DNA of 64,000 nt. Source: Verrucomicrobiales bacterium (GTDB lineage: Bacteria > Verrucomicrobiota > Verrucomicrobiia > Verrucomicrobiales > DEV007). The stretch covers positions 62,001-126,000 of the forward strand of contig JARGNI010000007.1 of assembly GCA_029213195.1 (NCBI GenBank). Direction: 5' to 3'. The number at the start of each line of letters is the position of its first letter. Position 1 is the stretch's first letter. Shown piece after piece: positions 1 to 64,000 of the stretch. The notes under the pieces were generated by a model. It had not been told where the DNA came from. It saw nothing but the letters and a program-made list of their open reading frames with translations, and made no database searches. The translations under genes and the position numbers were made by a program.

Positions 1-1
1 C

Positions 2-1507
2 GGCCTGGTGGGGTTCTTGGTAGCTCAAACGCCCATCAAGGCTGCGGACAAGCCGAATCTGCTCGTCATCCTGACCGACGACCACCGCTACGACGCCCTC
101 GGCTTCCTCGATCATCCCTTTCTCGAAACGCCGACCCTGGATCGCATCGCGAAGGAGGGCGTCTATTTCGAGAACGCCGTAGTCACGACGTCTCTCTGTT
201 CCCCCAGCCGAGCCTCCATCCTCACGGGGCTCTACGCGCACAACCACCGCGTCGTCGACAACTACAATCCCATCCCCGAGGGACTCACCTATTTCCCCAG
301 CTACCTGCAAGAGGGGGGATATGAAACCGCGTTCATCGGGAAATGGCACATGGGCGGCGAAATCGATCATGTCCAACCTGGATTCGATCACTGGGTCGCC
401 TTCAAAGGGCAGGGCGTCTATTTCGGAGATCCGGCCGACGCCAAGGTCAAGGGGCGCTATGTCCCCCAAGTCAATCGCGATGGATTCAACGTGAATGGCA
501 CCCGTGTCCCGCAGGAGGGATACATCACGGACGTGCTGACCGATTTCGCGACGGATTGGCTGAGCAACCGCGAATCCGACAAGCCGTGGATGCTCTATCT
601 TTCCCACAAAGCCGTTCATGCCGACTTTCTCCCCGCAAATCGTCACGCCTACGACTACGAGGATGAGACCTTCGTTCCTCCGGTGACCTGGAAGGAAGCT
701 CCCGAGAAATTTCGCGATGTTCCGATGTGGGTGCAGAATCAGCACAACAGTCGTCACGGTTCCGAATTCGCCTACTACACCGATCTCGATCTCGGGACCT
801 TCTACAAGCGGTATTGCGAAACCATCAAGGCCGTCGATGAAAGCACTGGCAACCTCCTCCAGCATCTCGAAGACAGCGGCGAACTCGACAACACGGTGAT
901 CATCTACCTCGGAGACAACGGGTTTCTCTTTGGTGAGAAGGGGCTCATCGACAAGCGGAACGCCTACGAGCCCTCCGTGAGAATTCCGATGTTGATGCGC
1001 TATCCCGAGGGCGTGAAGGCCGGCCAGGTCCGAAAAGAGGTCGTCGCGAACATCGACGTCGGTCCGACGCTCCTCGACTTCGGGGGTGTCGAAATTCCAG
1101 CGCACATGGACGGAGCCAGTTTCAAAGATCTCGTCACCGGAGAATCGGAAGACTGGCGCGACTTTCTCCTCTACGAATACTACTGGGAGAGAAACTACCC
1201 CCACACCCCGACGACCCACGCCTTGCTCGGGGAACGCTACAAATACATTCGCTACCACGGCATCTGGGATGTCGACGAGCTCTTCGATCTCGAAAACGAT
1301 CCGGAAGAACGCATCAACCTGATCAATGACCCCAACCATGCCGAAAAAGTAAAAGAGCTGAACGCGCGGCTTTTCGAGCTGCTTGAGGAAACGAAGGGGA
1401 CCGAGATGCCCATTCTCAAGGATCGAGGCACCAAGTTCCTGCACCGAAAAGCGGGTGGCAGTCCCGCCGCGAAATTCCCGGACTGGTTCTACAAGCAACC
1501 GGAATAG
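2..1507 (+). CDS. Sulfatase, 5' end outside the window
   Basis: Sulfatase of the alkaline phosphatase superfamily, expected to cleave sulfate esters from exported substrates such as sulfated polysaccharides. The frame is open from base 2. A GTG at 8 could start it, but the hydrophobic residues there read like the end of a signal peptide, so the real start is probably upstream. Counting from that GTG, Asp24-Asp25 are the expected metal ligands and C64-S-P-S-R is the CxPxR motif whose Cys is matured to formylglycine. LGDNG near residue 302 and the following GEKGLIDKR supply the second metal-site segment. The last 100 residues resemble the usual C-terminal subdomain. Family assignment is firm; the substrate cannot be told. 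No maturation enzyme or second sulfatase is visible nearby. Confidence 0.93.
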   Translation, partial: GLVGFLVAQTPIKAADKPNLLVILTDDHRYDALGFLDHPFLETPTLDRIAKEGVYFENAVVTTSLCSPSRASILTGLYAHNHRVVDNYNPIPEGLTYFPSYLQEGGYETAFIGKWHMGGEIDHVQPGFDHWVAFKGQGVYFGDPADAKVKGRYVPQVNRDGFNVNGTRVPQEGYITDVLTDFATDWLSNRESDKPWMLYLSHKAVHADFLPANRHAYDYEDETFVPPVTWKEAPEKFRDVPMWVQNQHNSRHGSEFAYYTDLDLGTFYKRYCETIKAVDESTGNLLQHLEDSGELDNTVIIYLGDNGFLFGEKGLIDKRNAYEPSVRIPMLMRYPEGVKAGQVRKEVVANIDVGPTLLDFGGVEIPAHMDGASFKDLVTGESEDWRDFLLYEYYWERNYPHTPTTHALLGERYKYIRYHGIWDVDELFDLENDPEERINLINDPNHAEKVKELNARLFELLEETKGTEMPILKDRGTKFLHRKAGGSPAAKFPDWFYKQPE

Positions 1508-1545
1508 TCCCATACGACACTCCCGACAACGACATCAATTCTCCC

Positions 1546-1728
1546 ATGAAATTTCCTCTTGTCCTCATTCTCTTCGCCCTTTCCTCTTTGGCGTTTACCA
1601 GCTGCACGACTTCCAGTGCGCCTCGCTCTTCGGGCAGTTACAACAGCGGAAATTCTGGGGGAGGATACTTCCAAAGGTCTTCCGACGACTCCTGGCAGGA
1701 TCGGACCTTCCGACCCAGCGGTTATTAA
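1546..1728 (+). CDS. Small secreted lipoprotein, function unknown
   Basis: A 60-residue protein with a hydrophobic signal sequence ending at Cys20 (LAFTSC, a slightly atypical lipobox with Phe at -3), followed by a Ser/Gly/Asn-rich tail with no recognisable domain. The composition fits a small outer-membrane or periplasmic lipoprotein. It lies 38 bases after the sulfatase and 54 bases before the prepilin peptidase gene on the same strand. The signal sequence is what supports coding; function is unknown. Confidence 0.6.
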   Translation: MKFPLVLILFALSSLAFTSCTTSSAPRSSGSYNSGNSGGGYFQRSSDDSWQDRTFRPSGY

Positions 1729-1782
1729 TTTCTATAACTACTAGACCTTTCGGATCTCTTAAGCGATACTTCGGAGCCGCTC

Positions 1783-2919
1783 ATGACTCCGGACCAAATC
1801 CTTGCCTACGTTCTTCCCGCCTTCGCCTTTGCCATTGGTGCCAGCATTGGATCGTTTCTCAATGTGGTCATCTACCGCGTTCCCAATGGGCTGAGCGTCA
1901 ACGAGCCCAAGCGTTCTTTCTGTCCCAACTGCAAAACGCAGATTCCGATGCGGTTGAATATTCCGCTCGTGACTTGGCTGATGTTGCGAGGGAAGTGCAA
2001 ATGGTGCCGCACGCCGATCGCTTTCCGCTACTTTCTCGTCGAGCTGCTGACCGGGATCGTCTTTCTCGCGATCTGGAAACACAGCCTCGAAGGTGTGGGA
2101 CTGCCTGGAATTGTCGCGCTGTGGATCTTCGCGTCCCTGCTGATTTCGGCCACCTTTATTGACTTCGATCACTTCATCATCCCGGATTCCATCACGATCG
2201 GGGGAACGGTGGTCGGCATCCTCGCCAGCTTTGCGATTCCGAGCCTCCATGAGAAGGACGTCTGGTGGCACGGAGGCGTGGAAGGAATCATCGGAGCAGC
2301 AATCGGTTTCGCCATTGTCTGGCTGGTTGTCATGATGGGAAAACTGGCCTTCGGAAAGATCCGCCATGAATTTGACGAACCCACCGAATTCGAGATCTCA
2401 CAGCCCGGTGGCGAGGAAGAGGCGATCATCATTCGACTGGGCGAGCATGAATACGAGTGGGGTGATGTTTTCTTTCGAAAGTGGGACCGGCTCGAGATGG
2501 ATACCCAGGAGCTCTATTTCGACGATGAGCGGAGGGAGTTCTCGGAGAGTTTTCGAGTCGTGGGAGATGGTTTCGAGGTCGATGGCGAGCGGGTCGAACT
2601 TGAGAATGTGAAGAAGGTCTCCGGGAAAATTCTCAGTGCCGTGGTTCCACGCGAGGCGATGGGCTTTGGCGATGTCAAGTTCATGGCCATGATCGGTGCC
2701 TTTCTCGGCTGGCAGGCCGTGGTCTTCACGCTCTTTGCTGCTTCCATCATAGGAGCCATTGTCGGACTGCTGCAAAAATTCGTGGCCCGCGAGGAGTGGT
2801 CACGCCCACTTCCTTTCGGCCCCTACCTGGCGTTGGGAGCCTTCATCTGGCTGTTCATCGGGCCTGCGATCTGGTTCTGGTATATCGCGCTGTTGCGCTC
2901 TGGTGCCGGAGTGCAGTAG
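1783..2919 (+). CDS. pilD: Prepilin peptidase (A24 family) with a large cytosolic insertion
   Basis: Inner-membrane aspartyl protease that cleaves, and usually N-methylates, type IV pilin or type II pseudopilin precursors. The N-terminal part has the GSFLNVVIYR motif and two CxxC pairs (Cys47/50 and Cys72/75) of the zinc-binding methylase-type domain. The catalytic Asp motifs are FIDFDH (127-129) and GFGDVK (Asp297). Several membrane helices surround them. Unusually, about 95 mostly acidic, polar residues (about 192-290) are inserted between the two halves of the protease domain, making the protein 378 residues instead of roughly 250-290. No pilin or secretion genes are in the window. PilD/GspO-type activity is well supported; the role of the insertion is unknown. 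Confidence 0.9.
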   Translation: MTPDQILAYVLPAFAFAIGASIGSFLNVVIYRVPNGLSVNEPKRSFCPNCKTQIPMRLNIPLVTWLMLRGKCKWCRTPIAFRYFLVELLTGIVFLAIWKHSLEGVGLPGIVALWIFASLLISATFIDFDHFIIPDSITIGGTVVGILASFAIPSLHEKDVWWHGGVEGIIGAAIGFAIVWLVVMMGKLAFGKIRHEFDEPTEFEISQPGGEEEAIIIRLGEHEYEWGDVFFRKWDRLEMDTQELYFDDERREFSESFRVVGDGFEVDGERVELENVKKVSGKILSAVVPREAMGFGDVKFMAMIGAFLGWQAVVFTLFAASIIGAIVGLLQKFVAREEWSRPLPFGPYLALGAFIWLFIGPAIWFWYIALLRSGAGVQ

Positions 2920-2928
2920 CGTTGAGCC

Positions 2929-4068
2929 ATGCAAGTTCATGGCAAACCCTATCGAACGGTGTGGATCGATTCGGAAACCGATTCCGTCGAGATCATCGAC
3001 CAGAGAAAGCTACCCTTCGAATTCAAGACCGTTTCCCTTTCCTCAACCTCCGAGGCCGGAATTGCGATCCGGGACATGTGGGTGAGGGGGGCCGGCTGCA
3101 TCGGTGCCGTTGCCGCCCACGGGATGCTGCTGGCAGCAAAGGAGTGTCTCGCGAAGACAACCAACACCAGCGATTTCGACCATCTTTTTCGCCAGAAAGG
3201 GGAAGAACTCTGTTCGACTCGTCCGACCGCCATGAACCTTCGGTGGGCGGTGGAGAGACAGCTTCGGGAATGCGGATCGGTGAGTTTGCTCGAGGAAAAA
3301 GTGACTCGCGCTCGGGAGGTGGCCCACGAGATCGCCGATGAAGATGCGGAATGGTGTCGCCTCATCGGCGAGAATGGGCTTCCTCTCCTCGAGGAGATCT
3401 TCGAAAAGAAGGGAGGGCAAGAGCCCCTTCATATCCTGACTCACTGCAACGCTGGTTGGCTCGCCTTTGTCGATCACGGTTCAGCGACTTCTCCCATCTA
3501 TGCCGCGCATGATTCCGGGATCCCGGTTCATGTCTGGGTCGACGAAACCCGACCACGAAACCAGGGAGCCCGCCTTACCGCGTGGGAACTCGGACAGCAT
3601 GGAGTTCCTCACTCGGTCATCGTAGACAATGCGGGAGGTCACCTCATGCAGCAAGGGCTCGTCGACCTCGTCATCACCGGAACGGACCGGACCACCTACA
3701 CCGGCGATGTCGCCAACAAGATTGGCACTTACCTCAAGGCTCTCGCCGCTCACGACAATGGCATCCCATTCTTTGTCGCACTTCCTTCTTCCACCTTTGA
3801 CTGGGAGACTCGGGATGGTGTTGGGGAAATCCCAATCGAAGAGCGCTCTCCGGCCGAAGTGACCCACCTTTCCGGAGTCGACGCACAGGCTTCGGACAGT
3901 GAGGAGACGGAGATCCGATTGGGACCGGAATCGTCTGCGGCGAGAAACCCGGCCTTCGATGTCACTCCCTCCCGACTGGTCAGTGCCCTGATCACCGAAC
4001 GAGGAGTCTGTGAGGCGAACGAAGAAGCGATTCTCTCACTTTTTCCAGAGAAAAGAGAGGCAAGATGA
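2929..4068 (+). CDS. mtnA: S-methyl-5-thioribose-1-phosphate isomerase
   Basis: Converts 5-methylthioribose-1-phosphate to 5-methylthioribulose-1-phosphate in the cytosolic methionine salvage pathway. The 379-residue protein carries the family motifs in order: VRGAGCIGA (52-60), THCNAGW with the catalytic Cys173, DETRPRNQGARLTAWEL (205-221), DNAGGHLM (233-240), and GTDRTTYTGDVANKIGTY with catalytic Asp253. The wording of these motifs (THCNAGW, GTDRTT) fits the subgroup also seen in proteobacteria rather than the Bacillus type. It follows the prepilin peptidase by 9 bases and precedes lipA by 43. No other methionine-salvage gene is in the window. Confidence 0.93.
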   Translation: MQVHGKPYRTVWIDSETDSVEIIDQRKLPFEFKTVSLSSTSEAGIAIRDMWVRGAGCIGAVAAHGMLLAAKECLAKTTNTSDFDHLFRQKGEELCSTRPTAMNLRWAVERQLRECGSVSLLEEKVTRAREVAHEIADEDAEWCRLIGENGLPLLEEIFEKKGGQEPLHILTHCNAGWLAFVDHGSATSPIYAAHDSGIPVHVWVDETRPRNQGARLTAWELGQHGVPHSVIVDNAGGHLMQQGLVDLVITGTDRTTYTGDVANKIGTYLKALAAHDNGIPFFVALPSSTFDWETRDGVGEIPIEERSPAEVTHLSGVDAQASDSEETEIRLGPESSAARNPAFDVTPSRLVSALITERGVCEANEEAILSLFPEKREAR

Positions 4069-4111
4069 CGTAAGCCCTTATAGATTCTCCCGGACCTCTG
4101 CTGTCTCCATC

Positions 4112-5017
4112 ATGCCTGTAAAGATCGACCCGACCCTGCACAAGGAAAAGAAGCCACCCTGGATTCGGGTGAGGCTTCCCAATAATCCTGTCTTCTGGGA
4201 CACCAAAGGAATGATCGATGACCTGAAACTGGTCACCGTGTGCGAGGAGGCACAATGCCCGAACCGCTGGGAATGCTGGGGGCAGGGGACGGCGACTTTC
4301 ATGATCGCAGGGGAGCGCTGCACTAGAGCCTGTGGGTTCTGTGCCGTCGACACCCGTCGACCCATGCCGCTGGAAGCCGATGAGCCGGATCGTGTCGCCG
4401 AAGCGGTGAAGCGCATGGGGTTGAACCATGTCGTCATCACCGCAGTGGCTCGGGACGATCTCGCCGATGGTGGCGCCTGCCATTTCGCCAACACGATCAA
4501 CCGGACCCGAGAGGTGAATCCGGGCACGGTAATCGAAGTTCTTGTTCCCGATTTCATCGGAAAGGATGACGCACTCTGGGTCGTCATCGAAGCGGCTCCT
4601 GAAATCTTCAATCACAACATGGAAACCGTCGAGAGACTGACTCCTGTCGTTCGATCGCAGGCGGAGTATTGGCGATCCCTCAGCGTCTTGAAGAAGGCGA
4701 GAGAGATGGCCCGCGAGATGGGGAACCTTTGCGCGACCAAGAGCGGCATCATGCTGGGTCTAGGCGAAAAGGAGGAAGAAATCCTGAAGACGATGGACGA
4801 CCTTCGCGATCATGATGTGACCGTGCTCACGATGGGGCAATACCTGCGCCCCAGCCCCAAGCACCTGCCCGTCGTGGAATACGTGGCCCCCGAGACCTTT
4901 GATCGATACAAGGAAATCGCCGAAGAAAAAGGGTTTCGCCATGTCGCCTCCGGCCCCTTGGTCCGCAGTTCCTACCACGCCGCCGACTTCAAGCCGGAAC
5001 TGGATCCGCTGGCCTAA
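4112..5017 (+). CDS. lipA: Lipoyl synthase
   Basis: Radical SAM enzyme that inserts two sulfurs into protein-bound octanoyl groups to make lipoyl cofactors of 2-oxoacid dehydrogenases and the glycine cleavage system. At 301 residues it is normal length. Both cluster motifs are present: the auxiliary-cluster CEEAQCPNRWEC (Cys44/49/55) and the radical SAM CTRACGFC (Cys70/74/77), plus the C-terminal RSSYHA motif that supplies the serine ligand. An upstream start at 4010 exists in frame but would overlap mtnA and add 34 unrelated residues, so the ATG at 4112 is preferred. lipB is not in the window. Confidence 0.95.
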   Translation: MPVKIDPTLHKEKKPPWIRVRLPNNPVFWDTKGMIDDLKLVTVCEEAQCPNRWECWGQGTATFMIAGERCTRACGFCAVDTRRPMPLEADEPDRVAEAVKRMGLNHVVITAVARDDLADGGACHFANTINRTREVNPGTVIEVLVPDFIGKDDALWVVIEAAPEIFNHNMETVERLTPVVRSQAEYWRSLSVLKKAREMAREMGNLCATKSGIMLGLGEKEEEILKTMDDLRDHDVTVLTMGQYLRPSPKHLPVVEYVAPETFDRYKEIAEEKGFRHVASGPLVRSSYHAADFKPELDPLA

Positions 5018-5190
5018 AGGACCATCCAAAATGAGAAGGGCCATCGCGCCCCTCGGCTCCTTTGCTTGCGCAGCCAATAGAGAAGTCGCGCCATACCTTT
5101 CCAGTTTTTCCTGGAAGGATCTGTGCTATCATTTAGCACCCCGAAACACGTTGCCCTGTCCAAGTGAATTGATATCCGAATCCATTCCTC

Positions 5191-7509
5191 ATGAATCCTG
5201 CCGGCTTTTTGTTTCGAACCTTTCTCCTCGCCGTCTTCACCCTGTCTCTCGTCGCTGGCGCAATTGTTACCGATTACTACCTGCGCCATGAGATTACCCG
5301 GAAGGCAAAACGCTTCCTGGCCGCCAACGGAGTCGAACTGACCCCGAGCAGTGCTATCCAGGCTGCGGAAGCTGGGGAACTTTCTCTCCTCGAAAAACTC
5401 TCCCACGCCGGGGTGAGCATGGGGGTTTCGGATCACTCGGGAAAAACTCCGTTACTTGCGGCGATTCAGTCGCGAAATCTTCAAGTCGTCGACTACCTCA
5501 TCAAGAGAGACCCGGTGCAGGAATCGATCAATCTGGTTTCGGTGGAGGAAAAACTGACTCCCTTGGCCGCGGCGCTGGGTGACCGGGACTTTGCACTCGC
5601 CGACAGGCTTCTCAAGGCAGGTGCCGATCAGAATGTCGAGAATGCTGCCGGGATCCTCTTTCTCCTGAAGGCTATAGAAGAGAGAGACAAGGAGATGCTC
5701 GACTATCTCCTCTCGAAGTCCGCGGATGTGAATTACCAGGGAGCTCATGCAGTTCGTGCAATCGCGATCGCCTCGAGCAACAACGACCTCGACACGATGC
5801 GCCGCTTGTTCGATGCCGGGGCCGACCCCAATGAGCGCGGAATCATGGGCAACCCGCTACTCGTGGAAGCGGTTAAGGAACAAAGCATTGAGAAGTTCGC
5901 CTTGCTCATCGAAAAGGGAGCATCGGTCAATGCCGAAGTGGAGCTGGGCAGCGAGACACCGGTTTCCGCTTTGAGCTATGCAATCGAACTCGGGAATGTA
6001 GAAATGCAGGAGGCGCTTCTCAAAAAGGGGGCCTCTCCGGAAGTTTTCGATGAGGTGGGGAACCCCGTCCTCGTCCATGTTGTTCGAGATCTGGATCGGG
6101 AAACTACTGACCGTCTTCTTTCCGCAGGCGCCTCTCCTGACATCGCCGACCACGAAGGGCGCTACCCGCTCGGAATTGCGCTTGATGCCGAAGACCTTGA
6201 TTTTGTGGATCTCCTTCTCGGACACAGCGCGGATCCCTCCTTTGCCCCCGAGGGCGAATTGACTCCGCTGGAGCGTGCGATTTCTCAAGGTCAGATTGCT
6301 GCGGCGAATCAGTTGATTCTTGCCGGTGCGGATCTCGACGAAGAGAACATGCTCGCAATGGCTTACGAAGGGCGGGATGACCCGATGATGAGTCTCCTCC
6401 TTGCCTCCGGAGTCAGCCCGGAGTCGAAGCTCCCCGGCACGGGAGAGCGCGTTTTCGATGCCGCCATACACGATGGAGCTACTTCCGCGGTTCGCACCCT
6501 GCTCGCAGCAGGAGCCAGCATTGGAGACAATCTCTGGGCAGCCCTGCTGACCGGGCAGGATGATCTGATCCGCCTGATTCTCGATGCCGGGGCCGATCCC
6601 CGTCAACTTGGTCCGGAAGGACAAGATCCCCTCGATTTCTGCCTGAAGCAGCAGCGCTACAAGGCCGCAAGGATTCTGCTTGATGGGGGAGCGAACCCCA
6701 ACGCGCGTTTTGATGATTCCGAATCCTGGCTCACGAAATCCGTCAGAGAGGGGAATTCGGACATCGCACTGGCGCTGATCGAAGCGGGCGCCGAGGTCAA
6801 AGGAATCCGCGCCAAGGATGGTCACACCCTGCTGGGTTGGTCCATCGCTCACGAGATGGTAGATGTCGTCGAAGCCCTGCTCAACTCCGGTGCCGACCCG
6901 GACTCGGAAGAGAGGGCACCAGCTCGCTCCGAGTTTGCGGAACACTTCGAGAGCACCACCTTTCGCTATCATCTCAAAGTGGACCGCCGAATCCGCCCCA
7001 TCATGATGGCGGCGGCGCAACGAAACCATGAGCTCGCCCAGATGTTGATGGATGCAGGTGCCAACGGCCGTGCCTACACGCCTCGCTACCTCATGGCGGC
7101 GATCATCGGAAGCTGGTATAAGGATTCCGACATGCAGCAGATTGCCCTTCTCGGGAAGGTTCCGAATCCTCAGCCTCGGAAAGTCGTTGTCGACCTTTCC
7201 AGCCAGCGTGTCACTCTCTACGAGAACGGCGTCGCCACCTATTCCACTCGTTGCTCCACAGGCAAAGCAGGACATCGCACGCCTACCGGCGAATACGTCA
7301 TCAGCGATCGGCATCGCCACCACCGGTCATCGATCTACGGATCGAGCATGCCTTTCTTTCAGCGGTTCAGCTTCTCCGCCTTTGGCCTTCACCAGGGTCA
7401 TCTTCCCGGATACCCAGCCTCGGCAGGCTGTATCCGACTGCCTTACGACGGTGCTCGCCACCTCTTCGGCAAGCTGAAGGTAGGGGATTACGCGGTGATT
7501 CAGCACTAG
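5191..7509 (+). CDS. Ankyrin-repeat protein with C-terminal L,D-transpeptidase (YkuD) domain
   Basis: A 772-residue envelope protein. An N-terminal hydrophobic segment (about 8-28) is a signal anchor or signal peptide. Residues about 50-655 are a long series of ankyrin repeats, recognisable from recurring Ala-Gly-Ala-Asp-Pro turns and LLxxGA helices. The last 110 residues form a YkuD-type L,D-transpeptidase domain: VVVDLSSQRVTLYENG at its start, then the catalytic HQGHLPGYPASAGCIRLP with His734, Ser744, Cys747 and Arg749. Such enzymes crosslink peptidoglycan stem peptides or attach proteins to them. The fold calls are strong; the combination is unusual, and the repeats presumably dock a protein partner in the periplasm. 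It stands alone between lipA and the DUF1501 operon. Confidence 0.9.
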   Translation: MNPAGFLFRTFLLAVFTLSLVAGAIVTDYYLRHEITRKAKRFLAANGVELTPSSAIQAAEAGELSLLEKLSHAGVSMGVSDHSGKTPLLAAIQSRNLQVVDYLIKRDPVQESINLVSVEEKLTPLAAALGDRDFALADRLLKAGADQNVENAAGILFLLKAIEERDKEMLDYLLSKSADVNYQGAHAVRAIAIASSNNDLDTMRRLFDAGADPNERGIMGNPLLVEAVKEQSIEKFALLIEKGASVNAEVELGSETPVSALSYAIELGNVEMQEALLKKGASPEVFDEVGNPVLVHVVRDLDRETTDRLLSAGASPDIADHEGRYPLGIALDAEDLDFVDLLLGHSADPSFAPEGELTPLERAISQGQIAAANQLILAGADLDEENMLAMAYEGRDDPMMSLLLASGVSPESKLPGTGERVFDAAIHDGATSAVRTLLAAGASIGDNLWAALLTGQDDLIRLILDAGADPRQLGPEGQDPLDFCLKQQRYKAARILLDGGANPNARFDDSESWLTKSVREGNSDIALALIEAGAEVKGIRAKDGHTLLGWSIAHEMVDVVEALLNSGADPDSEERAPARSEFAEHFESTTFRYHLKVDRRIRPIMMAAAQRNHELAQMLMDAGANGRAYTPRYLMAAIIGSWYKDSDMQQIALLGKVPNPQPRKVVVDLSSQRVTLYENGVATYSTRCSTGKAGHRTPTGEYVISDRHRHHRSSIYGSSMPFFQRFSFSAFGLHQGHLPGYPASAGCIRLPYDGARHLFGKLKVGDYAVIQH

Positions 7510-7800
7510 GGCTTTTTGGGAGATCGAGCCCCTTTCCGCGAAAGGCTGCTCAGGTCTGGTCGCTGTCGAATGGTCGGATTTCGGAGTGCTACTCTATTCC
7601 TTTCGTGGGAGTGCAGGGAACAGTGGAAAACGAGAGATTCCTCAGCATCGATTTCCTGAGTATCCGCTCCAACGGAGTGCCTGCGGATCCCCAGTAGAAT
7701 TCCCGTCTCGTCCCACGCGAGAGCGCGAGATGTCTTGGTTTTCTTGCCCCGCTCTCGAACGCCGTCGAAACCGGGGGAGAGAAGAATAATTGGGAGGGCC
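7510..7800. other. Gene-free stretch between convergent genes
   Basis: Nothing coding is recognisable here on either strand. A weak GGGCT/AGCCC pairing (about 7510-7534) and a short CCTTTC/GAAAGG hairpin just after the ankyrin gene are not followed by a T tract, so I do not call them terminators. The right end abuts the terminator of the minus-strand DUF1501 gene. Confidence 0.5.
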
Positions 7801-7831
7801 AAAAAAAGCGACTCCCTTGAAAGGGAGTCGC
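7801..7831 (-). terminator. Rho-independent terminator of the DUF1501 operon
   Basis: A perfect hairpin with an 11-base stem (7808-7818 with 7821-7831, more realistically 10 pairs closed by a TGAA loop) is followed, reading the minus strand, by seven T (7801-7807). It sits 46 bases past the DUF1501 stop codon. Confidence 0.88.
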
Positions 7832-7876
7832 GAAAACCGGAATACTTCCGTTTAGAGATTTTGTCGGAGGAGTGGC

Positions 7877-9139
7877 TCAGCCAAAAAGCTTGGTCACCGG
7901 CTCGCCCTTGTCCGCAAAAGTAAAGGGACGCTGGGTGGGGGAGTAGACGACTTCGTCGAGCTTCAGGCCCATTCCATAGCCAATCGTGGCGAGGAAATCC
8001 TCAGGCTTCACCGGATCACGCTTCACCTTCTTGCCACCACCGTCGGTTTCACCGTAGACGGTGCCACCTTTGATCCCACCGCCTGCGAGGACGCATGAGT
8101 AGGCTGCAGGGTAATGGTCGCGACCCGAGTTCATATTGATATTTGGGGTCCGCCCGAACTCGGTCCCAATCGCCACCAGCGTCGAATCGAGAAGGCCTCG
8201 GGACTCGAGATCCTTGAGAAGCGTGGAAATGGCCTTGTCGAGTTCGGGAAGCTTGTTCGCCGTCCCGGTCGAGACATCGACATGCATATCCCAGCCTCCG
8301 GAAATGACTTCCACCACTCGGACGCCTTTCTCGACCAGTTTCCGTGCGAGAAGACATCCCTGTCCGAGGCGCCCCTGGCCATAATCATCGCGGTTCGACT
8401 CACTCGAGATGTCAAACGCAGAAAGTTCGTCGCTGCTAAGAAGCTTGTTGGCCTGGTTGTAATACTCCACGTAGGACTCGGGTCCGGTATACTTGTATTT
8501 CTCGACGAACTTCTTTCCGAGCTTCTGAGCCATCTCCATCCGACGTGTGAACCGATCGCCTTCTACAATGAGGTCCGTGTTGGGCACTCCACCTGCGGGA
8601 TCCGCAATCGGCAGCGGGCTGAGGCGGGGCTCCATGAAACCGGCGTTCGAGGTGCTACGACCGATAACCACACTGTCCGGCAGCACACTGCCCGATTCTC
8701 CAAGGAGGGTAGCTGCCCAAGGCCCCACTGTGGGGTGGACGATGGTGGCACGCTTCTCATACCCGGTCCGCATGATGTATTGACCCTGCTCGTGCGCACC
8801 GTTGGTCGAAAACATGGAATTGATCACCGCAAGCTTGTCTCCCATCTTGGAAAGCTCCTTCAGGTGCATCCCCATTTTCATGTTGTCGACATTGGTGTCG
8901 ATCACCTCGGTATCGCCCATGACATCGCCTCTTTTCGGATCGAAGGTGTCGAGGTGAGTCATTCCACCCGAAAGGTAGATATAGATGAGATTCTTCGCCT
9001 TGGCGCCTTCCTGCGCGGTGATACCCCGGGGAAGAAATGGCACACTGAGACTGACTCCCAGCGAGAGTTTAGCCGACATTTCCATGAAATAGCGGCGACT
9101 GAGAGGATCTTTTCCAGCGAGTTCTGCGATATGGTCCAT
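7877..9139 (-). CDS. DUF1501 domain protein with Tat-like signal
   Basis: A 420-residue DUF1501 protein, a sulfatase-like fold family that is expanded in Planctomycetes and Verrucomicrobia and nearly always encoded next to a DUF1549/DUF1553 protein, as here (55 bases downstream of it). The N-terminus has a twin-arginine motif (SRRYFM, residues 14-19) followed by a hydrophobic stretch, suggesting Tat export as a folded protein. The core contains YLSGGMTHLDTFDPK and the later GTEFGRTPNINMNSGRDHYP typical of the family. The biochemical role of DUF1501 proteins is not settled; involvement in polysaccharide or organic-matter degradation is an inference from their genomic company. Confidence 0.88.
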   Translation of the reverse strand: MDHIAELAGKDPLSRRYFMEMSAKLSLGVSLSVPFLPRGITAQEGAKAKNLIYIYLSGGMTHLDTFDPKRGDVMGDTEVIDTNVDNMKMGMHLKELSKMGDKLAVINSMFSTNGAHEQGQYIMRTGYEKRATIVHPTVGPWAATLLGESGSVLPDSVVIGRSTSNAGFMEPRLSPLPIADPAGGVPNTDLIVEGDRFTRRMEMAQKLGKKFVEKYKYTGPESYVEYYNQANKLLSSDELSAFDISSESNRDDYGQGRLGQGCLLARKLVEKGVRVVEVISGGWDMHVDVSTGTANKLPELDKAISTLLKDLESRGLLDSTLVAIGTEFGRTPNINMNSGRDHYPAAYSCVLAGGGIKGGTVYGETDGGGKKVKRDPVKPEDFLATIGYGMGLKLDEVVYSPTQRPFTFADKGEPVTKLFG

Positions 9140-9194
9140 GAGAATAAAGAGTAGGAACGGAGGATTGGGTTTGGGTAAGGGGAAGTGGGATAAA

Positions 9195-11270
9195 TTACTG
9201 TACGAATAGAAATTCGGGACTGTTCATGAGGGCCCAGGCGAGGTCACTGATCCCATCGTCTCCATAGTCCTCGATCATTGCCATTCCGGTATCGAGCTCA
9301 TCCTTGGTCGGAAAGCGGTTCAATAGCGTGAAGAAGACACCGCGAACCTTGTCATCGGGTCCGTCGAGCTCTTCAAGGTCATCCACAACCTTCGAGGAAA
9401 TCCCGGTCAACCGCTGAGTCACGGTGCCATTCATCAGGGCGAGAACCTGGGGAACTGATCCATCAAAGTTGTGCTCATCGGTGATTCTGCGGTCGGACTG
9501 TCCAAAAGTATCGAGCATCGAAGCCGCTGGTGCGGGTTGCGGCAATTCGGAGGCACGAAGGTCGGAATCGTTGACGAAGGTCGGGGTGTAGTCCTCGCTT
9601 CCCTCCGCGATCACCGCCTGGCCCATCCGATTGCCACGAGCACTCTGCCACATTTCGTAATGATTCCAGACATCGTCGTTGGAAGCCGAGTTGAAGTCGA
9701 CGTTCAGGATCTTCTTGTAGAACGACCCATCGGCACCGGTCTTCTCGTCGATCTCTGGTCCATGCGCGAGAACCATCATGGAATCCCAAGCCTGTTCCGC
9801 CCGCATCCGGCGAAGCACCGGCCCGGCAAAGTAGTATTCGTCGGCCCAATCGGGCTCCTCGGCGGTCGCGATGGACTGGTAGGCACGCGTATTGTAGATG
9901 ATTCGCATGAACTCACGGAGATCGTAGTCGACGCGCTGCATCTCTCGGGTGATGAACTTGAGCACCTCGGGTTGCGAAGCTCCGCGAACGAAATCGTCAC
10001 TGAAGTCGTTGACGGGTTCGACCATGGCACGGCCGAAAGCACGGCTCCACATCCGGTTGGCAATTACGAGGGAAAACCTTGGATTATCCGGAGAAGTCAG
10101 CCAATCAGCGAGGGCCTCTCGGCGCGTCTTTCCACCTTTCTTGGCGGCCCCACCGATGAGAGTCTTGGGCTCAGCCACTTCGTTGGGCTTTCCGCCGCTC
10201 CCGCGAAAATCGTGGGGCAATACGGTTTGCAGGGCCTCATTGTCGGTCACATTCCACCCGAGGGCATTGACGAAAAACCGGAACTGATTGCTGTTCTGGT
10301 CGCGAGGGACGATTCCCTTGTTGTCTTCCGCCCACTTCATGAACTGGTCCTTCCAGCCCTCAGGAGCATTGGGCATCCCGATACGACCTCCGCCCATCAT
10401 CGCCGAACTGGGGCGATAGCCGAGTGATCTCTGGGTATTCCCGAAGAAGGCAGCCATGTCGTAGAAGTCTCCCTGCGTCCACTCGTCGAAAGGATGATCG
10501 TGACACTGAGCACAGGAAATATCGATGCCGAGCATGACCTGGCTGAAATTGGCAAAGGCATCGAACTCCATTCCCGTATCCCGGAGAATGAATCCGGACG
10601 CAGGATTTTGACCGACGTTGCCCTCCGCCGTGATGATCTCGCGAATCAACTCGTCGTAGGGACGATTGGCTTTCAACTGATCCCGCCACCACTGAACGTA
10701 GGGATCCATCCGAACCCCATTGTTGAAGTCGCTGGCATGGAGGCGATACATATCAGCAAAGTAGTTGAACATGTGGGACGCATGACCTGGAGAGAGCAAA
10801 AGCTCATCGATCAGGGCTTCTCGCTTGTCGGCACGGGCACTCTCCGCGAACTCGAGAAATTCGTCACGAGTTGGAATTCTCCCAATGATGTCGAGGTAGA
10901 CTCGGCGAACAAAGAGATCGTCGGGAAGAGGTTCGTTGAAGGAGGAAAATCCCTGCTTCTTCAGCGTCTGCGCAAGCAAGGTGTCGATCTGGCGCGCGGA
11001 AGCCTTCGTGTAGGAGTCATCGCCAATCAGGTTGAGACGCACAGCGGCCTCCTGGTCTGCCTTGATGAATCGATCTTTGGGAACCAGGATTTCCTGCCCC
11101 TGGGGCATCTTGAATCGGAAGGAATCGCCCTCGATTCCCAGAAAAATTGCCTTCATCGACTTTCCGTCGGTGGAGGTCCACGTGCGGGCTTCGGAAAGGA
11201 CCGGAGTGATCAGGAACACGGCGACAAGGGCCGCAAGGAATGAGGGGCTTCGAAAAAATGACAACTTCAT
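9195..11270 (-). CDS. DUF1549/DUF1553 protein with N-terminal SHD1 domain
   Basis: A 691-residue secreted protein. After a signal peptide (about 1-28) comes an SHD1 (SLA1 homology 1) domain, residues about 29-72 (RTWTSTDGKSMKAIFLG). The DUF1549 domain follows (about 93-300) and includes CAQCHDHP (Cys253, Cys256, His257), a CxxCH haem-c-type motif. The C-terminal DUF1553 domain (about 380-660) has the LADWLTSPDNPRFSLVIANR signature. The usual N-terminal PSCyt1 cytochrome domain is absent, replaced by SHD1. Pairing with DUF1501 is characteristic of the PVC group. A redox role is suggested by the single CxxCH but unproven. Confidence 0.88.
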   Translation of the reverse strand: MKLSFFRSPSFLAALVAVFLITPVLSEARTWTSTDGKSMKAIFLGIEGDSFRFKMPQGQEILVPKDRFIKADQEAAVRLNLIGDDSYTKASARQIDTLLAQTLKKQGFSSFNEPLPDDLFVRRVYLDIIGRIPTRDEFLEFAESARADKREALIDELLLSPGHASHMFNYFADMYRLHASDFNNGVRMDPYVQWWRDQLKANRPYDELIREIITAEGNVGQNPASGFILRDTGMEFDAFANFSQVMLGIDISCAQCHDHPFDEWTQGDFYDMAAFFGNTQRSLGYRPSSAMMGGGRIGMPNAPEGWKDQFMKWAEDNKGIVPRDQNSNQFRFFVNALGWNVTDNEALQTVLPHDFRGSGGKPNEVAEPKTLIGGAAKKGGKTRREALADWLTSPDNPRFSLVIANRMWSRAFGRAMVEPVNDFSDDFVRGASQPEVLKFITREMQRVDYDLREFMRIIYNTRAYQSIATAEEPDWADEYYFAGPVLRRMRAEQAWDSMMVLAHGPEIDEKTGADGSFYKKILNVDFNSASNDDVWNHYEMWQSARGNRMGQAVIAEGSEDYTPTFVNDSDLRASELPQPAPAASMLDTFGQSDRRITDEHNFDGSVPQVLALMNGTVTQRLTGISSKVVDDLEELDGPDDKVRGVFFTLLNRFPTKDELDTGMAMIEDYGDDGISDLAWALMNSPEFLFVQ

Positions 11271-11373
11271 GGAGAATGAATAAGAGGTATCCGCCTAGGA
11301 ATAACGACTCACACCCATTTTGTCACGGCTGAAATCAAAAAAGACGATCTTTTTCGCGCCCCCTTTTCGGGAG

Positions 11374-12699
11374 CTATCGGGCGAACCGATAGAGCGACTG
11401 CTCGGTCCGAATGAGGAGAGATTCTCCCCATGCGATCGGCGAAGCCATGATACTTCCTGGGAGAGTATTGGAAGCCAATGGAAGATAGCTTCGACCGGGT
11501 TCCACCACGGTGATGACGCCTTCCTGGTTGGCGAAGAAGATCTTTCCATCGGCAAGCAGGGGAGAGGCGGAATAGTTTCCGCTGACTCTCTCGGTCCAGT
11601 GAACCACTCCGGAACCGGCGTCGAAACAGGTTGCGACGCCTCCGTCCGAGATGACATACAATTCATCGCCCACGAGAAGAGGGGATGGCTTGGCTGGGAT
11701 CCGCTTGGTTTCTTCCCACGCCAGCCTGTCTGCATTCGTGATATCTCCAGCCCCATCGACCCGAACCGCGATCAAACGCGGCTTTCCGAAACCCGTGCTG
11801 ACAAAAATCAGCTGATGCTTCTCACTGAACACCGGTCGCGGCACGACGGAGAAACCGCTTCCGTGATCGTAACGCCACCATTCCTTTCCCGTTGCAGGGT
11901 CGTAGCTGATGAGCCATTGCGCGCCCATGCAGACGAGTTGCTCCCGTCCATCCCGCGAGGTGAAAACGACCGGGGTGTTGTAGGACTTCTTCTGATCCCC
12001 CAGTTTGGCCCGCATCTCCGGGCGGTCCGTGGTCCAGACTTTCTTCCCATCCGCCGTCGACAATGCCGTGACGAACTGACGGTCGATTCCATCACAAATG
12101 AGGATGAGAAGATCCTGGGTCACGATGGGAGAGCTCCCGGGACCAACTCCGTGCTCGAGAGGGATCTCAGTTTTCCAGAGCAGGTCGCCCGAGGAGCAAT
12201 CGATCGCAAAAGTCCCGAAAACCCCGAAATGGGCGAATACCCGATCTCCCGACAGGACCGGGGTCGGAGACGCAAAGCTGTTGAGCGTATGAATCGTTTG
12301 CGGATTCTCAATGCTCCGCAGGGGGATGGCTTGCACGATGTCGCCGGATTCGAAATCGATCTTGAGAAGAGCGAGATCGATTTTCCTCGCCACCTGGCGA
12401 GACTTGAACTTTCGCTCGCTTTCTCCATCTGCCTTGAGCTTCGCGAGTCTTTCTTCCTCGGTTGGGAAGATCTCTTCGGCAGTGGTCACCCAGAGAAACT
12501 CTCCATCGAAAACCGGAGAAGACCAGCCCCGTCCGGGTAAGTCCGTCTTCCAGACGAGGTGGGAATCCTCGGAAAACTCGGCAGGCAGATTCTCCGCGTG
12601 AGAGATTCCATCTCCACCCGGCCCCCGAAATTCGGGCCAGACCTCAGCGGCAATACCCAGTGGAGAAAGACAAATCAGCAGAAACAAGAAACGACCCAT
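11374..12699 (-). CDS. PQQ-like beta-propeller repeat protein
   Basis: A 441-residue protein with a short signal peptide (1-17) and then repeated WxTxL/GxxWSSPV and LVGDELYVISDGG-type blades of the PQQ-like (BamB-type) propeller. The opening WPEFRGPGGDGIS (about 20-32) is the signature of the secreted family found in large numbers in Planctomycetes and Verrucomicrobia. No quinoprotein dehydrogenase active site is evident, so it is probably a binding or scaffold protein in the periplasm. It begins 6 bases after the ribokinase stop and lies 103 bases upstream of the DUF1549 gene. Confidence 0.88.
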   Translation of the reverse strand: MGRFLFLLICLSPLGIAAEVWPEFRGPGGDGISHAENLPAEFSEDSHLVWKTDLPGRGWSSPVFDGEFLWVTTAEEIFPTEEERLAKLKADGESERKFKSRQVARKIDLALLKIDFESGDIVQAIPLRSIENPQTIHTLNSFASPTPVLSGDRVFAHFGVFGTFAIDCSSGDLLWKTEIPLEHGVGPGSSPIVTQDLLILICDGIDRQFVTALSTADGKKVWTTDRPEMRAKLGDQKKSYNTPVVFTSRDGREQLVCMGAQWLISYDPATGKEWWRYDHGSGFSVVPRPVFSEKHQLIFVSTGFGKPRLIAVRVDGAGDITNADRLAWEETKRIPAKPSPLLVGDELYVISDGGVATCFDAGSGVVHWTERVSGNYSASPLLADGKIFFANQEGVITVVEPGRSYLPLASNTLPGSIMASPIAWGESLLIRTEQSLYRFAR

Positions 12700-12705
12700 G
12701 CCTGA

Positions 12706-13653
12706 CTATGACGTCGTCGCACGCAAATGTTCAAGATGCTGTTCCACTTTTTCACGGTCGGGGATCGGGTCCTGGGCTCCCGAACCGAGGGTGGTCAGCG
12801 CACCCGCGCAATTGCCAGCCCGCAAGGCGCTCTCGACATTGTCTCCTCCTGCGATTCGGGCAGCGAAGCAACCGGCAAAAGCATCACCCGCACCCACGGT
12901 ATCGACCGGAAGAACGGGAAGGGTCTCCACCGCGAGCGGGTCAGCGTTTCGCGAGTAACAGAGAGTCTCATCACCGCCTCGGGTAACCACCATCGTTTCG
13001 ATTCGCAACTCGTGAAGACGCTGGCGGACCACCGACTCATCTTCCTCGAGAGGAGGGAATTCGAGAATCACTTCCGCCTCGCCTTCATTTACGATCAGGT
13101 AATCGGTCCGAACCTCCTGCCATGGAAACTGGTCGGATACAGGCGAGGGGTTCAGCAGGAAAGGGATTCCGGCATCGTTGGCGATACGGGCGGCTTCGAC
13201 AACACTCGGACTCGGGACCTCCAACTGGGCTAGCACAGCGGCGCAGAATCGAATTTTCGCTTCCTTCTCCTGGATGGAAGCCACCGTAACCTGTGCATTC
13301 GCTCCCGCCGCGGTGACGATCATGTTTTCCGCTCGTTGGTCGACCGTGATGAACGCCGAGCCGGTTCGGCCCTCAACGGTACGGACACATTCCAAGCTCA
13401 ACCCCGACTCGTCTGCAAGCACCTCGAGGTATTTTTTTCCTTCCTGGTCGCCGCCAACGGCCCCGATCAGGAAAACCTCGGCTCCTTGCCGAGCACAAGC
13501 GATCGATTGGTTTGCCCCTTTCCCCCCGTAGTGCAAAGTAAGGTCGGTAGATCCTACCGTTTCTCCCGGCGAAGGGAGTTCTGCCACTTTCGCAAAATAG
13601 TCGATATTGAGAGAGCCCACCACAGCGATGGCAGGGCGATTCTGGTCGCTCAT
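12706..13653 (-). CDS. rbsK: Ribokinase, PfkB family
   Basis: Phosphorylates D-ribose (or a close relative) at O5 with ATP in the cytosol. The 315-residue sequence has the PfkB family signatures: VVGSLNIDY at the start (13-21), GGKGANQSIACARQGA (about 43-58), the NPSPV segment, and the DTVGAGDAFAG motif with the catalytic Asp and anion hole. The GGKGANQ and GAGDAF wording fits ribokinases rather than fructokinases. It follows the thioesterase gene by 24 bases and precedes the PQQ propeller by 6, so the three are likely co-transcribed. No ribose transporter is visible. Confidence 0.85.
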   Translation of the reverse strand: MSDQNRPAIAVVGSLNIDYFAKVAELPSPGETVGSTDLTLHYGGKGANQSIACARQGAEVFLIGAVGGDQEGKKYLEVLADESGLSLECVRTVEGRTGSAFITVDQRAENMIVTAAGANAQVTVASIQEKEAKIRFCAAVLAQLEVPSPSVVEAARIANDAGIPFLLNPSPVSDQFPWQEVRTDYLIVNEGEAEVILEFPPLEEDESVVRQRLHELRIETMVVTRGGDETLCYSRNADPLAVETLPVLPVDTVGAGDAFAGCFAARIAGGDNVESALRAGNCAGALTTLGSGAQDPIPDREKVEQHLEHLRATTS

Positions 13654-13677
13654 AGAGAAGGGGACGCTATCAGAGAA

Positions 13678-14019
13678 TCAAGACTTGGGAAGAGATAGTT
13701 TTTTTCCTGCTTCGTTGACGCGAACAAAGGTCACTTCCGTCGAAAATACCTCCTCTTCCTTGCAGTTGACTCGGACCAGATAAGTCACCGAAGTCGTCCC
13801 TGTGTCGACCTTGTCGATTACGAACTGTAGAATGCTCCCTTCGCGGACGCTGCGATGGAAGGACACCTCCTTCATCCCGACTGTAACGAAAAGGCAATCC
13901 GGATGCTCGAGACTGGCCGCCATCCAGGCGACCTCGTCGATCCACTTCAAGAGATAACCGCCAAAGAGAAACCCGAACTGGTTCAGGTTTTCGGGGAGGA
14001 CAAGACGATAGTTTTCCAT
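13678..14019 (-). CDS. Acyl-CoA thioesterase, hotdog fold (YciA/BACH-like)
   Basis: A 113-residue hotdog-fold protein. The N-terminal helix motif NLNQFGFLFGGYLLKWIDEVA (residues 11-31) matches the N-x-x-G-x-x-FGG-x-x-x-x-x-x-D pattern of YciA and BACH acyl-CoA hydrolases, with Asp28 as the expected catalytic residue. The second half has TVGMKEVSFHRSVREG, the usual substrate-binding strand. Thioester hydrolysis in the cytosol is likely; chain preference is unknown. It heads the minus-strand run with rbsK and is divergent from the LolA-like gene, separated by 168 bases. Confidence 0.8.
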   Translation of the reverse strand: MENYRLVLPENLNQFGFLFGGYLLKWIDEVAWMAASLEHPDCLFVTVGMKEVSFHRSVREGSILQFVIDKVDTGTTSVTYLVRVNCKEEEVFSTEVTFVRVNEAGKKLSLPKS

Positions 14020-14187
14020 CGACTCGCATCTTGCACAGAGAATGCAGAGGGGATCGAAGAAATAATTCAGATTTGTTCCAACATTTTCACGTGTAGAGTT
14101 TCCAAAAGTTACAGATATCTTTAGCTTTTATCTCTGATCCGTGCATGTTGGCGCGGCTCAGTCGTCTTACCGCTCCCCACGTGATTC

Positions 14188-14919
14188 ATGAGATTCTTTG
14201 CTCTTCTTTCTGCCGCCGTTCTTTCCATCAGCGTTTCCAACGGACACGCGCAAGAGGGAACCCAACCTTCCTTCGCCGGGAAACCGATCGACCAGTTGAG
14301 TGCCGATGAAGTCCTCAAACTCGTTCGCTACAGCTACACGCTCTACGATCGGGATTTCACGGGAGTGCTTCGAACCGGCATCGTGAAAAAGGTTCCTTTT
14401 CTCATGTCGCTCAAACCGGACTCGATTCGTTTTATCTTCGATTCTCCCGATCAAGTCATCCTGATGGACACCCGAAATGACAAATTCGGGCTCTACGAGG
14501 GCGTTGGCGGAGACGATCTCAAAGCCGTCAACCCATCCAAGTATGACGACGTCGTGCGAGGCACCGACATCACCTACGACGATCTCTCGATGCGGTTCCT
14601 TTATTGGCCAAACGCCAAGATCGTTCAGCACGACAAGTTCAAGGCCCGAAATTGTTGGGTTGTTCGCGTTCTCAATCCGGATGGAAAAGGTGCCTACGCC
14701 ACCGTCGATGTCTGGATCGACAAGGGGAGTGGTGGAATGCTAAAAATGACCGGCTACAACAATCAAGGGCGCCCAATTCGCCGATTCGAGGTACTTCACG
14801 GAAAGAAGTTCGGAGATATCTGGATGGTCGACGAGATGAGAATCGAAACGATCAGCCCTGCCGCCGGAGGCCGAGTCACTTCCAGCACGAGGATGCAGAT
14901 CAAGTCTTCCGTCGATTAA
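14188..14919 (+). CDS. Outer-membrane lipoprotein-sorting (LolA-like) protein
   Basis: A 243-residue secreted protein with a clean signal peptide (1-21, cleaved after GHA). The mature part reads like the LolA/LolB-superfamily 'outer membrane lipoprotein-sorting protein' group: alternating strands such as VPFLMSLKPDSIRFIFDSPDQ, then AYATVDVWIDKGSGGMLKMTGYN and RRFEVLHGKKFGDIWMVDEMRIE. These proteins form a half-barrel that binds lipid or acyl chains in the periplasm. It is longer than classical LolA and may have another cargo. No LolCDE genes are nearby. Downstream is the broken hydrolase on the same strand. Confidence 0.75.
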   Translation: MRFFALLSAAVLSISVSNGHAQEGTQPSFAGKPIDQLSADEVLKLVRYSYTLYDRDFTGVLRTGIVKKVPFLMSLKPDSIRFIFDSPDQVILMDTRNDKFGLYEGVGGDDLKAVNPSKYDDVVRGTDITYDDLSMRFLYWPNAKIVQHDKFKARNCWVVRVLNPDGKGAYATVDVWIDKGSGGMLKMTGYNNQGRPIRRFEVLHGKKFGDIWMVDEMRIETISPAAGGRVTSSTRMQIKSSVD

Positions 14920-14943
14920 TCGTCCCACCCCGACAACTCCGGC

Positions 14944-15057
14944 ATGCCCGACGGCTCCCTATCCTTTGTGGAGTGCGCAGGGCACCGCGTCACCTGTCTA
15001 TCGCACCTGCACCCCAACCCGGAACGACTTCCGGTTTTCTGAATCCACGGGCTCACG
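14944..15057 (+). pseudogene. 5' remnant of the alpha/beta hydrolase, cut by an in-frame TGA
   Basis: Read in the frame of the following hydrolase, this stretch starts with ATG at 14944 and encodes a plausible hydrolase N-terminus (MPDGSLSFVECAGH, then HPNPERLPVF). A TGA at 15040-15042 follows, and the frame continues at once with IHGLT, the His-Gly oxyanion-hole motif that should follow the first core strand. The homology-like pattern across the stop shows the ancestral gene began near 14944. A single substitution could create the TGA. Sequencing error is the main alternative. Confidence 0.6.
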
Positions 15058-15831
15058 ATGAGCGTCCGCTTCTGGGAGGAAGCGATGTATGAAAGGGTCC
15101 GAGAAGAACGCTCTTGGTTCTCCATCAGCCTGCCCCTGCACGCCCCAAGCACCTTCGACGGCCGTCTCACTCCCGAAACTCTCTGTGAAGACCTTTTTGC
15201 TGTCCTCCTCGCGGAAGCCATCGATCGACTGGTGCCTGAGGGGCAGTTTCATATCGTCGGGCATTCCCTGGGAGCATTTGCAGCCTTGAACTACGCGGCC
15301 AAGCACCCGGCACGAGTTGCCTCCATTGTCTTCATCGGAGGATTCATGACGGGCAGGGCGGAAGGGGTGGAGGGTGCGCTTCAGTTTCTCTCGAAGGGCA
15401 ATTTCGCGCGAAAGCTGCTTTTTCATTTCACCTTCCGCGTCCTTCAAAGTCACGTATTCTTCCTCAAGTTCGCGACCCTGACTTACTCCCGCGCCTGGTG
15501 GAAGCTGCTTCGTTTTCCTGCCTTGGACCCGACTCTCCGGGCGGTTTTCCCCGATGTTAAAAATCACTCGATCGCTGCCCAGCAGGCTTTCTGTCGATAT
15601 CTTCTCGATATGAATCTTCTCGACGAGCTGGATAACATTCAGGCACCCGTCCTCGTCATGGCAGGGGAAAAGGATCCGATCATCCCGGTCGAACACCAGA
15701 TCGAATATGCGACTCGCCTTCCCAGGGGGCACCTGGTGCTGTTCTCCGGAACTGGGCATGTCTGTTTTGGCGAGTCTCCGGAGCTTTTCGAAAAAACGCT
15801 TCTCGAATGGCTGGAAAAAGAGGGCTCATAG
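15058..15831 (+). CDS. Alpha/beta hydrolase, truncated by an upstream in-frame stop
   Basis: The longest uninterrupted reading starts at ATG 15058 and gives 257 residues. The nucleophile elbow VGHSLGAFAA (Ser about 70), the acid in MAGEKDPIIP and the His in SGTGHVCFG make a complete Ser-Asp-His triad, so this is a hydrolase of the esterase/lipase or haloperoxidase type. The His-Gly oxyanion motif and first strands lie upstream of the stop at 15040 and are missing from this product. It would therefore be inactive or altered unless the TGA is an error or is read through. Substrate unknown. Called CDS because the rest is intact. Confidence 0.7.
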   Translation: MSVRFWEEAMYERVREERSWFSISLPLHAPSTFDGRLTPETLCEDLFAVLLAEAIDRLVPEGQFHIVGHSLGAFAALNYAAKHPARVASIVFIGGFMTGRAEGVEGALQFLSKGNFARKLLFHFTFRVLQSHVFFLKFATLTYSRAWWKLLRFPALDPTLRAVFPDVKNHSIAAQQAFCRYLLDMNLLDELDNIQAPVLVMAGEKDPIIPVEHQIEYATRLPRGHLVLFSGTGHVCFGESPELFEKTLLEWLEKEGS

Positions 15832-15908
15832 ATTCCGGCCTGAGTTTTTGAAACGGAAACCGCAAGATACGCTCAGCGGATGAGAAGGTTTTGACGCATA
15901 GTTCCGCC

Positions 15909-16181
15909 ATGAATCCGCAAATGTGTCGTGTTCTCAGCACGATTTTCCTCCAGGCAGGCATCTTTTCCATTCTCCTCTCCATCTTCATCTGGTGGTATCT
16001 GGGCAGCGACGACCCTGCGGAGCAGGCTCACGCCGAGCGCTTCGGTATTTTCGTAGGGCTCTGGGCTCCGACGCTGCTGATTCTCTCGAATCGATTCGAT
16101 CGCTTTGCAGACAAGGCCGACAAGCTGCCCGGGATGAAGCCTGAGTATCACGAAGAGGTCGAGGTGTCGGAAGAGAAATAG
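15909..16181 (+). CDS. Small membrane protein, function unknown
   Basis: A 90-residue protein with two hydrophobic segments (about 8-30 and 46-61; IFSILLSIFIWWYLG and FGIFVGLWAPTLLILSN) separated by an acidic loop, then a charged cytosolic tail. A TTG six codons upstream (15891) is possible, but the ATG at 15909 is the more natural start. It ends 44 bases before a bidirectional terminator and is convergent with thiC. The hydrophobic pattern suggests a real inner-membrane protein; no family is recognised with certainty. Confidence 0.7.
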   Translation: MNPQMCRVLSTIFLQAGIFSILLSIFIWWYLGSDDPAEQAHAERFGIFVGLWAPTLLILSNRFDRFADKADKLPGMKPEYHEEVEVSEEK

Positions 16182-16225
16182 ATTTCTCTTTGTGGACGGT
16201 GCATCGACCCGAGTCCCCGAAAAAG

Positions 16226-16262
16226 AAAGGCCCGCTCGTCACGAGACGAAACGGGCCTTTTT
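16226..16262. terminator. Bidirectional Rho-independent terminator
   Basis: AAAGGCCCG (16226-16234) pairs with CGGGCCTTT (16252-16260), with further CGTC/GACG pairing inside. T runs follow in both directions: 16258-16262 on the plus strand, and CTTTCTTTTT on the minus strand. It separates the convergent small-membrane-protein gene (+) and thiC (-). Confidence 0.88.
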
Positions 16263-16288
16263 CGAAATGGGTCAATGGCGGGGTGGGA

Positions 16289-18277
<1,989 letters not shown>

Positions 18278-18334
18278 TCAGAAGAAGAAACGTCGGAACA
18301 ACAAAGAAGAGATGGAGAAAATGACGCCATGGTG

Positions 18335-18416
18335 AACTCCCTGCGGCAGCATTACCTGCATCAGGTTCAAAGGGTCTTGCTCGAGAAGAGCAATCTCAGC
18401 GTAGAACGCACCCCTG
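18335..18416 (-). ncRNA. TPP riboswitch (thi box) of thiC
   Basis: Reading the minus strand, the conserved thi-box elements occur in order: GGGGTGC (plus-strand GCACCCC at 18407-18413), CTGAGA (18393-18398), ACCCTTTGAACCTGAT (18359-18374), and the closing GCAGGGA (18337-18343) that pairs with the start. This matches the TPP aptamer consensus. Between it and the thiC ATG there is no hairpin with a T tract, which suggests translational rather than termination control, though that is an inference. Confidence 0.95.
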
Positions 18417-18523
18417 TCGGAGAGTGTCCCAAGGTGACCGAAAAAGAAGGTAGCGTCAAGGTTTTGCGGGCAGAAACCCCTTCCCAACTCAGCCAGTTCC
18501 GAGAGGTCTCGACGAATCAACTG

Positions 18524-21058
18524 CTACTCGCGAATACGCCGAAGCGAGATGACCCTCTCTGCTGTCCCACTCCACCCAACAGGCAACTCAACCTCATTAC
18601 CATCAGAGGATTGCAGCACCTTTTTCACCTCCGAATTCTTTCCTGTGGGATCCCAGATCCGAGCCTCGAAGGACACTCCGCTATCCTCTACTTGCAGATT
18701 CGCCGACTCGAAACCATCGGGGATATACACGAGATAGTTCTCACCCCGTTTTGCGAGACACCAGGGTTTCCTATTTTCATTCTTGGGATTGCCGACCAGA
18801 GCATTCGCATTCTTCATTTCCCAGAAGGGCACTTCCGATGATCGGAATATCTCGATCGCGATTCGGCAGAAATTCCAACTTTGCTCTCGGCTGCGAAAGT
18901 TCTCGAGATAGAGGTCATTCTCCGGAAGCTTGTAGCCAAAGTAGTATTCCACGCCGGCTCCGCCCGCCATGAGGTTTCCCCACAGGGTATCGCGTCGAAT
19001 ATCGTGAAGATCATAGCCCTTCCCATTCTTTGGATTCGCTGTCTCGGAATGTCCTTCGAACCCAGGATCGGGTGGAACCCCGAGATCGGCTGGGTTCTGT
19101 TCATCATTGGCCACGACCCACTGTTTCCCCGCCTTTTCGGACGCCTCGATCCATTGAAGCGTCCGCTGGTGAACGACATTCCATGGATTCTGCAAAGAGG
19201 CTCCCGTGAGAGGGGAATCCGTGCCCAGCAGGGGAGGATACACTTTTTCCTGCTGATTCGGAAAAGTATGAATGACGATGGGATGACCATAGGGATCGAC
19301 TTTACGGAGGTAGTTCCCCATCTCCCGAACCTCCTCAGTCGACTGGGTGTTCTCCTCCCCGATATTCCAGTTCAGGGCGAGATGATGCCCGAAACGAGCG
19401 ACCAACTCTCGCAGGTAGAGCTTCCTTTCGGGACCGAGACGACCTCCGTCGAGTGAAGTCGGAACCTTCATATTCTTTGACTCTTTGTGTCCTCGACGAT
19501 TGTCGTCCATCTCGGTCTCCTGGAGTTTGAAGTGAAGATGCATTCCACGAGCCGTGGCGTGCGAAAAGACGATCTCCCACTGGTCGAGCTTCGAACAGTC
19601 GTAGCGGAACTTTTCGTCTCGGTCGATGAACGGCCAGACATTGTCCCCGTCACCTCCGGCATTGTAGGTGAGGAACGACAAGGTATTGAGACCTTTCTCA
19701 CTGAGGTAGTTGATCGCGCCAACGATGCCTTTGCCCTTTCCGTCCTTCCAAGAAGGGTCGCCCACATTCCAATCTCCCTGGTGAGGCCCCCAGGACTTCA
19801 GCTTTCCCTTTTCGGAGTTCGCACGCGTCCCGTCGAAATCCCTGTAGGCCAGGAAGGTTTCGGGCGCATCGGGCCCAGCTTTCAGGAAGTAAGAACCATC
19901 CCCGGCGAATCGCAGATACCGCTCGCCCGTATATTCGAGGCGACCTCGGGCCCGCAAATCTGGGACCATCTTGTCTGACTCGGCGATCTGGATCGTGCCC
20001 GACTTCTCTTTTCCTCCGAGAAGATCGGCAACCTTCTCGCCCGGGTCTCCAAGGGCAATCCCTCTCGCTTGAGACATCTGAATCTCGTATTTCCATTTCC
20101 CAGGGAGTGCGGGAGAAAAATGAGCCCGCCAAACCGTCCCGCTTTCCGCAGAGCTGTTCGCAGCCTCCCCATCGGCCGCAAAATAGCCGAGGACGCTGGA
20201 CCTCTTTCCCGTTTCGAGATGCTCGAAATGGACACGATAGTCGTAATCGAGAAAAGGATTGGGAGTCGCACGCTCATGTGCCCAAGGCCCCTGGAAATCG
20301 ACCGTGACCTTGTGCCACAGCTTCCTTTCGCCGGAAATCGATACGCTACCATCGCCATCCGCCCCCTTTTCGATGCTGGGGGCCGGCTTGTCGACTTTCG
20401 CCGCTGCCGCAGGCTTCTCGGGGCGATGGTATCCCGGAGGACGGAACTCCCGATCCCGGGTCAGAAGAAACTGGTCGAGCTCGGCCCCGTCTTCTCGCAT
20501 CGAGATCAGGATCTCATGTTCTCCGGGCTCGGGAATGTCGAGAAAGAGCTGCATGGGCACGCCGGTATGGACCTCTTTCGTTCGCTGCTTGCACTCCCAA
20601 TGCCACCGGTTCTTGATCACGGTCTGCCATCTTCGCCCGCTCTCCGGCCACGCTCCATTCAAGCCGATATGGAAACCATTGTCTTCCGTCCCGGTGGAAA
20701 AAGCCCGAGCCCAGACGTAATACCGACCCGCTTCGGGGAATTCGACTTTGTAGCGGAGAATCGCAATCTTCCCCGGTTCATCGGAAAAATTCTCACTCCG
20801 GATCAGTTTCTCTCCATGATTTCGCCTCGTGTCGGGGAGGGCCTCGATATACGCGCCACCGCTGGCCCCTTCGAGATGAGCTGGATCGGCGTCAGGACGG
20901 ATATCGGGAACCGAGCCCGCCTTGGTGATGTGCCAACTGCGTTGCGCGGTTTCGGTCTGTTCGAGAAAAGATTCGGCTTCGAAGACAACTTGAGCGAGAA
21001 CCCCTGGAGAGAGCCAGAGAATCCCTGCGAGGATAGTGAAAAGAGGACGGAGCGACAT
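18524..21058 (-). CDS. Secreted glycoside-hydrolase-like protein with CBM-like and DUF5060 domains
   Basis: An 844-residue exported protein (signal peptide about 1-22). Residues about 24-205 look like a CBM6-type carbohydrate-binding jelly roll (FEAESF opening, AGRYYVWARAFSTGTEDNGF). About 245-340 match the DUF5060 immunoglobulin-like domain (GPWAHERATPNPFLDYDYRV). A TIM-barrel region (about 370-700) has FLKAGPDAPETFLAYRDFDG and ALNWNIGEEN, where Glu568 or Glu569 is the likely acid/base. The C-terminus resembles the putative collagen-binding domain of such proteins. The ATG at 21058 is preferred over a GTG two codons earlier. Polysaccharide cleavage is likely; the substrate is not deducible. 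Confidence 0.8.
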   Translation of the reverse strand: MSLRPLFTILAGILWLSPGVLAQVVFEAESFLEQTETAQRSWHITKAGSVPDIRPDADPAHLEGASGGAYIEALPDTRRNHGEKLIRSENFSDEPGKIAILRYKVEFPEAGRYYVWARAFSTGTEDNGFHIGLNGAWPESGRRWQTVIKNRWHWECKQRTKEVHTGVPMQLFLDIPEPGEHEILISMREDGAELDQFLLTRDREFRPPGYHRPEKPAAAAKVDKPAPSIEKGADGDGSVSISGERKLWHKVTVDFQGPWAHERATPNPFLDYDYRVHFEHLETGKRSSVLGYFAADGEAANSSAESGTVWRAHFSPALPGKWKYEIQMSQARGIALGDPGEKVADLLGGKEKSGTIQIAESDKMVPDLRARGRLEYTGERYLRFAGDGSYFLKAGPDAPETFLAYRDFDGTRANSEKGKLKSWGPHQGDWNVGDPSWKDGKGKGIVGAINYLSEKGLNTLSFLTYNAGGDGDNVWPFIDRDEKFRYDCSKLDQWEIVFSHATARGMHLHFKLQETEMDDNRRGHKESKNMKVPTSLDGGRLGPERKLYLRELVARFGHHLALNWNIGEENTQSTEEVREMGNYLRKVDPYGHPIVIHTFPNQQEKVYPPLLGTDSPLTGASLQNPWNVVHQRTLQWIEASEKAGKQWVVANDEQNPADLGVPPDPGFEGHSETANPKNGKGYDLHDIRRDTLWGNLMAGGAGVEYYFGYKLPENDLYLENFRSREQSWNFCRIAIEIFRSSEVPFWEMKNANALVGNPKNENRKPWCLAKRGENYLVYIPDGFESANLQVEDSGVSFEARIWDPTGKNSEVKKVLQSSDGNEVELPVGWSGTAERVISLRRIRE

Positions 21059-21234
21059 GGTCACGAGTTTTATCTGGGAAAAGCCAATCTCGGAAAGAAA
21101 AATCGGAACAAAGCCTCAAAGAAGCCTTTTCTTTCCGCTGGCCTTCATTTCAGGGTTGCTGATATTCGGGTTCGGAGAGAAACTATGGCGATTTCGCCAA
21201 GGAACGCGTCGCTCGACCGTTCTGGGGTTGTTCC

Positions 21235-22356
21235 ATGAGGCTTCTTGATCGTTACATCGCCCGCCAGGTGTTCGTCTCCGCGATGTTTGCGGTGGCGATC
21301 ATCATCATTATCCTGGTTCTCGGCAACGTTTTCAAAGAGATCCTGCGGGAGCTGGCGAAGCGTCCGGACCTGGATCTGATCTTCGTCCTTAAGTTCATCG
21401 CTCTCGTCATACCCATCTCGTTGAGTCTGGCGATCCCGTTTTCCTTTCTCACCGCCATTCTCCTCACCTTCGGGCGGCTCTCGGCAGACAGTGAGTTCAT
21501 CTCGATGCGGATGGCCGGGTTGAATATGTGGAGAATCTGTCTCCCCGTCGGCGTTCTCGCGATCTTTTTCACCTCGATCTGTGCCATTGTGAATCTCTCG
21601 GTCACGCCTTGGGCAAAAACCGAGATGGAGGGGATGAAGGCCTCCCTCATCAACCTGATCAAGCGCGAGCCCATGCTCCTGTTTCCTGATGGCCAGGTGA
21701 TGGCGGATCTCCCCGGACACCTGGTCTATGCAAAGAAGGAAAACGGCATCCTCAAGGAGTTCCAGATGATCAAGATGGAAGGCGACCTGCCCCATATCCT
21801 TGCGATTGCCGAGCAGGCCGAGGTTGCCGTCGATATGGAGCGAGAGGACCCGGAAATGGCGCTGACGATGAAGAACGTCAATCTCGTGACCCGGGGAGGA
21901 GATGGCGATTTCCTTTCTTCCTCTCATCCCTTTTTCATGGAAGAAGCCACTGCGGGTGTGCCACTCTCCCAGTTTTCGCTGGCGGGAAACGACGTACGTG
22001 ATCAACCCGAAAACATCAGCCTGGGAAGGCTGATTCAGAAAACTCGCGATCCCGAGTTGGAACCCGCAATGCAGGCGACCTACCGCACCGAGCTGAGTAT
22101 GCGGATGGCCTTCTCCCTGAGCTGCATCACCTTTGGCTTGATCGGGGTCCCCCTGGGCGTCACCGCACAGCGCCGAGAGAGCACCGCAGGGTTTGTCTTC
22201 TCGATGATCATTGCGGTCAGCTACTATGTCATGCTGACCCTCGCCGCACTGCAGCGAACGAACGAGGCTGCCTATCCGCACCTTCTCGTTTGGATTCCCA
22301 ACATCCTCTTCATCTCGCTCGGCATCTTTCTCTTCTGGCGACTCAGCCGGAGATAA
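21235..22356 (+). CDS. LptF/LptG-family lipopolysaccharide export permease
   Basis: A 373-residue inner-membrane protein of the LptF/G (YjgP/YjgQ) family. It starts MRLLDRYIARQVF, the typical amphipathic entry, then has three helices to about residue 120, including the VMFGRLSADSEFISMRMAG-like coupling region, a periplasmic beta-jellyroll of about 140 residues, and three C-terminal helices. LptF and LptG form the transmembrane pair with ATPase LptB that extracts LPS from the inner membrane. Only one of the pair is here. lptE and lptD are also in the window but not adjacent. Whether it is F or G cannot be decided from the sequence alone. Confidence 0.87.
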   Translation: MRLLDRYIARQVFVSAMFAVAIIIIILVLGNVFKEILRELAKRPDLDLIFVLKFIALVIPISLSLAIPFSFLTAILLTFGRLSADSEFISMRMAGLNMWRICLPVGVLAIFFTSICAIVNLSVTPWAKTEMEGMKASLINLIKREPMLLFPDGQVMADLPGHLVYAKKENGILKEFQMIKMEGDLPHILAIAEQAEVAVDMEREDPEMALTMKNVNLVTRGGDGDFLSSSHPFFMEEATAGVPLSQFSLAGNDVRDQPENISLGRLIQKTRDPELEPAMQATYRTELSMRMAFSLSCITFGLIGVPLGVTAQRRESTAGFVFSMIIAVSYYVMLTLAALQRTNEAAYPHLLVWIPNILFISLGIFLFWRLSRR

Positions 22357-22374
22357 GACCCGACATCGGCTCGA

Positions 22375-23361
22375 CTAGGTCTGCCGAAACACTTTCGAGG
22401 AAGGCAAAAACTGCAACAACTGCCCGGTGACCCGTTCGACGAGTTCGTCTTCGATTTCCGCAGGATAGGTCATCTGCCCATCCCGCAGCGACATCTCTTC
22501 GAGCGCGAACAGCTTCTCTTCCGGGTAAAGCTTGAGAATTCGATCATGCATCGATTTGGGGAACCTCATTGGCCCAAGCGTGACAGAGTGAATCCGCTCC
22601 GAGGCAACCCGGGAAAAGATCTCCTCGATCATCTCCCGATACAGATCGGCAAATCGTGGCCATGGGATCAGCGGATCGAGCCGCAACCCAACATTCCAAC
22701 CCTGTTGGGTCAATGTCTCAACCCTGTTGAGTCGCTTTTCAGAAGGCGGGGCCCCATGTTCGACCTCCCTCGCAATGGTCTCGGGTGTCATGGTGAAGGC
22801 AGGAATGACATTGGGGATCGCCTCCCGCTCCTGCAGCAACTTCACGTTCAAGCTCTTGGTCCGCAGTTCGAGCCAGGAGTCGGGTCGATCGGCGAAAAAC
22901 GGGAGAAAATGCTCGGCAAAACCGGTCAGAGACTCCATTGCGAGGGAATCACAATCATATCCCGAGAAAAAGCAGGGAGGTTCCTCAGCATGTTCTCGGA
23001 TCTCGTTGATGCCCTCTTCGAAGTCCTCGAAATTGACGAAATGCACATAGTGCGCGGACCGATACATTCCCTGGAGAAAGCAATAGCGGCAATCGTAGAG
23101 GCAATTCAGCATGTGACTGAAATAGTGATTCTCTCGCCGCCCAATCGAGTAGTCAGGAGGCGCCGCGAGAACCGTTTCGCCATGTTTCTTCGCCAGGATG
23201 AGCCCAGGCCGTCGCTTCTGCAGCCGAAAGTCCTGCGCACTTCGATTGAAGATCTCGGTGTAGCGCTCGCACTCGACCACGGCAGCCTTCGGAAACCTCT
23301 CGAGAATGCGTGAAACCCGATCGTGTTTCCGGACGCTGCTTTCGACGTAAATCGTGTCCAT
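22375..23361 (-). CDS. SPL-family radical SAM protein
   Basis: A 328-residue radical SAM protein related to spore photoproduct lyase. The cluster motif CLYDCRYCFLQG (Cys87/91/94) is followed by YVHFVNFEDF and SGYDCDSLAMESLTG (131-147), the wording of the broader SPL-like family. Further features are LELRTKS and the GLRLDPLIPW motif. The ATG at 23361 is chosen because a longer start would run into the DUF4112 gene, which ends at 23376, and would add unrelated residues. True SPL repairs a UV thymine dimer in spores; nothing here suggests sporulation, so the substrate is uncertain. It forms a pair with the DUF4112 gene 14 bases upstream. Confidence 0.82.
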   Translation of the reverse strand: MDTIYVESSVRKHDRVSRILERFPKAAVVECERYTEIFNRSAQDFRLQKRRPGLILAKKHGETVLAAPPDYSIGRRENHYFSHMLNCLYDCRYCFLQGMYRSAHYVHFVNFEDFEEGINEIREHAEEPPCFFSGYDCDSLAMESLTGFAEHFLPFFADRPDSWLELRTKSLNVKLLQEREAIPNVIPAFTMTPETIAREVEHGAPPSEKRLNRVETLTQQGWNVGLRLDPLIPWPRFADLYREMIEEIFSRVASERIHSVTLGPMRFPKSMHDRILKLYPEEKLFALEEMSLRDGQMTYPAEIEDELVERVTGQLLQFLPSSKVFRQT

Positions 23362-23375
23362 CAGGCTGCAGATTC

Positions 23376-23912
23376 CTATTCGACCAATCCCAGCTGCTTT
23401 ATCGACCAGTAAAGGAGGGCCGAGAAGAAAACCCAGGAGAGGATATTGAGAAGGAGGACGGTCCCGAGGATTCCCAGAATCACAAAGACCGGCCACCAGC
23501 CCCCAGGTTCCTGCTCGCCCTCGTCACTCTCGAGGAATCGATTGAGAAGACGATAGTTTCGCGAATTCGATTTGAACCAAACTGAGAAAAGGTCTCCCAT
23601 CACGGGAATCGTGCCGACTCCTGCATTCAAAATCATATTGCCGCCCATCTTCATGAGGGTCCGGAAGGGGATTCCCTTCTTCCCGGCTTCTCCGAGAATG
23701 GAAGCTCCGATGACCGTAGCGATCGTTTCTCCGCCGTAGGGAAAGAGGCCGAGAATGGGGTCCAAACCGAATCGAATCTGCGTGCCCGGGATCCGAATGC
23801 ATTCATCGAGGATCCAGGAAACCTTCTTCGATCTCCTCAACTCATCGAGAGTCACGGGAAGATCGAGTTCGGCAGGATCCTCAGATCCAGGATTCGGCTC
23901 AGGAGAGGACAT
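23376..23912 (-). CDS. DUF4112 membrane protein
   Basis: A 178-residue protein with the DUF4112 signature IPGTQIRFGLDPILGLFPYGGE (about 41-62), then VMGDLFSVWFKSNSRNYRL and two hydrophobic C-terminal helices (about 139-172). The family is a bacterial inner-membrane protein of unknown role. It is 14 bases upstream of the SPL-like gene, and co-transcription is likely. Confidence 0.85.
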   Translation of the reverse strand: MSSPEPNPGSEDPAELDLPVTLDELRRSKKVSWILDECIRIPGTQIRFGLDPILGLFPYGGETIATVIGASILGEAGKKGIPFRTLMKMGGNMILNAGVGTIPVMGDLFSVWFKSNSRNYRLLNRFLESDEGEQEPGGWWPVFVILGILGTVLLLNILSWVFFSALLYWSIKQLGLVE

Positions 23913-24084
23913 CTTGTTCGGGGCTAAACAAGGGGTGGGGGAGCAACGAAAGGACTGCGCCCGCTTCCTCCCTGAGATCCTGATACCGGTTCACTTCATC
24001 AACGGGGCTCATGGCTACAAGTTTGTAGCAGAGTCAACCCCTCCCCGCAACCTATCGAGCAAGGGAGAGGAAAGAGCCGCGCGA

Positions 24085-25716
24085 TCAAGACAAGGCGGTC
24101 GTCTTGATATCCATCAGCATCTGCGCATTCGATGGATATCGCTCCATGCAGCGAAGCAGCCACTCCATTGCATCGATAGGCTTGTAGCCACCCAACCCCC
24201 GCCGAATCACATAGATCTTTTCGAGCATGTGGGGAGGCAGAAGGAGCTCTTCCCGCCGGGTTCCGGACTTGTGGATGTCGACCGCAGGATAAACGTAATT
24301 CTGAGCGATCTGACGATCGAGAACCAGCTCCATATTGCCAGTGCCCTTGAACTCCTGGAAAATCGCTTCGTCGGCCTTGGAGTTGGTCTGGATCAACGCC
24401 GTGGCAATGATCGTCAGGGAGCCGGCTTCCCGGGTGTTTCTCGCTGCCGCGAAGATTCTCCGCGGAACCTCGAGAGCTCCAACGATCAAACCACCACTCG
24501 CGGTTCCACGCTTGCCACCTCGCATCTGCGAGTTGAAAGCGCGGGCGAGGCGGGTGATCGAGTCCATGAGAATGAAAACGTGTTCTCCAGCCTCGACCAG
24601 TCGCTTGGCGCGCTCGATCGCAAGCAGGGCGATGCGGGTATGATCTTTCCCGTCACTGTCATTCGAACTCGAAAAGACCTCTACATCCGGAAAGGAACGC
24701 TGGAAATCCGTGACTTCTTCGGGACGTTCGTCGACCAGCAACACCACCAGGTGCATCTCGCCCTCGTAATTCTCCTGCAAACCCTCTGCAATGTGGTGGA
24801 GGAGGGTAGTCTTTCCGGTCCGTGGCGGGGCGACGATAAGGCCTCGCTGCCCCCGACCGATCGGGGAAATGAGATCGATGACCCGAGTCGTCGTTCGGGT
24901 GGCATTGGTCTCCAGGGTCAATTTCTTGTCGGGATTGATCGCCGTCAGTTCCTCGAAATACGGAAGACTACGATACTCCTCGGGCTCACGTCCATTGATC
25001 TCGAGCAACTGGATCAATTGCGGGCCACGAAGTCCCTGCTTCGAGGTGCACTTGACCATGAGCCCGTCCCGCAAACTGTAGCTGCGAACCACTTCGGGAG
25101 TGATGAAGACATCTTTTGGCGACTGTTGAAATCCACGAATTCTTTCACGGAGAAAGCCAAACCCCTTTGGCGAAATCTCGACCAACCCTTCCGACTCCAC
25201 TTCTGGAGCGGCTGCGAGAGCGGCGGCCTCCTTGGCGCGCTCTTTCTCTTTACGTTCGAGGTATCGCTGTTTCCGGGTCTTCCGAGGGCGGTCGTCACCC
25301 TCCCTGGAATCTTTCGACTCGCCGTTATCCTTCTGATCTGGCTTCGCTTCCGAATCGGCGCCCGCCTTGTCATCGGCAGAATGGGTTTCGGAGTCACCTT
25401 CTCCCTGGGGGTTCTTCTTGCGGTTTCGCTTTCGGGGTGGGCGACTCCGTTTTCTCTTCGAATCGCCTCCATCAGCAGGTTGCCTTCCAGAAGGTGCCTG
25501 CTCATCGCTTTCGTCGGTTGAGCCTTGCTGCGGTTTCTCTTCGGAAGCGGTTTCCTGACGAGCTTCCGAGTTGGCTTTCGGAGGATTCTCCGACTCAGCA
25601 TCGCGTTGATCGGAACTTTCGACAGCCGACTCCATGGGCGGCGACGGTTTCTCCTCCGCCTTTTCGACAGGGGGATTCTCTTGCGGGGTTTCCTCAGAGA
25701 TATTGGATTCGCTCAT
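24085..25716 (-). CDS. rho: Transcription termination factor Rho with long disordered N-terminus
   Basis: Hexameric RNA-dependent ATPase that terminates transcription and disengages RNA polymerase. The ATP-binding Walker A is PPRTGKTT (297-304, Lys302). The RNA-binding cold-shock-like domain (EISPKGFGFLRERIRG) lies between about 165 and 235, and the Walker B/Q-loop region has VFILMDSITRLARA. The first 160 residues are an acidic, basic, low-complexity stretch (Glu, Lys, Ser, Pro) without fold, making the protein 543 residues instead of about 420. Such extensions occur in other phyla and can bind RNA. ATG at 25716 is chosen; a reading from 25902 adds residues that look untranslated. Confidence 0.95.
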   Translation of the reverse strand: MSESNISEETPQENPPVEKAEEKPSPPMESAVESSDQRDAESENPPKANSEARQETASEEKPQQGSTDESDEQAPSGRQPADGGDSKRKRSRPPRKRNRKKNPQGEGDSETHSADDKAGADSEAKPDQKDNGESKDSREGDDRPRKTRKQRYLERKEKERAKEAAALAAAPEVESEGLVEISPKGFGFLRERIRGFQQSPKDVFITPEVVRSYSLRDGLMVKCTSKQGLRGPQLIQLLEINGREPEEYRSLPYFEELTAINPDKKLTLETNATRTTTRVIDLISPIGRGQRGLIVAPPRTGKTTLLHHIAEGLQENYEGEMHLVVLLVDERPEEVTDFQRSFPDVEVFSSSNDSDGKDHTRIALLAIERAKRLVEAGEHVFILMDSITRLARAFNSQMRGGKRGTASGGLIVGALEVPRRIFAAARNTREAGSLTIIATALIQTNSKADEAIFQEFKGTGNMELVLDRQIAQNYVYPAVDIHKSGTRREELLLPPHMLEKIYVIRRGLGGYKPIDAMEWLLRCMERYPSNAQMLMDIKTTALS

Positions 25717-26147
25717 CAGGTAGTAGAAAAAGGAAAAAAGTGCCCCGAAACGGGAGTGACACCTTGGCTGAAATATCAGGCGACTCGAAAGAACGTTTTC
25801 CGAGTGTTCATGAAAAGATTGGGGATTGTAGGAATAATACCATGAGATCAAGGACGTGAAGCGTTTCCGCTCCGGGGAATACATCAAGGGATGCACTCTC
25901 AACGCGCCGATATCAGACTGCAGATCGATTGTTCCAAGAGGATTCCGTAGGAAGGAAAAAATCGTTCTGGTAAAAGGTGTCCCTTAATCCGGGGAATTTG
26001 GAAATCACACGGAGAATTCGAGGGAAATCTGGATGTGTGAGAAGCCAGCCTGAGAAAGTTCAGGGACTCGGAACCATGATCGTAATCCGAACATACTGCA
26101 AGCACTTTTTCTGCCGTGAGAATTGAACCCTCGAAGGGCGTCGACGA
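25717..26147. other. Leader region upstream of rho
   Basis: About 430 bases between the rho start and the end of panB. No coding potential is convincing and no hairpin with a T tract is evident. It may hold the rho promoter and a long leader, since rho is autoregulated in several bacteria, but I see no specific element. Confidence 0.4.
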
Positions 26148-26903
26148 TCAGATTTCCTCTCGATAATCGCTGACCGACTGGCGAATCACTTCGGCAACAT
26201 TTCCATACACCTTCGCGAAAGGAGGAACGAACCATGGATATCCACCCACTACGTCGTGGAGCACACGGATCTGGCCATCACAATCCGTTCCAGCCCCGAT
26301 CCCAATAGTCGGAATCGAGAGTTCACTCGTGATTTCAGCAGCGACAGAGGGGATCATGCTCTCGAGAACAATGGCGAAACATCCAGCTTTCTCCAGGGCA
26401 GTCGCGGACGTGACCAATTTTTCCGCTTCGAGCTTGTCTTTTCCCTTTTTCTTGTAGCCCCCTTCTTCCCGAACTCGTTGGGGCAGCATACCGATATGGG
26501 CGCAAACCGATATTCCTGAATCCACAAGTCTCTCGATCTTGGCGATCTGTTGAAATCCGCCCTCGAGCTTTACCGCGTCCGCCCCGGCTTCCATAAGGCG
26601 CCTCGCACTTTCCAGCGCCATCTCAGGGTGATCGTAGGTGTGGATAGGCAGGTCGGACACGAGCACGGCCTGCCGAACCCCGCGTCGAACCATTTCTGTG
26701 TGATAGACCATGTGATCCAGCGTGACTGAGGTCGTGTCCGGATTTCCAGCGACGACCATACCAAGCGAATCCCCGACAAGAATCAGCTGGACACCCGCTT
26801 CATCACAGAGGCGTCCCGTAGGATAATCATAGGCAGTGATTGCTGACACCGGTGGCGTGAGCCTCGCTCGCAACGAATCAGCAGATGGATAGGGGGAGGG
26901 CAT
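26148..26903 (-). CDS. panB: 3-methyl-2-oxobutanoate hydroxymethyltransferase
   Basis: First committed step of pantothenate (coenzyme A) synthesis: adds a hydroxymethyl group from methylenetetrahydrofolate to alpha-ketoisovalerate. The 251-residue protein has ITAYDYPTGRL at its start, the Mg-binding VGDSLGMVVAGNPDTTSVTLD stretch, KLEGG, AHIGMLPQ and IGIGAGTDCDGQI, all diagnostic. ATG at 26903 is preferred over one 18 codons upstream, which adds unrelated residues. panC and panD are not in the window. The gene runs alone on the minus strand between rho and a 626-base gap. Confidence 0.95.
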   Translation of the reverse strand: MPSPYPSADSLRARLTPPVSAITAYDYPTGRLCDEAGVQLILVGDSLGMVVAGNPDTTSVTLDHMVYHTEMVRRGVRQAVLVSDLPIHTYDHPEMALESARRLMEAGADAVKLEGGFQQIAKIERLVDSGISVCAHIGMLPQRVREEGGYKKKGKDKLEAEKLVTSATALEKAGCFAIVLESMIPSVAAEITSELSIPTIGIGAGTDCDGQIRVLHDVVGGYPWFVPPFAKVYGNVAEVIRQSVSDYREEI

Positions 26904-27529
26904 ACCGATAGTGAGACGAAAGTCGCTCAGCTTTCTGCATAGATGAATACCCGACAACGGATAATTCGCTAGTTTCCATTCTTTTAATTTGAGTGAATAT
27001 GGTTTTTATATTAAATTCTTTCTGATCTTCTTTCGAAACGGAGAAAGTGTTTTTGAGCAGAGTTGCTGACAGACCAGCTTTGCACAGGAATCGGAGCCCT
27101 ATTTGGCATCTTCTTCGTCTCGCAGAAACACGAAACCGAGAACAGAATTCATGGGAATACCCTTTATTTGGAGAAGCCGCTTTATCCCCGGGTTCCGTCT
27201 TCCATTCGATGGAAACGGAGATGAGAAGGGGAAACTCGCTCAACTGGGATTCCGACTGGAGCCAGTCATGGCTCAGCAGCGCTACGATGAAAGCAAGCGA
27301 CGGGAGCGACCCCGGAAAGACTCGGGAAGAAAGGGAAGTTTCTCGGTATTTCCCGGATCGCACTCCAAACCGAAACGCCTCGTCTTTCCGGACCCCAAGC
27401 CAATGGCGGAAAAGGAGGCCTGAGAGCAATCCGCGAATTCCCTTCTGGGGCACCCCTTTGCAAAGCAGACTTTACCCGAAAGGGTCTTGGTAATGAGATG
27501 ATACCGGGGCGGAGCCGAAAGGCTCCGCC
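26904..27529. other. 626-base gene-free gap with an AT-rich island
   Basis: No recognisable gene on either strand, although weak open frames cross it. The part at about 26955-27030 is strikingly AT-rich in this GC-rich window and contains TTTTAATTTG and TTTATATTAAATT, so it could carry the panB promoter on the minus strand. The right end has a GC-rich hairpin next to rsmI. Confidence 0.4.
27508..27529. repeat. GC-rich hairpin abutting the rsmI stop codon
   Basis: A perfect 9-base stem (GGCGGAGCC/GGCTCCGCC) around a GAAA tetraloop lies immediately after the rsmI TAA. No T tract follows on the minus strand, so it may stabilise the mRNA end or help Rho-dependent termination rather than act as an intrinsic terminator. 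Confidence 0.6.
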
Positions 27530-28261
27530 TTACTCGTTTTCGCTTACGAGATTCGGAGCTCGCTTCGATTTGCGCTTCCCTGATCCTCGAATGAGCAGAG
27601 TTATCTCTCCTCTGACCTTGGTATCTGAGAACTCTTCGACCAATCGCTCCGCCGTGCCACGGTGGTAGGTCTCAAATTTCTTGGTCAATTCACGAGCCAC
27701 ACAAACCGGCCGATCAGGATCAAGCGAGGATAGGCAACGAAGAGTTTTCAGAACTCGGTAGGGGGATTCGAAGAAGACCGAAGTCTCGGGTCGATTCAAC
27801 GATTCCGACAGGATCCGCTCTCGCTTTCCGGATTTCACGGGAAGAAAACCTCCGAAATAGAAAGCATCCGTCGGCATTCCCGAACCTGCCAACGCAGTCG
27901 TCACGGCACACGGCCCAGGAATCACTTCCACCGCGACACCCTTTTCGATACATGCATTGACGAGTCGATAGCCGGGATCGGAAATCGTGGGCATGCCCGC
28001 GTCAGAAAGAAAAACGAGTTCGTCTCCATTCAGTACACGCTCGAGGAGCTGGTTGGCCTTCGCTTCTTCATTGTGATCGTGAAGAGAGGCCAGCTCTTTA
28101 TCCCGGATCTCAAGATGGGAAAGGAGTCGGGACGAATGCCGAGTATCCTCGCAGGCAACGATGTCGGCATTCCTGATGGACTCGACCGCTCGATAGCTGA
28201 TATCTCCCAAATTTCCAATCGGTGTCGCGATCAGTCGGACCGATGCCTGCTTTCGTTCCAT
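27530..28261 (-). CDS. rsmI: 16S rRNA (cytidine(1402)-2'-O)-methyltransferase
   Basis: Methylates the 2'-hydroxyl of C1402 of 16S rRNA to tune decoding in the ribosomal P site. At 243 residues it is somewhat short, but it has the SAM-MTase class III signatures: ATPIGNLGDISYRA (12-25), CEDTRHSSRLLSHL, SDAGMPTISDPGYRLV, VIPGPCAVTTALAGSGM and VFFESPYR. The C-terminal tail is basic and short. It is the distal gene of a minus-strand run after lptE (48 bases apart). Confidence 0.93.
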   Translation of the reverse strand: MERKQASVRLIATPIGNLGDISYRAVESIRNADIVACEDTRHSSRLLSHLEIRDKELASLHDHNEEAKANQLLERVLNGDELVFLSDAGMPTISDPGYRLVNACIEKGVAVEVIPGPCAVTTALAGSGMPTDAFYFGGFLPVKSGKRERILSESLNRPETSVFFESPYRVLKTLRCLSSLDPDRPVCVARELTKKFETYHRGTAERLVEEFSDTKVRGEITLLIRGSGKRKSKRAPNLVSENE

Positions 28262-28309
28262 GGGATAGGGGGGCAGAAACGAAATGAGGGGAGCAGAGGA
28301 ACGAATCCT

Positions 28310-28900
28310 CTACCACCCATCCGCAATCTGAGAGACGAGCTTGGTCGCTGCATCCTGAGCCGCCACCGAGAGGGCATTGCGTTCTCCGACCTGAAAACTG
28401 GGGTCGACGAATTGAATGGTGCGGCCAGTAACAGCTCCCTGACGCGAAAGATAAACGTCCTCATCGCCGGTCGATTTCTCATCCGAACCATACTTCGACG
28501 GCGTTGCCGTCGAATCGATACGTTGCCCAGTAGCCGGATCCTCCAAGTGATATTCGATATAGAGGTAGACGCTCAACTCCTGTGATTGGAGGGTATCGTT
28601 CCGTACCGCACGCAGCTGAGATTTCTGAATCCTCGTGATTTCTCCCACGAGGATCGCATCACAATTTGTCCGATTGGTCACCTTGTAGGTCCCGTCAGCC
28701 TGAATTTCTTTCAGCACGGCGTTGGTCACGAGACTGGAAAGCCGGGGTTCCAGCGTGCTGTTTTTGAATGGAGGAACATGAATGCGGTCGATCCCAGCGA
28801 GCGCGGACGGCTTGACCTCTCCCAACTGGTAGCCGGCACAACCAGAGATCAAGAGGGCTGCTCCGGTCAGGAATAAAAAGGCGAAGAGAGAGCGGTTCAT
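28310..28900 (-). CDS. lptE: LPS-assembly lipoprotein LptE
   Basis: Outer-membrane lipoprotein that plugs and helps assemble the LptD barrel delivering LPS to the cell surface. It has a signal peptide with lipobox LLISGC (Cys21) followed by AGYQLG, the standard LptE opening (GYxL). Then come IHVPPFKNSTLEPRLSSLVTNAVLKEI and a long beta-rich part. Length (196 residues) fits the family. ATG at 28900 is used; a TTG one codon earlier is also in frame. It lies between rsmI and the BamD-like gene. Confidence 0.88.
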   Translation of the reverse strand: MNRSLFAFLFLTGAALLISGCAGYQLGEVKPSALAGIDRIHVPPFKNSTLEPRLSSLVTNAVLKEIQADGTYKVTNRTNCDAILVGEITRIQKSQLRAVRNDTLQSQELSVYLYIEYHLEDPATGQRIDSTATPSKYGSDEKSTGDEDVYLSRQGAVTGRTIQFVDPSFQVGERNALSVAAQDAATKLVSQIADGW

Positions 28901-29037
28901 CAAAAAGCGGTAGAGCGCGACTTCTCAGCGTCGCAAACGAACAAGAAAAAACTAGGCCAAATTCGGAAAATGACAAGCGGGAAGCCGACTCTGGCAGGAG
29001 CACTCCTTCACGCAGCCTCCGTCCAGAATGCGGAGAA

Positions 29038-30099
29038 TCACTCGCCGCTGGGGAGAGGAACCACAGAATCCTCCGAAGTCCTCATCTCGACCTCGTCTTT
29101 CTTGATCGGATTTGGCCCGAAGAATCCGGCCTTCTTTTCCACGCTGGGAGGCGCATTGTCCAATGCGGTGAGTCGCGCCTGCGCCTTGGCAGCCCATGGC
29201 GTATTGGGATTTTTTACGACTTCACGATAATAAACCCGTGCCGACTCCGGCTTTCCGCTTTTCTCATAGAAGAGTCCCGTGTTGTATCGTTTTTCCATGG
29301 TTCGCTCCTCGATCTCACGAAGATTGGCCTGAATATCCTGGGCGCGCTCGTCATTCGGATTTTGACTCATAAAGTCGATTCCGGCTTCCACCTGCGCTCG
29401 ATCTTCCTGCGGACTATTGGAATTCTCAGCTTTCACGCCGCGAAGTCGGAAGATTTCATACTGGGCTTCCGTCGCATACTTGGTTCCTTGGTATGTGTCC
29501 GTCACCAGTTTCAAGCTCGCCAGCGCCTGTGGAATCTGCTGCTCGGATACGTGAACCTTGCTGATATTGATCAAGGCTCTCGGTGCGAACTCCGTGTAGG
29601 GAGCTGCTTCCGCAATGCTCTCGAACATCTCAATAAGCTTACTCGGCTGGACACTGGCACCCAAACCGAGAAATCCTTTCTTCTCCGTGGTCTGAAGCTT
29701 TTCTGCAATCGCGAACTGGTTCATGACCGCCTCGTTGAAGTCGGGAGTGTTCCGATAATTCGAAATGAGGTCCTCATAGGCATCGAACGCCTTTTTCTCG
29801 TCTCCACTATTCTGGAGAATCTTGGCATAACGAAACTGCGCCTTGGCGGCTGCATCCGAATTGGGATACGACTTGGTGATCGATCGGTAGAGGTCTCGAG
29901 CTTTCCTGGCATTTCCGGAAGACTCGGCCTGCTGTGCCTGGGCAAGTTTTGCATCCGCAGCGCTTTGGTTGATCACGGACTCTTCAGCGCCACCATTCCC
30001 AGGTTTGCTGAACAAACCGTCCAGAAATCCCTGGGCCTGGGAAACGCTCAGGGTGGAAATCGCCAGGGAGATCGCGATGCATCGGGTGGGTATATTCAT
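29038..30099 (-). CDS. Secreted TPR protein, BamD-like
   Basis: A 353-residue secreted protein: signal peptide (1-22, VSQAQ at its end), then tetratricopeptide-like helical repeats. Examples are SAAKAQFRYAKIL-type helices, FDAYEDLISNYRNTPDFNEAV and a final ARVYYREVVKNPNTPWAAKAQARL. Repeats of this spacing are found in BamD (YfiO) and YbgF/CpoB proteins that assist outer-membrane protein or envelope assembly. No lipobox is present, unlike BamD. ATG at 30099 is chosen; a longer frame adds an unlikely leader. It is the first gene of the run leading into lptE, consistent with a role in outer-membrane biogenesis. Confidence 0.7.
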   Translation of the reverse strand: MNIPTRCIAISLAISTLSVSQAQGFLDGLFSKPGNGGAEESVINQSAADAKLAQAQQAESSGNARKARDLYRSITKSYPNSDAAAKAQFRYAKILQNSGDEKKAFDAYEDLISNYRNTPDFNEAVMNQFAIAEKLQTTEKKGFLGLGASVQPSKLIEMFESIAEAAPYTEFAPRALINISKVHVSEQQIPQALASLKLVTDTYQGTKYATEAQYEIFRLRGVKAENSNSPQEDRAQVEAGIDFMSQNPNDERAQDIQANLREIEERTMEKRYNTGLFYEKSGKPESARVYYREVVKNPNTPWAAKAQARLTALDNAPPSVEKKAGFFGPNPIKKDEVEMRTSEDSVVPLPSGE

Positions 30100-30649
30100 A
30101 AGAAAAGGGAATAGACTGTCAGCCACATGGGCAGGGAAACAGGATGGAGAACGTAAGCGATGGAACAATGGGATCAAATGCGAATTCTGTGGCATTTCTG
30201 GGGAATACTCAGGTGCTGCGAAAAGACCTCAAGAACGGAATAATAACAAAATCGAAAAACTGACCTCTTGGAAGATTCCATGTGGAACAATTCGTAACCG
30301 AACCGCCTCACGAGCCCACGAACTTTCGCCAAGTGCGCTTCGAGGAATCCCAGAGGAGATGAAAATACAAGAGGACATCGTCACAGGAATCGGAGGGAGA
30401 ACAAGACCAATGGTTCAGCATCACTACGATATTCGCCATGCACTCCTTAGAAAAACCTGCCAAACCTTGCTACCATAGTCTCAGCACTACCACCACGGCA
30501 CCCCTGAATAACTTCCTACAATATATGTAATGTAAAATTTAAAACGCTGGATCGCTGAGGCCCTGCTCTCGCAAGCTCCCTATTGTTCGTAATCCTAACT
30601 TTACGTGATGGGCGCCTTCCTATTAACTTTGAAAAAAGAACATCCCCTG
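30100..30649. other. 550-base divergent intergenic region
   Basis: Between the divergent BamD-like (-) and VCBS (+) genes. No coding potential convinces on either strand. The part at 30520-30545 is AT-rich (CAATATATGTAATGTAAAATTTAAAA) and could contribute promoter elements, but I cannot fix a -35/-10 pair. No hairpin stands out. Confidence 0.4.
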
Positions 30650-33600
30650 ATGATGAGACCTTCTTGGAACTCCTTTCTTGTTTCTCCTTTCCTTCTGGGA
30701 ATCTGGCTTTTCAGCCTTCCCGCATTGCGTTCCCTCGCGAACGAGCCGTTCACCAGCACTCCGCTTGGTCCCGCGGCCTCTTCGGACTCTGACAAGCTCT
30801 TTAGGACGATACCTCCCGAGGAGTCCGGAATCGACCTCGTGATCCCGATTGATGAATCTCACCCTCTAGCGCGCGCCTATCACTCCTCGTCTGCCTGCTC
30901 AGCTGTCGCGATTGGTGATTTGGATTTGGATGGCCGTCCCGACATCTTCGCGGGCAGCGGTCCGGGAGAAAATGCGCTTTACCTGGCACAGGATTCCCCC
31001 TTTGCATTCGTCGACGTTGCCGAGGCCGCGGGAGTGACTGGCGGCGAAGCGGCATGGGCAGTCGGGGTCTCTCTCGCCGATTTCGATAATGACGGCGATC
31101 TCGACATCTATGTCTGCAACTACGATCATCCCAACCAACTGTTTGTGAATCAAGCCATCGATGAATCGGGAAATCGCACCGAGGGCCCGCTTCGATTCCA
31201 AGAGGAAGCCGCTCGCTTCGGGCTGGATGTAAACGATGGATCCGTCGTCGCGGCCTTTGCTGACTACGACCGGGATGGAGATCTCGACCTCTATCTGCTG
31301 ACGCACCAGATCTATCGCGAGAATGGCAGACCGCGGGAACCGATCGGTATTCGAGAGGTCAACGGAAGGTTTCTCGTCACCGAAGAATGGCGACGGTGGT
31401 ATGAAATCGATCACAATCGGCGAGGAGACGACGGCGAGATCCTTTACACGGAAGTCGGACGCCCAGATTATCTTTTACGAAATGATGGTAAAAAAGGCTT
31501 TGTGGACGTTACCGGTGAGTCCGGTATCACCACAGCGCGGCATTGGGGAAACTCCGCCACCTGGTGGGATTTCAATTTCGATGGCTGGCCTGACATCTAC
31601 GTAGGGAATGACTTCAAGAGCCCGGATTTCCTCTATCGGAACAATGGCGATGGAAGCTTCACCGAGGTAGCTGAGAACCACGTCCGACATACCACCTGGT
31701 TTTCGATGGGTGCCGTTCAGTCCGATTTCAACAACGACGGATACATCGACTTCCTACTGGCGGACATGATGCCCAAGACCCACTACATGCAGATGGCATC
31801 GATGGCATCGATGGAAGCTCGTCAGGACAATCTCGATGCCCAGGACGGCCCGACCCAGATCATGCACAACACCATGCACATCAATACGGGAACCAATCAG
31901 TTTCTCGAAGGTGCCTGGATGGCCGGCGTCGCCCAGACTGAGTGGACCTGGGCGATACGAAGTGCCGACTTCGACAACGACATGCTGGCAGACCTCTTTT
32001 TTTGCAATGGAGTCCCCCGCCAATTCAATCATTCGGATCTTCCCCCCATCACCCACAGCAGCCTGATCGGCAATAGTCATTGGGATCACTACAAGGGAAC
32101 CCCTGAACGCCGCGAGCAGAATCTCGCCTACAGAAATCTGGGCAACTTCCAATTCGAGGATGTCTCTACCCAATGGGGGCTGGACCATTTCGGAATGTCC
32201 TATGGCGCGTCTCTGGGGGACTTGAATGGAGATGGCCATCTCGACCTCGTCACCTCCAACCTGGCAGACCCCCTGCGAGTTTATCATAACCTCGGGACGG
32301 ATGGAAACCGGGTCATTGTTGCCCTTTCAGGAACCCGGAGCAACCGTTACGGGATCGGGTCGCTCGTGACGGTGGTCACTCCCGACGGAGTGAAGCAGAG
32401 TCGACAGCTGTTTCCCTATGGCGGCTTCCTCGATGCTGATGAATGCATCCTGCATTTCGGACTGGCCGATCACGAAACGATCGAGATGCTTCGGATCGAT
32501 TGGCCCAGTGGCGAATCCCAGACCTTCCGGGAACTGGAAGCCAACCGCCGCTATGTATTCACCGAGCCGGATACCGGAGCGACGAAAATCCCGGCCGTAG
32601 AAACCCGTGAGACCGAGGACCCTTGGTTTCGCGAGTCCCCTGTTCTTCGTGGATTTTCTCATCAGGAACGGGAGTTCGATGACTTTGACAGGCAACCTCT
32701 GCTGCCCTTCAAGCTCTCCCAACTGGGTCCAGGCCAAGCCTGGGGCGACATCGATGGGGATGGAGATGCCGATTTCTACCTGGGTGGCGCGGCAGGACAA
32801 GCCGGGCAGCTTTTCCGCAATCAATCCAGTCCGGGATCCGGAGAGGTCATTCTCATTCCCGCCCCCGCCTCGGATTTTCAGGACGATCTACGATACGAGG
32901 ACATGGGATGCCTATTCTTCGATGCCGATGGAGATGGAGACGAGGATCTGTATGTCGTAAGCGGTGGCGTGGAAGCGGCACCGGGATCGGACGTCCTTCT
33001 CGATCGCCTTTACTGGAATAACGGGGCACAGGGTGGTTTTTCCCGGGCCGAAGCCGACGTTTTGCCGGGAAACGCGTTCAGTGGCAGTTGCGTCATCGCC
33101 TCCGACTTTGACCGAGACGGGGATCTCGACCTCTTTGTCGGTTCCCGAACCATCCCCGGAGATTATCCGATTTCTTCGCCGAGCCAGCTCCTGCTCAACG
33201 AAGGAGGAAAATTTCTGGATGTGACCCAGGATATCGCTCCTGGCTTGTTGCAAGCAGGCATGGTGACGAGCGGGATCTGGAGCGATGTAAACAACGACGG
33301 CTGGCACGACCTTATGCTAACGACCGAATGGGGTCCCATTCGCGCCTTCATCAATCAACAGGGAAAACTCGTGGAAGCGACTCCGGAGGCAGGACTCAGC
33401 GGCGAAGGGATTGCTGGGCTGGGTTGGTGGACAGGGATCGACGCCGCAGATGTCGACAATGACGGAGACATCGATTTCGTTGTCACCAACCTGGGACGAA
33501 ATTCCACCTATCACGCCACGATCGAATCTCCGGAGTTGATCTTTTACGGCGATTTCGACGACTCGGGTAAAGACCACATTGTGGAAGCTCGCTTCCTGCA

Positions 33601-34441
33601 GGAGAAAGGAGAAACAATCTGCTACCCGAGAAGGAATTTTGCCACCGTGGGCGCTGCCATGCCGGCGATCACGGACCGTCTCCAGACTTTTCACAACTAC
33701 GCCGTCCTTCCCCTCTCCGAAATCTTTGGGTTCGACAAGATCAAGCAAGCGAAGAACTTCCTCACGAACAACATGGATTCCTCCTTGCTGATCAACGACG
33801 GCACGGGGCGTTTTTCATGGAAATCGCTCCCTCACCTCGCCCAGATCTCTCCCGGCTTCGGGGTCGCTCTCCGGGACATCGATCTCGACGGGCGGACGGA
33901 TTGCTACTTGGTACAAAATCACTTCAACATCACCACCGAACAAGGCCGGCTCGACGGAGGACTGAGTTCACTCCTGCTTGGCACAGGAGATGGAGAGTCT
34001 CCCTTCAAGATCGTATGGCCGCATGAAAGTGGCCTGGTCGTGCCCGGGGATGCGAAAAGCCTTTCCGTAGTGGACCTGAATCTGGACGGCTGGGAAGATT
34101 TCGTCGTTGGCGTCAATGATGATGAACCCAAAATCTATGTCAATCAGCTCGCTGCGAAATCCCCTCATCGCCCCCTGCGTGTCCGGCTCAAGGGAACCCC
34201 AGGAAACTCGAAAGCGATCGGAGCAAGAGTAACCGTCAATGTGGCTTCACTACCTCCTCAAACACGTGAACTCAACGCTGGCGGAAGTTACCTGTCTCAG
34301 TCTGATGGAGATTTCATCTTTGCTGCCCCGAAGGATGATAATTCCCCGATCGAGGTCACAATCAGGTGGCCTGACGGCAAAATCAGTAAAACTGAAGTCG
34401 AAGGAAAGTCGAAATTCGTATCCCTTGAGAGAAACCAGTAG
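30650..34441 (+). CDS. Large VCBS/FG-GAP repeat protein with two ASPIC/UnbV domains (CRTAC1-like)
   Basis: A 1263-residue exported protein. A signal peptide (about 1-31) is followed by FG-GAP/VCBS repeats, each with Ca-binding loops of DxDxDGxxD form (DLDLDGRPD, DFDNDGDLD, DYDRDGDLD, DFNFDGWPD). The repeats come in two sets, about 70-550 and 680-1160, each ended by an ASPIC/UnbV domain (about 553-640 and 1173-1258), so the protein looks like an internal duplication. Such proteins are secreted beta-propellers, common in Planctomycetes and Verrucomicrobia, of adhesive or carbohydrate-binding role. ATG 30650 is used because it begins a signal peptide. It is followed 64 bases later by the cytochrome peroxidase. 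Confidence 0.88.
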   Translation: MMRPSWNSFLVSPFLLGIWLFSLPALRSLANEPFTSTPLGPAASSDSDKLFRTIPPEESGIDLVIPIDESHPLARAYHSSSACSAVAIGDLDLDGRPDIFAGSGPGENALYLAQDSPFAFVDVAEAAGVTGGEAAWAVGVSLADFDNDGDLDIYVCNYDHPNQLFVNQAIDESGNRTEGPLRFQEEAARFGLDVNDGSVVAAFADYDRDGDLDLYLLTHQIYRENGRPREPIGIREVNGRFLVTEEWRRWYEIDHNRRGDDGEILYTEVGRPDYLLRNDGKKGFVDVTGESGITTARHWGNSATWWDFNFDGWPDIYVGNDFKSPDFLYRNNGDGSFTEVAENHVRHTTWFSMGAVQSDFNNDGYIDFLLADMMPKTHYMQMASMASMEARQDNLDAQDGPTQIMHNTMHINTGTNQFLEGAWMAGVAQTEWTWAIRSADFDNDMLADLFFCNGVPRQFNHSDLPPITHSSLIGNSHWDHYKGTPERREQNLAYRNLGNFQFEDVSTQWGLDHFGMSYGASLGDLNGDGHLDLVTSNLADPLRVYHNLGTDGNRVIVALSGTRSNRYGIGSLVTVVTPDGVKQSRQLFPYGGFLDADECILHFGLADHETIEMLRIDWPSGESQTFRELEANRRYVFTEPDTGATKIPAVETRETEDPWFRESPVLRGFSHQEREFDDFDRQPLLPFKLSQLGPGQAWGDIDGDGDADFYLGGAAGQAGQLFRNQSSPGSGEVILIPAPASDFQDDLRYEDMGCLFFDADGDGDEDLYVVSGGVEAAPGSDVLLDRLYWNNGAQGGFSRAEADVLPGNAFSGSCVIASDFDRDGDLDLFVGSRTIPGDYPISSPSQLLLNEGGKFLDVTQDIAPGLLQAGMVTSGIWSDVNNDGWHDLMLTTEWGPIRAFINQQGKLVEATPEAGLSGEGIAGLGWWTGIDAADVDNDGDIDFVVTNLGRNSTYHATIESPELIFYGDFDDSGKDHIVEARFLQEKGETICYPRRNFATVGAAMPAITDRLQTFHNYAVLPLSEIFGFDKIKQAKNFLTNNMDSSLLINDGTGRFSWKSLPHLAQISPGFGVALRDIDLDGRTDCYLVQNHFNITTEQGRLDGGLSSLLLGTGDGESPFKIVWPHESGLVVPGDAKSLSVVDLNLDGWEDFVVGVNDDEPKIYVNQLAAKSPHRPLRVRLKGTPGNSKAIGARVTVNVASLPPQTRELNAGGSYLSQSDGDFIFAAPKDDNSPIEVTIRWPDGKISKTEVEGKSKFVSLERNQ

Positions 34442-34505
34442 ACGGATTGGCACTGCGAATCTCGAGCCAGAAGATTTTGGATCACACTCATCACGCACAC
34501 CAGCA

Positions 34506-35990
34506 ATGAAGCCCACCCTCACTCTCGCCTTCGCGATCTATTCTCTCTTCCCCATGTGGGGAGGCGCAGGACCATCGAAAGACGTCGACCTGCTTTGGGA
34601 ACTGCTCGAAAAGCACGAAGTGCGCCCCCTCGAAGCGAAACCTGAAGTCTCGGAGGAAAAGCTGAAACTCGGGCAGGCGCTCTTCTTCGATCCCGTCCTC
34701 GGTGGAAACCGGGACGTTTCATGTGCGACCTGTCACCACCCGCTTACCGCAACCGCAGACGGACGCTCCCGCTCGGTGGGAACGCGAGCCTACGTAAATC
34801 TCGGGAAACGCATGCCGGAAGGCCTCCGTCTTGTCGAAGTCGAAGGTCGTGACCCGGTCTTGATGGGTTTCAGCATGAATCGCGCGGCGCATCCGTTTAC
34901 CCCCAGGAACGCTCCCGAGATCTTCAATCGCGGCGACTCAGCCTGGCACACGATGTTCTGGGACAATCGCGTCTATCAACGCTCGGATGGGAAGTTTGTC
35001 GTGAACCAGATGCGACTGACCAAGAGCCCGGACTACTACCAGGTCATCATGCCTGATATCATCGAGAACGTCCTCGCCGCACAGGCCATGATGCCGGTGC
35101 TGTCCGATGCAGAAATGCGAGGGACGAAGGGCGAGACCGACATCACCGGTGCCCACAACGAAGTGGGTGAGGTTCTGGGGCAGAATGAAGAAGAAATCTG
35201 GGCAGCAATCCTCAAGCGACTTCTCGAGTTCGAGGAATACCAAGGACTCTTCGCCGCAGCCTATCCTGAGATTGCAACGGAAGACCTTCACTTCGCTCAC
35301 GCTGCCAATGCCATTGCCGCTTTCGAGATTGATGCCTTCACCTTCCACGACAGCCCTTACGATCGATTCCTCGCGGGCGATTCAACAGCGCTCAATGAAC
35401 AGGAACTGCGCGGCGCCAAGCTATTCTACGGGAAGGCCAATTGCGCGAGCTGCCATACAGGTCCGCTCCTCACCGATCAACTCCCCCACAATATCGGGAT
35501 CGTGCCCATCGGTCCGGGGCCACAGGCTAGTGAGGACTATGACCTGGGGGTGGCGCACCGAAGTGACTTCGGACTGGAAAACAGTTTCCAGTTTCGCACC
35601 CCCCCACTACGCAATGTCGAACTGACAGGCCCCTACATGCACAACGGAGCCTACACGATTCTCGAAGCCGCCGTCCGGCATCAGTTGAATCCAGGACAGG
35701 AGCTCGAGAACTACGACGCGAACCAGCTCGAACCGGAATTCCGAGGAGCCGTCCACCAGGAAAAAGAAGTCATCCGCCAGGTTAAGAAGACAATGCCCGC
35801 CGAGCTCAAGCTGCCCAGCTACTTCAGTGACGAGGACGTTTCAGATCTCGTGGCGTTTCTCAAGGCACTTACCAGCCCTTCCGCTCGCGATCTCTCCCAC
35901 ACCATTCCGAAGTCCGTTCCGAGCGGGCTGGAAATGGTTCTCCCATTTGTCCCCGAGGGGGAGAAAGACCCAGTGCTCCCGGAAAATTGA
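34506..35990 (+). CDS. Di-heme cytochrome c peroxidase-family protein
   Basis: A 494-residue exported protein with two c-type haem motifs, CATCHH (Cys73/Cys76/His77) and CASCHT (Cys313/Cys316/His317). Other family features are LGQALFFDPVLGGNRDVSC, a conserved FTPRNAPEIFNRG and the C-terminal FRTPPLRNVELTGPYMHNGAY of the CcpA/MauG family. It would reduce peroxides, or oxidise a partner, in the periplasm. ATG at 34506 begins a signal peptide (about 1-20); a longer frame upstream overlaps the VCBS gene and is not coding. The tight pairing with the VCBS/UnbV protein suggests a joint function. Confidence 0.9.
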   Translation: MKPTLTLAFAIYSLFPMWGGAGPSKDVDLLWELLEKHEVRPLEAKPEVSEEKLKLGQALFFDPVLGGNRDVSCATCHHPLTATADGRSRSVGTRAYVNLGKRMPEGLRLVEVEGRDPVLMGFSMNRAAHPFTPRNAPEIFNRGDSAWHTMFWDNRVYQRSDGKFVVNQMRLTKSPDYYQVIMPDIIENVLAAQAMMPVLSDAEMRGTKGETDITGAHNEVGEVLGQNEEEIWAAILKRLLEFEEYQGLFAAAYPEIATEDLHFAHAANAIAAFEIDAFTFHDSPYDRFLAGDSTALNEQELRGAKLFYGKANCASCHTGPLLTDQLPHNIGIVPIGPGPQASEDYDLGVAHRSDFGLENSFQFRTPPLRNVELTGPYMHNGAYTILEAAVRHQLNPGQELENYDANQLEPEFRGAVHQEKEVIRQVKKTMPAELKLPSYFSDEDVSDLVAFLKALTSPSARDLSHTIPKSVPSGLEMVLPFVPEGEKDPVLPEN

Positions 35991-36079
35991 TTCGCTATCG
36001 GACTTTTTCCGAGTAAAATGGTCTTCGCTTGTTCCGCCAGAGTCCTGATTGAGCCCGATGCGGAAGTCATAAGCTCTTG

Positions 36080-37543
36080 ATGACCATTTTGAATCTTCCG
36101 CCGTTCCTGGCCGATCTTTCTCTTTCTCCGGTTCTTGCCCTGTCCGGAGTCCTTCCTCAGCACCCAGTGCTCTCCGCCCTCCTACTTGCGGCGCTCGTTT
36201 TCGGAAATGCATTCCTTGTCGCCGCCGAAGTTTCCCTTCTCCGCGTCCACGCCAGCCAGCTCGAGGAGGAATCCGGGGAGAACGAGGATCGCTCCAAGCT
36301 GACGTTGCATCTCGTTTCGAATATCGAGTCCTATCTGGCCGCCTGTCAGTTTGGAATCACCTTCTCGACCATCGTGCAAGGAGCCCTGGGGGAACCATTC
36401 CTATCAGCCTACCTGGTCCCGCTACTCACCGGCACCGGGCTGTCCGAAACGGTGATTCGCGTAATCTCCTTCTTCCTGAGCGTCATCGCGCTCTCCATCC
36501 TCCACTCCGTTTTCGCAGAGCAAATCCCCCGTGCGTTTGGATTCCGCAAAACCGTGCAGACGGCGATTGCCTGCAGCGGCCCGGTGCGATTGCTCTACCT
36601 TTTCCTGATGGGACCGGTATGGCTGATTCACGGAATATCCCGGGTTCTTCTTCGCGTGTTCTTCCGCATGGAGCCGGTCGACAGCAACCAGATTACCCAC
36701 ACCGCGGATGAATTGCGGCATCTCGTGGAGGAAACGGGAAGAGCCCAGGAAGTGACGGAGACCGAACAGGAGATTCTCAAGAATGCCCTGACCTTGAATG
36801 AACTTTGTGTGCGTGACATCATCACTCCTCGAAACGACGTCATCGTCCTCGATGTTCACCGTACCTTTCGGGAGAACCTCGAGTTAGCACTGGAGTCGAA
36901 ACATACTCGCTTTCCCCTCGTCGACGGACATCTCGACAACACCCTTGGCTTGATTCACATCAAGGATCTCCTTCGCGAAATGCAGAAGGATTCCTCGAAC
37001 CTTTTCGCCGCCAAGAGGGATCTGATTCGGGTATCAGAAGACCTTCCCCTCGACGAGCTCTTGAAACTTTTTCTTTCGAAACGAGCTCACATCGCCCTGG
37101 TTGTCGATGAGTTCGGCGGATCTGTCGGCCTCGTCATGCTGGATGATGTCCTCGACCAGGTCGTCGGTGAGATCTACGACGAGTTCGACGATGAGGAGGA
37201 AGCCGGTTTCAACGAGATCGACGAAGATACCTTCGAAGTCCAGGGCTGGCTCCCCCTTCATGAACTCTCGACCCATGTCGGAGAACTCGTTCTCGAAGAT
37301 CCCGATGTGAGTACGGTAGGAGGCTACATCACCAGCGTGCTTGGAAGATTCCCGGAAGTCGGAGAGACGCTTCGCATCGAAGGCTTCGATGCGAAAATCA
37401 TCAGCGCGGACGAGCGATCCGTAGGCGAAATTCGATTCGAGCGAGGTGAATCTCTTGGTAGCCTCGAGCCAACAGAGCAGGAACCTATCGATACCACCGG
37501 TTCGAAGAAATCGGAACCAGCCGAGAAGGAGAAAATTACCTGA
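36080..37543 (+). CDS. CNNM/CorC-type transporter (HlyC/CorC family)
   Basis: A 487-residue inner-membrane protein with the standard three-part layout: DUF21 (CNNM) membrane domain with the FGNAFLVAAEVSLLRV opening (about 40-215), a CBS pair (about 240-365, DIITPRNDVIVLD and LGLIHIKDLLRE), and a C-terminal CorC_HlyC domain (about 385-460, VQGWLPLHELSTHVGE). Relatives are called hemolysins but are more likely Mg or Co efflux or regulatory proteins. ATG at 36080 is preferred over the overlapping TTG at 36077. It follows the peroxidase by 89 bases, not obviously part of the same unit. Confidence 0.92.
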   Translation: MTILNLPPFLADLSLSPVLALSGVLPQHPVLSALLLAALVFGNAFLVAAEVSLLRVHASQLEEESGENEDRSKLTLHLVSNIESYLAACQFGITFSTIVQGALGEPFLSAYLVPLLTGTGLSETVIRVISFFLSVIALSILHSVFAEQIPRAFGFRKTVQTAIACSGPVRLLYLFLMGPVWLIHGISRVLLRVFFRMEPVDSNQITHTADELRHLVEETGRAQEVTETEQEILKNALTLNELCVRDIITPRNDVIVLDVHRTFRENLELALESKHTRFPLVDGHLDNTLGLIHIKDLLREMQKDSSNLFAAKRDLIRVSEDLPLDELLKLFLSKRAHIALVVDEFGGSVGLVMLDDVLDQVVGEIYDEFDDEEEAGFNEIDEDTFEVQGWLPLHELSTHVGELVLEDPDVSTVGGYITSVLGRFPEVGETLRIEGFDAKIISADERSVGEIRFERGESLGSLEPTEQEPIDTTGSKKSEPAEKEKIT

Positions 37544-37586
37544 GATAGGCAGCTCTCTCGAGCCGACGGTGCAAACAACCCGGAGC

Positions 37587-38036
37587 TCAGCGCATCACCG
37601 GAGCAATCGGAGCCGTGGGATCGACTTTCCTTCCAGAGGCCCCACCTCCCTTCGGAAGAGTCGCGACTTCTTTCGATACCTGAAGAGCCTCGGCCGCCTG
37701 GCCGGAGAGAAAATCGGTAAGGAAGGCGGAACCGGCCGAAAGAATGAAATCTGCCTCGTCGGCATGATGATGGAGGATCACGAGTCGATACCCCTCTCTC
37801 AGGATGAGAACGAGGTTGCCCCCATCGAATCCAAAGCTGAGATATTCAGGAGCTCTCTTTTCCTGCACAAAATACTGCTCGATATCGTTGAGAACCTGGG
37901 TCAGGTCCGCGACCCGGTCCGGCGAGTAGGCCAGGTCTGAAAAGAGCGTTTCCCCATCTCGGGAAAAAAGCACACCGAATACGGAACCGGCATTTCGCAG
38001 GGCTGCCAGGGTAGATTTGAGGCTTTCCGGACTCAT
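37587..38036 (-). CDS. Roadblock/LC7-like small protein
   Basis: A 149-residue cytosolic protein with no signal. Its predicted element order, helix (SPESLKSTLAALRNA), two strands (GSVFGVLFSRDGETLFS), helix (VADLTQVLNDIEQYF), three strands (PEYLSFGFDGGNLVLILREGYRLVILHH), helix (DFILSAGSAFLTDFL), matches the Roadblock/LC7 fold of MglB-type GTPase regulators. The start codon overlaps the stop of its partner by ATGA, so translation is coupled. The fold assignment rests on element order only. No MglA-like GTPase gene is near. Confidence 0.6.
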   Translation of the reverse strand: MSPESLKSTLAALRNAGSVFGVLFSRDGETLFSDLAYSPDRVADLTQVLNDIEQYFVQEKRAPEYLSFGFDGGNLVLILREGYRLVILHHHADEADFILSAGSAFLTDFLSGQAAEALQVSKEVATLPKGGGASGRKVDPTAPIAPVMR

Positions 38037-38386
38037 TCGTTGATGAAATCCTGAATGGAGCTGACAAATTCCCTTACGGGTGCTCTACGATTGACGATTC
38101 CACCCGCGACTACGGGTTCCTGGGGGTTGGAGTTCGGATCGAAGCAGAAACCGATCGTTTCACCTTTTTCATAGGCGACGACAGAGGCGACAGCATGCAT
38201 CCCCAGTTTTTCACCCAGGAGGATCGCACACTCCTGAAGGACCATGAGATTGTCGGCAAAGCGAGCCGTATCCTCGGGTCCAGTTTTACCAGTGGCTGAC
38301 CCTCGGCTTGCTCGAAAAAAGCGCACCTGCCCTTGTTGGAGTGCAGATCGCAGCATGTGGTTGTCGGATTCCTGAAGATCGGCCAT
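38033..38386 (-). CDS. Small protein partner of the Roadblock-like protein
   Basis: A 117-residue cytosolic protein coupled to the next gene by a 4-base ATGA overlap. A long central helix (ARFADNLMVLQECAILLGEKLG) is followed by strands (VASVVAYEKGETIGFCFD, VVAGGIVNRRA) and a final helix, which could be a related Roadblock-like half. It reads like the first of a heterodimer pair. Function unknown; the coupled gene is the best clue. Confidence 0.55.
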   Translation of the reverse strand: MADLQESDNHMLRSALQQGQVRFFRASRGSATGKTGPEDTARFADNLMVLQECAILLGEKLGMHAVASVVAYEKGETIGFCFDPNSNPQEPVVAGGIVNRRAPVREFVSSIQDFINE

Positions 38387-38496
38387 ATCCTTCGTAACGC
38401 TGAGAAAGATATTCGAGAGTTCGAAAATGTCTAACGAATAGACCGCTTCTGAGGTAGGATGAAAGCCTCTCGAAAGAAGAAACCCCTCGTTTCCCG

Positions 38497-39105
38497 ATGA
38501 CCATTGCCAACCGCATCACGATCACCCGGCTGCTCCTTATTCCAGTCTTCATCGTCTTCGCCGCCTACTACAGTCGCAGCATCGAAATGGGCGCGGAGAA
38601 CGTGAAATATCGGATCATCGCTCTAGGAATATTCGCGGTGGCCGCACTCAGTGACGCAATCGACGGCTACATCGCGCGGAACTTCAACCAGATGACCAAG
38701 CTGGGGAGAGTTCTGGATCCTGTTGCGGACAAGTTGCTTCTACTCAGTGGCGTGATCACTCTCAGCGTTACTCAATGGCACGCCGGTCTTCCAATCTGGT
38801 TTGCCGTGCTCGTGATCGCGCGAGATATCACGATCGTAATCGGTGTCATCGTGATTCACTACATCGCGGGTGGCGTAAAGATGAATCCACTGATCACCAG
38901 CAAGATCTGCACATTCCTACAGTTGAGTTGCGTATGCTGGGTTTTGGTGGACTTTTGGAGCGTTGAGTCGCGTCCCCTGCCCTTGGAGATCCTGATCTAC
39001 CTTGCTGCCACGTTCACCGTGCTTTCAGGATACCAGTATGTGAGAGAGGGCATTCACCAATTGCGCGAATCTGGTCATACCCATCCTGAATCTGATGCCT
39101 CGTAG
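38497..39105 (+). CDS. pgsA: CDP-diacylglycerol--glycerol-3-phosphate 3-phosphatidyltransferase
   Basis: Inner-membrane enzyme making phosphatidylglycerophosphate, the committed step to phosphatidylglycerol and cardiolipin. The CDP-alcohol phosphotransferase motif is complete: Asp53-x2-Asp56-Gly57-x2-Ala60-Arg61-x8-Gly70-x3-Asp74-x3-Asp78. Several hydrophobic helices fit the family, and 202 residues is normal. The 3' end overlaps the der gene by 11 bases (39095-39105), so the two are co-expressed. The adjacent Roadblock-like pair reads the other way. Confidence 0.9.
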   Translation: MTIANRITITRLLLIPVFIVFAAYYSRSIEMGAENVKYRIIALGIFAVAALSDAIDGYIARNFNQMTKLGRVLDPVADKLLLLSGVITLSVTQWHAGLPIWFAVLVIARDITIVIGVIVIHYIAGGVKMNPLITSKICTFLQLSCVCWVLVDFWSVESRPLPLEILIYLAATFTVLSGYQYVREGIHQLRESGHTHPESDAS

Positions 39106-40534
39106 CCCCCTTCCCCAAGTCGCCATCGTCGGACGTCCGAACGTGGGTAAATCGGCGATCTTCAACCGCCTCGCCGGTCGAAGGATTGCCATCGTTCACG
39201 ACCAGCCGGGAGTCACCCGCGACCGGATTGCGACCCAGGTTTCCAAAGCCAAAGTTCCCTATGAACTCACGGATACCGGAGGAATCGGCGCTCTCCTCGA
39301 TGATGGTTTTGCTGACCAGGTGCGGGCCGAGGCCGATATCGCGATTCATGCTGCGGACCTCATCCTGTTCGTTGTCGATGCCCGGGAAGGAATCCACCCC
39401 ATCGATCGCGAACTCGCCTCTCTCCTGCGACAAGAAGAAGGGAATGTCATCCTCCTCGCGAACAAGGTGGACACGGCAAAGACAGATTCCGATGCCGCCG
39501 AATTCAGCGAGCTGGGCTTTGATCACCAGTGGAGCATCTCGGCCGCTCATGGGAGAAATTTCAACGAACTCGAGTCGGCAATCGCGGAGCGCCTCGCTCC
39601 TATCGCCGCTGGCTTCGAATCAGAGGAAGGTGACAGTGAAGAGAATCCCGTAAAGATTGCGATCGTAGGTCGTCCCAACGTGGGAAAATCCTCTCTCATC
39701 AACGCGATTCTCAATGACGAGCGAAGCATCGTTTCCGATGTCGCCGGGACCACTCGCGATGCCGTAGATGTCCCCTACCAGAGAGATGGCCAGCATTTCA
39801 CCCTCATCGATACCGCCGGCATCCGACAGCGAACCCGACGAGACACTTCCGTCGAAGTCTTCTCGGTGATGCGCTCGGAGAGATCGATCCGAAGAGCAGA
39901 TCTCTGCCTCCTCGTTATCGATGCTTCCTCGGGCGTTGTCTCCCAGGATCGTCGTATCGCCAAGATGGTGATCGACGCCCACAAGCCCTGCATCGTTCTC
40001 CTCAATAAATTTGATCTCTTTCATCCAGGTGCTCATTTTCAGGATCGAATCGACCAGTTTCGGGAAGAACTTGGAGATGACCTTTTCTTCCTCCCCTACG
40101 CACCCAAGGTCGCTATCTCAGCGAAGAATCGGCAGTATCTCGGAAAGATTTTCAAGGCAATCAATGATGTCATCGAGACGGCCAACAACCCCGTTGCGAC
40201 AGGAGTCCTGAACCGACTCCTCCAGAATGCCATCACGCGAAACCCTCCTCCGGTTCGCCAGAACAAGCGATTGAAGCTCCTCTACGCTACGCAGAAGCGA
40301 GAAGACCGCCCCTCCTGCATTCCGGTTCCCGAGTATATTCTTTTCGTCAACTACGCCAATCTTCTCACGAGGACCTACGAGCGTTTCCTTGAAAACCAGA
40401 TTCGCAAAGAGTTCCCCATGGAGGGCTTGCCTTTCGTGTTTCGCACCCGTTCCCGTACCCCAAGGGAACTGCAAGACGGAAAATCGTCGCAGGGCGGGAA
40501 AGCCTCCGCCAAGAAGAAGAATCGGAAACGTTGA
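39095..40534 (+). CDS. der: GTPase Der (EngA), ribosome assembly
   Basis: Double-G-domain GTPase needed for late 50S ribosomal subunit maturation. The first G1 motif is GRPNVGKS (13-20) and the second starts at about residue 192 (GRPNVGKSS); each is followed by a DTAG/DTGG box. The C-terminal KH-like domain (NRLLQNAITRNPPPVRQ) binds rRNA. At 479 residues it is typical. It overlaps pgsA by 11 bases and is convergent with the unknown secreted gene, 27 bases away. Confidence 0.96.
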   Translation: MPRSPLPQVAIVGRPNVGKSAIFNRLAGRRIAIVHDQPGVTRDRIATQVSKAKVPYELTDTGGIGALLDDGFADQVRAEADIAIHAADLILFVVDAREGIHPIDRELASLLRQEEGNVILLANKVDTAKTDSDAAEFSELGFDHQWSISAAHGRNFNELESAIAERLAPIAAGFESEEGDSEENPVKIAIVGRPNVGKSSLINAILNDERSIVSDVAGTTRDAVDVPYQRDGQHFTLIDTAGIRQRTRRDTSVEVFSVMRSERSIRRADLCLLVIDASSGVVSQDRRIAKMVIDAHKPCIVLLNKFDLFHPGAHFQDRIDQFREELGDDLFFLPYAPKVAISAKNRQYLGKIFKAINDVIETANNPVATGVLNRLLQNAITRNPPPVRQNKRLKLLYATQKREDRPSCIPVPEYILFVNYANLLTRTYERFLENQIRKEFPMEGLPFVFRTRSRTPRELQDGKSSQGGKASAKKKNRKR

Positions 40535-40561
40535 GCTACAACTTGCGAATCGTTCCCGTAG

Positions 40562-41311
40562 CTAGCGAGAGCGGATGTCCTCGATCTCTTCCGGAGTCGC
40601 AGGAAGCACGTTCATCCTCGTATCTTTGGGCACGCTGACCTCGGGATTCTCCTCGAAGAGATAGGACTCCATGATCATGTAGACCTTTCCCTCGGCATTG
40701 GGGCGAAACGTTCGCGATCCGAGCTCGCGAGTGATCTTCACCGGCTCCTCTCCCGTTTCCAGCTCAAGCACAAACTGCTGCCCGGCAAGTCCGAAAGTGG
40801 GATCCACCTTTCTCATCTCGTCCTGAATCTGCACGAGCGGACGAAACAGTTCCTGGTATTTTACCTTTCCTTCCTTGAAGTCGGGAGCCGTCACCTTCGG
40901 CACCTCGAGATCCACGTAGATATTCAAGGTTCCCTTGGGCTGGTTGGCGACAAGATCCGGATTCTCGGCAAGAAGCTCCTTGGTATGGGGAACTTCGACA
41001 AACCCGTCGTTGTCGACGACCAAGGCAAGAGGTCCCGTCTTCCGGTCGAGGAAGAGTTTGATGTCGGACGATTTGACTGATTCGTTTCGACTTTGAATCC
41101 GCAACTTGTAGAAGTCTGCCTCCGGCTTCGATCTCGCATCACTCTGTGCGATCTTGATCAGCTGCTGATACGGCAAGCGGGCGAGGGTCGCGTAGTCCAG
41201 GGGACGACCCGATAGCGTTTCCGGAGTCTCCTTACCCGTTGTTTGGGCGTGCCCTGCGCCCCCGAAGGAGAGAACGAAACAACCGGCAAGAACAGCAGAC
41301 CAAATTTTCAT
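40562..41311 (-). CDS. Secreted protein of unknown function
   Basis: A 249-residue protein with a signal peptide (1-22, ending GHAQ). The mature part has no motif I recognise. It alternates strands and helices with several Asp/Glu-rich segments, such as LNIYVDLEVPKVTAPDFKEG and PVKITRELGSRTFRPNAEGK, and ends with a basic, acidic-mixed tail (EIEDIRSR). ATG at 41311 gives a signal peptide; an upstream start adds an unlikely leader. It is convergent with der and 48 bases from the MBL gene on the same strand. Possibly a periplasmic binding or assembly factor, but that is only a guess. Confidence 0.65.
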   Translation of the reverse strand: MKIWSAVLAGCFVLSFGGAGHAQTTGKETPETLSGRPLDYATLARLPYQQLIKIAQSDARSKPEADFYKLRIQSRNESVKSSDIKLFLDRKTGPLALVVDNDGFVEVPHTKELLAENPDLVANQPKGTLNIYVDLEVPKVTAPDFKEGKVKYQELFRPLVQIQDEMRKVDPTFGLAGQQFVLELETGEEPVKITRELGSRTFRPNAEGKVYMIMESYLFEENPEVSVPKDTRMNVLPATPEEIEDIRSR

Positions 41312-41359
41312 AGATTCACGAAGAATATAAAAGTAGTGAACACCTCTCCGAAGCAAAAT

Positions 41360-42262
41360 TCAAGCTCCTTCGCTCGCCTTCTTCTCCCAGTAGAGACGGA
41401 TTCCATCGGCGCACATGTCAGTTCCGTTGACAGCTTGATAACGTGCCCAACTTTCTCGAGGCAGACCGGCACGGAAAGCCTGCTCCATCTGGAAGGCCTG
41501 ATAGGCGATTTTCAAGGCGTCCACATCCATCCCTTCCTCGATCCGTTGTAGGACGAAAATTGCGTTCAATTCGACAGCATCTCGGTAATCGGAAAGGTGG
41601 CCGACAGGCTCATCGACCTTTCCAAAATGAGTAAGATAGAGATCCAATGAATTGATTTTCAAAATCTTATCAATACTCGCAAGGCTGTGCTCCAGGTGAA
41701 ACTGGGGAGGTGCGGATGTCACGGAGGTGTAGGCTGCCCCTTCCAGCCGCGCCCCTGCCGCATCTCCAGCAAACACGGCATTCGCTCCCACAAGGTAGGC
41801 ATGGTGATGAAAAGCGTGCCCTGGGGTCTCGATCGCCTGCACCGGGATTCCGGCAATCTCGACGATCTCCCCGTCCCTCATCTCGTGGACGTTTGCCGCC
41901 GGAGCCGGCGTCATCTCGCCCCAGAGCTCATCGAACTCTTCACCGTAGACCATCCGAGCGCTCTCGATCAGGCGAGTGGGATCGATGAGATGCTTACTCC
42001 CTTTCGGATGCACATACACGGGAACGCCGACTGCCGCAAAGGCCCCGGCTGCGCCGGCGTGATCGAGGTGAATGTGCGTGACGAATACCGCGTCCAGGTC
42101 GGCGGGAGTATATCCCAAGTCCTTGAGCTTTGAATCAAGAACCCGGCGGGTGGACTCCGGTCCGGTTTCGACCAGGAACACGCCCCCATCCCCTTCGATG
42201 AGATACGATGCGATGACCCCTGGCAACCCCTGAAATTCAAGATCGATCGTATGAACTCTCAT
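41360..42262 (-). CDS. MBL-fold metallo-hydrolase
   Basis: A 300-residue metallo-beta-lactamase-fold protein with the binuclear zinc motif THIHLDHAG (His63/His65/Asp67/His68), IETPGHAFHHHAYL (later His ligand) and FAGDAAG (Asp ligand). The family includes glyoxalase II, lactonases and other hydrolases; the long C-terminal helical part after residue 215 resembles the group with DNA-binding-like tails. Substrate unknown. It is divergent from the AhbA/B-like gene, whose coding start is 117 bases away. Confidence 0.83.
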   Translation of the reverse strand: MRVHTIDLEFQGLPGVIASYLIEGDGGVFLVETGPESTRRVLDSKLKDLGYTPADLDAVFVTHIHLDHAGAAGAFAAVGVPVYVHPKGSKHLIDPTRLIESARMVYGEEFDELWGEMTPAPAANVHEMRDGEIVEIAGIPVQAIETPGHAFHHHAYLVGANAVFAGDAAGARLEGAAYTSVTSAPPQFHLEHSLASIDKILKINSLDLYLTHFGKVDEPVGHLSDYRDAVELNAIFVLQRIEEGMDVDALKIAYQAFQMEQAFRAGLPRESWARYQAVNGTDMCADGIRLYWEKKASEGA

Positions 42263-42379
42263 CGGGAAACTTTACCTGTTCTTGGATCGAGGCAAAGCCA
42301 AACTTCACGAACCGGATGCACCGCAAAAAAGTTCCCCTTCTACCGGATTTTTTGGAGAGTTGGTATAAGTTGGCCGCCC

Positions 42380-43513
42380 ATGAGTTCAGAAACGGTTTCC
42401 GATATCCCCGTCGAACACGACGACCCCATCAACACTCGCATCCTCGAAGTCTCCGAAGACCTCGTCAGCGGTTTCCAGCGCTTTCCTTTTCAGCATATCG
42501 CAGAAAAGTCGGGCGTAGAGTTGGATGTCGTCCTCGAGCGAATCCGAGCCATGCTCGAAGCCGGGGTGATTCGACGGGTTCGCCAGACCCTTCTCGCTAC
42601 CAAACTGGCCCATGGAGCCCTCTGTGCCTGGAAGGTCGATTCGGACAAGCTCGACGCAACTTTCGACTTCATGTTCAAAGAGGACCCTTTCAGTGGACAC
42701 GTCGTGACCCGATCCACCGACCGGGAAATCTCCGGAAGCGATTACAAGCTGTGGACTACCCTCAAGGTGCCCCAGGGAGAATCCCTCGAAGAGCACGCCG
42801 AAGTCCTGCGACGTCTCACCGGTGCCCATGAGTTTGTGCTCATGCCGGCCAACGGAATTTTTGCCCTTGGAGTCGGTCATGTCCGCCGCAAGTCGATGGA
42901 GCCCGGAGCGAAATCCGAAGCCCCCGCGGTCATGAACACGACCACCACAGTCGAGCTCACACCCGAAGAGTGGGAAGTACTTCTCGCGATCAAGGAAGAG
43001 CTCACACCAGAAGAGGTCTCGGAAGACCCCTGGGGCCCTCGAGCCGCTTCGATCGGCCTCGATCGGGAGGAATTTTTCCGCATTGCTGAGCAACTCGACG
43101 AAAAGAAGGCCATCGGCCGTTTTTCCACTTTCCTTGAGCACGTCAAGCCCAGCAAATCAGGGCAGCGGGTTACCCGTTTCAATGCCCTCTTCCACTGGAA
43201 GGTTCCTGAAGGCATGCAGCAACAAGCCGGATCCGAGGTCGGACGCCACTTGATCATGACCCACTGCTACTGGCGCGAGGGTGGCCCACGCTTTGGCGGA
43301 GTGAACATCATGGGAGTGGTCCACGGAACCGACAAGGATCGCGTCCTCGAGCACAAGGCGGCGATCGATGCCCACCTCGCGGATGTCGGCATCCCGCTCG
43401 AATACACCAACGTCTTCTGGGGAGGCAGAAGCGAGATCAAGCCCTCCGAAATTTCTCCCAAGGTCTACCAGGAATTCCACGAGAAGTGGAAAGACTCGGG
43501 CCAGGTTCTCTAA
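42380..43513 (+). CDS. Fused siroheme decarboxylase-like protein (AhbA/AhbB, NirD family)
   Basis: A 377-residue protein made of two copies of the AhbA/AhbB (NirDL, NirGH) fold, each a winged-helix plus AsnC-type domain. Copy one (about 10-165) has FPFQHIAEKSGVELDVVLERI and IRRVRQTL, then HVVTRSTDREI, which aligns with the HNYxR region. Copy two (about 190-365) has ALFHWKVPEGMQQQAG and MTHCYWREGGPRFGGVNIMGVVHG. AhbA and AhbB decarboxylate siroheme to didecarboxysiroheme on the way to heme or haem d1, usually as separate proteins. Automatic pipelines label such proteins Lrp/AsnC regulators. No other siroheme or heme gene is in the window. ATG at 42380 is chosen over the longer frame. Confidence 0.72.
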   Translation: MSSETVSDIPVEHDDPINTRILEVSEDLVSGFQRFPFQHIAEKSGVELDVVLERIRAMLEAGVIRRVRQTLLATKLAHGALCAWKVDSDKLDATFDFMFKEDPFSGHVVTRSTDREISGSDYKLWTTLKVPQGESLEEHAEVLRRLTGAHEFVLMPANGIFALGVGHVRRKSMEPGAKSEAPAVMNTTTTVELTPEEWEVLLAIKEELTPEEVSEDPWGPRAASIGLDREEFFRIAEQLDEKKAIGRFSTFLEHVKPSKSGQRVTRFNALFHWKVPEGMQQQAGSEVGRHLIMTHCYWREGGPRFGGVNIMGVVHGTDKDRVLEHKAAIDAHLADVGIPLEYTNVFWGGRSEIKPSEISPKVYQEFHEKWKDSGQVL

Positions 43514-43530
43514 TTTCTCCCTTCCCACTC

Positions 43531-43809
43531 ATGGATGTCCGAAAAGTAGCGCATCTCGCGCGAATCCACCTCAGCGATGAGGAAGCCGAAACCTTCCAGG
43601 GTCAGTTCGAGCAGATCCTTCACTACGTCGAGCAGCTCAACCAGATCGATGTGGAGGGAATTGAGCCCACGGCACACGCAGCGGCGGTCTTCGATGTCAT
43701 TCGAGACGATGTTGCTCTCTCCGAGCACCAGCTGAGCCAGGATGAAGCGCTTCGAAACGCCCCGGCAACTGCCCACGATCAAATCAAGATGCCCAAGGTC
43801 GTCGAATAG
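43531..43809 (+). CDS. gatC: Aspartyl/glutamyl-tRNA amidotransferase subunit C
   Basis: 92-residue GatC, the small subunit that holds GatA and GatB together in the enzyme making Gln-tRNA(Gln) or Asn-tRNA(Asn) by transamidation. It has the usual VRKVAHLARIHLSDEEAETF opening and the later IEPTAHAAAVFDVIRDD. ATG at 43531 is used; the upstream frame overlaps the AhbA/B-like gene. It is 100 bases before gatA. gatB is not in the window. Confidence 0.9.
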   Translation: MDVRKVAHLARIHLSDEEAETFQGQFEQILHYVEQLNQIDVEGIEPTAHAAAVFDVIRDDVALSEHQLSQDEALRNAPATAHDQIKMPKVVE

Positions 43810-43908
43810 ACGGCATCCTGCAAATCAACTCGGTTTCCTCCTGAGCCTGCCCCTGTCTGCACTCCGCCCCACCCCTGTCCGGTCTCACACCCAACCCTAT
43901 TTCGTCCC

Positions 43909-45336
43909 GTGAATCCCAGCGAGTATACGATATCCAGCCTCCGAGCTGCCTTTTCAGCCGGAGAAACGACTCCCGAGGAAGCTCTCCGAAGTCTCGCCAC
44001 CTCGATCGATAAGAAGGATGGCGATATCGGTGGCTATCTCTCCTACGATCTCGATCTGGCCCTCGCGGATGCCGAGAACGTCGACCTCTCCCTGCCGCTC
44101 GGCGGCGTTCCCGTTGCGATCAAGGATTTGATCAATGTCGAAGGACACCCCTGCGCCTGCGCCTCGAAGATGCTGGACGGGAAATTTCGTTCACCCTACG
44201 ACGCCACCGTCATCCGCAAGCTGCGCGCGGCCGGAGCAATTCCTTTCGGAAGAACGAACATGGATGAATTTGCCATGGGATCCTCCAATGAGAATTCCGG
44301 GATTCAGCCTTGCCGAAATCCCCACGATCTTGATCGGATTCCCGGAGGCTCCTCGGGAGGCTCCGCGGCCGTCGTCGCTGCCGATACTGCCGTCGCTGCA
44401 CTCGGAACCGATACGGGGGGATCAATTCGACAACCCGCCAGTCACTGCGGCGTGGTCGGGCTCAAACCCACCTACGGACGGGTCTCTCGGTATGGCCTGG
44501 TCGCCTTCGCCTCCTCTCTCGACCAATGTGGCCCCATGACCAAAACGGTCGAAGATGCTGCGCTCCTACTCGAAGTTCTCGCAGGCTCCTGTTCGCGCGA
44601 TTCGACCTGTCTCGACGCTCCAGTCGATTCCTATCGCGAAGCACTCAAAAAGGATGTCGCCGGGCTCAAGATCGGCTTGCCCAAGGAATATTTCGCAGAA
44701 GGACTCGACAGGCAGGTGCGTGAGAAAGTGGAAACGGCGATCCGCGATCTCGAATCCCGTGGCGCCGAAATCGTCGAGATTTCTCTCCCCAATACCGAGC
44801 ACGCTGTCGCTACCTACTACATCATTGCGACGGCGGAAGCCTCTGCCAATCTCGCTCGTTTCGACGGAGTCCGCTATGGCCACCGCTCCGAGTCAGCGGA
44901 TGACCTTCTCTCCGTTTACCAGGACTCTCGTGAAGAGGGTTTTGGCGCGGAAGTGAAGCGAAGAATCCTCCTCGGCACCTATGTTCTCAGCTCGGGCTAC
45001 TACGACGCCTACTACCTGAGAGCCCAGAAAGTTCGGACCCTGATCCGCGAAGACTTCACCCGAGCCTTCGAGCAGGTTGATGTCATTGCCTCGCCAGTGT
45101 CCCCTACCCCGGCATTCAAAGTCGGAGAGAAATCCGAGGACCCGCTCGCAATGTATCTCGCCGATATCTACACCATCTCTGCAAACCTCGCTGGCATCTG
45201 TGGAATCTCCGTTCCCTGTGGGACAACAGCAGTCGACGGAAAAGATCTCCCGGTGGGGCTCCAACTGCTCGGCCGCCCTCTCGGAGAATCCGGTATCCTT
45301 CAAGTCGCCCACTCGGTCGAGCAGGCACAGTCCTGA
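43909..45336 (+). CDS. gatA: Aspartyl/glutamyl-tRNA amidotransferase subunit A
   Basis: 475-residue amidase subunit of GatCAB that frees ammonia from glutamine and delivers it to GatB. The amidase-signature triad is present: Lys72 (VAIKDL), the cis-Ser region GGSSGGSA (146-153) and nucleophile Ser172 in GTDTGGSIRQP. The start is a GTG at 43909, giving MNPSEYTI. It is downstream of gatC on the same strand. Function is well established; gatB must be elsewhere. Confidence 0.96.
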   Translation: MNPSEYTISSLRAAFSAGETTPEEALRSLATSIDKKDGDIGGYLSYDLDLALADAENVDLSLPLGGVPVAIKDLINVEGHPCACASKMLDGKFRSPYDATVIRKLRAAGAIPFGRTNMDEFAMGSSNENSGIQPCRNPHDLDRIPGGSSGGSAAVVAADTAVAALGTDTGGSIRQPASHCGVVGLKPTYGRVSRYGLVAFASSLDQCGPMTKTVEDAALLLEVLAGSCSRDSTCLDAPVDSYREALKKDVAGLKIGLPKEYFAEGLDRQVREKVETAIRDLESRGAEIVEISLPNTEHAVATYYIIATAEASANLARFDGVRYGHRSESADDLLSVYQDSREEGFGAEVKRRILLGTYVLSSGYYDAYYLRAQKVRTLIREDFTRAFEQVDVIASPVSPTPAFKVGEKSEDPLAMYLADIYTISANLAGICGISVPCGTTAVDGKDLPVGLQLLGRPLGESGILQVAHSVEQAQS

Positions 45337-45422
45337 TTCACTCTCGAAGTTCCGAAGAACCTCCCGCGGAAATCTCTCTCGAATCAGCCCACAACTTTTC
45401 CGGGCACCGCGGAACTTGCTCG

Positions 45423-47033
45423 CTACTCTTCTTTCGCAGCTTCGCCTTCTCCCGCGAGTTCGGCTTCCACCTCATCCTTTTTCGCCGGGATCTTGGCATA
45501 GGGCGCGGGGCGTTTCTTGATCCAGCCTCCTCCCGGCTTCTTGTCGATCGCAGGCAGAGTCACTTCTTCCAGCGCCGCGCCTCCTCCGAGGGCCCGATAC
45601 AGACCCACATAGTTGCGTGCAATTTGCCCACGAGAAATGACGTCGAGATCTTCGTTCTGAAATTTTACCCGCTGGGAATCGATGACCCGCTGGAAGTCGA
45701 CCAATCCCTCGGTGTAGTTGCTCTTGACCAACTCCACGGCTTCTGCCGAGGAACTGACCGCTCTTCGCAAAGCAGTCCGTCGCTCCAACTCGGTTGTGAC
45801 CGCCACCATACTCGTCTCGACTTCTTCCACGGCGACGAGAACTGATTTCTCATATGCCGCATAGGCTTGCATCGCCCGAGCCTCGTCGACACGGATCAAA
45901 TTCTTGATCTGTCCGCTGCGAAAGAGATTCCAGCGAAAGGATGGCCCAAAGGAATACCCAGCGGCTGCGGAATCGAGAAGGGATGAGATATCGCTTGCCT
46001 GCAAAGTCAGATCTCCCATCAGCGAGAACTTGGGATAGAGTTCCGACTCGGTCACCCCGATCTGGGCCACCGCCACGGCGAGGTTTCGCTCTGCACTCCG
46101 GATGTCGGGGCGAGCGCGTAGTAGGTCCGCAGGAGCACCCATCGCAAAATTCTTCTTCGGGATCGGAATGGAACGATGCTTCTTGAGGATAGAATCGACC
46201 GAATGCGGATAGCCTCCCGTCAGCGTGGCGAGACGGTTTCGCGCGGCGACGAGTTGTCCCTCGAGCTGCGGTACTGTCGCCCGGGTTGTCTGGAGGTTGG
46301 CCTCGGCCTGCGTCACGTCAATCTTGGAAACCAGACCCGCTTCGAGACGGCTCTCGGCAAGGGAGAGCGAATCGTTCTGGATCACGATATTCTGCCTAGC
46401 CACCCGGACCCGTTCCTCAAAGGTGCGATAATCGATGTAATTCAGAGCGACCTCGGCAAAGAGCGTCACCAGCAAATCCCGATATTCCTCCACCGAGACC
46501 TCGATATTCGCATCAGCGGCTTCCACCTGGCGGCATAGACCTCCAAATACGTCGATTTCCCACGCAGCAGCGGTTCCCAGCGAAAAGACATCGATCGGAT
46601 TGGTCGGCCCAAAGGCCGCAGGTCCGACGCGAGCCGACTGCCCGGTTCGCGTGTAGGCACCGTTTGCATCGATGGCAGGAAAGAGAGCGCTCAAAGCCAC
46701 TCCTCGCTGGGCCCTCGCCTCCACAATCCTCTGGATCGCGATCGAGACATCGGGACTGTCGCAACGGGCACGTGAAATCAAGGTGTTCAATGCGGGATCC
46801 TGAAAAGCTTTCCACCATTCCTGAAGACAGGCTGCCTCGTTTTCCACGTGGGGCTGAACACTCATCGTCCAGGCATTCGGTACCGACACTCCAGGGCGTG
46901 CGTAATCTACCCCCACGGTGGTACAACTCGTCACAACCGCAGCTAGAAACGCAAAGCCCGTCAGGAAAATCGATCTTGCGAAATTTCGCAGTCGCGCGCG
47001 GGCTTCCGGATTTTGGCTGAAGATCTCGATCAT
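45423..47033 (-). CDS. RND efflux outer-membrane lipoprotein (NodT/OprM type)
   Basis: A 536-residue outer-membrane factor of the TolC/NodT family, forming the exit duct for RND-type efflux or type I export. A lipobox ends at Cys37 (VVTSC), then the duplicated OEP domains: WWKAFQDPALNTLISRA, AAWEIDVFGGLCRQVEAA and DVTQAEANLQTTRATVPQLEGQ in the first, and RSAERNLAVAVAQIGVTESELYPKFSL in the second. The C-terminal tail has unusual length and is Lys/Glu-rich. ATG at 47033 is chosen over a longer start. It stands alone: no inner-membrane pump or adaptor is nearby. Its start is 165 bases from the divergent sugar-isomerase gene. Confidence 0.9.
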   Translation of the reverse strand: MIEIFSQNPEARARLRNFARSIFLTGFAFLAAVVTSCTTVGVDYARPGVSVPNAWTMSVQPHVENEAACLQEWWKAFQDPALNTLISRARCDSPDVSIAIQRIVEARAQRGVALSALFPAIDANGAYTRTGQSARVGPAAFGPTNPIDVFSLGTAAAWEIDVFGGLCRQVEAADANIEVSVEEYRDLLVTLFAEVALNYIDYRTFEERVRVARQNIVIQNDSLSLAESRLEAGLVSKIDVTQAEANLQTTRATVPQLEGQLVAARNRLATLTGGYPHSVDSILKKHRSIPIPKKNFAMGAPADLLRARPDIRSAERNLAVAVAQIGVTESELYPKFSLMGDLTLQASDISSLLDSAAAGYSFGPSFRWNLFRSGQIKNLIRVDEARAMQAYAAYEKSVLVAVEEVETSMVAVTTELERRTALRRAVSSSAEAVELVKSNYTEGLVDFQRVIDSQRVKFQNEDLDVISRGQIARNYVGLYRALGGGAALEEVTLPAIDKKPGGGWIKKRPAPYAKIPAKKDEVEAELAGEGEAAKEE

Positions 47034-47198
47034 GCGATGAATAGTCGGTGTAATCACTACGCTCCCTATCCCATCGCAAGAAATAGGCTCGTGGCAAGAA
47101 GTATTATTGCCGGGCAGAGAAAGAGAGGGCGGAAGTTCCCACATCTACGTGCCAAGGAGAGCTTGTCCTTCCGCCCGATTCCGGGTTATCTATCCCGT

Positions 47199-48098
47199 AT
47201 GCTGAATCGACGTCACCTTCTCACCCAGGGACTCCTGGGTCTCGGCGGGCTTGCCGCAGCCCCTTCTGCCTATTCCCAATTGCTCCGTTCCGAGACGAAT
47301 CCTGAATTTGTTATCAAGAATGGCCGCATTCGGCAATCCATCATGGGATGGTGTTTTCGGGATCATTTCAATGCTGTCGAACTGGCACATCACTGCAAGG
47401 CCATCGGCTTGGTCGCAATGGAGGGAATCCCCCGAGAAGCCTACCCGGAGGTCAAGAAACTCGGACTCGATATCTCTCTCGTGGGCAGCCACGGGTTCGC
47501 CAACGGTCCCTGCAATCCGAAAAATCGGGAGGAAGTCGTGACCAAACTTACGGAAGCGATCGATGTGGCCAAAGAGGTAGGAAGCAAGTCCGTCATCACT
47601 TTTACCGGCATGCGATTCGACGGGATGGATGATGAGAAGGCGGCCAAAGACTGCATCGACACCTGGAAGGAAGTGCTCCCCCACGCCGAGAAATCGGGCA
47701 TCACAATCGTTCTGGAGCATCTCAATTCGAGAGACGACACCCATCCGATGAAGGGACACCCCGGTTATTTTGGAGATGATCTCGACTTTTGTGCAGAGTT
47801 GATCCACGAAATCGGTTCCCCTCACTTCAAGCTCCTCTTCGACATCTACCATGTGTCTGTCATGAATGGGGACATCATCCGGAGAATCCGGCAATACAAG
47901 GACATCATCGGGCACTACCACACCGCGGGCAACCCCGGCCGTGCCGAGCTCGACAACACCCAGGAGATCAATTACCCACCCATTCTCCAGGCCATTCTCG
48001 ACACGGGTTACGAGGGCTTCGTCGCACAGGAATTCATCCCGACTTGGGACGACCCAGTACTGGCTTTGCGTAACGCCGCTCAGCTTTGTGATATCTGA
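47199..48098 (+). CDS. Tat-exported hydroxypyruvate isomerase-like TIM-barrel protein
   Basis: A 299-residue xylose-isomerase-like TIM barrel. An N-terminal twin-arginine signal (NRRHLLTQGLLGLGGLAAA, residues 3-21) suggests Tat export. The barrel has RQSIMGWCF, VLEHLNSRDDTHPMKGHPGY and FDIYHVSVMNGDIIRRI, matching the hydroxypyruvate isomerase (Hyi) subgroup, with metal-binding Glu/Asp/His in ITIVLEHLN, LLFDIYH and VAQEF. Exported relatives are common in Planctomycetes and Verrucomicrobia and may act on sugars outside the cytosol. ATG at 47199 gives the signal. It is convergent with the envelope operon. Confidence 0.82.
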   Translation: MLNRRHLLTQGLLGLGGLAAAPSAYSQLLRSETNPEFVIKNGRIRQSIMGWCFRDHFNAVELAHHCKAIGLVAMEGIPREAYPEVKKLGLDISLVGSHGFANGPCNPKNREEVVTKLTEAIDVAKEVGSKSVITFTGMRFDGMDDEKAAKDCIDTWKEVLPHAEKSGITIVLEHLNSRDDTHPMKGHPGYFGDDLDFCAELIHEIGSPHFKLLFDIYHVSVMNGDIIRRIRQYKDIIGHYHTAGNPGRAELDNTQEINYPPILQAILDTGYEGFVAQEFIPTWDDPVLALRNAAQLCDI

Positions 48099-48102
48099 AA
48101 AA

Positions 48103-48127
48103 CCCAGGCCGGAGCGAGCCGGGATTT
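48103..48127 (+). terminator. Possible Rho-independent terminator after the isomerase-like gene
   Basis: CCCaGGC (48103-48109) can pair with GCCGGG (48118-48123) with one bulged A, followed by ATTTT on the plus strand. It starts 5 bases after the stop codon. The stem is short and the T tract has only four T. Confidence 0.35.
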
Positions 48128-48202
48128 TCACCCTTCGCGGGACTGACAATTTTCGGACCTTCCACCCGAAGTTTCAGAGCCACTCAAGGAAGCCGCGTAA
48201 AC

Positions 48203-48460
48203 CTATGCTTTTCGAGACGAGGAGACCGCCTTCTCGTTTTCTTCTCCCTCATCATCGGTTCTCAGCAGGCTTTCCTCGTTACGAAGGTCTTCCTTGAGGG
48301 CGTCGAGATCCTTTGCAGTCCGGGCCACTTCGGCTTCGGCATCCTGGGTCTGAAGGTGACCTCGACGCCAGATCAAATAGCCACAGAAAAGCCCACAGAG
48401 CAGGAAAAAGAGCGCACAAACCACGTAGTAGGGCCAACCCATCTCACCGGTAGGAATCAT
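48203..48460 (-). CDS. Small single-pass membrane protein of the envelope operon
   Basis: An 85-residue protein with one hydrophobic helix (about 10-31) ending IWRR, then an acidic, coiled-coil-prone tail with Glu/Asp and a basic end. Its membrane segment (GLFCGYLIWRR) resembles that of the other small protein in this operon (GLFAGWIIWRN) and the N-terminus of the giant coiled coil (GLLTAKFIWGR). ATG at 48460 is preferred over the upstream one because the start MIP matches the paralogue. It is the last gene of the operon, 58 bases after the coiled-coil gene. Function unknown. Confidence 0.65.
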   Translation of the reverse strand: MIPTGEMGWPYYVVCALFFLLCGLFCGYLIWRRGHLQTQDAEAEVARTAKDLDALKEDLRNEESLLRTDDEGEENEKAVSSSRKA

Positions 48461-48518
48461 CGCTATCGAATTCGAGGGGCCTGAGAAAGCGGGTGCGCGC
48501 ATCAGTCGAAGGAAACTC

Positions 48519-51500
48519 TCAATTGACGGCTTCCGCGACGGCCTTCGACTCGAGGATCAACTCGACCCGACGAGCGCGAGCATCGGTGAATCGTCGATCC
48601 TGCCCCGCTCCCCTCACCGTCAGCATGGTCTGAGCCACGCCTCGCGCAAGAAGACGCTCGCGAACGGCATCCGCACGTTGGGCGCTCAATCTCTCGGAAT
48701 AGTCCGGGCTCCCTTCAGCTCCGGCGAACCCGATGATGGAGACAGCCAGCCGGTTTGCACCTTTTCGAATCTTTCGTGCCATTTCGTCGATGGCTTGCTT
48801 CGCCTCTCCGCTGAGTTCGGCACTCTGTTCTCCAAAGAGGATCTCGGGAGAGCTGGACTTCTGGTTTTCAGGTACTGGTTCCGACTCCTGCGGCTCTTCG
48901 ACGGACGCAACAGGTGCCGCTTTTGGTTCTGGCTCTTTTCTCTCGATGCCACCCTCACTCTCAGTTGGTACTGGAGCTTGGAGATTCAATACTTTTTTGG
49001 GCTTCGGCACCTCATGATTGGCTACCAGCGCCTGCTCCTCATCAGATTCGATCTGGTCGAGAGGTTTCCCTGGTCCTTTCGCCATTTCTTCCGAGAGAGT
49101 GAGTTGGAGCGTCTTCTCGAAACTCTTCAATGAAGGACTCTCTGCTACGGCCATATTGGAAACGGCTTTGGTCGCTTTTCTGGCATCCTCAAGCTCCGAC
49201 TCCACCGCCCGCAGCTTGTTCTTGAGCATCGCGATCTCATCGTCGCGATTGGCACGCTGCATCATGATGCTACTGACCTCATTCTGGAGATCGCGAATAG
49301 ACTGACCTCGCTTGGAAACCTTGAGACGGAGCCGCTCGATCTCTGCAACCCCCTTTTCACGCTGCTGGGAAAGCGATTTCGTAATGGCTTCCTTTTCAGC
49401 CCACGTTTTCTTCAGACGCTCCAGCTCCTTGCTGTGCTGACTGACCAGACCTCCCTGCTTCTCCTGCAGTGTCTTTGCATCCAGGCTGGCAGTCGCGAGC
49501 CTCTCTTCGTATTCCGCCTTGGCCGAGGCAGCGACTTGCTCGGCCTCACGCAGCTTCTCCTGATGTTGAGAATGTTCCTCTGCCAGCGCATCGACCTGGG
49601 ATTTCCAATCGCCTAGCTCCTGATCCTTCTCCTCGATCTGACGCGAGAGATCCATGACCCGTTCATCGCTTGAACTCAGGGAAGCTTCCAGCTTTGTGAT
49701 GGACTCTCTCGCATCGTCACGATGCACCTGAGCCTCTTCGACTTCGGTTTGAAGTTGCTCGATCCGCTGCTCGAGCTCCACGACCCTGCGAGAGAGCATT
49801 TCGCCTCGATCGGTTCCTGCCTCGATCTGGCGATTCAGTTCCGAGTTCTCGGATTGAAGTCGACCCGAATGCTTCTCTGCGGCTTCCAACTCTTCGCGAA
49901 GCGTATCCAATTGCTTGTTGAGTTGCTCGGATTGGCTGAGCGCCTCTTTCCAATCGGCCTCGAATTGAATAATTCGTTGTTCCCGCTCGCTGGTTGCACT
50001 TTCCAGCTCTTCCACCCGGCGGTTGGCACGTTCCAACTCCCGAAGCGTGTCATCCTTCTCCCGTGAAACAGTCCGCAGTTGTTCTTCCAACTGACCGATG
50101 GTGGCCTCGGATTCGTTGAGCTGCTCCATCAGCGACTCCAGCTTCAGGTTCGCTTCGTCCAAGGCCTGCTCCGTAGTCGCGATCTTGAGATCTGATGCTT
50201 CGAATTCTTCTTTCCTCCGCTCCAACTCCGATTCCACCTGGTCGGCACGAGCCGCATGGTAGCGAGCCGATTTGGCTTCTTCGTCATAACGAGACCTGAC
50301 CTGGTTGAGTTCCTGGTAGCGCTCCGTCAGGGCAAGCTCCAGGTCGGCTATGCGGCGCGACTGATCGTTCAGGAAAATCTCCTTGGCAGACAACTTCTTC
50401 GTAAAGGTATCAGACTCGAAGGAGAGCGCTTCGAGTTCGCCTTCCTTCTCGGCGAGAGACTCTTTCAACAACCGCAGTTGATCCCGCTTCTGGCGCAGCT
50501 CGGAGGAGAGATCCGTGACTTCGGCCCCGCGATCCTCGATGATCGCCTCCAATTCCTCCATTTGAGCTCTGCGCTGCTCCAACTCGGCAGATTTCTCGTT
50601 GAAAGCCATCCGGAGATCACTCAGCTCGTGACGGGTGTCATGGAGCTCAGACTCCAAGCGAACTTTCTCTTCCTCAACAAGATCAAGTTCGTCGACCCGC
50701 GCCTCGAGAAGCCCGATCTCGTCGAGCCGCTCATGCAGGGCTCGTCGCACGTCATACATCTCATGGTAGGCATCATTGAGCTCTGACTGGAGGAGAACGC
50801 GTCGACGATCCATCTCATGGGCCTTCTCAAGCTCTCCCTCAAGAGCGACCATTGCGCTCTCTTTCTCGGCAACCGTCTCCGTAAGTTGCTCTACCTCCGA
50901 CTCCGTCTGCACGAGTGCCTCTCGAACTTCCGAGAGCTGGCTCTCGCGATCCTCAAGCAGCTCGCGCAGGGAAACGACCTCCTCCTCGAACTTCGCCAAC
51001 TTCAGTGCCTCTTCAAGATTAGCGCTGAGGCTGCAATTTTCCTGTTTCACTTCCGCAACCTGGGAGCGGAACGCACTGATTTCTCGACTCCTCAGGCTGG
51101 CGAGAGACATGAGCTGCGCGGCCCTCTTGGCTTTGCTTTCTTCTTCCCGCAATTTGGCTTCAAGGCTGGCGATCTGCTTCTCCTTCTCCTGCGCCTGAGA
51201 CGTCTCCTGATCGATGAGTCGGGCTTCCAACGTCTCAACCAGTTCCACCTGCTTGCGGTATCCGGTCCGGACATCGTGCAACTCATCATGCGTGTCGATG
51301 AGATCCTGTTCCAAATCCTTCACCCGCAAAGAAAGCTCTTCGTCGGGCGCAGCCGAAGCAACCTCCCCGTTCGCGAGTCCTTCCATCGTGCCGCCAAGCC
51401 CCAGCGGCATCACATCGGGGACCAAAGGAATCTCCTTGCGAAGCTCGAGTTCGGCCTGCAACTCTTTCAATTCAGCCTCACGGGTCTCCAACTCCGCACG

Positions 51501-51887
51501 AAGCGCGGCCACTTCCTGTCGAAGCCCCTCATCGACCTCCAGCTCGATGGGAACCGATTTGCCGTCACTTTGAAGCTGATTCGTAAGCTGTGTGATCCGG
51601 GCGTCGCGCTCGAGAATGGATTCCTCCGTTTCTGCGAGTCTCATCTCCCAGGCATCTCGGTCATCCTGCCACCTGGATCGGAGTTTCTTGAAGAGGTCCC
51701 TTTGCGACGCGCCCAAGGCGCTCCACTGGCTGGCCAGATTCAGGTTTTCGTCGACAGCAAAGCTGAGCCGTTGAGAATACCTTCCCCAGATGAACTTGGC
51801 CGTCAGGAGCCCCACCAGAAAGAAAATGATGGAGGCAATCCCAACTGGCAACCAGTGTTCGAGCAGAAAGAATGAAAATTCGTGCAT
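48519..51887 (-). CDS. Giant membrane-anchored coiled-coil protein with OmpA-like C-terminus
   Basis: A 1122-residue protein. An N-terminal membrane helix (about 10-32) is followed by roughly 830 residues of heptad-rich coiled coil, an acidic Pro/Glu linker (about 880-1010), and a C-terminal OmpA-like domain (1015-1122). That domain keeps LSAQRADAV with Arg1071 but has GFAGAEG (Gly1056) where peptidoglycan-binding OmpA domains have an Asp. A coil this long could reach across the periplasm. Positively charged residues follow the helix (IWGRYSQR), which by the positive-inside rule would put the coil in the cytosol; the topology needs testing. It is the third gene of a four-gene operon. Confidence 0.8.
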   Translation of the reverse strand: MHEFSFFLLEHWLPVGIASIIFFLVGLLTAKFIWGRYSQRLSFAVDENLNLASQWSALGASQRDLFKKLRSRWQDDRDAWEMRLAETEESILERDARITQLTNQLQSDGKSVPIELEVDEGLRQEVAALRAELETREAELKELQAELELRKEIPLVPDVMPLGLGGTMEGLANGEVASAAPDEELSLRVKDLEQDLIDTHDELHDVRTGYRKQVELVETLEARLIDQETSQAQEKEKQIASLEAKLREEESKAKRAAQLMSLASLRSREISAFRSQVAEVKQENCSLSANLEEALKLAKFEEEVVSLRELLEDRESQLSEVREALVQTESEVEQLTETVAEKESAMVALEGELEKAHEMDRRRVLLQSELNDAYHEMYDVRRALHERLDEIGLLEARVDELDLVEEEKVRLESELHDTRHELSDLRMAFNEKSAELEQRRAQMEELEAIIEDRGAEVTDLSSELRQKRDQLRLLKESLAEKEGELEALSFESDTFTKKLSAKEIFLNDQSRRIADLELALTERYQELNQVRSRYDEEAKSARYHAARADQVESELERRKEEFEASDLKIATTEQALDEANLKLESLMEQLNESEATIGQLEEQLRTVSREKDDTLRELERANRRVEELESATSEREQRIIQFEADWKEALSQSEQLNKQLDTLREELEAAEKHSGRLQSENSELNRQIEAGTDRGEMLSRRVVELEQRIEQLQTEVEEAQVHRDDARESITKLEASLSSSDERVMDLSRQIEEKDQELGDWKSQVDALAEEHSQHQEKLREAEQVAASAKAEYEERLATASLDAKTLQEKQGGLVSQHSKELERLKKTWAEKEAITKSLSQQREKGVAEIERLRLKVSKRGQSIRDLQNEVSSIMMQRANRDDEIAMLKNKLRAVESELEDARKATKAVSNMAVAESPSLKSFEKTLQLTLSEEMAKGPGKPLDQIESDEEQALVANHEVPKPKKVLNLQAPVPTESEGGIERKEPEPKAAPVASVEEPQESEPVPENQKSSSPEILFGEQSAELSGEAKQAIDEMARKIRKGANRLAVSIIGFAGAEGSPDYSERLSAQRADAVRERLLARGVAQTMLTVRGAGQDRRFTDARARRVELILESKAVAEAVN

Positions 51888-51913
51888 GAGTTTGGGTTTC
51901 GCAGGTCAAAAAA

Positions 51914-52150
51914 TTAACGTCGCGGATGCAGTTCCGCTTTGATCTTCGATACTTCGTCGCTGGTGTTTTCGTATTCGGCAAATGCCTCGCGGTTTCCCGA
52001 CTCCACCTTCTCCGCAAGTCTACGGGTGTTTCTCCAGATTATCCAGCCAGCAAACAGTCCGAAAACCACGCAGATGGCTCCCCAGGTGCCTAGATTGAGG
52101 CCCCACTCGTAGAGAAATGCTTCTTCAGCGGTCTGTGGCTCTGGAATCAT
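51914..52150 (-). CDS. Small single-pass membrane protein, paralogue of 48203-48460
   Basis: A 78-residue protein: short acidic N-terminus, one membrane helix (about 17-40) ending IIWRN, then a charged, partly coiled-coil tail. It starts MIPEPQT; the paralogue starts MIPTGEM. Translationally coupled to the upstream BON-OmpA gene by a 4-base ATGA overlap at 52147-52150, and 26 bases before the coiled-coil gene. Probably an assembly or stoichiometric partner of the coiled-coil protein, by inference. Confidence 0.7.
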   Translation of the reverse strand: MIPEPQTAEEAFLYEWGLNLGTWGAICVVFGLFAGWIIWRNTRRLAEKVESGNREAFAEYENTSDEVSKIKAELHPRR

Positions 52151-53997
52151 GGCGCTTCCTCCTCAGTGATGGGAACCAGGCTGATTTCAACGCGGCGCGA
52201 TTTCCATCGGTCGCTCCGCGATACCGATGTGACATCTTCACCTTTGCTTTCCTCGGTGATCCGCTCTTTCGAGACCCCCGCCGAATCCAGCGCCTCGACC
52301 ACGGATTTCGCGCGTCGGAGACTCAACTGCCGATTGTATTCCGCGTTTCCGATATTGTCGGCGAAACCGGTCACTTTCAGCTCCACCGGAAATCCAGCCT
52401 CCTCCAGTAGCGTCACCACCTCCTTGAGTTTCTCACGCTCTTCGGTGGAGATGAGATCGCTGTTCTTGGCAAAATAGATGGGATACTTCTTCAACTCTTC
52501 CGAGAGCTTGTCGCGGTCTTCCGGCAGCAGTTCCGGCTCGGGAAATGCCTCATCCTCGTGGGAGAGCTGGTTCTCGATGGAGAACCCCGACGGCACGGAG
52601 TTCACCGCCACATTCTGCAGAATCTGCTTGTCGGCGATTTCTCGAGTCATCCCCTCCATTGCGAGCCCCTCTTCGGAAAACCGGAATACCCCGGACTCCG
52701 TCCGCAGTGCAGCCTCCTCGAGGAATTCGCCCAATTGAGGAAGCCAACCGGCCGAGGCCGTGCTGGGAGCCTCCGTCAGTTCATTCTGGATCGCATAGCC
52801 CTCCTTCCTGGATTCCAAATTCTCCTCCAAGCGCTTCAAAAAGGAAATATCCGGAAGGAATCCTGTGAGGATCATGAGATTCGGCTGAAACGTTATCAAC
52901 AGTTCGGGTGCCCTGGCAGCTTCCGGAGCAGGTTTCACCTGATCCTCCAAGACTGTTACATCGGCAAGAATCTCGGGTGCCGAAGTCTCCGTCTTGAGCT
53001 TCTTCAGTGCAGAAAGGAGCTCCTGATACGATTCCTCGGTTTCCGCAGTCCCGGTAAGCCTGATTTGTTCAGGTTGAAACTCAGCCGTCATCTCCCCCTG
53101 GAATACGGTAAGCAAAACGGCGATCAAGCTCTCCGCGTCACCTTCCCAGGTCGCGGGAACAAGGGTCTGGTCTATCTCAATCCGATCGGTCACTCGGACG
53201 TTGGTCCCGGAATCCTCCAGGATCCGAACTAGGTTCTCCTTGGAATCGAGAGACGGAACCCGTCCCGAAACAACAATCCCAAAACGATTCCGTGTCAGGG
53301 AAAACTCCGAGGGAGAGGGCGGTAATTCCGGCTCGAGCAGTTCCAGGGAAACCTCCAACTTCTCCGGCTCCACCCTGGCTGCCAGATCGAGGATCGAGTC
53401 GCGACGTCCCGTATTGGAAACCTGCCCGGAAACCTGCAGCCCCGCTTCGCCGAACTGGATTCGAGCCTCGTCGGACTCGCGCAGAACCTCGGCAGCGAGA
53501 GTGGCCAGTTCGGCCGATTTCTCCAATGGCAACTGCCTGGGATCGAGAGCAATCTGATCGGAAACCTTCTCCACGCCATCCAAAGCCCTCAATCGTCTCA
53601 CGAGAAGGTCTCGGTTCGCCTCACCATCGCTTCCCATAACTCCTTCGACGAGCACTTCCTGCGAGGCAGGCGCTCTAGATACTCGAAGTGAGGGAGGAAG
53701 CGTTGGCCGAATCGGAAGTGATTCCGCCTCCCCTTCTGAAATTCGAGCTAGAGGCACCGCTTCCTGGAGTACCGCCAGGATCTTCGCTCTCGCCTCCTCA
53801 CTGTCAACATAACCAGTCAGGCTGACATCGTGATGATTGAACCGAGCCACAACCCCATTTAGGCCGGCCTCCTCGAAGGAGGTCTTTGCCATCTCCTCGA
53901 ACTCCGCTTCAATGGCTCCCTGGTAGAGGGTCTTCGCCAGGAACGAAAAACCAGCTACGGAGACAAGAAAAAGAAAGGCAGCGAAAAGAAACCTCAT
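52147..53997 (-). CDS. BON-like repeat protein with C-terminal OmpA domain
   Basis: A 616-residue exported or inner-membrane-anchored protein (hydrophobic N-terminus about 3-22). Residues about 40-490 contain at least six BON-like segments, each a strand pair with a central Gly: FNHHDVSLTGYVDS, FGEAGLQVSGQVSN, LTRNRFGIVVSGRV, FQPEQIRLTGTAE, FQPNLMILTGFLPD, FSEEGLAMEGMTRE. The C-terminal OmpA domain (507-616) is canonical: TGFADNIGNAEYNRQLSLRRA with Asp547 and Arg562 for binding diaminopimelate in peptidoglycan. First gene of the operon; its stop overlaps the start of the small membrane gene. Role likely structural in the envelope. Confidence 0.82.
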   Translation of the reverse strand: MRFLFAAFLFLVSVAGFSFLAKTLYQGAIEAEFEEMAKTSFEEAGLNGVVARFNHHDVSLTGYVDSEEARAKILAVLQEAVPLARISEGEAESLPIRPTLPPSLRVSRAPASQEVLVEGVMGSDGEANRDLLVRRLRALDGVEKVSDQIALDPRQLPLEKSAELATLAAEVLRESDEARIQFGEAGLQVSGQVSNTGRRDSILDLAARVEPEKLEVSLELLEPELPPSPSEFSLTRNRFGIVVSGRVPSLDSKENLVRILEDSGTNVRVTDRIEIDQTLVPATWEGDAESLIAVLLTVFQGEMTAEFQPEQIRLTGTAETEESYQELLSALKKLKTETSAPEILADVTVLEDQVKPAPEAARAPELLITFQPNLMILTGFLPDISFLKRLEENLESRKEGYAIQNELTEAPSTASAGWLPQLGEFLEEAALRTESGVFRFSEEGLAMEGMTREIADKQILQNVAVNSVPSGFSIENQLSHEDEAFPEPELLPEDRDKLSEELKKYPIYFAKNSDLISTEEREKLKEVVTLLEEAGFPVELKVTGFADNIGNAEYNRQLSLRRAKSVVEALDSAGVSKERITEESKGEDVTSVSRSDRWKSRRVEISLVPITEEEAP

Positions 53998-54169
53998 GAA
54001 AGCGGGACCATTTAAGCTAAAGCAATAATCAAATTTTACAAACTTCTCAATCGCGAACTTCGCAACTGAGAATGAATGCGCTTATAGCACGCAATCTACT
54101 ATAATTTTAAAATTATTCAGGAACTTTATATCCTAACCCCATTGCTTTGAACGGATTGAGCTGGGACAC
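53998..54169. other. Upstream region of the envelope operon with a 16-base palindrome
   Basis: Very AT-rich leader upstream of the BON-OmpA gene (minus strand). It contains the perfect palindrome ATAATTTTAAAATTAT at 54101-54116, a candidate operator or promoter feature. No open frame is credible. Confidence 0.5.
54101..54116. promoter_or_regulatory. Perfect 16-base palindrome, possible operator
   Basis: ATAATTTTAAAATTAT reads the same on both strands. It lies 104 bases upstream of the BON-OmpA start codon on the minus strand, in the AT-rich leader of the operon. A regulator-binding site or an up element is possible; nothing in the window names a cognate regulator. Confidence 0.35.
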
Positions 54170-54206
54170 AAAAAAACCCGACCGGCTGAACCGATCGGGT
54201 TTTTTA
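54170..54206. terminator. Bidirectional terminator downstream of pnp
   Basis: CCCGACCGG and CCGATCGGG form a stem with one C-A mismatch around CTGAA, flanked by A7 on the left and T6 on the right, so it can end transcription of pnp on the minus strand and of anything on the plus strand. Confidence 0.85.
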
Positions 54207-54262
54207 AATTGTAAGAAGGAGGGCAATTCGCTGAGCCCTCCCCTCTGTCGAGCGAGCAAGAC

Positions 54263-56401
54263 TCAGTCTTCGGAGGCAAGCTCGGCGGAAGCTTCTTCTC
54301 CCCGCTCGGCCATTGCGGCTTTGCGGCTGAGCTTGACCCGACCGCGTTCGTCGATGCCGATACACTTGGCGTGCACGATATCGCCGACTTTGACGACGTC
54401 TTCCACCTTGTTGACCCGGAAATCAGCCAACTCGGAGATGTGAATCATACCGTCCTTGCCTGGCAGCACTTCCACGAAGGCTCCAAAATTGGTCGTGCTC
54501 ACGACTTTTCCTTCGTAGGTGACACCGACTTCGATCTCGGCACTGACACGCTTCACCAACTCGATGGCACGATTCAAAGCGTCCTCGTTGGCGGCATAGA
54601 TGGAAACCAGTCCGCTGTCATCGATGTTCACATCGGCTCCGGTTTCTGCCTGAATGCCTTTGATGTTCTTACCACCAGGGCCAATCAGCTCTCCGATCTT
54701 CTTCGGATCGATCGTGAGGCTCTCGATCCTTGGAGCGTATTCACTGAGCTCTTTGGGTGCGTTGATCACGCCATTCATGACCTCCAGCACCTCGAAACGA
54801 CCCTTGGTCGCTTTGTCGACACCTTCGAACAGGATGTTCAGAGGGATGCCTCGAAGCTTCAGATCCAGCTGGAAGCCGGTGACCCCCTCGGAAGTTCCAC
54901 AGAGTTTGAAGTCCATGTCGCCGTTGAAGTCCTCGTTCCCGATGATATCCACCATCGTGACGTAACGCTTGAGTTCGTCGCCTTCGAATTCGGTCACGAG
55001 ACCGGAGGAGATTCCTGCAACAGGACGCTTGAGTGGGACACCTGCATCGAGGAGAGCCATCGTTCCTGAGCAAACCGAAGCCATCGAAGTCGAACCATTG
55101 GACTCCATCACCTCACTGGTGACACGAACAGCATAAGGAAAGTCTGCTTCGTCAGGAATAACAGGTTCGATCGACTTCTCGGCGAGAGCACCGTGACCGA
55201 TCTCCCGACGATTCATGCCGCCCATACGTCCCGTTTCTCCAACGGAGAATGGAGGAAAGTTGTAGTGAAGGATGAAGCTCTTGGTGTCTTCTCCCCCTGC
55301 GTAGTTGTCGAGATACTGCCGCTCATCGGCAGGTGCCAATGTAGCGATCGCCAGGGCCTGCGTCTCTCCTCGAGCGAAGAGCGCGGACCCATGCGTCCTT
55401 GGCATAAGGCCGATCTCGCCGGAAAGAGGACGAATCGTGTCGATGTCCCGCCCGTCACAACGCACTCCCTTATCAAGAATGCTGACACGGAAGGCTTTCT
55501 TCTGAAGGTAGTCGAATGCCTGTGAGACGGCGAAATCGTCTGCTTCGGGGTGTTTTGCGAGAATGGCCTCTTCCACCTCTTTGCGGAGCGCAGAAACGGC
55601 GTTTCCTCGCTCAACCTTGCTGGGCTGATTGATCGCTCCTTCGATGCGATCTCCCGCAACTTCGTAGGCGATCTCAAGAAGGTCTTCCTGCACCTCGAGC
55701 AGGGCGGGAACGCGCTTCTCTTTTCCGACACGGCGAGCCAGTTCCTCCTGGGCATCGAGAATCGGCTGAATTGCTTCCTGGGCAAAGGTCAGAGCCTCTT
55801 TGAAACGCTCGTCAGGAACCTCATCGGCTCCCCCCTCGATCATGATCACCTTGTCTCGCAGGCCGGCGTAGACGAGGTCGAGATTGCTCTCTTCTCGCTG
55901 TTCGAAAGTCGGGTTGACCACGAACTCTCCGTTGACCTGGCCGACTCGCACTGCCGCGATCGGTCCAGCGAAAGGGATGTCGGAAACGGCAAGCGCAGCC
56001 GAAGCCCCATTCATGCTGATGATATCGGAATCATGAACGCCATCAGCACTCAACAAGAGGGAGACGATCTGCGTATCATAGAAATAACCCTTGGGGAAAA
56101 GCGGGCGAAGCGGACGATCTGTCATCCGGCAGGTGAGAATCTCTTTCTCAGTAGGCCGGCCTTCTCTCTTGAAGTATCCTCCGGGAAATCGTCCTGCAGC
56201 AGCTGCCTTTTCCTTATACTCGACGGAGAGGGGGAACCAGTCCTGCCCTTCCCTTACTTTCGTCTGGGAAACTGCCGTCACCATGACGATGGTATCCCCC
56301 ACTTGAACCGTGACAGCTCCATCCGCGAGCTTGCCCATTTTGCCGGTTTCGAATTTCATTTCCTGCGCGCCGACCTGGCACGTGATGTTTTCTATACTCA
56401 T
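54263..56401 (-). CDS. pnp: Polyribonucleotide nucleotidyltransferase
   Basis: PNPase, a 3'-5' phosphorolytic exoribonuclease that forms a ring trimer and often joins the degradosome. The 712-residue protein has two RNase PH cores; the second contains the [20 protein letters not shown] segment. They are followed by a KH domain (about 555-615, [16 protein letters not shown]) and an S1 domain (about 620-690, [20 protein letters not shown]). Gene order rpsO-pnp is conserved in many bacteria and is kept here (rpsO 175 bases upstream on the same strand, with a terminator between). Confidence 0.97.
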
Positions 56402-56543
56402 GTTTTTTTCGGTTGAATAAAATTGGTAGAATCAGTCGGAACGAGATGATCTTCACTCACAACGCAGAGAGGGCTCGTTCCCGATGGGGGTTCTCCAGAA
56501 CAGGAGAGTAGGCAGCGCGACTCGAACGAAGCCGGCAGACACA

Positions 56544-56570
56544 AAAAAAGCACCGAGTCGCCTCGGTGCT
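56544..56570 (-). terminator. Rho-independent terminator between rpsO and pnp
   Basis: On the minus strand GCACCGAG (56563-56570) pairs with CTCGGTGC (56551-56558) around a GCGA loop and is followed by T7 (56550-56544). It starts 7 bases past the rpsO stop and lets rpsO be expressed above pnp. Confidence 0.9.
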
Positions 56571-56576
56571 TCAAAA

Positions 56577-56834
56577 TTATCGACGGAGACCCAAGGTCGA
56601 GATCACCTTTTGGTAACGATCGTGCTGGGTGCGCGCAAGGTAGTCGAGAAGTTTGCGACGACGCGCGACGAGACGAAGGAGTCCTCGACGGGAAGAGAGG
56701 TCCTTCTTGTTGGAGGACATATGCTCCGTGAGCTGGGTGATTCGCTCGGTAAGACGTGCAATTTGCACATCGGCACTTCCCGTGTCACCCTCGTGGAGCT
56801 TGAGCTCCGTTGCTGTATCAGTAGATTCACTCAT
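56577..56834 (-). CDS. rpsO: 30S ribosomal protein S15
   Basis: 85-residue S15, an early 16S rRNA binder at the central domain. [41 protein letters not shown] and RRKLLDYL are the family signatures. ATG at 56834 is preferred; the frame upstream adds unrelated residues. It is divergent from the Lon-domain gene, 168 bases away. Confidence 0.97.
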
Positions 56835-57002
56835 TTTCGGCAGAAATAGCGTCGCCTTGACGCTCGTTGCATTTACTTGTCGTAAAGTGGGCGGAATCAA
56901 TCACAATTCAGTGGGTATGCAATGGAAAAGATGCCATAGAAATCAGTTTTTCAGTAAAAAACGAGGAGACGAGCATCGATCCATTTCGTAAACCTGTGGA
57001 GA

Positions 57003-57638
57003 ATGGAGGAAGAAGAACCAGCCGAAATCCCTGATGCCCTGCCAGTAATGGTCCTGGGTGGCGCTACGCTGTTTCCCCATGGCTACATGCCTCTCTTCAT
57101 TTTTGAGCAGCGATATCGGGATATGCTCTCTTACGCTCTGGAGCGGGAGAGAATGTTTTGTATCGGACATGCCATTCCCGGCATCGACACGGATGATCAC
57201 CCGGATCCAATCTACCCGATGACGACTGTCGGTCTTATCCGGGCCTGCGTCACTCACCCCGACGGCACTTCGCACCTCATGCTCTCTGGACTGCAGAGAG
57301 TGGAAGTTCTTGGCTGGGAGCAGACGGGCCCTTTCCGTATCGCGACGGTTGTACCCCAGCCATCCCGAGTCGACAACCTGACCCGGGTCGCCAACGCAGC
57401 CCTCGAACTGGTCGACCTTTCCAGCCGACTCTGCGGCGAAGGGCAACCCATGTCGGAGCAACTGCGCGAGCATTTGCGTGGCGTCAGTGACCCCGCGGCA
57501 ATTAGTGACGTGGTCGCGCAAACCTTCCTCGCGGATCCCGATCAGCGACAGGCCTTGCTCGACACTTTGGATGTCGAGGATCGCCTACTTCGGCTCATCG
57601 AGCATCTCAGCGAACTCCTCGCGAAGGGCCAGGGATAG
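57003..57638 (+). CDS. Lon-protease N-terminal (substrate-binding) domain protein
   Basis: A 211-residue stand-alone LON-substrate-binding domain protein with no ATPase or protease part. Residues about 14-95 (LPVMVLGGATLFPHGYMPLFIFEQRYRDML and GLIRACVTHPDG) form the beta-rich first half; the second half is helical and ends ELLAKGQG. Such proteins may be adaptors or holdases; the function is not settled. It is followed by amtB 136 bases later, but no shared control is evident. Confidence 0.88.
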   Translation: MEEEEPAEIPDALPVMVLGGATLFPHGYMPLFIFEQRYRDMLSYALERERMFCIGHAIPGIDTDDHPDPIYPMTTVGLIRACVTHPDGTSHLMLSGLQRVEVLGWEQTGPFRIATVVPQPSRVDNLTRVANAALELVDLSSRLCGEGQPMSEQLREHLRGVSDPAAISDVVAQTFLADPDQRQALLDTLDVEDRLLRLIEHLSELLAKGQG

Positions 57639-57699
57639 TCTGCCCCCCATCAACTGGGGCCCAGACACGACACGGTTTCTACACCCGACAGAAATTCCG

Positions 57700-57737
57700 T
57701 TGACGAGCAATCCAGCTCTTTGATAACTAACCGGTTA
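57700..57737 (+). promoter_or_regulatory. Possible amtB promoter and palindrome
   Basis: TTGACG (57700-57705) and TAACTA (57724-57729) are 18 bases apart, a plausible sigma70-type pair. The -10 overlaps a perfect 10-base palindrome TAACCGGTTA (57728-57737), a possible operator. No sigma54 (nitrogen) consensus is seen. Assignment is tentative. Confidence 0.3.
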
Positions 57738-57774
57738 CCCCCTCGTCGGTAGCCGTTCTGGGGGGATTCTATCT

Positions 57775-59073
57775 ATGAAAAACACCCCTACCCCCCTATT
57801 TCTACTGTTCGGTCTCGCCGCTTTCTTCCTGAGTGGCGAAAACGTCTTCGCCCAATCGGAAGGCATCGATTCAGGCGATACGGCCTGGATGCTGACGTCG
57901 ACAGTGCTGGTTTTACTGATGACCCTTCCCGGTCTGGCTCTCTTCTATGGAGGGCTGGTCAGGGCGAAAAACCTGCTCTCGATCCTGATGCATTGCTTTG
58001 CGATCGCCTGTCTCGCATCCGTCCTCTGGGTCGCCTGTCTCTACAGCCTCGCGTTCAAAGGAAGCGGCGCCTGGATTGGAGACCTGAGTGCAGCCTTCCT
58101 CAAAGGAGTGACTGCTGATTCCAACGAAGGATCGATTCCTGAGACTGTTTTCATCATGTTTCAGATGACGTTCGCGATCATTACTCCTGGACTCATCGTA
58201 GGTGCCTTCGTCGAGAGAATGAAATTCTCTGCCGTCATGCTGTTCAGCGGGCTCTGGCTGATCGTCGTCTACGCTCCTGCCGTTCACTGGGTCTGGTCTG
58301 GATCTGGATGGATGTTCAACAATGGGACCATCGATCTCGCCGGCGGAATCGTCGTCCACGCGACTGCAGGCGCTTCCGCGCTGGTACTAGCCAAAATGCT
58401 TGGGCCTCGCACGGGCTTCCCGAAAAAACTCTCGCCTCCTCACAGCCCCGGATTGGTCATGATGGGTGCCGCCCTCCTGTGGGTTGGCTGGTTCGGATTC
58501 AACGCCGGAAGCCAGCTTGCAGCTGGAAACTCTGCGGGAATGACCATGCTCGTCACTCATATTTCAGCGGCCATGGCGTCCCTGACCTGGATGGTGGTTG
58601 AGAAAATCAAGACCGGGAAGCCCGGACTCGTTGGAATCGTCACAGGGATGGTCGCGGGACTGGCTTCCATTACTCCTGCCTCGGGAAATGTAGGCCCCAT
58701 GGGAGCCATGATCATCGGCCTTCTCGCAGGTATCGTCTGCTATTTTGCCTGCGACCTGATCAAAGGAAAACTGGGAATCGATGACAGCCTTGACGTCTTT
58801 GCCGTGCACGGCGTGGGCGGAATCATGGGAACTCTCCTCGTCGCCTTCCTGGGAACCGAAATGTTTGGTGGTCAAGGGATCAACGCGGATTCGGCCCTAA
58901 GCCAATTCTGGCTCCAACTCAAGGGAGTCGGGGTCACCGTGGCCTGGTCCGTCATCGGAACGATTCTCATCGTCTTTCTCTGCAAGAAGACAGTTGGGCT
59001 TCGCATTTCGGAAGAGGAAGAGGAAACCGGCCTCGATATTGCGGAGCACGGAGAGCAAAGCTACTCACTGTAA
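57775..59073 (+). CDS. amtB: Ammonium transporter
   Basis: 432-residue Amt-family inner-membrane channel for ammonium uptake, with a cleavable signal (1-26) and eleven predicted helices. The pore twin histidines are His195 (VVHATAG) and His345 (AVHGVGG), with GWFGFNAGSQLAAGN in between. A short charged C-tail (EEEEETGLDIAEHGEQSYSL) is typical for PII (GlnK) contact, though no glnK gene is beside it. It ends 62 bases before a bidirectional terminator. Confidence 0.96.
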   Translation: MKNTPTPLFLLFGLAAFFLSGENVFAQSEGIDSGDTAWMLTSTVLVLLMTLPGLALFYGGLVRAKNLLSILMHCFAIACLASVLWVACLYSLAFKGSGAWIGDLSAAFLKGVTADSNEGSIPETVFIMFQMTFAIITPGLIVGAFVERMKFSAVMLFSGLWLIVVYAPAVHWVWSGSGWMFNNGTIDLAGGIVVHATAGASALVLAKMLGPRTGFPKKLSPPHSPGLVMMGAALLWVGWFGFNAGSQLAAGNSAGMTMLVTHISAAMASLTWMVVEKIKTGKPGLVGIVTGMVAGLASITPASGNVGPMGAMIIGLLAGIVCYFACDLIKGKLGIDDSLDVFAVHGVGGIMGTLLVAFLGTEMFGGQGINADSALSQFWLQLKGVGVTVAWSVIGTILIVFLCKKTVGLRISEEEEETGLDIAEHGEQSYSL

Positions 59074-59135
59074 TTTTGCTAGGTCCAGGGCTTCGACCCG
59101 AAGCCCGCTGCTCCATAAGGGAAGCGATTCCCCCC

Positions 59136-59178
59136 AAAAAAAAAGCCCCGCCAGACACCACTCTGGACGGGGTTTTTT
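59136..59178. terminator. Bidirectional terminator between amtB and mnmE
   Basis: GCCCCG-CCAGA and TCTGG-A-CGGGG form a strong hairpin with one bulged A and a CACCAC loop, flanked by nine A (59136-59144) and six T (59173-59178). Convergent amtB (+) and mnmE (-) both end towards it. Confidence 0.9.
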
Positions 59179-59333
59179 AAATTCAATGACACCCTTTAGA
59201 CGAACTGCCTCTCGGGTTTATTAGAAATATTCACTCTTTTTTTCAGATTCTAGAGTGGGATGCGGCAAGCAGGATAAAGAAGCTGAAAAAAAGCTGCAGT
59301 ATATTTTTACCCATAAAAGGTAAATACAATAAT

Positions 59334-60686
59334 TTACTTCCCTATGCAGAACGCACTGAAGATCTCCCCTAGAATTTCTTCGATATCTGTTTTCCCGATC
59401 ACATCTCCGATTGATTCCAGGCATTGGCGAAGGTCCATGGCTATGAATTCAGGCGATTCTCCTTGTTCGAGAAGCGCCTTGGCCTGATTCAAGGCTTCGC
59501 GGGCCCTGAGAAGACATGCCTGGTGACGACCGTTGATGGCTGTCAGATTGGCGGTATCCATCCCCTGTTCTTCTGTAATGTACTGAAAAACCTTTTCCCG
59601 AATCAAATCGGCAGCATCCGGTGCGTGACAGGAGAAACGGATTCCCTCTTCCCCTTTCCAATCAGGATGGAGAGGAAGGTCTGATTTGTTCAGAATTCGC
59701 AGCATCCTCGCTCCCTCGGGAGGCTCTACAGCCAGGGCTTCCTCTCGAGATTTGCTCCCATCGGTGACAAAGAGGATCAGCTCCGCGATTGCCATCTGCT
59801 GCCGGCTTCGCTCGATCCCCTCCTTTTCAATCGCACCCGGATTTTCTCGGATCCCCGCGGTATCGATCAGGCGAATGGGAATTCCGTTGAGATTCACGAC
59901 TTCCTCGATCGTATCGCGCGTCGTTCCTGCCGCTTCGTTGACGATTGCTCGTTCGAAGCCGAGGAGCACGTTCAGAAGGCTTGATTTTCCTGCATTGGGC
60001 GCACCACAGATCACTGTCCGCAAGCCCTCTCGGAGAATGCGCCCCTGATCCGCTGTCGCCAGCAACTGATCGATCGACGCTCCAATCGAGGCTGCACGAG
60101 TCCGCAAAGCATCGGAAGACTCCGGATCGATATCCTCTTCCGGAAAATCGATGTAGGCTTCGACGTGGGCAGTCAAGGAAATCAACTCCTCACGAATTTT
60201 CTGCAATGCATCCCCAAGCCGCCCGGAAAGCTGCTCCGTCGCCGCCTTTGCTGCAAGCTCCGTCTGAGCTGAAATGAGGTCCATGATCGCCTCCGCCTGG
60301 GTCAAATCCATTCGCCCATTCAGAAACGCGCGCTGAGAAAACTCACCCGGTAGAGCTGGATCGACCCCCTGAGAGAGAATGCGGCGAAGCACTCGATTGG
60401 TCACTACAACCCCTCCATGGGTCGCTATCTCCACAACGTCCTCCCCGGTAAAGCTTGCAGGCCCACGGAAAAATGTCATCAAAACCTCGTCAATGACCTC
60501 CCCCTGCTCATCGACAATTTTGCCAAAATGCTGCTCTCGTGCGCGCCAATCGGACCGATCCCGTCCCTGGAAGACTGTGCCTACCGCCTCCGCAGCTCGA
60601 GGTCCGCTGACCCGTATCAGCGCAACAGCACCTGTTCCGGGAGGAGTAGCGATCGCAGCAATGGTCGAGGCAGAATAGGAGGACAT
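59334..60686 (-). CDS. mnmE: tRNA modification GTPase MnmE
   Basis: 450-residue GTPase that, with MnmG, adds the carboxymethylaminomethyl group to wobble uridine 34 of some tRNAs. The N-terminal tetrahydrofolate-binding domain, helical middle and inserted G domain (G1 GAPNAGKS, 228-235) are all present, as is the C-terminal FCIGK with the conserved Cys. ATG at 60686 (MSSYSASTIAAIATPPGTG) is preferred over one 12 codons upstream. It is divergent from radC (111 bases). Confidence 0.96.
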   Translation of the reverse strand: MSSYSASTIAAIATPPGTGAVALIRVSGPRAAEAVGTVFQGRDRSDWRAREQHFGKIVDEQGEVIDEVLMTFFRGPASFTGEDVVEIATHGGVVVTNRVLRRILSQGVDPALPGEFSQRAFLNGRMDLTQAEAIMDLISAQTELAAKAATEQLSGRLGDALQKIREELISLTAHVEAYIDFPEEDIDPESSDALRTRAASIGASIDQLLATADQGRILREGLRTVICGAPNAGKSSLLNVLLGFERAIVNEAAGTTRDTIEEVVNLNGIPIRLIDTAGIRENPGAIEKEGIERSRQQMAIAELILFVTDGSKSREEALAVEPPEGARMLRILNKSDLPLHPDWKGEEGIRFSCHAPDAADLIREKVFQYITEEQGMDTANLTAINGRHQACLLRAREALNQAKALLEQGESPEFIAMDLRQCLESIGDVIGKTDIEEILGEIFSAFCIGK

Positions 60687-60797
60687 ACCAAAATGATCCA
60701 TCTTCCCCTTCGAATTCGGCATTCCAAATCTACGACCTACTCAGGGTGCAAATCTCTTTGCGATCGAATCGGAAGAGAAGAAGAATACGTGTAAACC

Positions 60798-61487
60798 ATG
60801 AGAATCAAAGATCTACCCGAAGATGAGCGTCCTCGTGAGAAGATTGCCTCATCCGGCGCCCGCAGCCTCAGCAACGCGGAAATTCTCGCCATTTTCTTTG
60901 GTACAGGCACTCGCGGACGAAGCGCCGTCCAGTTGGGACGGGAGATGATCGCTCATTTTGGAAGCTTGCGGAATCTTTCTCGTGCCAGCGTGCAGGAACT
61001 CCTCGCAGTAGATGGTATCGGACCGGCAAAAGCCTCCCAGCTTGCTGCGGTTTTTGAATTCGGAAGACGACTTTCCAGGGAAACCTACTCCAGCCAGGCC
61101 ATTACCAGCCCAGAGGATGTTTACGATCTCGTCGGCTCGGAAATGCAGCAACTGAACCAGGAGTCTGTCCGAGTAATTCTCCTCAATCATCGCAAGAAAC
61201 TGATCCAGGTCCTCGAAATTTTTGTCGGAACCGGAAACGAGTCCTTCGCAAATCCCTCGGAAATTCTTCGACCCGCGATCAGCCATGCCGCACACTCCTT
61301 GGTCCTGGTTCACAACCACCCCTCTGGAGACCCTTCGCCAAGTCGCGCAGATCACGAAGTGACCAAACGCATGAAGTCCGCCTCCAGCGCAATCGGAATT
61401 GAATTTGTAGACCACATCGTTATTGGTTCTCCTTCGGAGTCATATCACGAACCCTATTTCAGCTTTCGAGAAGCCGGACTTCTTTAA
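60798..61487 (+). CDS. radC: DNA repair protein RadC family (JAMM)
   Basis: 229-residue RadC/YsnA-like protein. An N-terminal helix-hairpin-helix (ELLAVDGIGPAKASQLAA) precedes a JAB1/MPN-like domain with the metal motif HNHPSGDPSPSRAD (His172/His174/Asp185) and an upstream Glu. The repair role first proposed is doubtful; it may be a nuclease or peptidase. The lpxA start follows after 18 bases, so the two are probably co-transcribed. Confidence 0.93.
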   Translation: MRIKDLPEDERPREKIASSGARSLSNAEILAIFFGTGTRGRSAVQLGREMIAHFGSLRNLSRASVQELLAVDGIGPAKASQLAAVFEFGRRLSRETYSSQAITSPEDVYDLVGSEMQQLNQESVRVILLNHRKKLIQVLEIFVGTGNESFANPSEILRPAISHAAHSLVLVHNHPSGDPSPSRADHEVTKRMKSASSAIGIEFVDHIVIGSPSESYHEPYFSFREAGLL

Positions 61488-61505
61488 CCTTCCGAACCGT
61501 TCCGC

Positions 61506-62291
61506 ATGTCCATCCATCCCACTGCTGTCGTCTCGCCCCTTGCCACACTTGGAGAAGAAGTGGTCATAGGCCCCTACGCAATCGTTGATGAAGACGTCAT
61601 CATCGGAGCCAGAACCCGCCTGGATGCTCACGCTCAAGTTCGTCGAGGGAGTGTTGTCGGTGAGGACAACCAAATCGGTTCCGGTGCGATCATTGGTGCA
61701 GACCCTCAGTTTCACGGATTTGACAGCCAATCGAAGACCGCTACACGAGTCGGAAACAAAAACGTGATCCGAGAATATGTGACGATTCATCGGAGCATCG
61801 AAGAGGAAGGCGCCACCCTGCTCGGAGATGAAAACTACCTGATGACGGGTGCTCACCTGGGGCACGACTGCCTCGTCGGAAGTCACAACACCCTGGCCAA
61901 CAACGTCCTGCTGGGAGGCCACGTCGAACTCGCCAATCATTGCTTCCTCGGCGGCGGGGCCGTATTTCATCAGTTCGTACGTATCGGCGACTACGCACTT
62001 GCCCAAGGCTTGGCAGGGATGTCCCTAGACGTTCCTCCCTACACGATCGCAGCGGGAATCAATCAAATCGCCGGAATCAACGCCATCGGCTTGAAACGCG
62101 CTGGATTTGACGGAAACACCCGCAAGGAGATCAAGGAAGCCTTCCGCCTCTTCTACCGAACCGATAGATCCATCGCGGAGGTCCTTTCGGATACCTGCCC
62201 GGAGAGCGAAAGCCCCGCCCTGCGGGCCTTTTTTGATTTTTTACGGAAAAAATCGAAAAAAGGAATCTGTTCGAAGTTTGGGAATCCCTGA
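61506..62291 (+). CDS. lpxA: Acyl-ACP--UDP-N-acetylglucosamine O-acyltransferase
   Basis: First enzyme of lipid A synthesis: adds 3-hydroxyacyl to UDP-GlcNAc. 261 residues of left-handed beta-helix hexapeptide repeats (IGPYAIVDEDVIIGAR, VGSHNTLANNVLLGG) with the catalytic AHLGHDC (His120) and GINAIGLKRAGF, and the SKKGIC tail. Unlike the usual lpxD-fabZ-lpxA-lpxB order, here it sits between radC and lptD. It supports an LPS-bearing outer membrane. Confidence 0.96.
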   Translation: MSIHPTAVVSPLATLGEEVVIGPYAIVDEDVIIGARTRLDAHAQVRRGSVVGEDNQIGSGAIIGADPQFHGFDSQSKTATRVGNKNVIREYVTIHRSIEEEGATLLGDENYLMTGAHLGHDCLVGSHNTLANNVLLGGHVELANHCFLGGGAVFHQFVRIGDYALAQGLAGMSLDVPPYTIAAGINQIAGINAIGLKRAGFDGNTRKEIKEAFRLFYRTDRSIAEVLSDTCPESESPALRAFFDFLRKKSKKGICSKFGNP

Positions 62292-62314
62292 AATTTTGTT
62301 AAGAAAAGTGAAAC

Positions 62315-62350
62315 AACACCCCGGTTTTCCGAACTTTTCGGTGGTGTTTT
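62315..62350 (+). terminator. Weak terminator-like hairpin between lpxA and lptD
   Basis: AACACC-CCG (62315-62323) pairs with CGG-t-GGTGTT (62339-62348, one bulged T), followed by only TT before GG. It could attenuate transcription from lpxA into lptD, but the T tract is poor. Confidence 0.3.
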
Positions 62351-62423
62351 GGCCGTTTGGTAGTAAATCATTTTTGGTAATTTGGCGAAACACAGCCATA
62401 TTATCAGAAGACCGAACGCCGCT

Positions 62424-64000
62424 TTGATTTTCCGTCATCACAGATCCCCATTTCTTCACGAGACGAAGTGGCGCGAATCCTTTGCCATCATTGCCTTGAT
62501 GGCTTCTGTGGCACTGCAGACACTGCCCCTCGCAAATGCGCAAGATGGTGGCTTCAATTTCGGGAACCGGCCTGCGGAAGAAACGACTGACTTGGAGATC
62601 CAGAGCGACGCTTCCAGCTTTGACCAGAATCTGGGCATCGCGAAGGCAGCCGGAAACGTGGTGGTCACCTACGAAGACGTCACGATCTATGCGGACGAGG
62701 TCGAGTATCATCGAGATTCTGGAAAAGTTTTTGCTCGGGGGAACGTCCGGGTTTATCGCGGTGGCGAGGTCGTCGATGCAGAAGAAGTGATCTACACCGT
62801 TCCCACGGGGGAGATGACGACCAGCCAACTCAAGAGTTCCTTCGAACCTCTCTTCTACTCCGCGGGTTCGATCGAACGACCGGAGGAGGCATCCGATGGC
62901 CCGATCATCCTGAAGGATACCAGCTTCACCACGCATGATTCGGCAAACCCGAATTACCGGTTCAAGGTGAACAAGCTTGAAGTCTATCCCGACGACCGGA
63001 TCGTGATGCACGGTGCTCGCCTCTTCATCGGAGATACTCCCACCCTGTATTTCCCCTACTACGTCCAGCCAATGAATGCGGACCTGGGATATTACTTCAC
63101 TCCGGGGTGGAATTCGGCCTGGGGAGGATTCCTGCTCAACCAATACGGTTTCATGATCGGGGACCGGGTCCTCGCTACGACTCATCTCGATGTTCGCTCC
63201 GAACGCGGACTTGCAGGGGGAATTGAATTCGAGGACAGGAAGTTCAAGGACAATGATCAGATCGGCACACTCAATCTCTATTATGCCGATGACGCCAATC
63301 CTCAGCGCCGTTTCAATGGCCAGGCACGAACGAACAACATCAAGTCGAAGCGCTATCGTCTCAATCTCCAACACCGCGTCTACTTTCCGGGATCGGAGGA
63401 CGAGACCTTCTACATCGATTTCGACCTGCATCGCCTCAGCGACGCCTTTGTCCTCGAGGACTTCTTTCCCGCGGACTACCGGATTGACCCGAAGCCTGAC
63501 AATTTGATCAATATCACCAAGCTCTTCGACCAGGGGGAGATCTCACTCCTCGGTCGCTTCCAGGTGAACGACTTCTTTCAGACTGATACCCGGACACCCG
63601 AGCTCTCGGTAGACTTCATCCGCACGCCTATTGGCGACACTGGGTTCTTTTACAACGGGATGACCAGTTATGGAGTCATCGACGAAGACCTGGCCGATGT
63701 CGATATCGCTGCCGGAATGGTGGACCCCAGCGGCTACAATCGATTTCATACCTACCACGAGTTTCTCTTCCCCACTCAACTGGGTGGAGTCCTCAATGTC
63801 GTCCCCCGGGTTGGCGGAGGATACAGGCACTATTCCGATTTCGACCTCCCCGGTATCGATACGTTCGAGAGCACGACATTCCACGCTGGCGTGGACCTCT
63901 CTTTCAAGATGTCGAAGAAGTCACCGCATGTCTACAACAAGGCGCTCGGCCTCGATGGCCTGATGCACGTGGTCCGGCCCTATATGAATTACTCGTTTGT
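62424..64000 (+). CDS. lptD: LPS-assembly protein LptD, 3' end outside the window
   Basis: Outer-membrane barrel that places LPS on the cell surface together with LptE. The open frame runs to the window end (525 codons seen). An N-terminal OstA/LptA-like beta-jellyroll is evident (LEIQSDASSFDQNLGIAKA, GNVVVTYEDVTIYADEVEYHR, GKVFARGNVRVYRGG), then the start of the barrel (PTLYFPYYVQPMN, LATTHLDVRSERGLAGGIEF). The start is uncertain: TTG at 62424 gives a signal peptide whose hydrophobic core (FAIIALMASVAL) ends at NAQ; ATG 62499 lies inside that core and would leave no charged n-region. A TTG at 62382 is also in frame. Confidence 0.85.
   Translation, partial: MIFRHHRSPFLHETKWRESFAIIALMASVALQTLPLANAQDGGFNFGNRPAEETTDLEIQSDASSFDQNLGIAKAAGNVVVTYEDVTIYADEVEYHRDSGKVFARGNVRVYRGGEVVDAEEVIYTVPTGEMTTSQLKSSFEPLFYSAGSIERPEEASDGPIILKDTSFTTHDSANPNYRFKVNKLEVYPDDRIVMHGARLFIGDTPTLYFPYYVQPMNADLGYYFTPGWNSAWGGFLLNQYGFMIGDRVLATTHLDVRSERGLAGGIEFEDRKFKDNDQIGTLNLYYADDANPQRRFNGQARTNNIKSKRYRLNLQHRVYFPGSEDETFYIDFDLHRLSDAFVLEDFFPADYRIDPKPDNLINITKLFDQGEISLLGRFQVNDFFQTDTRTPELSVDFIRTPIGDTGFFYNGMTSYGVIDEDLADVDIAAGMVDPSGYNRFHTYHEFLFPTQLGGVLNVVPRVGGGYRHYSDFDLPGIDTFESTTFHAGVDLSFKMSKKSPHVYNKALGLDGLMHVVRPYMNYSF

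Follow-up and report, generated by a model that had tools for sequence, protein, structure and literature searches.

What might four adjacent genes of a Verrucomicrobiales bacterium accomplish together, when two of them encode proteins ending in OmpA-type domains and the other two encode tiny membrane proteins? The question arises from the minus strand of a 64,000-nucleotide stretch of contig JARGNI010000007.1 (the window), on which open reading frames for 616, 78, 1122 and 85 amino acids are arranged head to tail. The first gene (52147..53997) codes for a BON/OmpA protein with an N-terminal transmembrane (TM) anchor, seven BON-like modules and a canonical OmpA domain. It overlaps the gene of small membrane protein 1 (51914..52150, minus strand; 78 residues, single TM segment at residues 20-38) by the sequence ATGA at 52150-52147. 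A gap of 26 nt leads to the gene of the coiled-coil protein (48519..51887, minus strand; 1122 residues), which is composed of an N-terminal TM segment (residues approx. 15-33), a coil and an OmpA-like head. After another 58 nt follows the gene of small membrane protein 2 (48203..48460, minus strand; 85 residues, single TM segment at residues 13-31). With an in-frame ATG further upstream (48502) as the start, small protein 2 would have 99 residues; several orthologues, however, begin near the 85-residue start. The ORF coordinates agree with the initial annotation, which had described a four-gene minus-strand layout with an ATGA overlap and short gaps, and its statement that no named system has this make-up also held, as no matching one was found. 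Pfam detected OmpA domains in the BON/OmpA and the coiled-coil protein (E 8.7e-15 and 2.2e-14, respectively) and a BON match in the former (E 2.6e-7). Small proteins 1 and 2 had no Pfam match above the cut-off and none in NCBIfam. Upstream neighbours of the cluster are pnp, which points in the same direction, and rpsO; a TIM-barrel gene downstream faces the cluster.

The window genome is a member of a genus-level group (g1). Searches covered 33 genomes of this group, and 38 stretches from relatives were collected. Main-type loci numbered 27 (the window, L037-L061 and L073), and the gene order proposed from the window was kept on one strand in 21 of them. The count of 21 includes L044, whose BON gene reaches a contig end and carries an in-frame stop at codon 18, and L061, in which small protein 2 reaches a contig end. 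Four further loci are interrupted by contig ends (L042, L050, L052 and L059). L055 is devoid of small protein 2 and possesses a diverged small protein 1 overlooked by automated locus annotation, and in L073 the BON gene is absent beside the cluster. Elsewhere in the genus, the remainder of the cluster of G028 lies on a separate contig (L128), in G002 the interval between pnp and the genes of small protein 1 and the coiled coil contains no BON gene, and the divergent genomes G015, G017, G023 and G029 harbor altered versions. No cluster was found in G010 or in G003, a genome 53 % complete with one partial BON match. In 19 of 26 relatives, pnp is located at most approx. 1.1 kb upstream of the first cluster gene; among the seven without it, the upstream sequence is limited to 2 kb or less in five and comprises 5 kb in L047 and L060. 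In the alignments made, BON/OmpA proteins were 30-44 % and coiled-coil proteins 29-50 % identical to their window counterparts; the corresponding ranges were 35-55 % for small protein 1 and 34-57 % for small protein 2. Since relatives possess these proteins too, with their genes in an identical order, the four ORFs are real genes and not chance products. Both the layout and the conservation of the four genes are established. A role in cell shape had also been considered for this locus; of the shape genes, mreC was followed and remained undetected in three of 32 genus genomes (G010, G013 and G020). G013 has the cluster and G020 has it without small protein 2; no association between the cluster and mreC was seen.

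Among the genomes searched, the full four-gene set occurs in this genus only. A profile of the coiled-coil N-terminus matched 30 of the 33 genus genomes, one of 41 other genomes of the family (weakly, E 6e-4) and, among 286 genomes of the class, its own genome and two more with weak scores (E 1.6e-4 and 2.5e-4). With the small protein 1 profile, the window's own genome gave the sole strong match among 387 genomes of the phylum; matches in 18 further genomes (E 4e-4 to 0.0094), not individually inspected, were treated as chance. At E 1e-10, the BON/OmpA profile had matches in 65 of the 74 genomes of the family, many through the OmpA end only. In the 286 class genomes, with at most four candidates scored per genome, it gave at least 36 matches with E <1e-15 beyond the window's own; 35 of these 36 start at profile position 477 or later, which is the OmpA end, and the one in G514 starts at 417. 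Fourteen stretches from other genera of the family were examined. The BON/OmpA gene is followed by a transporter-like gene in six of them (L209-L213 and L220), stands without such partners in three (L215, L219 and L222) and forms a row with a TM protein resembling small protein 1 and a third protein in five (L214, L216, L217, L218 and L221). These five rows indicate a three-gene core wider than the genus. The giant coil with an OmpA end, in combination with small protein 2, was seen only within the genus in the loci examined.

An AlphaFold model of the BON/OmpA protein built from 21 sequences (mean pLDDT 86.7, pTM 0.40) displayed an N-terminal helix (residues 2-43), seven BON-like beta-alpha-beta modules (52558..53868, minus strand; residues approx. 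44-480, counted from the secondary structure of the model) and the OmpA domain (52207..52476, minus strand; residues 508-597). Owing to the low pTM, the model leaves open how the modules are arranged in space. Its best structural match in the PDB was Rv0899 (2l26, E 1.1e-8), which was also the best profile match of the protein (E 4.7e-15). The BON domain of OmpATb (2kgs) could be aligned with residues 99-230 of the model (Z 13.6, rmsd 5.5, 126 residues aligned); a second PDB comparison was dominated by the OmpA domain and barely covered single BON modules. The OmpA domain scored 55.3 bits against a gathering score of 27.2 for PF00691 and contains Asp547 and Arg562. In Acinetobacter OmpA, Asp271 and Arg286 are reported to bind DAP (PMC5974059). 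The spacing of 15 residues between Asp547 and Arg562 equals that between Asp271 and Arg286, an equivalence drawn from spacing and motif and not from a direct alignment. All 24 core orthologues retain Asp, Asn and Arg of the OmpA motif, and the DAP-binding Asp is present in 11 of 12 paralogues. A function of the BON/OmpA protein as wall anchor, with a predicted periplasmic location and predicted binding to peptidoglycan, is well supported by its modelled fold and intact ligand residues. For this protein, the earlier proposal of an apparatus linking the inner membrane to peptidoglycan stood; for the coiled coil, flank charges and a lost Asp, both described below, speak against it.

The matches to Rv0899 also raise the possibility of an ArfABC-like operon for adaptation to stress or pH, in which BON-OmpA and the small membrane proteins would take part in small-molecule secretion. 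ArfA/OmpATb (Rv0899) of Mycobacterium tuberculosis is the nearest known protein and combines BON and a C-terminal OmpA domain in one chain, as is the case here. It has an N-terminal TM segment, and the arfABC operon contributes two further small membrane proteins. The window protein matched the NCBIfam model ArfA_OmpATb_N (NF051434) in three stretches with 75.4 bits (E 4.3e-21), which falls short of the curated cut-off of 81 bits, and it differs from ArfA/OmpATb in having seven BON-like modules. The two small proteins, as mentioned above, match no family over cut-off, and we know of no counterpart in ArfABC for a 1122-residue coil with an OmpA-like end. A link between OmpATb and ammonia secretion is reported in a review (PMC3816664). 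Across the phylum, the ArfA family profile matched in 30 of 288 genomes, the own genome included, with none above cut-off. In eight stretches with such matches, taken for comparison, the matched ORFs were mostly approx. 250-320 residues long and BON-type judging from their ends. No match of the small protein 1 or coiled-coil profile was obtained there at E 0.01, and these loci were consequently rejected as relatives of the system. Taken together, we regard an ArfABC-like function as improbable.

Profile comparison pointed to a second theme, a probable shared membrane core. Small proteins 1 and 2 are homologous at the profile level (hhalign probability 97.4, E 1.6e-11), and small protein 1 resembles the N-terminus of the coiled-coil protein (probability 80.9, E 1.2e-5). 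A common TM pattern, G-xxx-G/A followed after 2-3 residues by Trp and Gly/Lys/Arg, was present in 24 of 25 sequences of small protein 1, in all 20 of small protein 2 and in 24 of 26 coiled-coil proteins. In L055 (genome G020), small protein 2 is lost and the exit Trp is gone from both small protein 1 and the coiled coil. This joint loss is a single case of co-variation that fits direct contact between the partners.

Which side of the membrane the coil occupies decides between two readings of the cluster. Charges were counted as K+R and D+E in the 15-residue flanks on either side of the TM segment. The K+R/D+E values of the N- and C-flanks were 0.32/2.16 and 3.64/2.52 for small protein 1, 0.80/1.20 and 2.64/1.12 for the coiled coil, and 0.35/1.30 and 2.60/2.80 for small protein 2. 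All three have K/R-poor N-termini and more K+R after the TM segment in every sequence (25/25, 25/25 and 20/20 for small protein 1, the coiled coil and small protein 2, respectively). AtpF, which is inserted N-out/C-in, and MreC, which is inserted N-in/C-out, served as controls from the same genus. AtpF displayed 0.93/1.46 and 3.50/2.54 with more K+R after the TM segment in 28 of 28 sequences. The values of MreC were 1.00/0.21 and 1.48/0.79, with K+R after the TM segment greater in 13 of 29, equal in 14 and fewer in two; in 12 of these sequences that were inspected, the protein mostly begins with M-S-R directly before the TM segment. The three single-span proteins of the cluster thus share the K/R-poor N-flank and K/R-rich C-flank of AtpF. 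With acidic residues subtracted, C-in was favoured for small protein 1 in 24 of 25 sequences and more weakly for the coiled coil (16/25) and small protein 2 (11/20). The BON/OmpA protein starts with M-R directly before its TM segment, resembling MreC, and has more K+R after it in 21 of 25 sequences and in nine of 11 paralogues. As this protein is K+R-rich at its exit as well, the K+R count alone is not a clean criterion and does not settle its orientation. An N-out/C-in TM segment would place the coiled coil in the cytoplasm, and from these flanks we judge the C-in orientation of the coiled coil to be quite probable.

The opposite reading is a periplasmic apparatus of all four proteins, in which the coiled coil would be N-in/C-out with its OmpA-like end on peptidoglycan and would set the width of the envelope. 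OmpA-like and VWA domains mostly occur outside the cytoplasm, which counts against a cytoplasmic arm. Moreover, the relative L071 unites a TM segment, BON, a long coil and an OmpA end in a single chain of 1370 residues, and a long coil can therefore belong to a presumably periplasmic chain. The head itself (48573..48839, minus strand; residues 1017-1105) scored 54 bits against the PF00691 gathering score of 27.2. Its model adopted the OmpA fold (pLDDT 73-95 per ten residues; 75.5 overall), and its top PDB matches were the domains of Pal (4g4w, E 1.1e-9), OprF, OmpA and MotB, which are periplasmic. The Arg of the ligand pair (Arg1071 in the window) is kept in 23 of 23 heads of core orthologues, again in favour of a periplasmic head. 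In contrast, the DAP-binding Asp is replaced by Gly (Gly1056 in the window) in 22 of these 23, which stands against a head on peptidoglycan; L061 alone keeps the Asp, a point on the side of a periplasmic location. At the same position, Gly occurs in L128, Glu in L118, Gln in L120 and Cys in L117. These replacements fit a pocket that may no longer serve DAP, although they do not prove it. With N-out/C-in flanks and this loss, a role of the coiled coil as another periplasmic linker to peptidoglycan has become doubtful.

Other parts of the coiled-coil protein are under visible constraint. The juxtamembrane block is highly conserved. Conservation exceeds that of most of the remaining protein in the first 100 residues, which are 62-64 % identical on average among nine sequences, and in patches of the coil, for example LEQDLIDTHDEL and QMEELEAIIEDR. 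The C-terminal tail, AVAE[TSA]VN-stop (48522..48542, minus strand), is unchanged in 20 of the 23 orthologues that are complete, and all 23 have its final Asn. The conservation of the N-terminal block, coil patches and tail suggests that they are likely binding sites. Two known coil families were rejected as assignments: Crescentin (PF19220) gave 17.9 bits, far below the gathering score of 100 bits, and SMC (TIGR02168) gave 90 bits against a curated cut-off of 567, its best stretch (residues 629-922) lying within the coil.

Sister clusters carry other genes in the third position. A positive TM exit was found in 13 of 14 third genes of paralogous loci, with one tie, and in five of five from other genera. 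Several of them matched parts of the NCBIfam models for NuoE, L21 and S2, which we take to be helix-hairpin-helix (HhH) regions: L067 (E 2.1e-50), L069 (1.4e-17), L214 (2e-23), L216 (5e-55), L221 (1.2e-57) and L074 (9.4e-50), all partial and below whole-model cut-offs. Pfam families of the HHH type were matched by L067, L214, L216, L221 and L074. The third gene of L070 combines HhH with weak VWA matches, those of L118 and L120 have OmpA-like C-termini, and the C-terminal ends of L064, the 794-residue protein of L065 and L218 received no domain assignment in the Pfam and NCBIfam scans. As NuoE, L21 and S2 are cytoplasmic, the matches favour a cytoplasmic arm; ComEA-type HhH, which lies outside the membrane, calls for caution. 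HhH domains at the same gene position also argue against the all-periplasmic apparatus, as do the AtpF-like flanks, and we consider it unlikely. The cytoplasmic arm appears to be the better supported of the two topologies. Across the clusters, the putative inner arm would be exchangeable, a giant coil with an OmpA-like head in one version and HhH domains in the other.

HhH third genes beside BON/OmpA and small TM genes, both in paralogous loci and in other genera, could mean that the inner arm binds DNA and tethers the wall to the nucleoid, the genus form having swapped this ability for a protein-binding head. Ten repeats each of L216 and L221 fit the HhH pattern, and the G-x-G hairpin is present in just one of ten in each. 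With hairpins that are mostly degenerate, DNA binding is uncertain and gains no support from the motif. In addition, the window coiled-coil protein has no HhH match in Pfam or NCBIfam. A tether to the nucleoid therefore has little chance of being the correct explanation.

We propose that the four genes encode a genus-specific, modular trans-envelope tether consisting of a periplasmic wall anchor, a shared TM core and probably a cytoplasmic arm, and we give this proposal about an even chance. With its N-terminal helix as inner-membrane anchor, the BON/OmpA protein would extend seven BON-like modules through the periplasm and grip peptidoglycan by way of its canonical OmpA domain. Small protein 1, small protein 2 and the N-terminus of the coiled coil carry one related TM unit with a small-xxx-small motif followed by Trp and Gly/Lys/Arg, presumably inserted N-out/C-in and probably packed with the BON/OmpA anchor. 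On the inner side, the OmpA-like head without a full peptidoglycan ligand site and the conserved tail would probably bind proteins, and the complex may tie a rod or scaffold in the cytoplasm to the wall. HhH domains occupy this slot in sister clusters, accompanied once by weak VWA matches. Tethering or scaffolding as the function of the complex is suggested by this architecture. In a more general form, which we put forward tentatively and with some doubt, a BON-OmpA strut, an N-out TM core and an exchangeable arm to a cytoplasmic or nucleoid partner would link the wall to the cell interior, with a function like that of the LINC bridge of eukaryotes. If true, several genera of one family possess wall-anchored systems with swappable inner arms, the OmpA fold has been re-used on the cytoplasmic side, and there is a handle on the mechanical coupling of the cell wall to cytoplasm or nucleoid. 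At the minimum, this is a conserved, genus-specific operon of a make-up for which no match turned up in those parts of the literature that our searches covered.

Both OmpA domains of the cluster share the fold of Pal, MotB and the C-terminal domain of OmpA; the BON protein has the ligand Asp/Arg pair, whereas the coiled-coil protein has lost the ligand Asp. EzrA, ZipA and AtpF are anchored N-out/C-in, and the coiled-coil protein is like them in its single N-terminal TM segment, short K/R-poor N-terminus, positive exit and helical arm. Unlike in these proteins, its gene adjoins that of a putative peptidoglycan-binding protein and it ends in an OmpA-like head; a Pfam scan at E 0.1 gave no EzrA or ZipA family. 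Nine window proteins scanned with Pfam contained no match to FtsZ-like proteins, GTPases or kinases. A further likeness is to the FtsZl1/VWA/OmpA operons, for which membrane remodelling is predicted (PMC2875224): there, too, a mixture of OmpA-domain, VWA and coiled-coil proteins is predicted to act at membranes.

Between pnp, the gene upstream of the cluster in the same direction, and the BON/OmpA gene, the minus strand of the window carries a hairpin of 9 pairs and then a run of seven T (54170-54199), a feature found by eye in the sequence and absent from the list of the automated scan. This hairpin with its T run suggests that the cluster is transcribed separately.

In the sister clusters of relatives, we examined the third gene, which occupies the position of the coiled coil. 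The third genes of stretches L216 (3319-6414; 1031 aa) and L221 (2770-6825; 1351 aa) both adjoin a BON/OmpA gene and a small transmembrane (TM) gene, and encode a TM segment and tandem repeats of the helix-hairpin-helix (HhH) type, with ten repeats fitting this pattern in each. A TM segment and HhH were also found in the third genes of L070 (3633-5423), which has weak VWA matches in addition, and L074 (541-5658; 1705 aa), whose protein end is similar in sequence to that of L070. Genome G029 harbors two adjacent tandem units (L065:4696-12458), each consisting of BON/OmpA, small TM and TM third gene. The third-gene ends differ between the units, one protein comprising 794 aa with an end unassigned to any domain and the other 351 aa with a weak HhH match.

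Two relatives have genes that look interrupted. The coiled-coil gene of G017 stops early (L062:7902-9437; 511 aa) and the following ORF carries the coil onward, the early end being probably a frameshift or an assembly error. In G022, the BON gene lies at the contig end (L044:9001-10815), and codon 18 in its available part is an in-frame stop, reflecting either a broken gene or a sequence error.

In G033, from another genus of the same family, a single chain of 1370 aa (L071:4989-9101) combines an N-terminal TM segment, a BON match, a long coil and an OmpA end.
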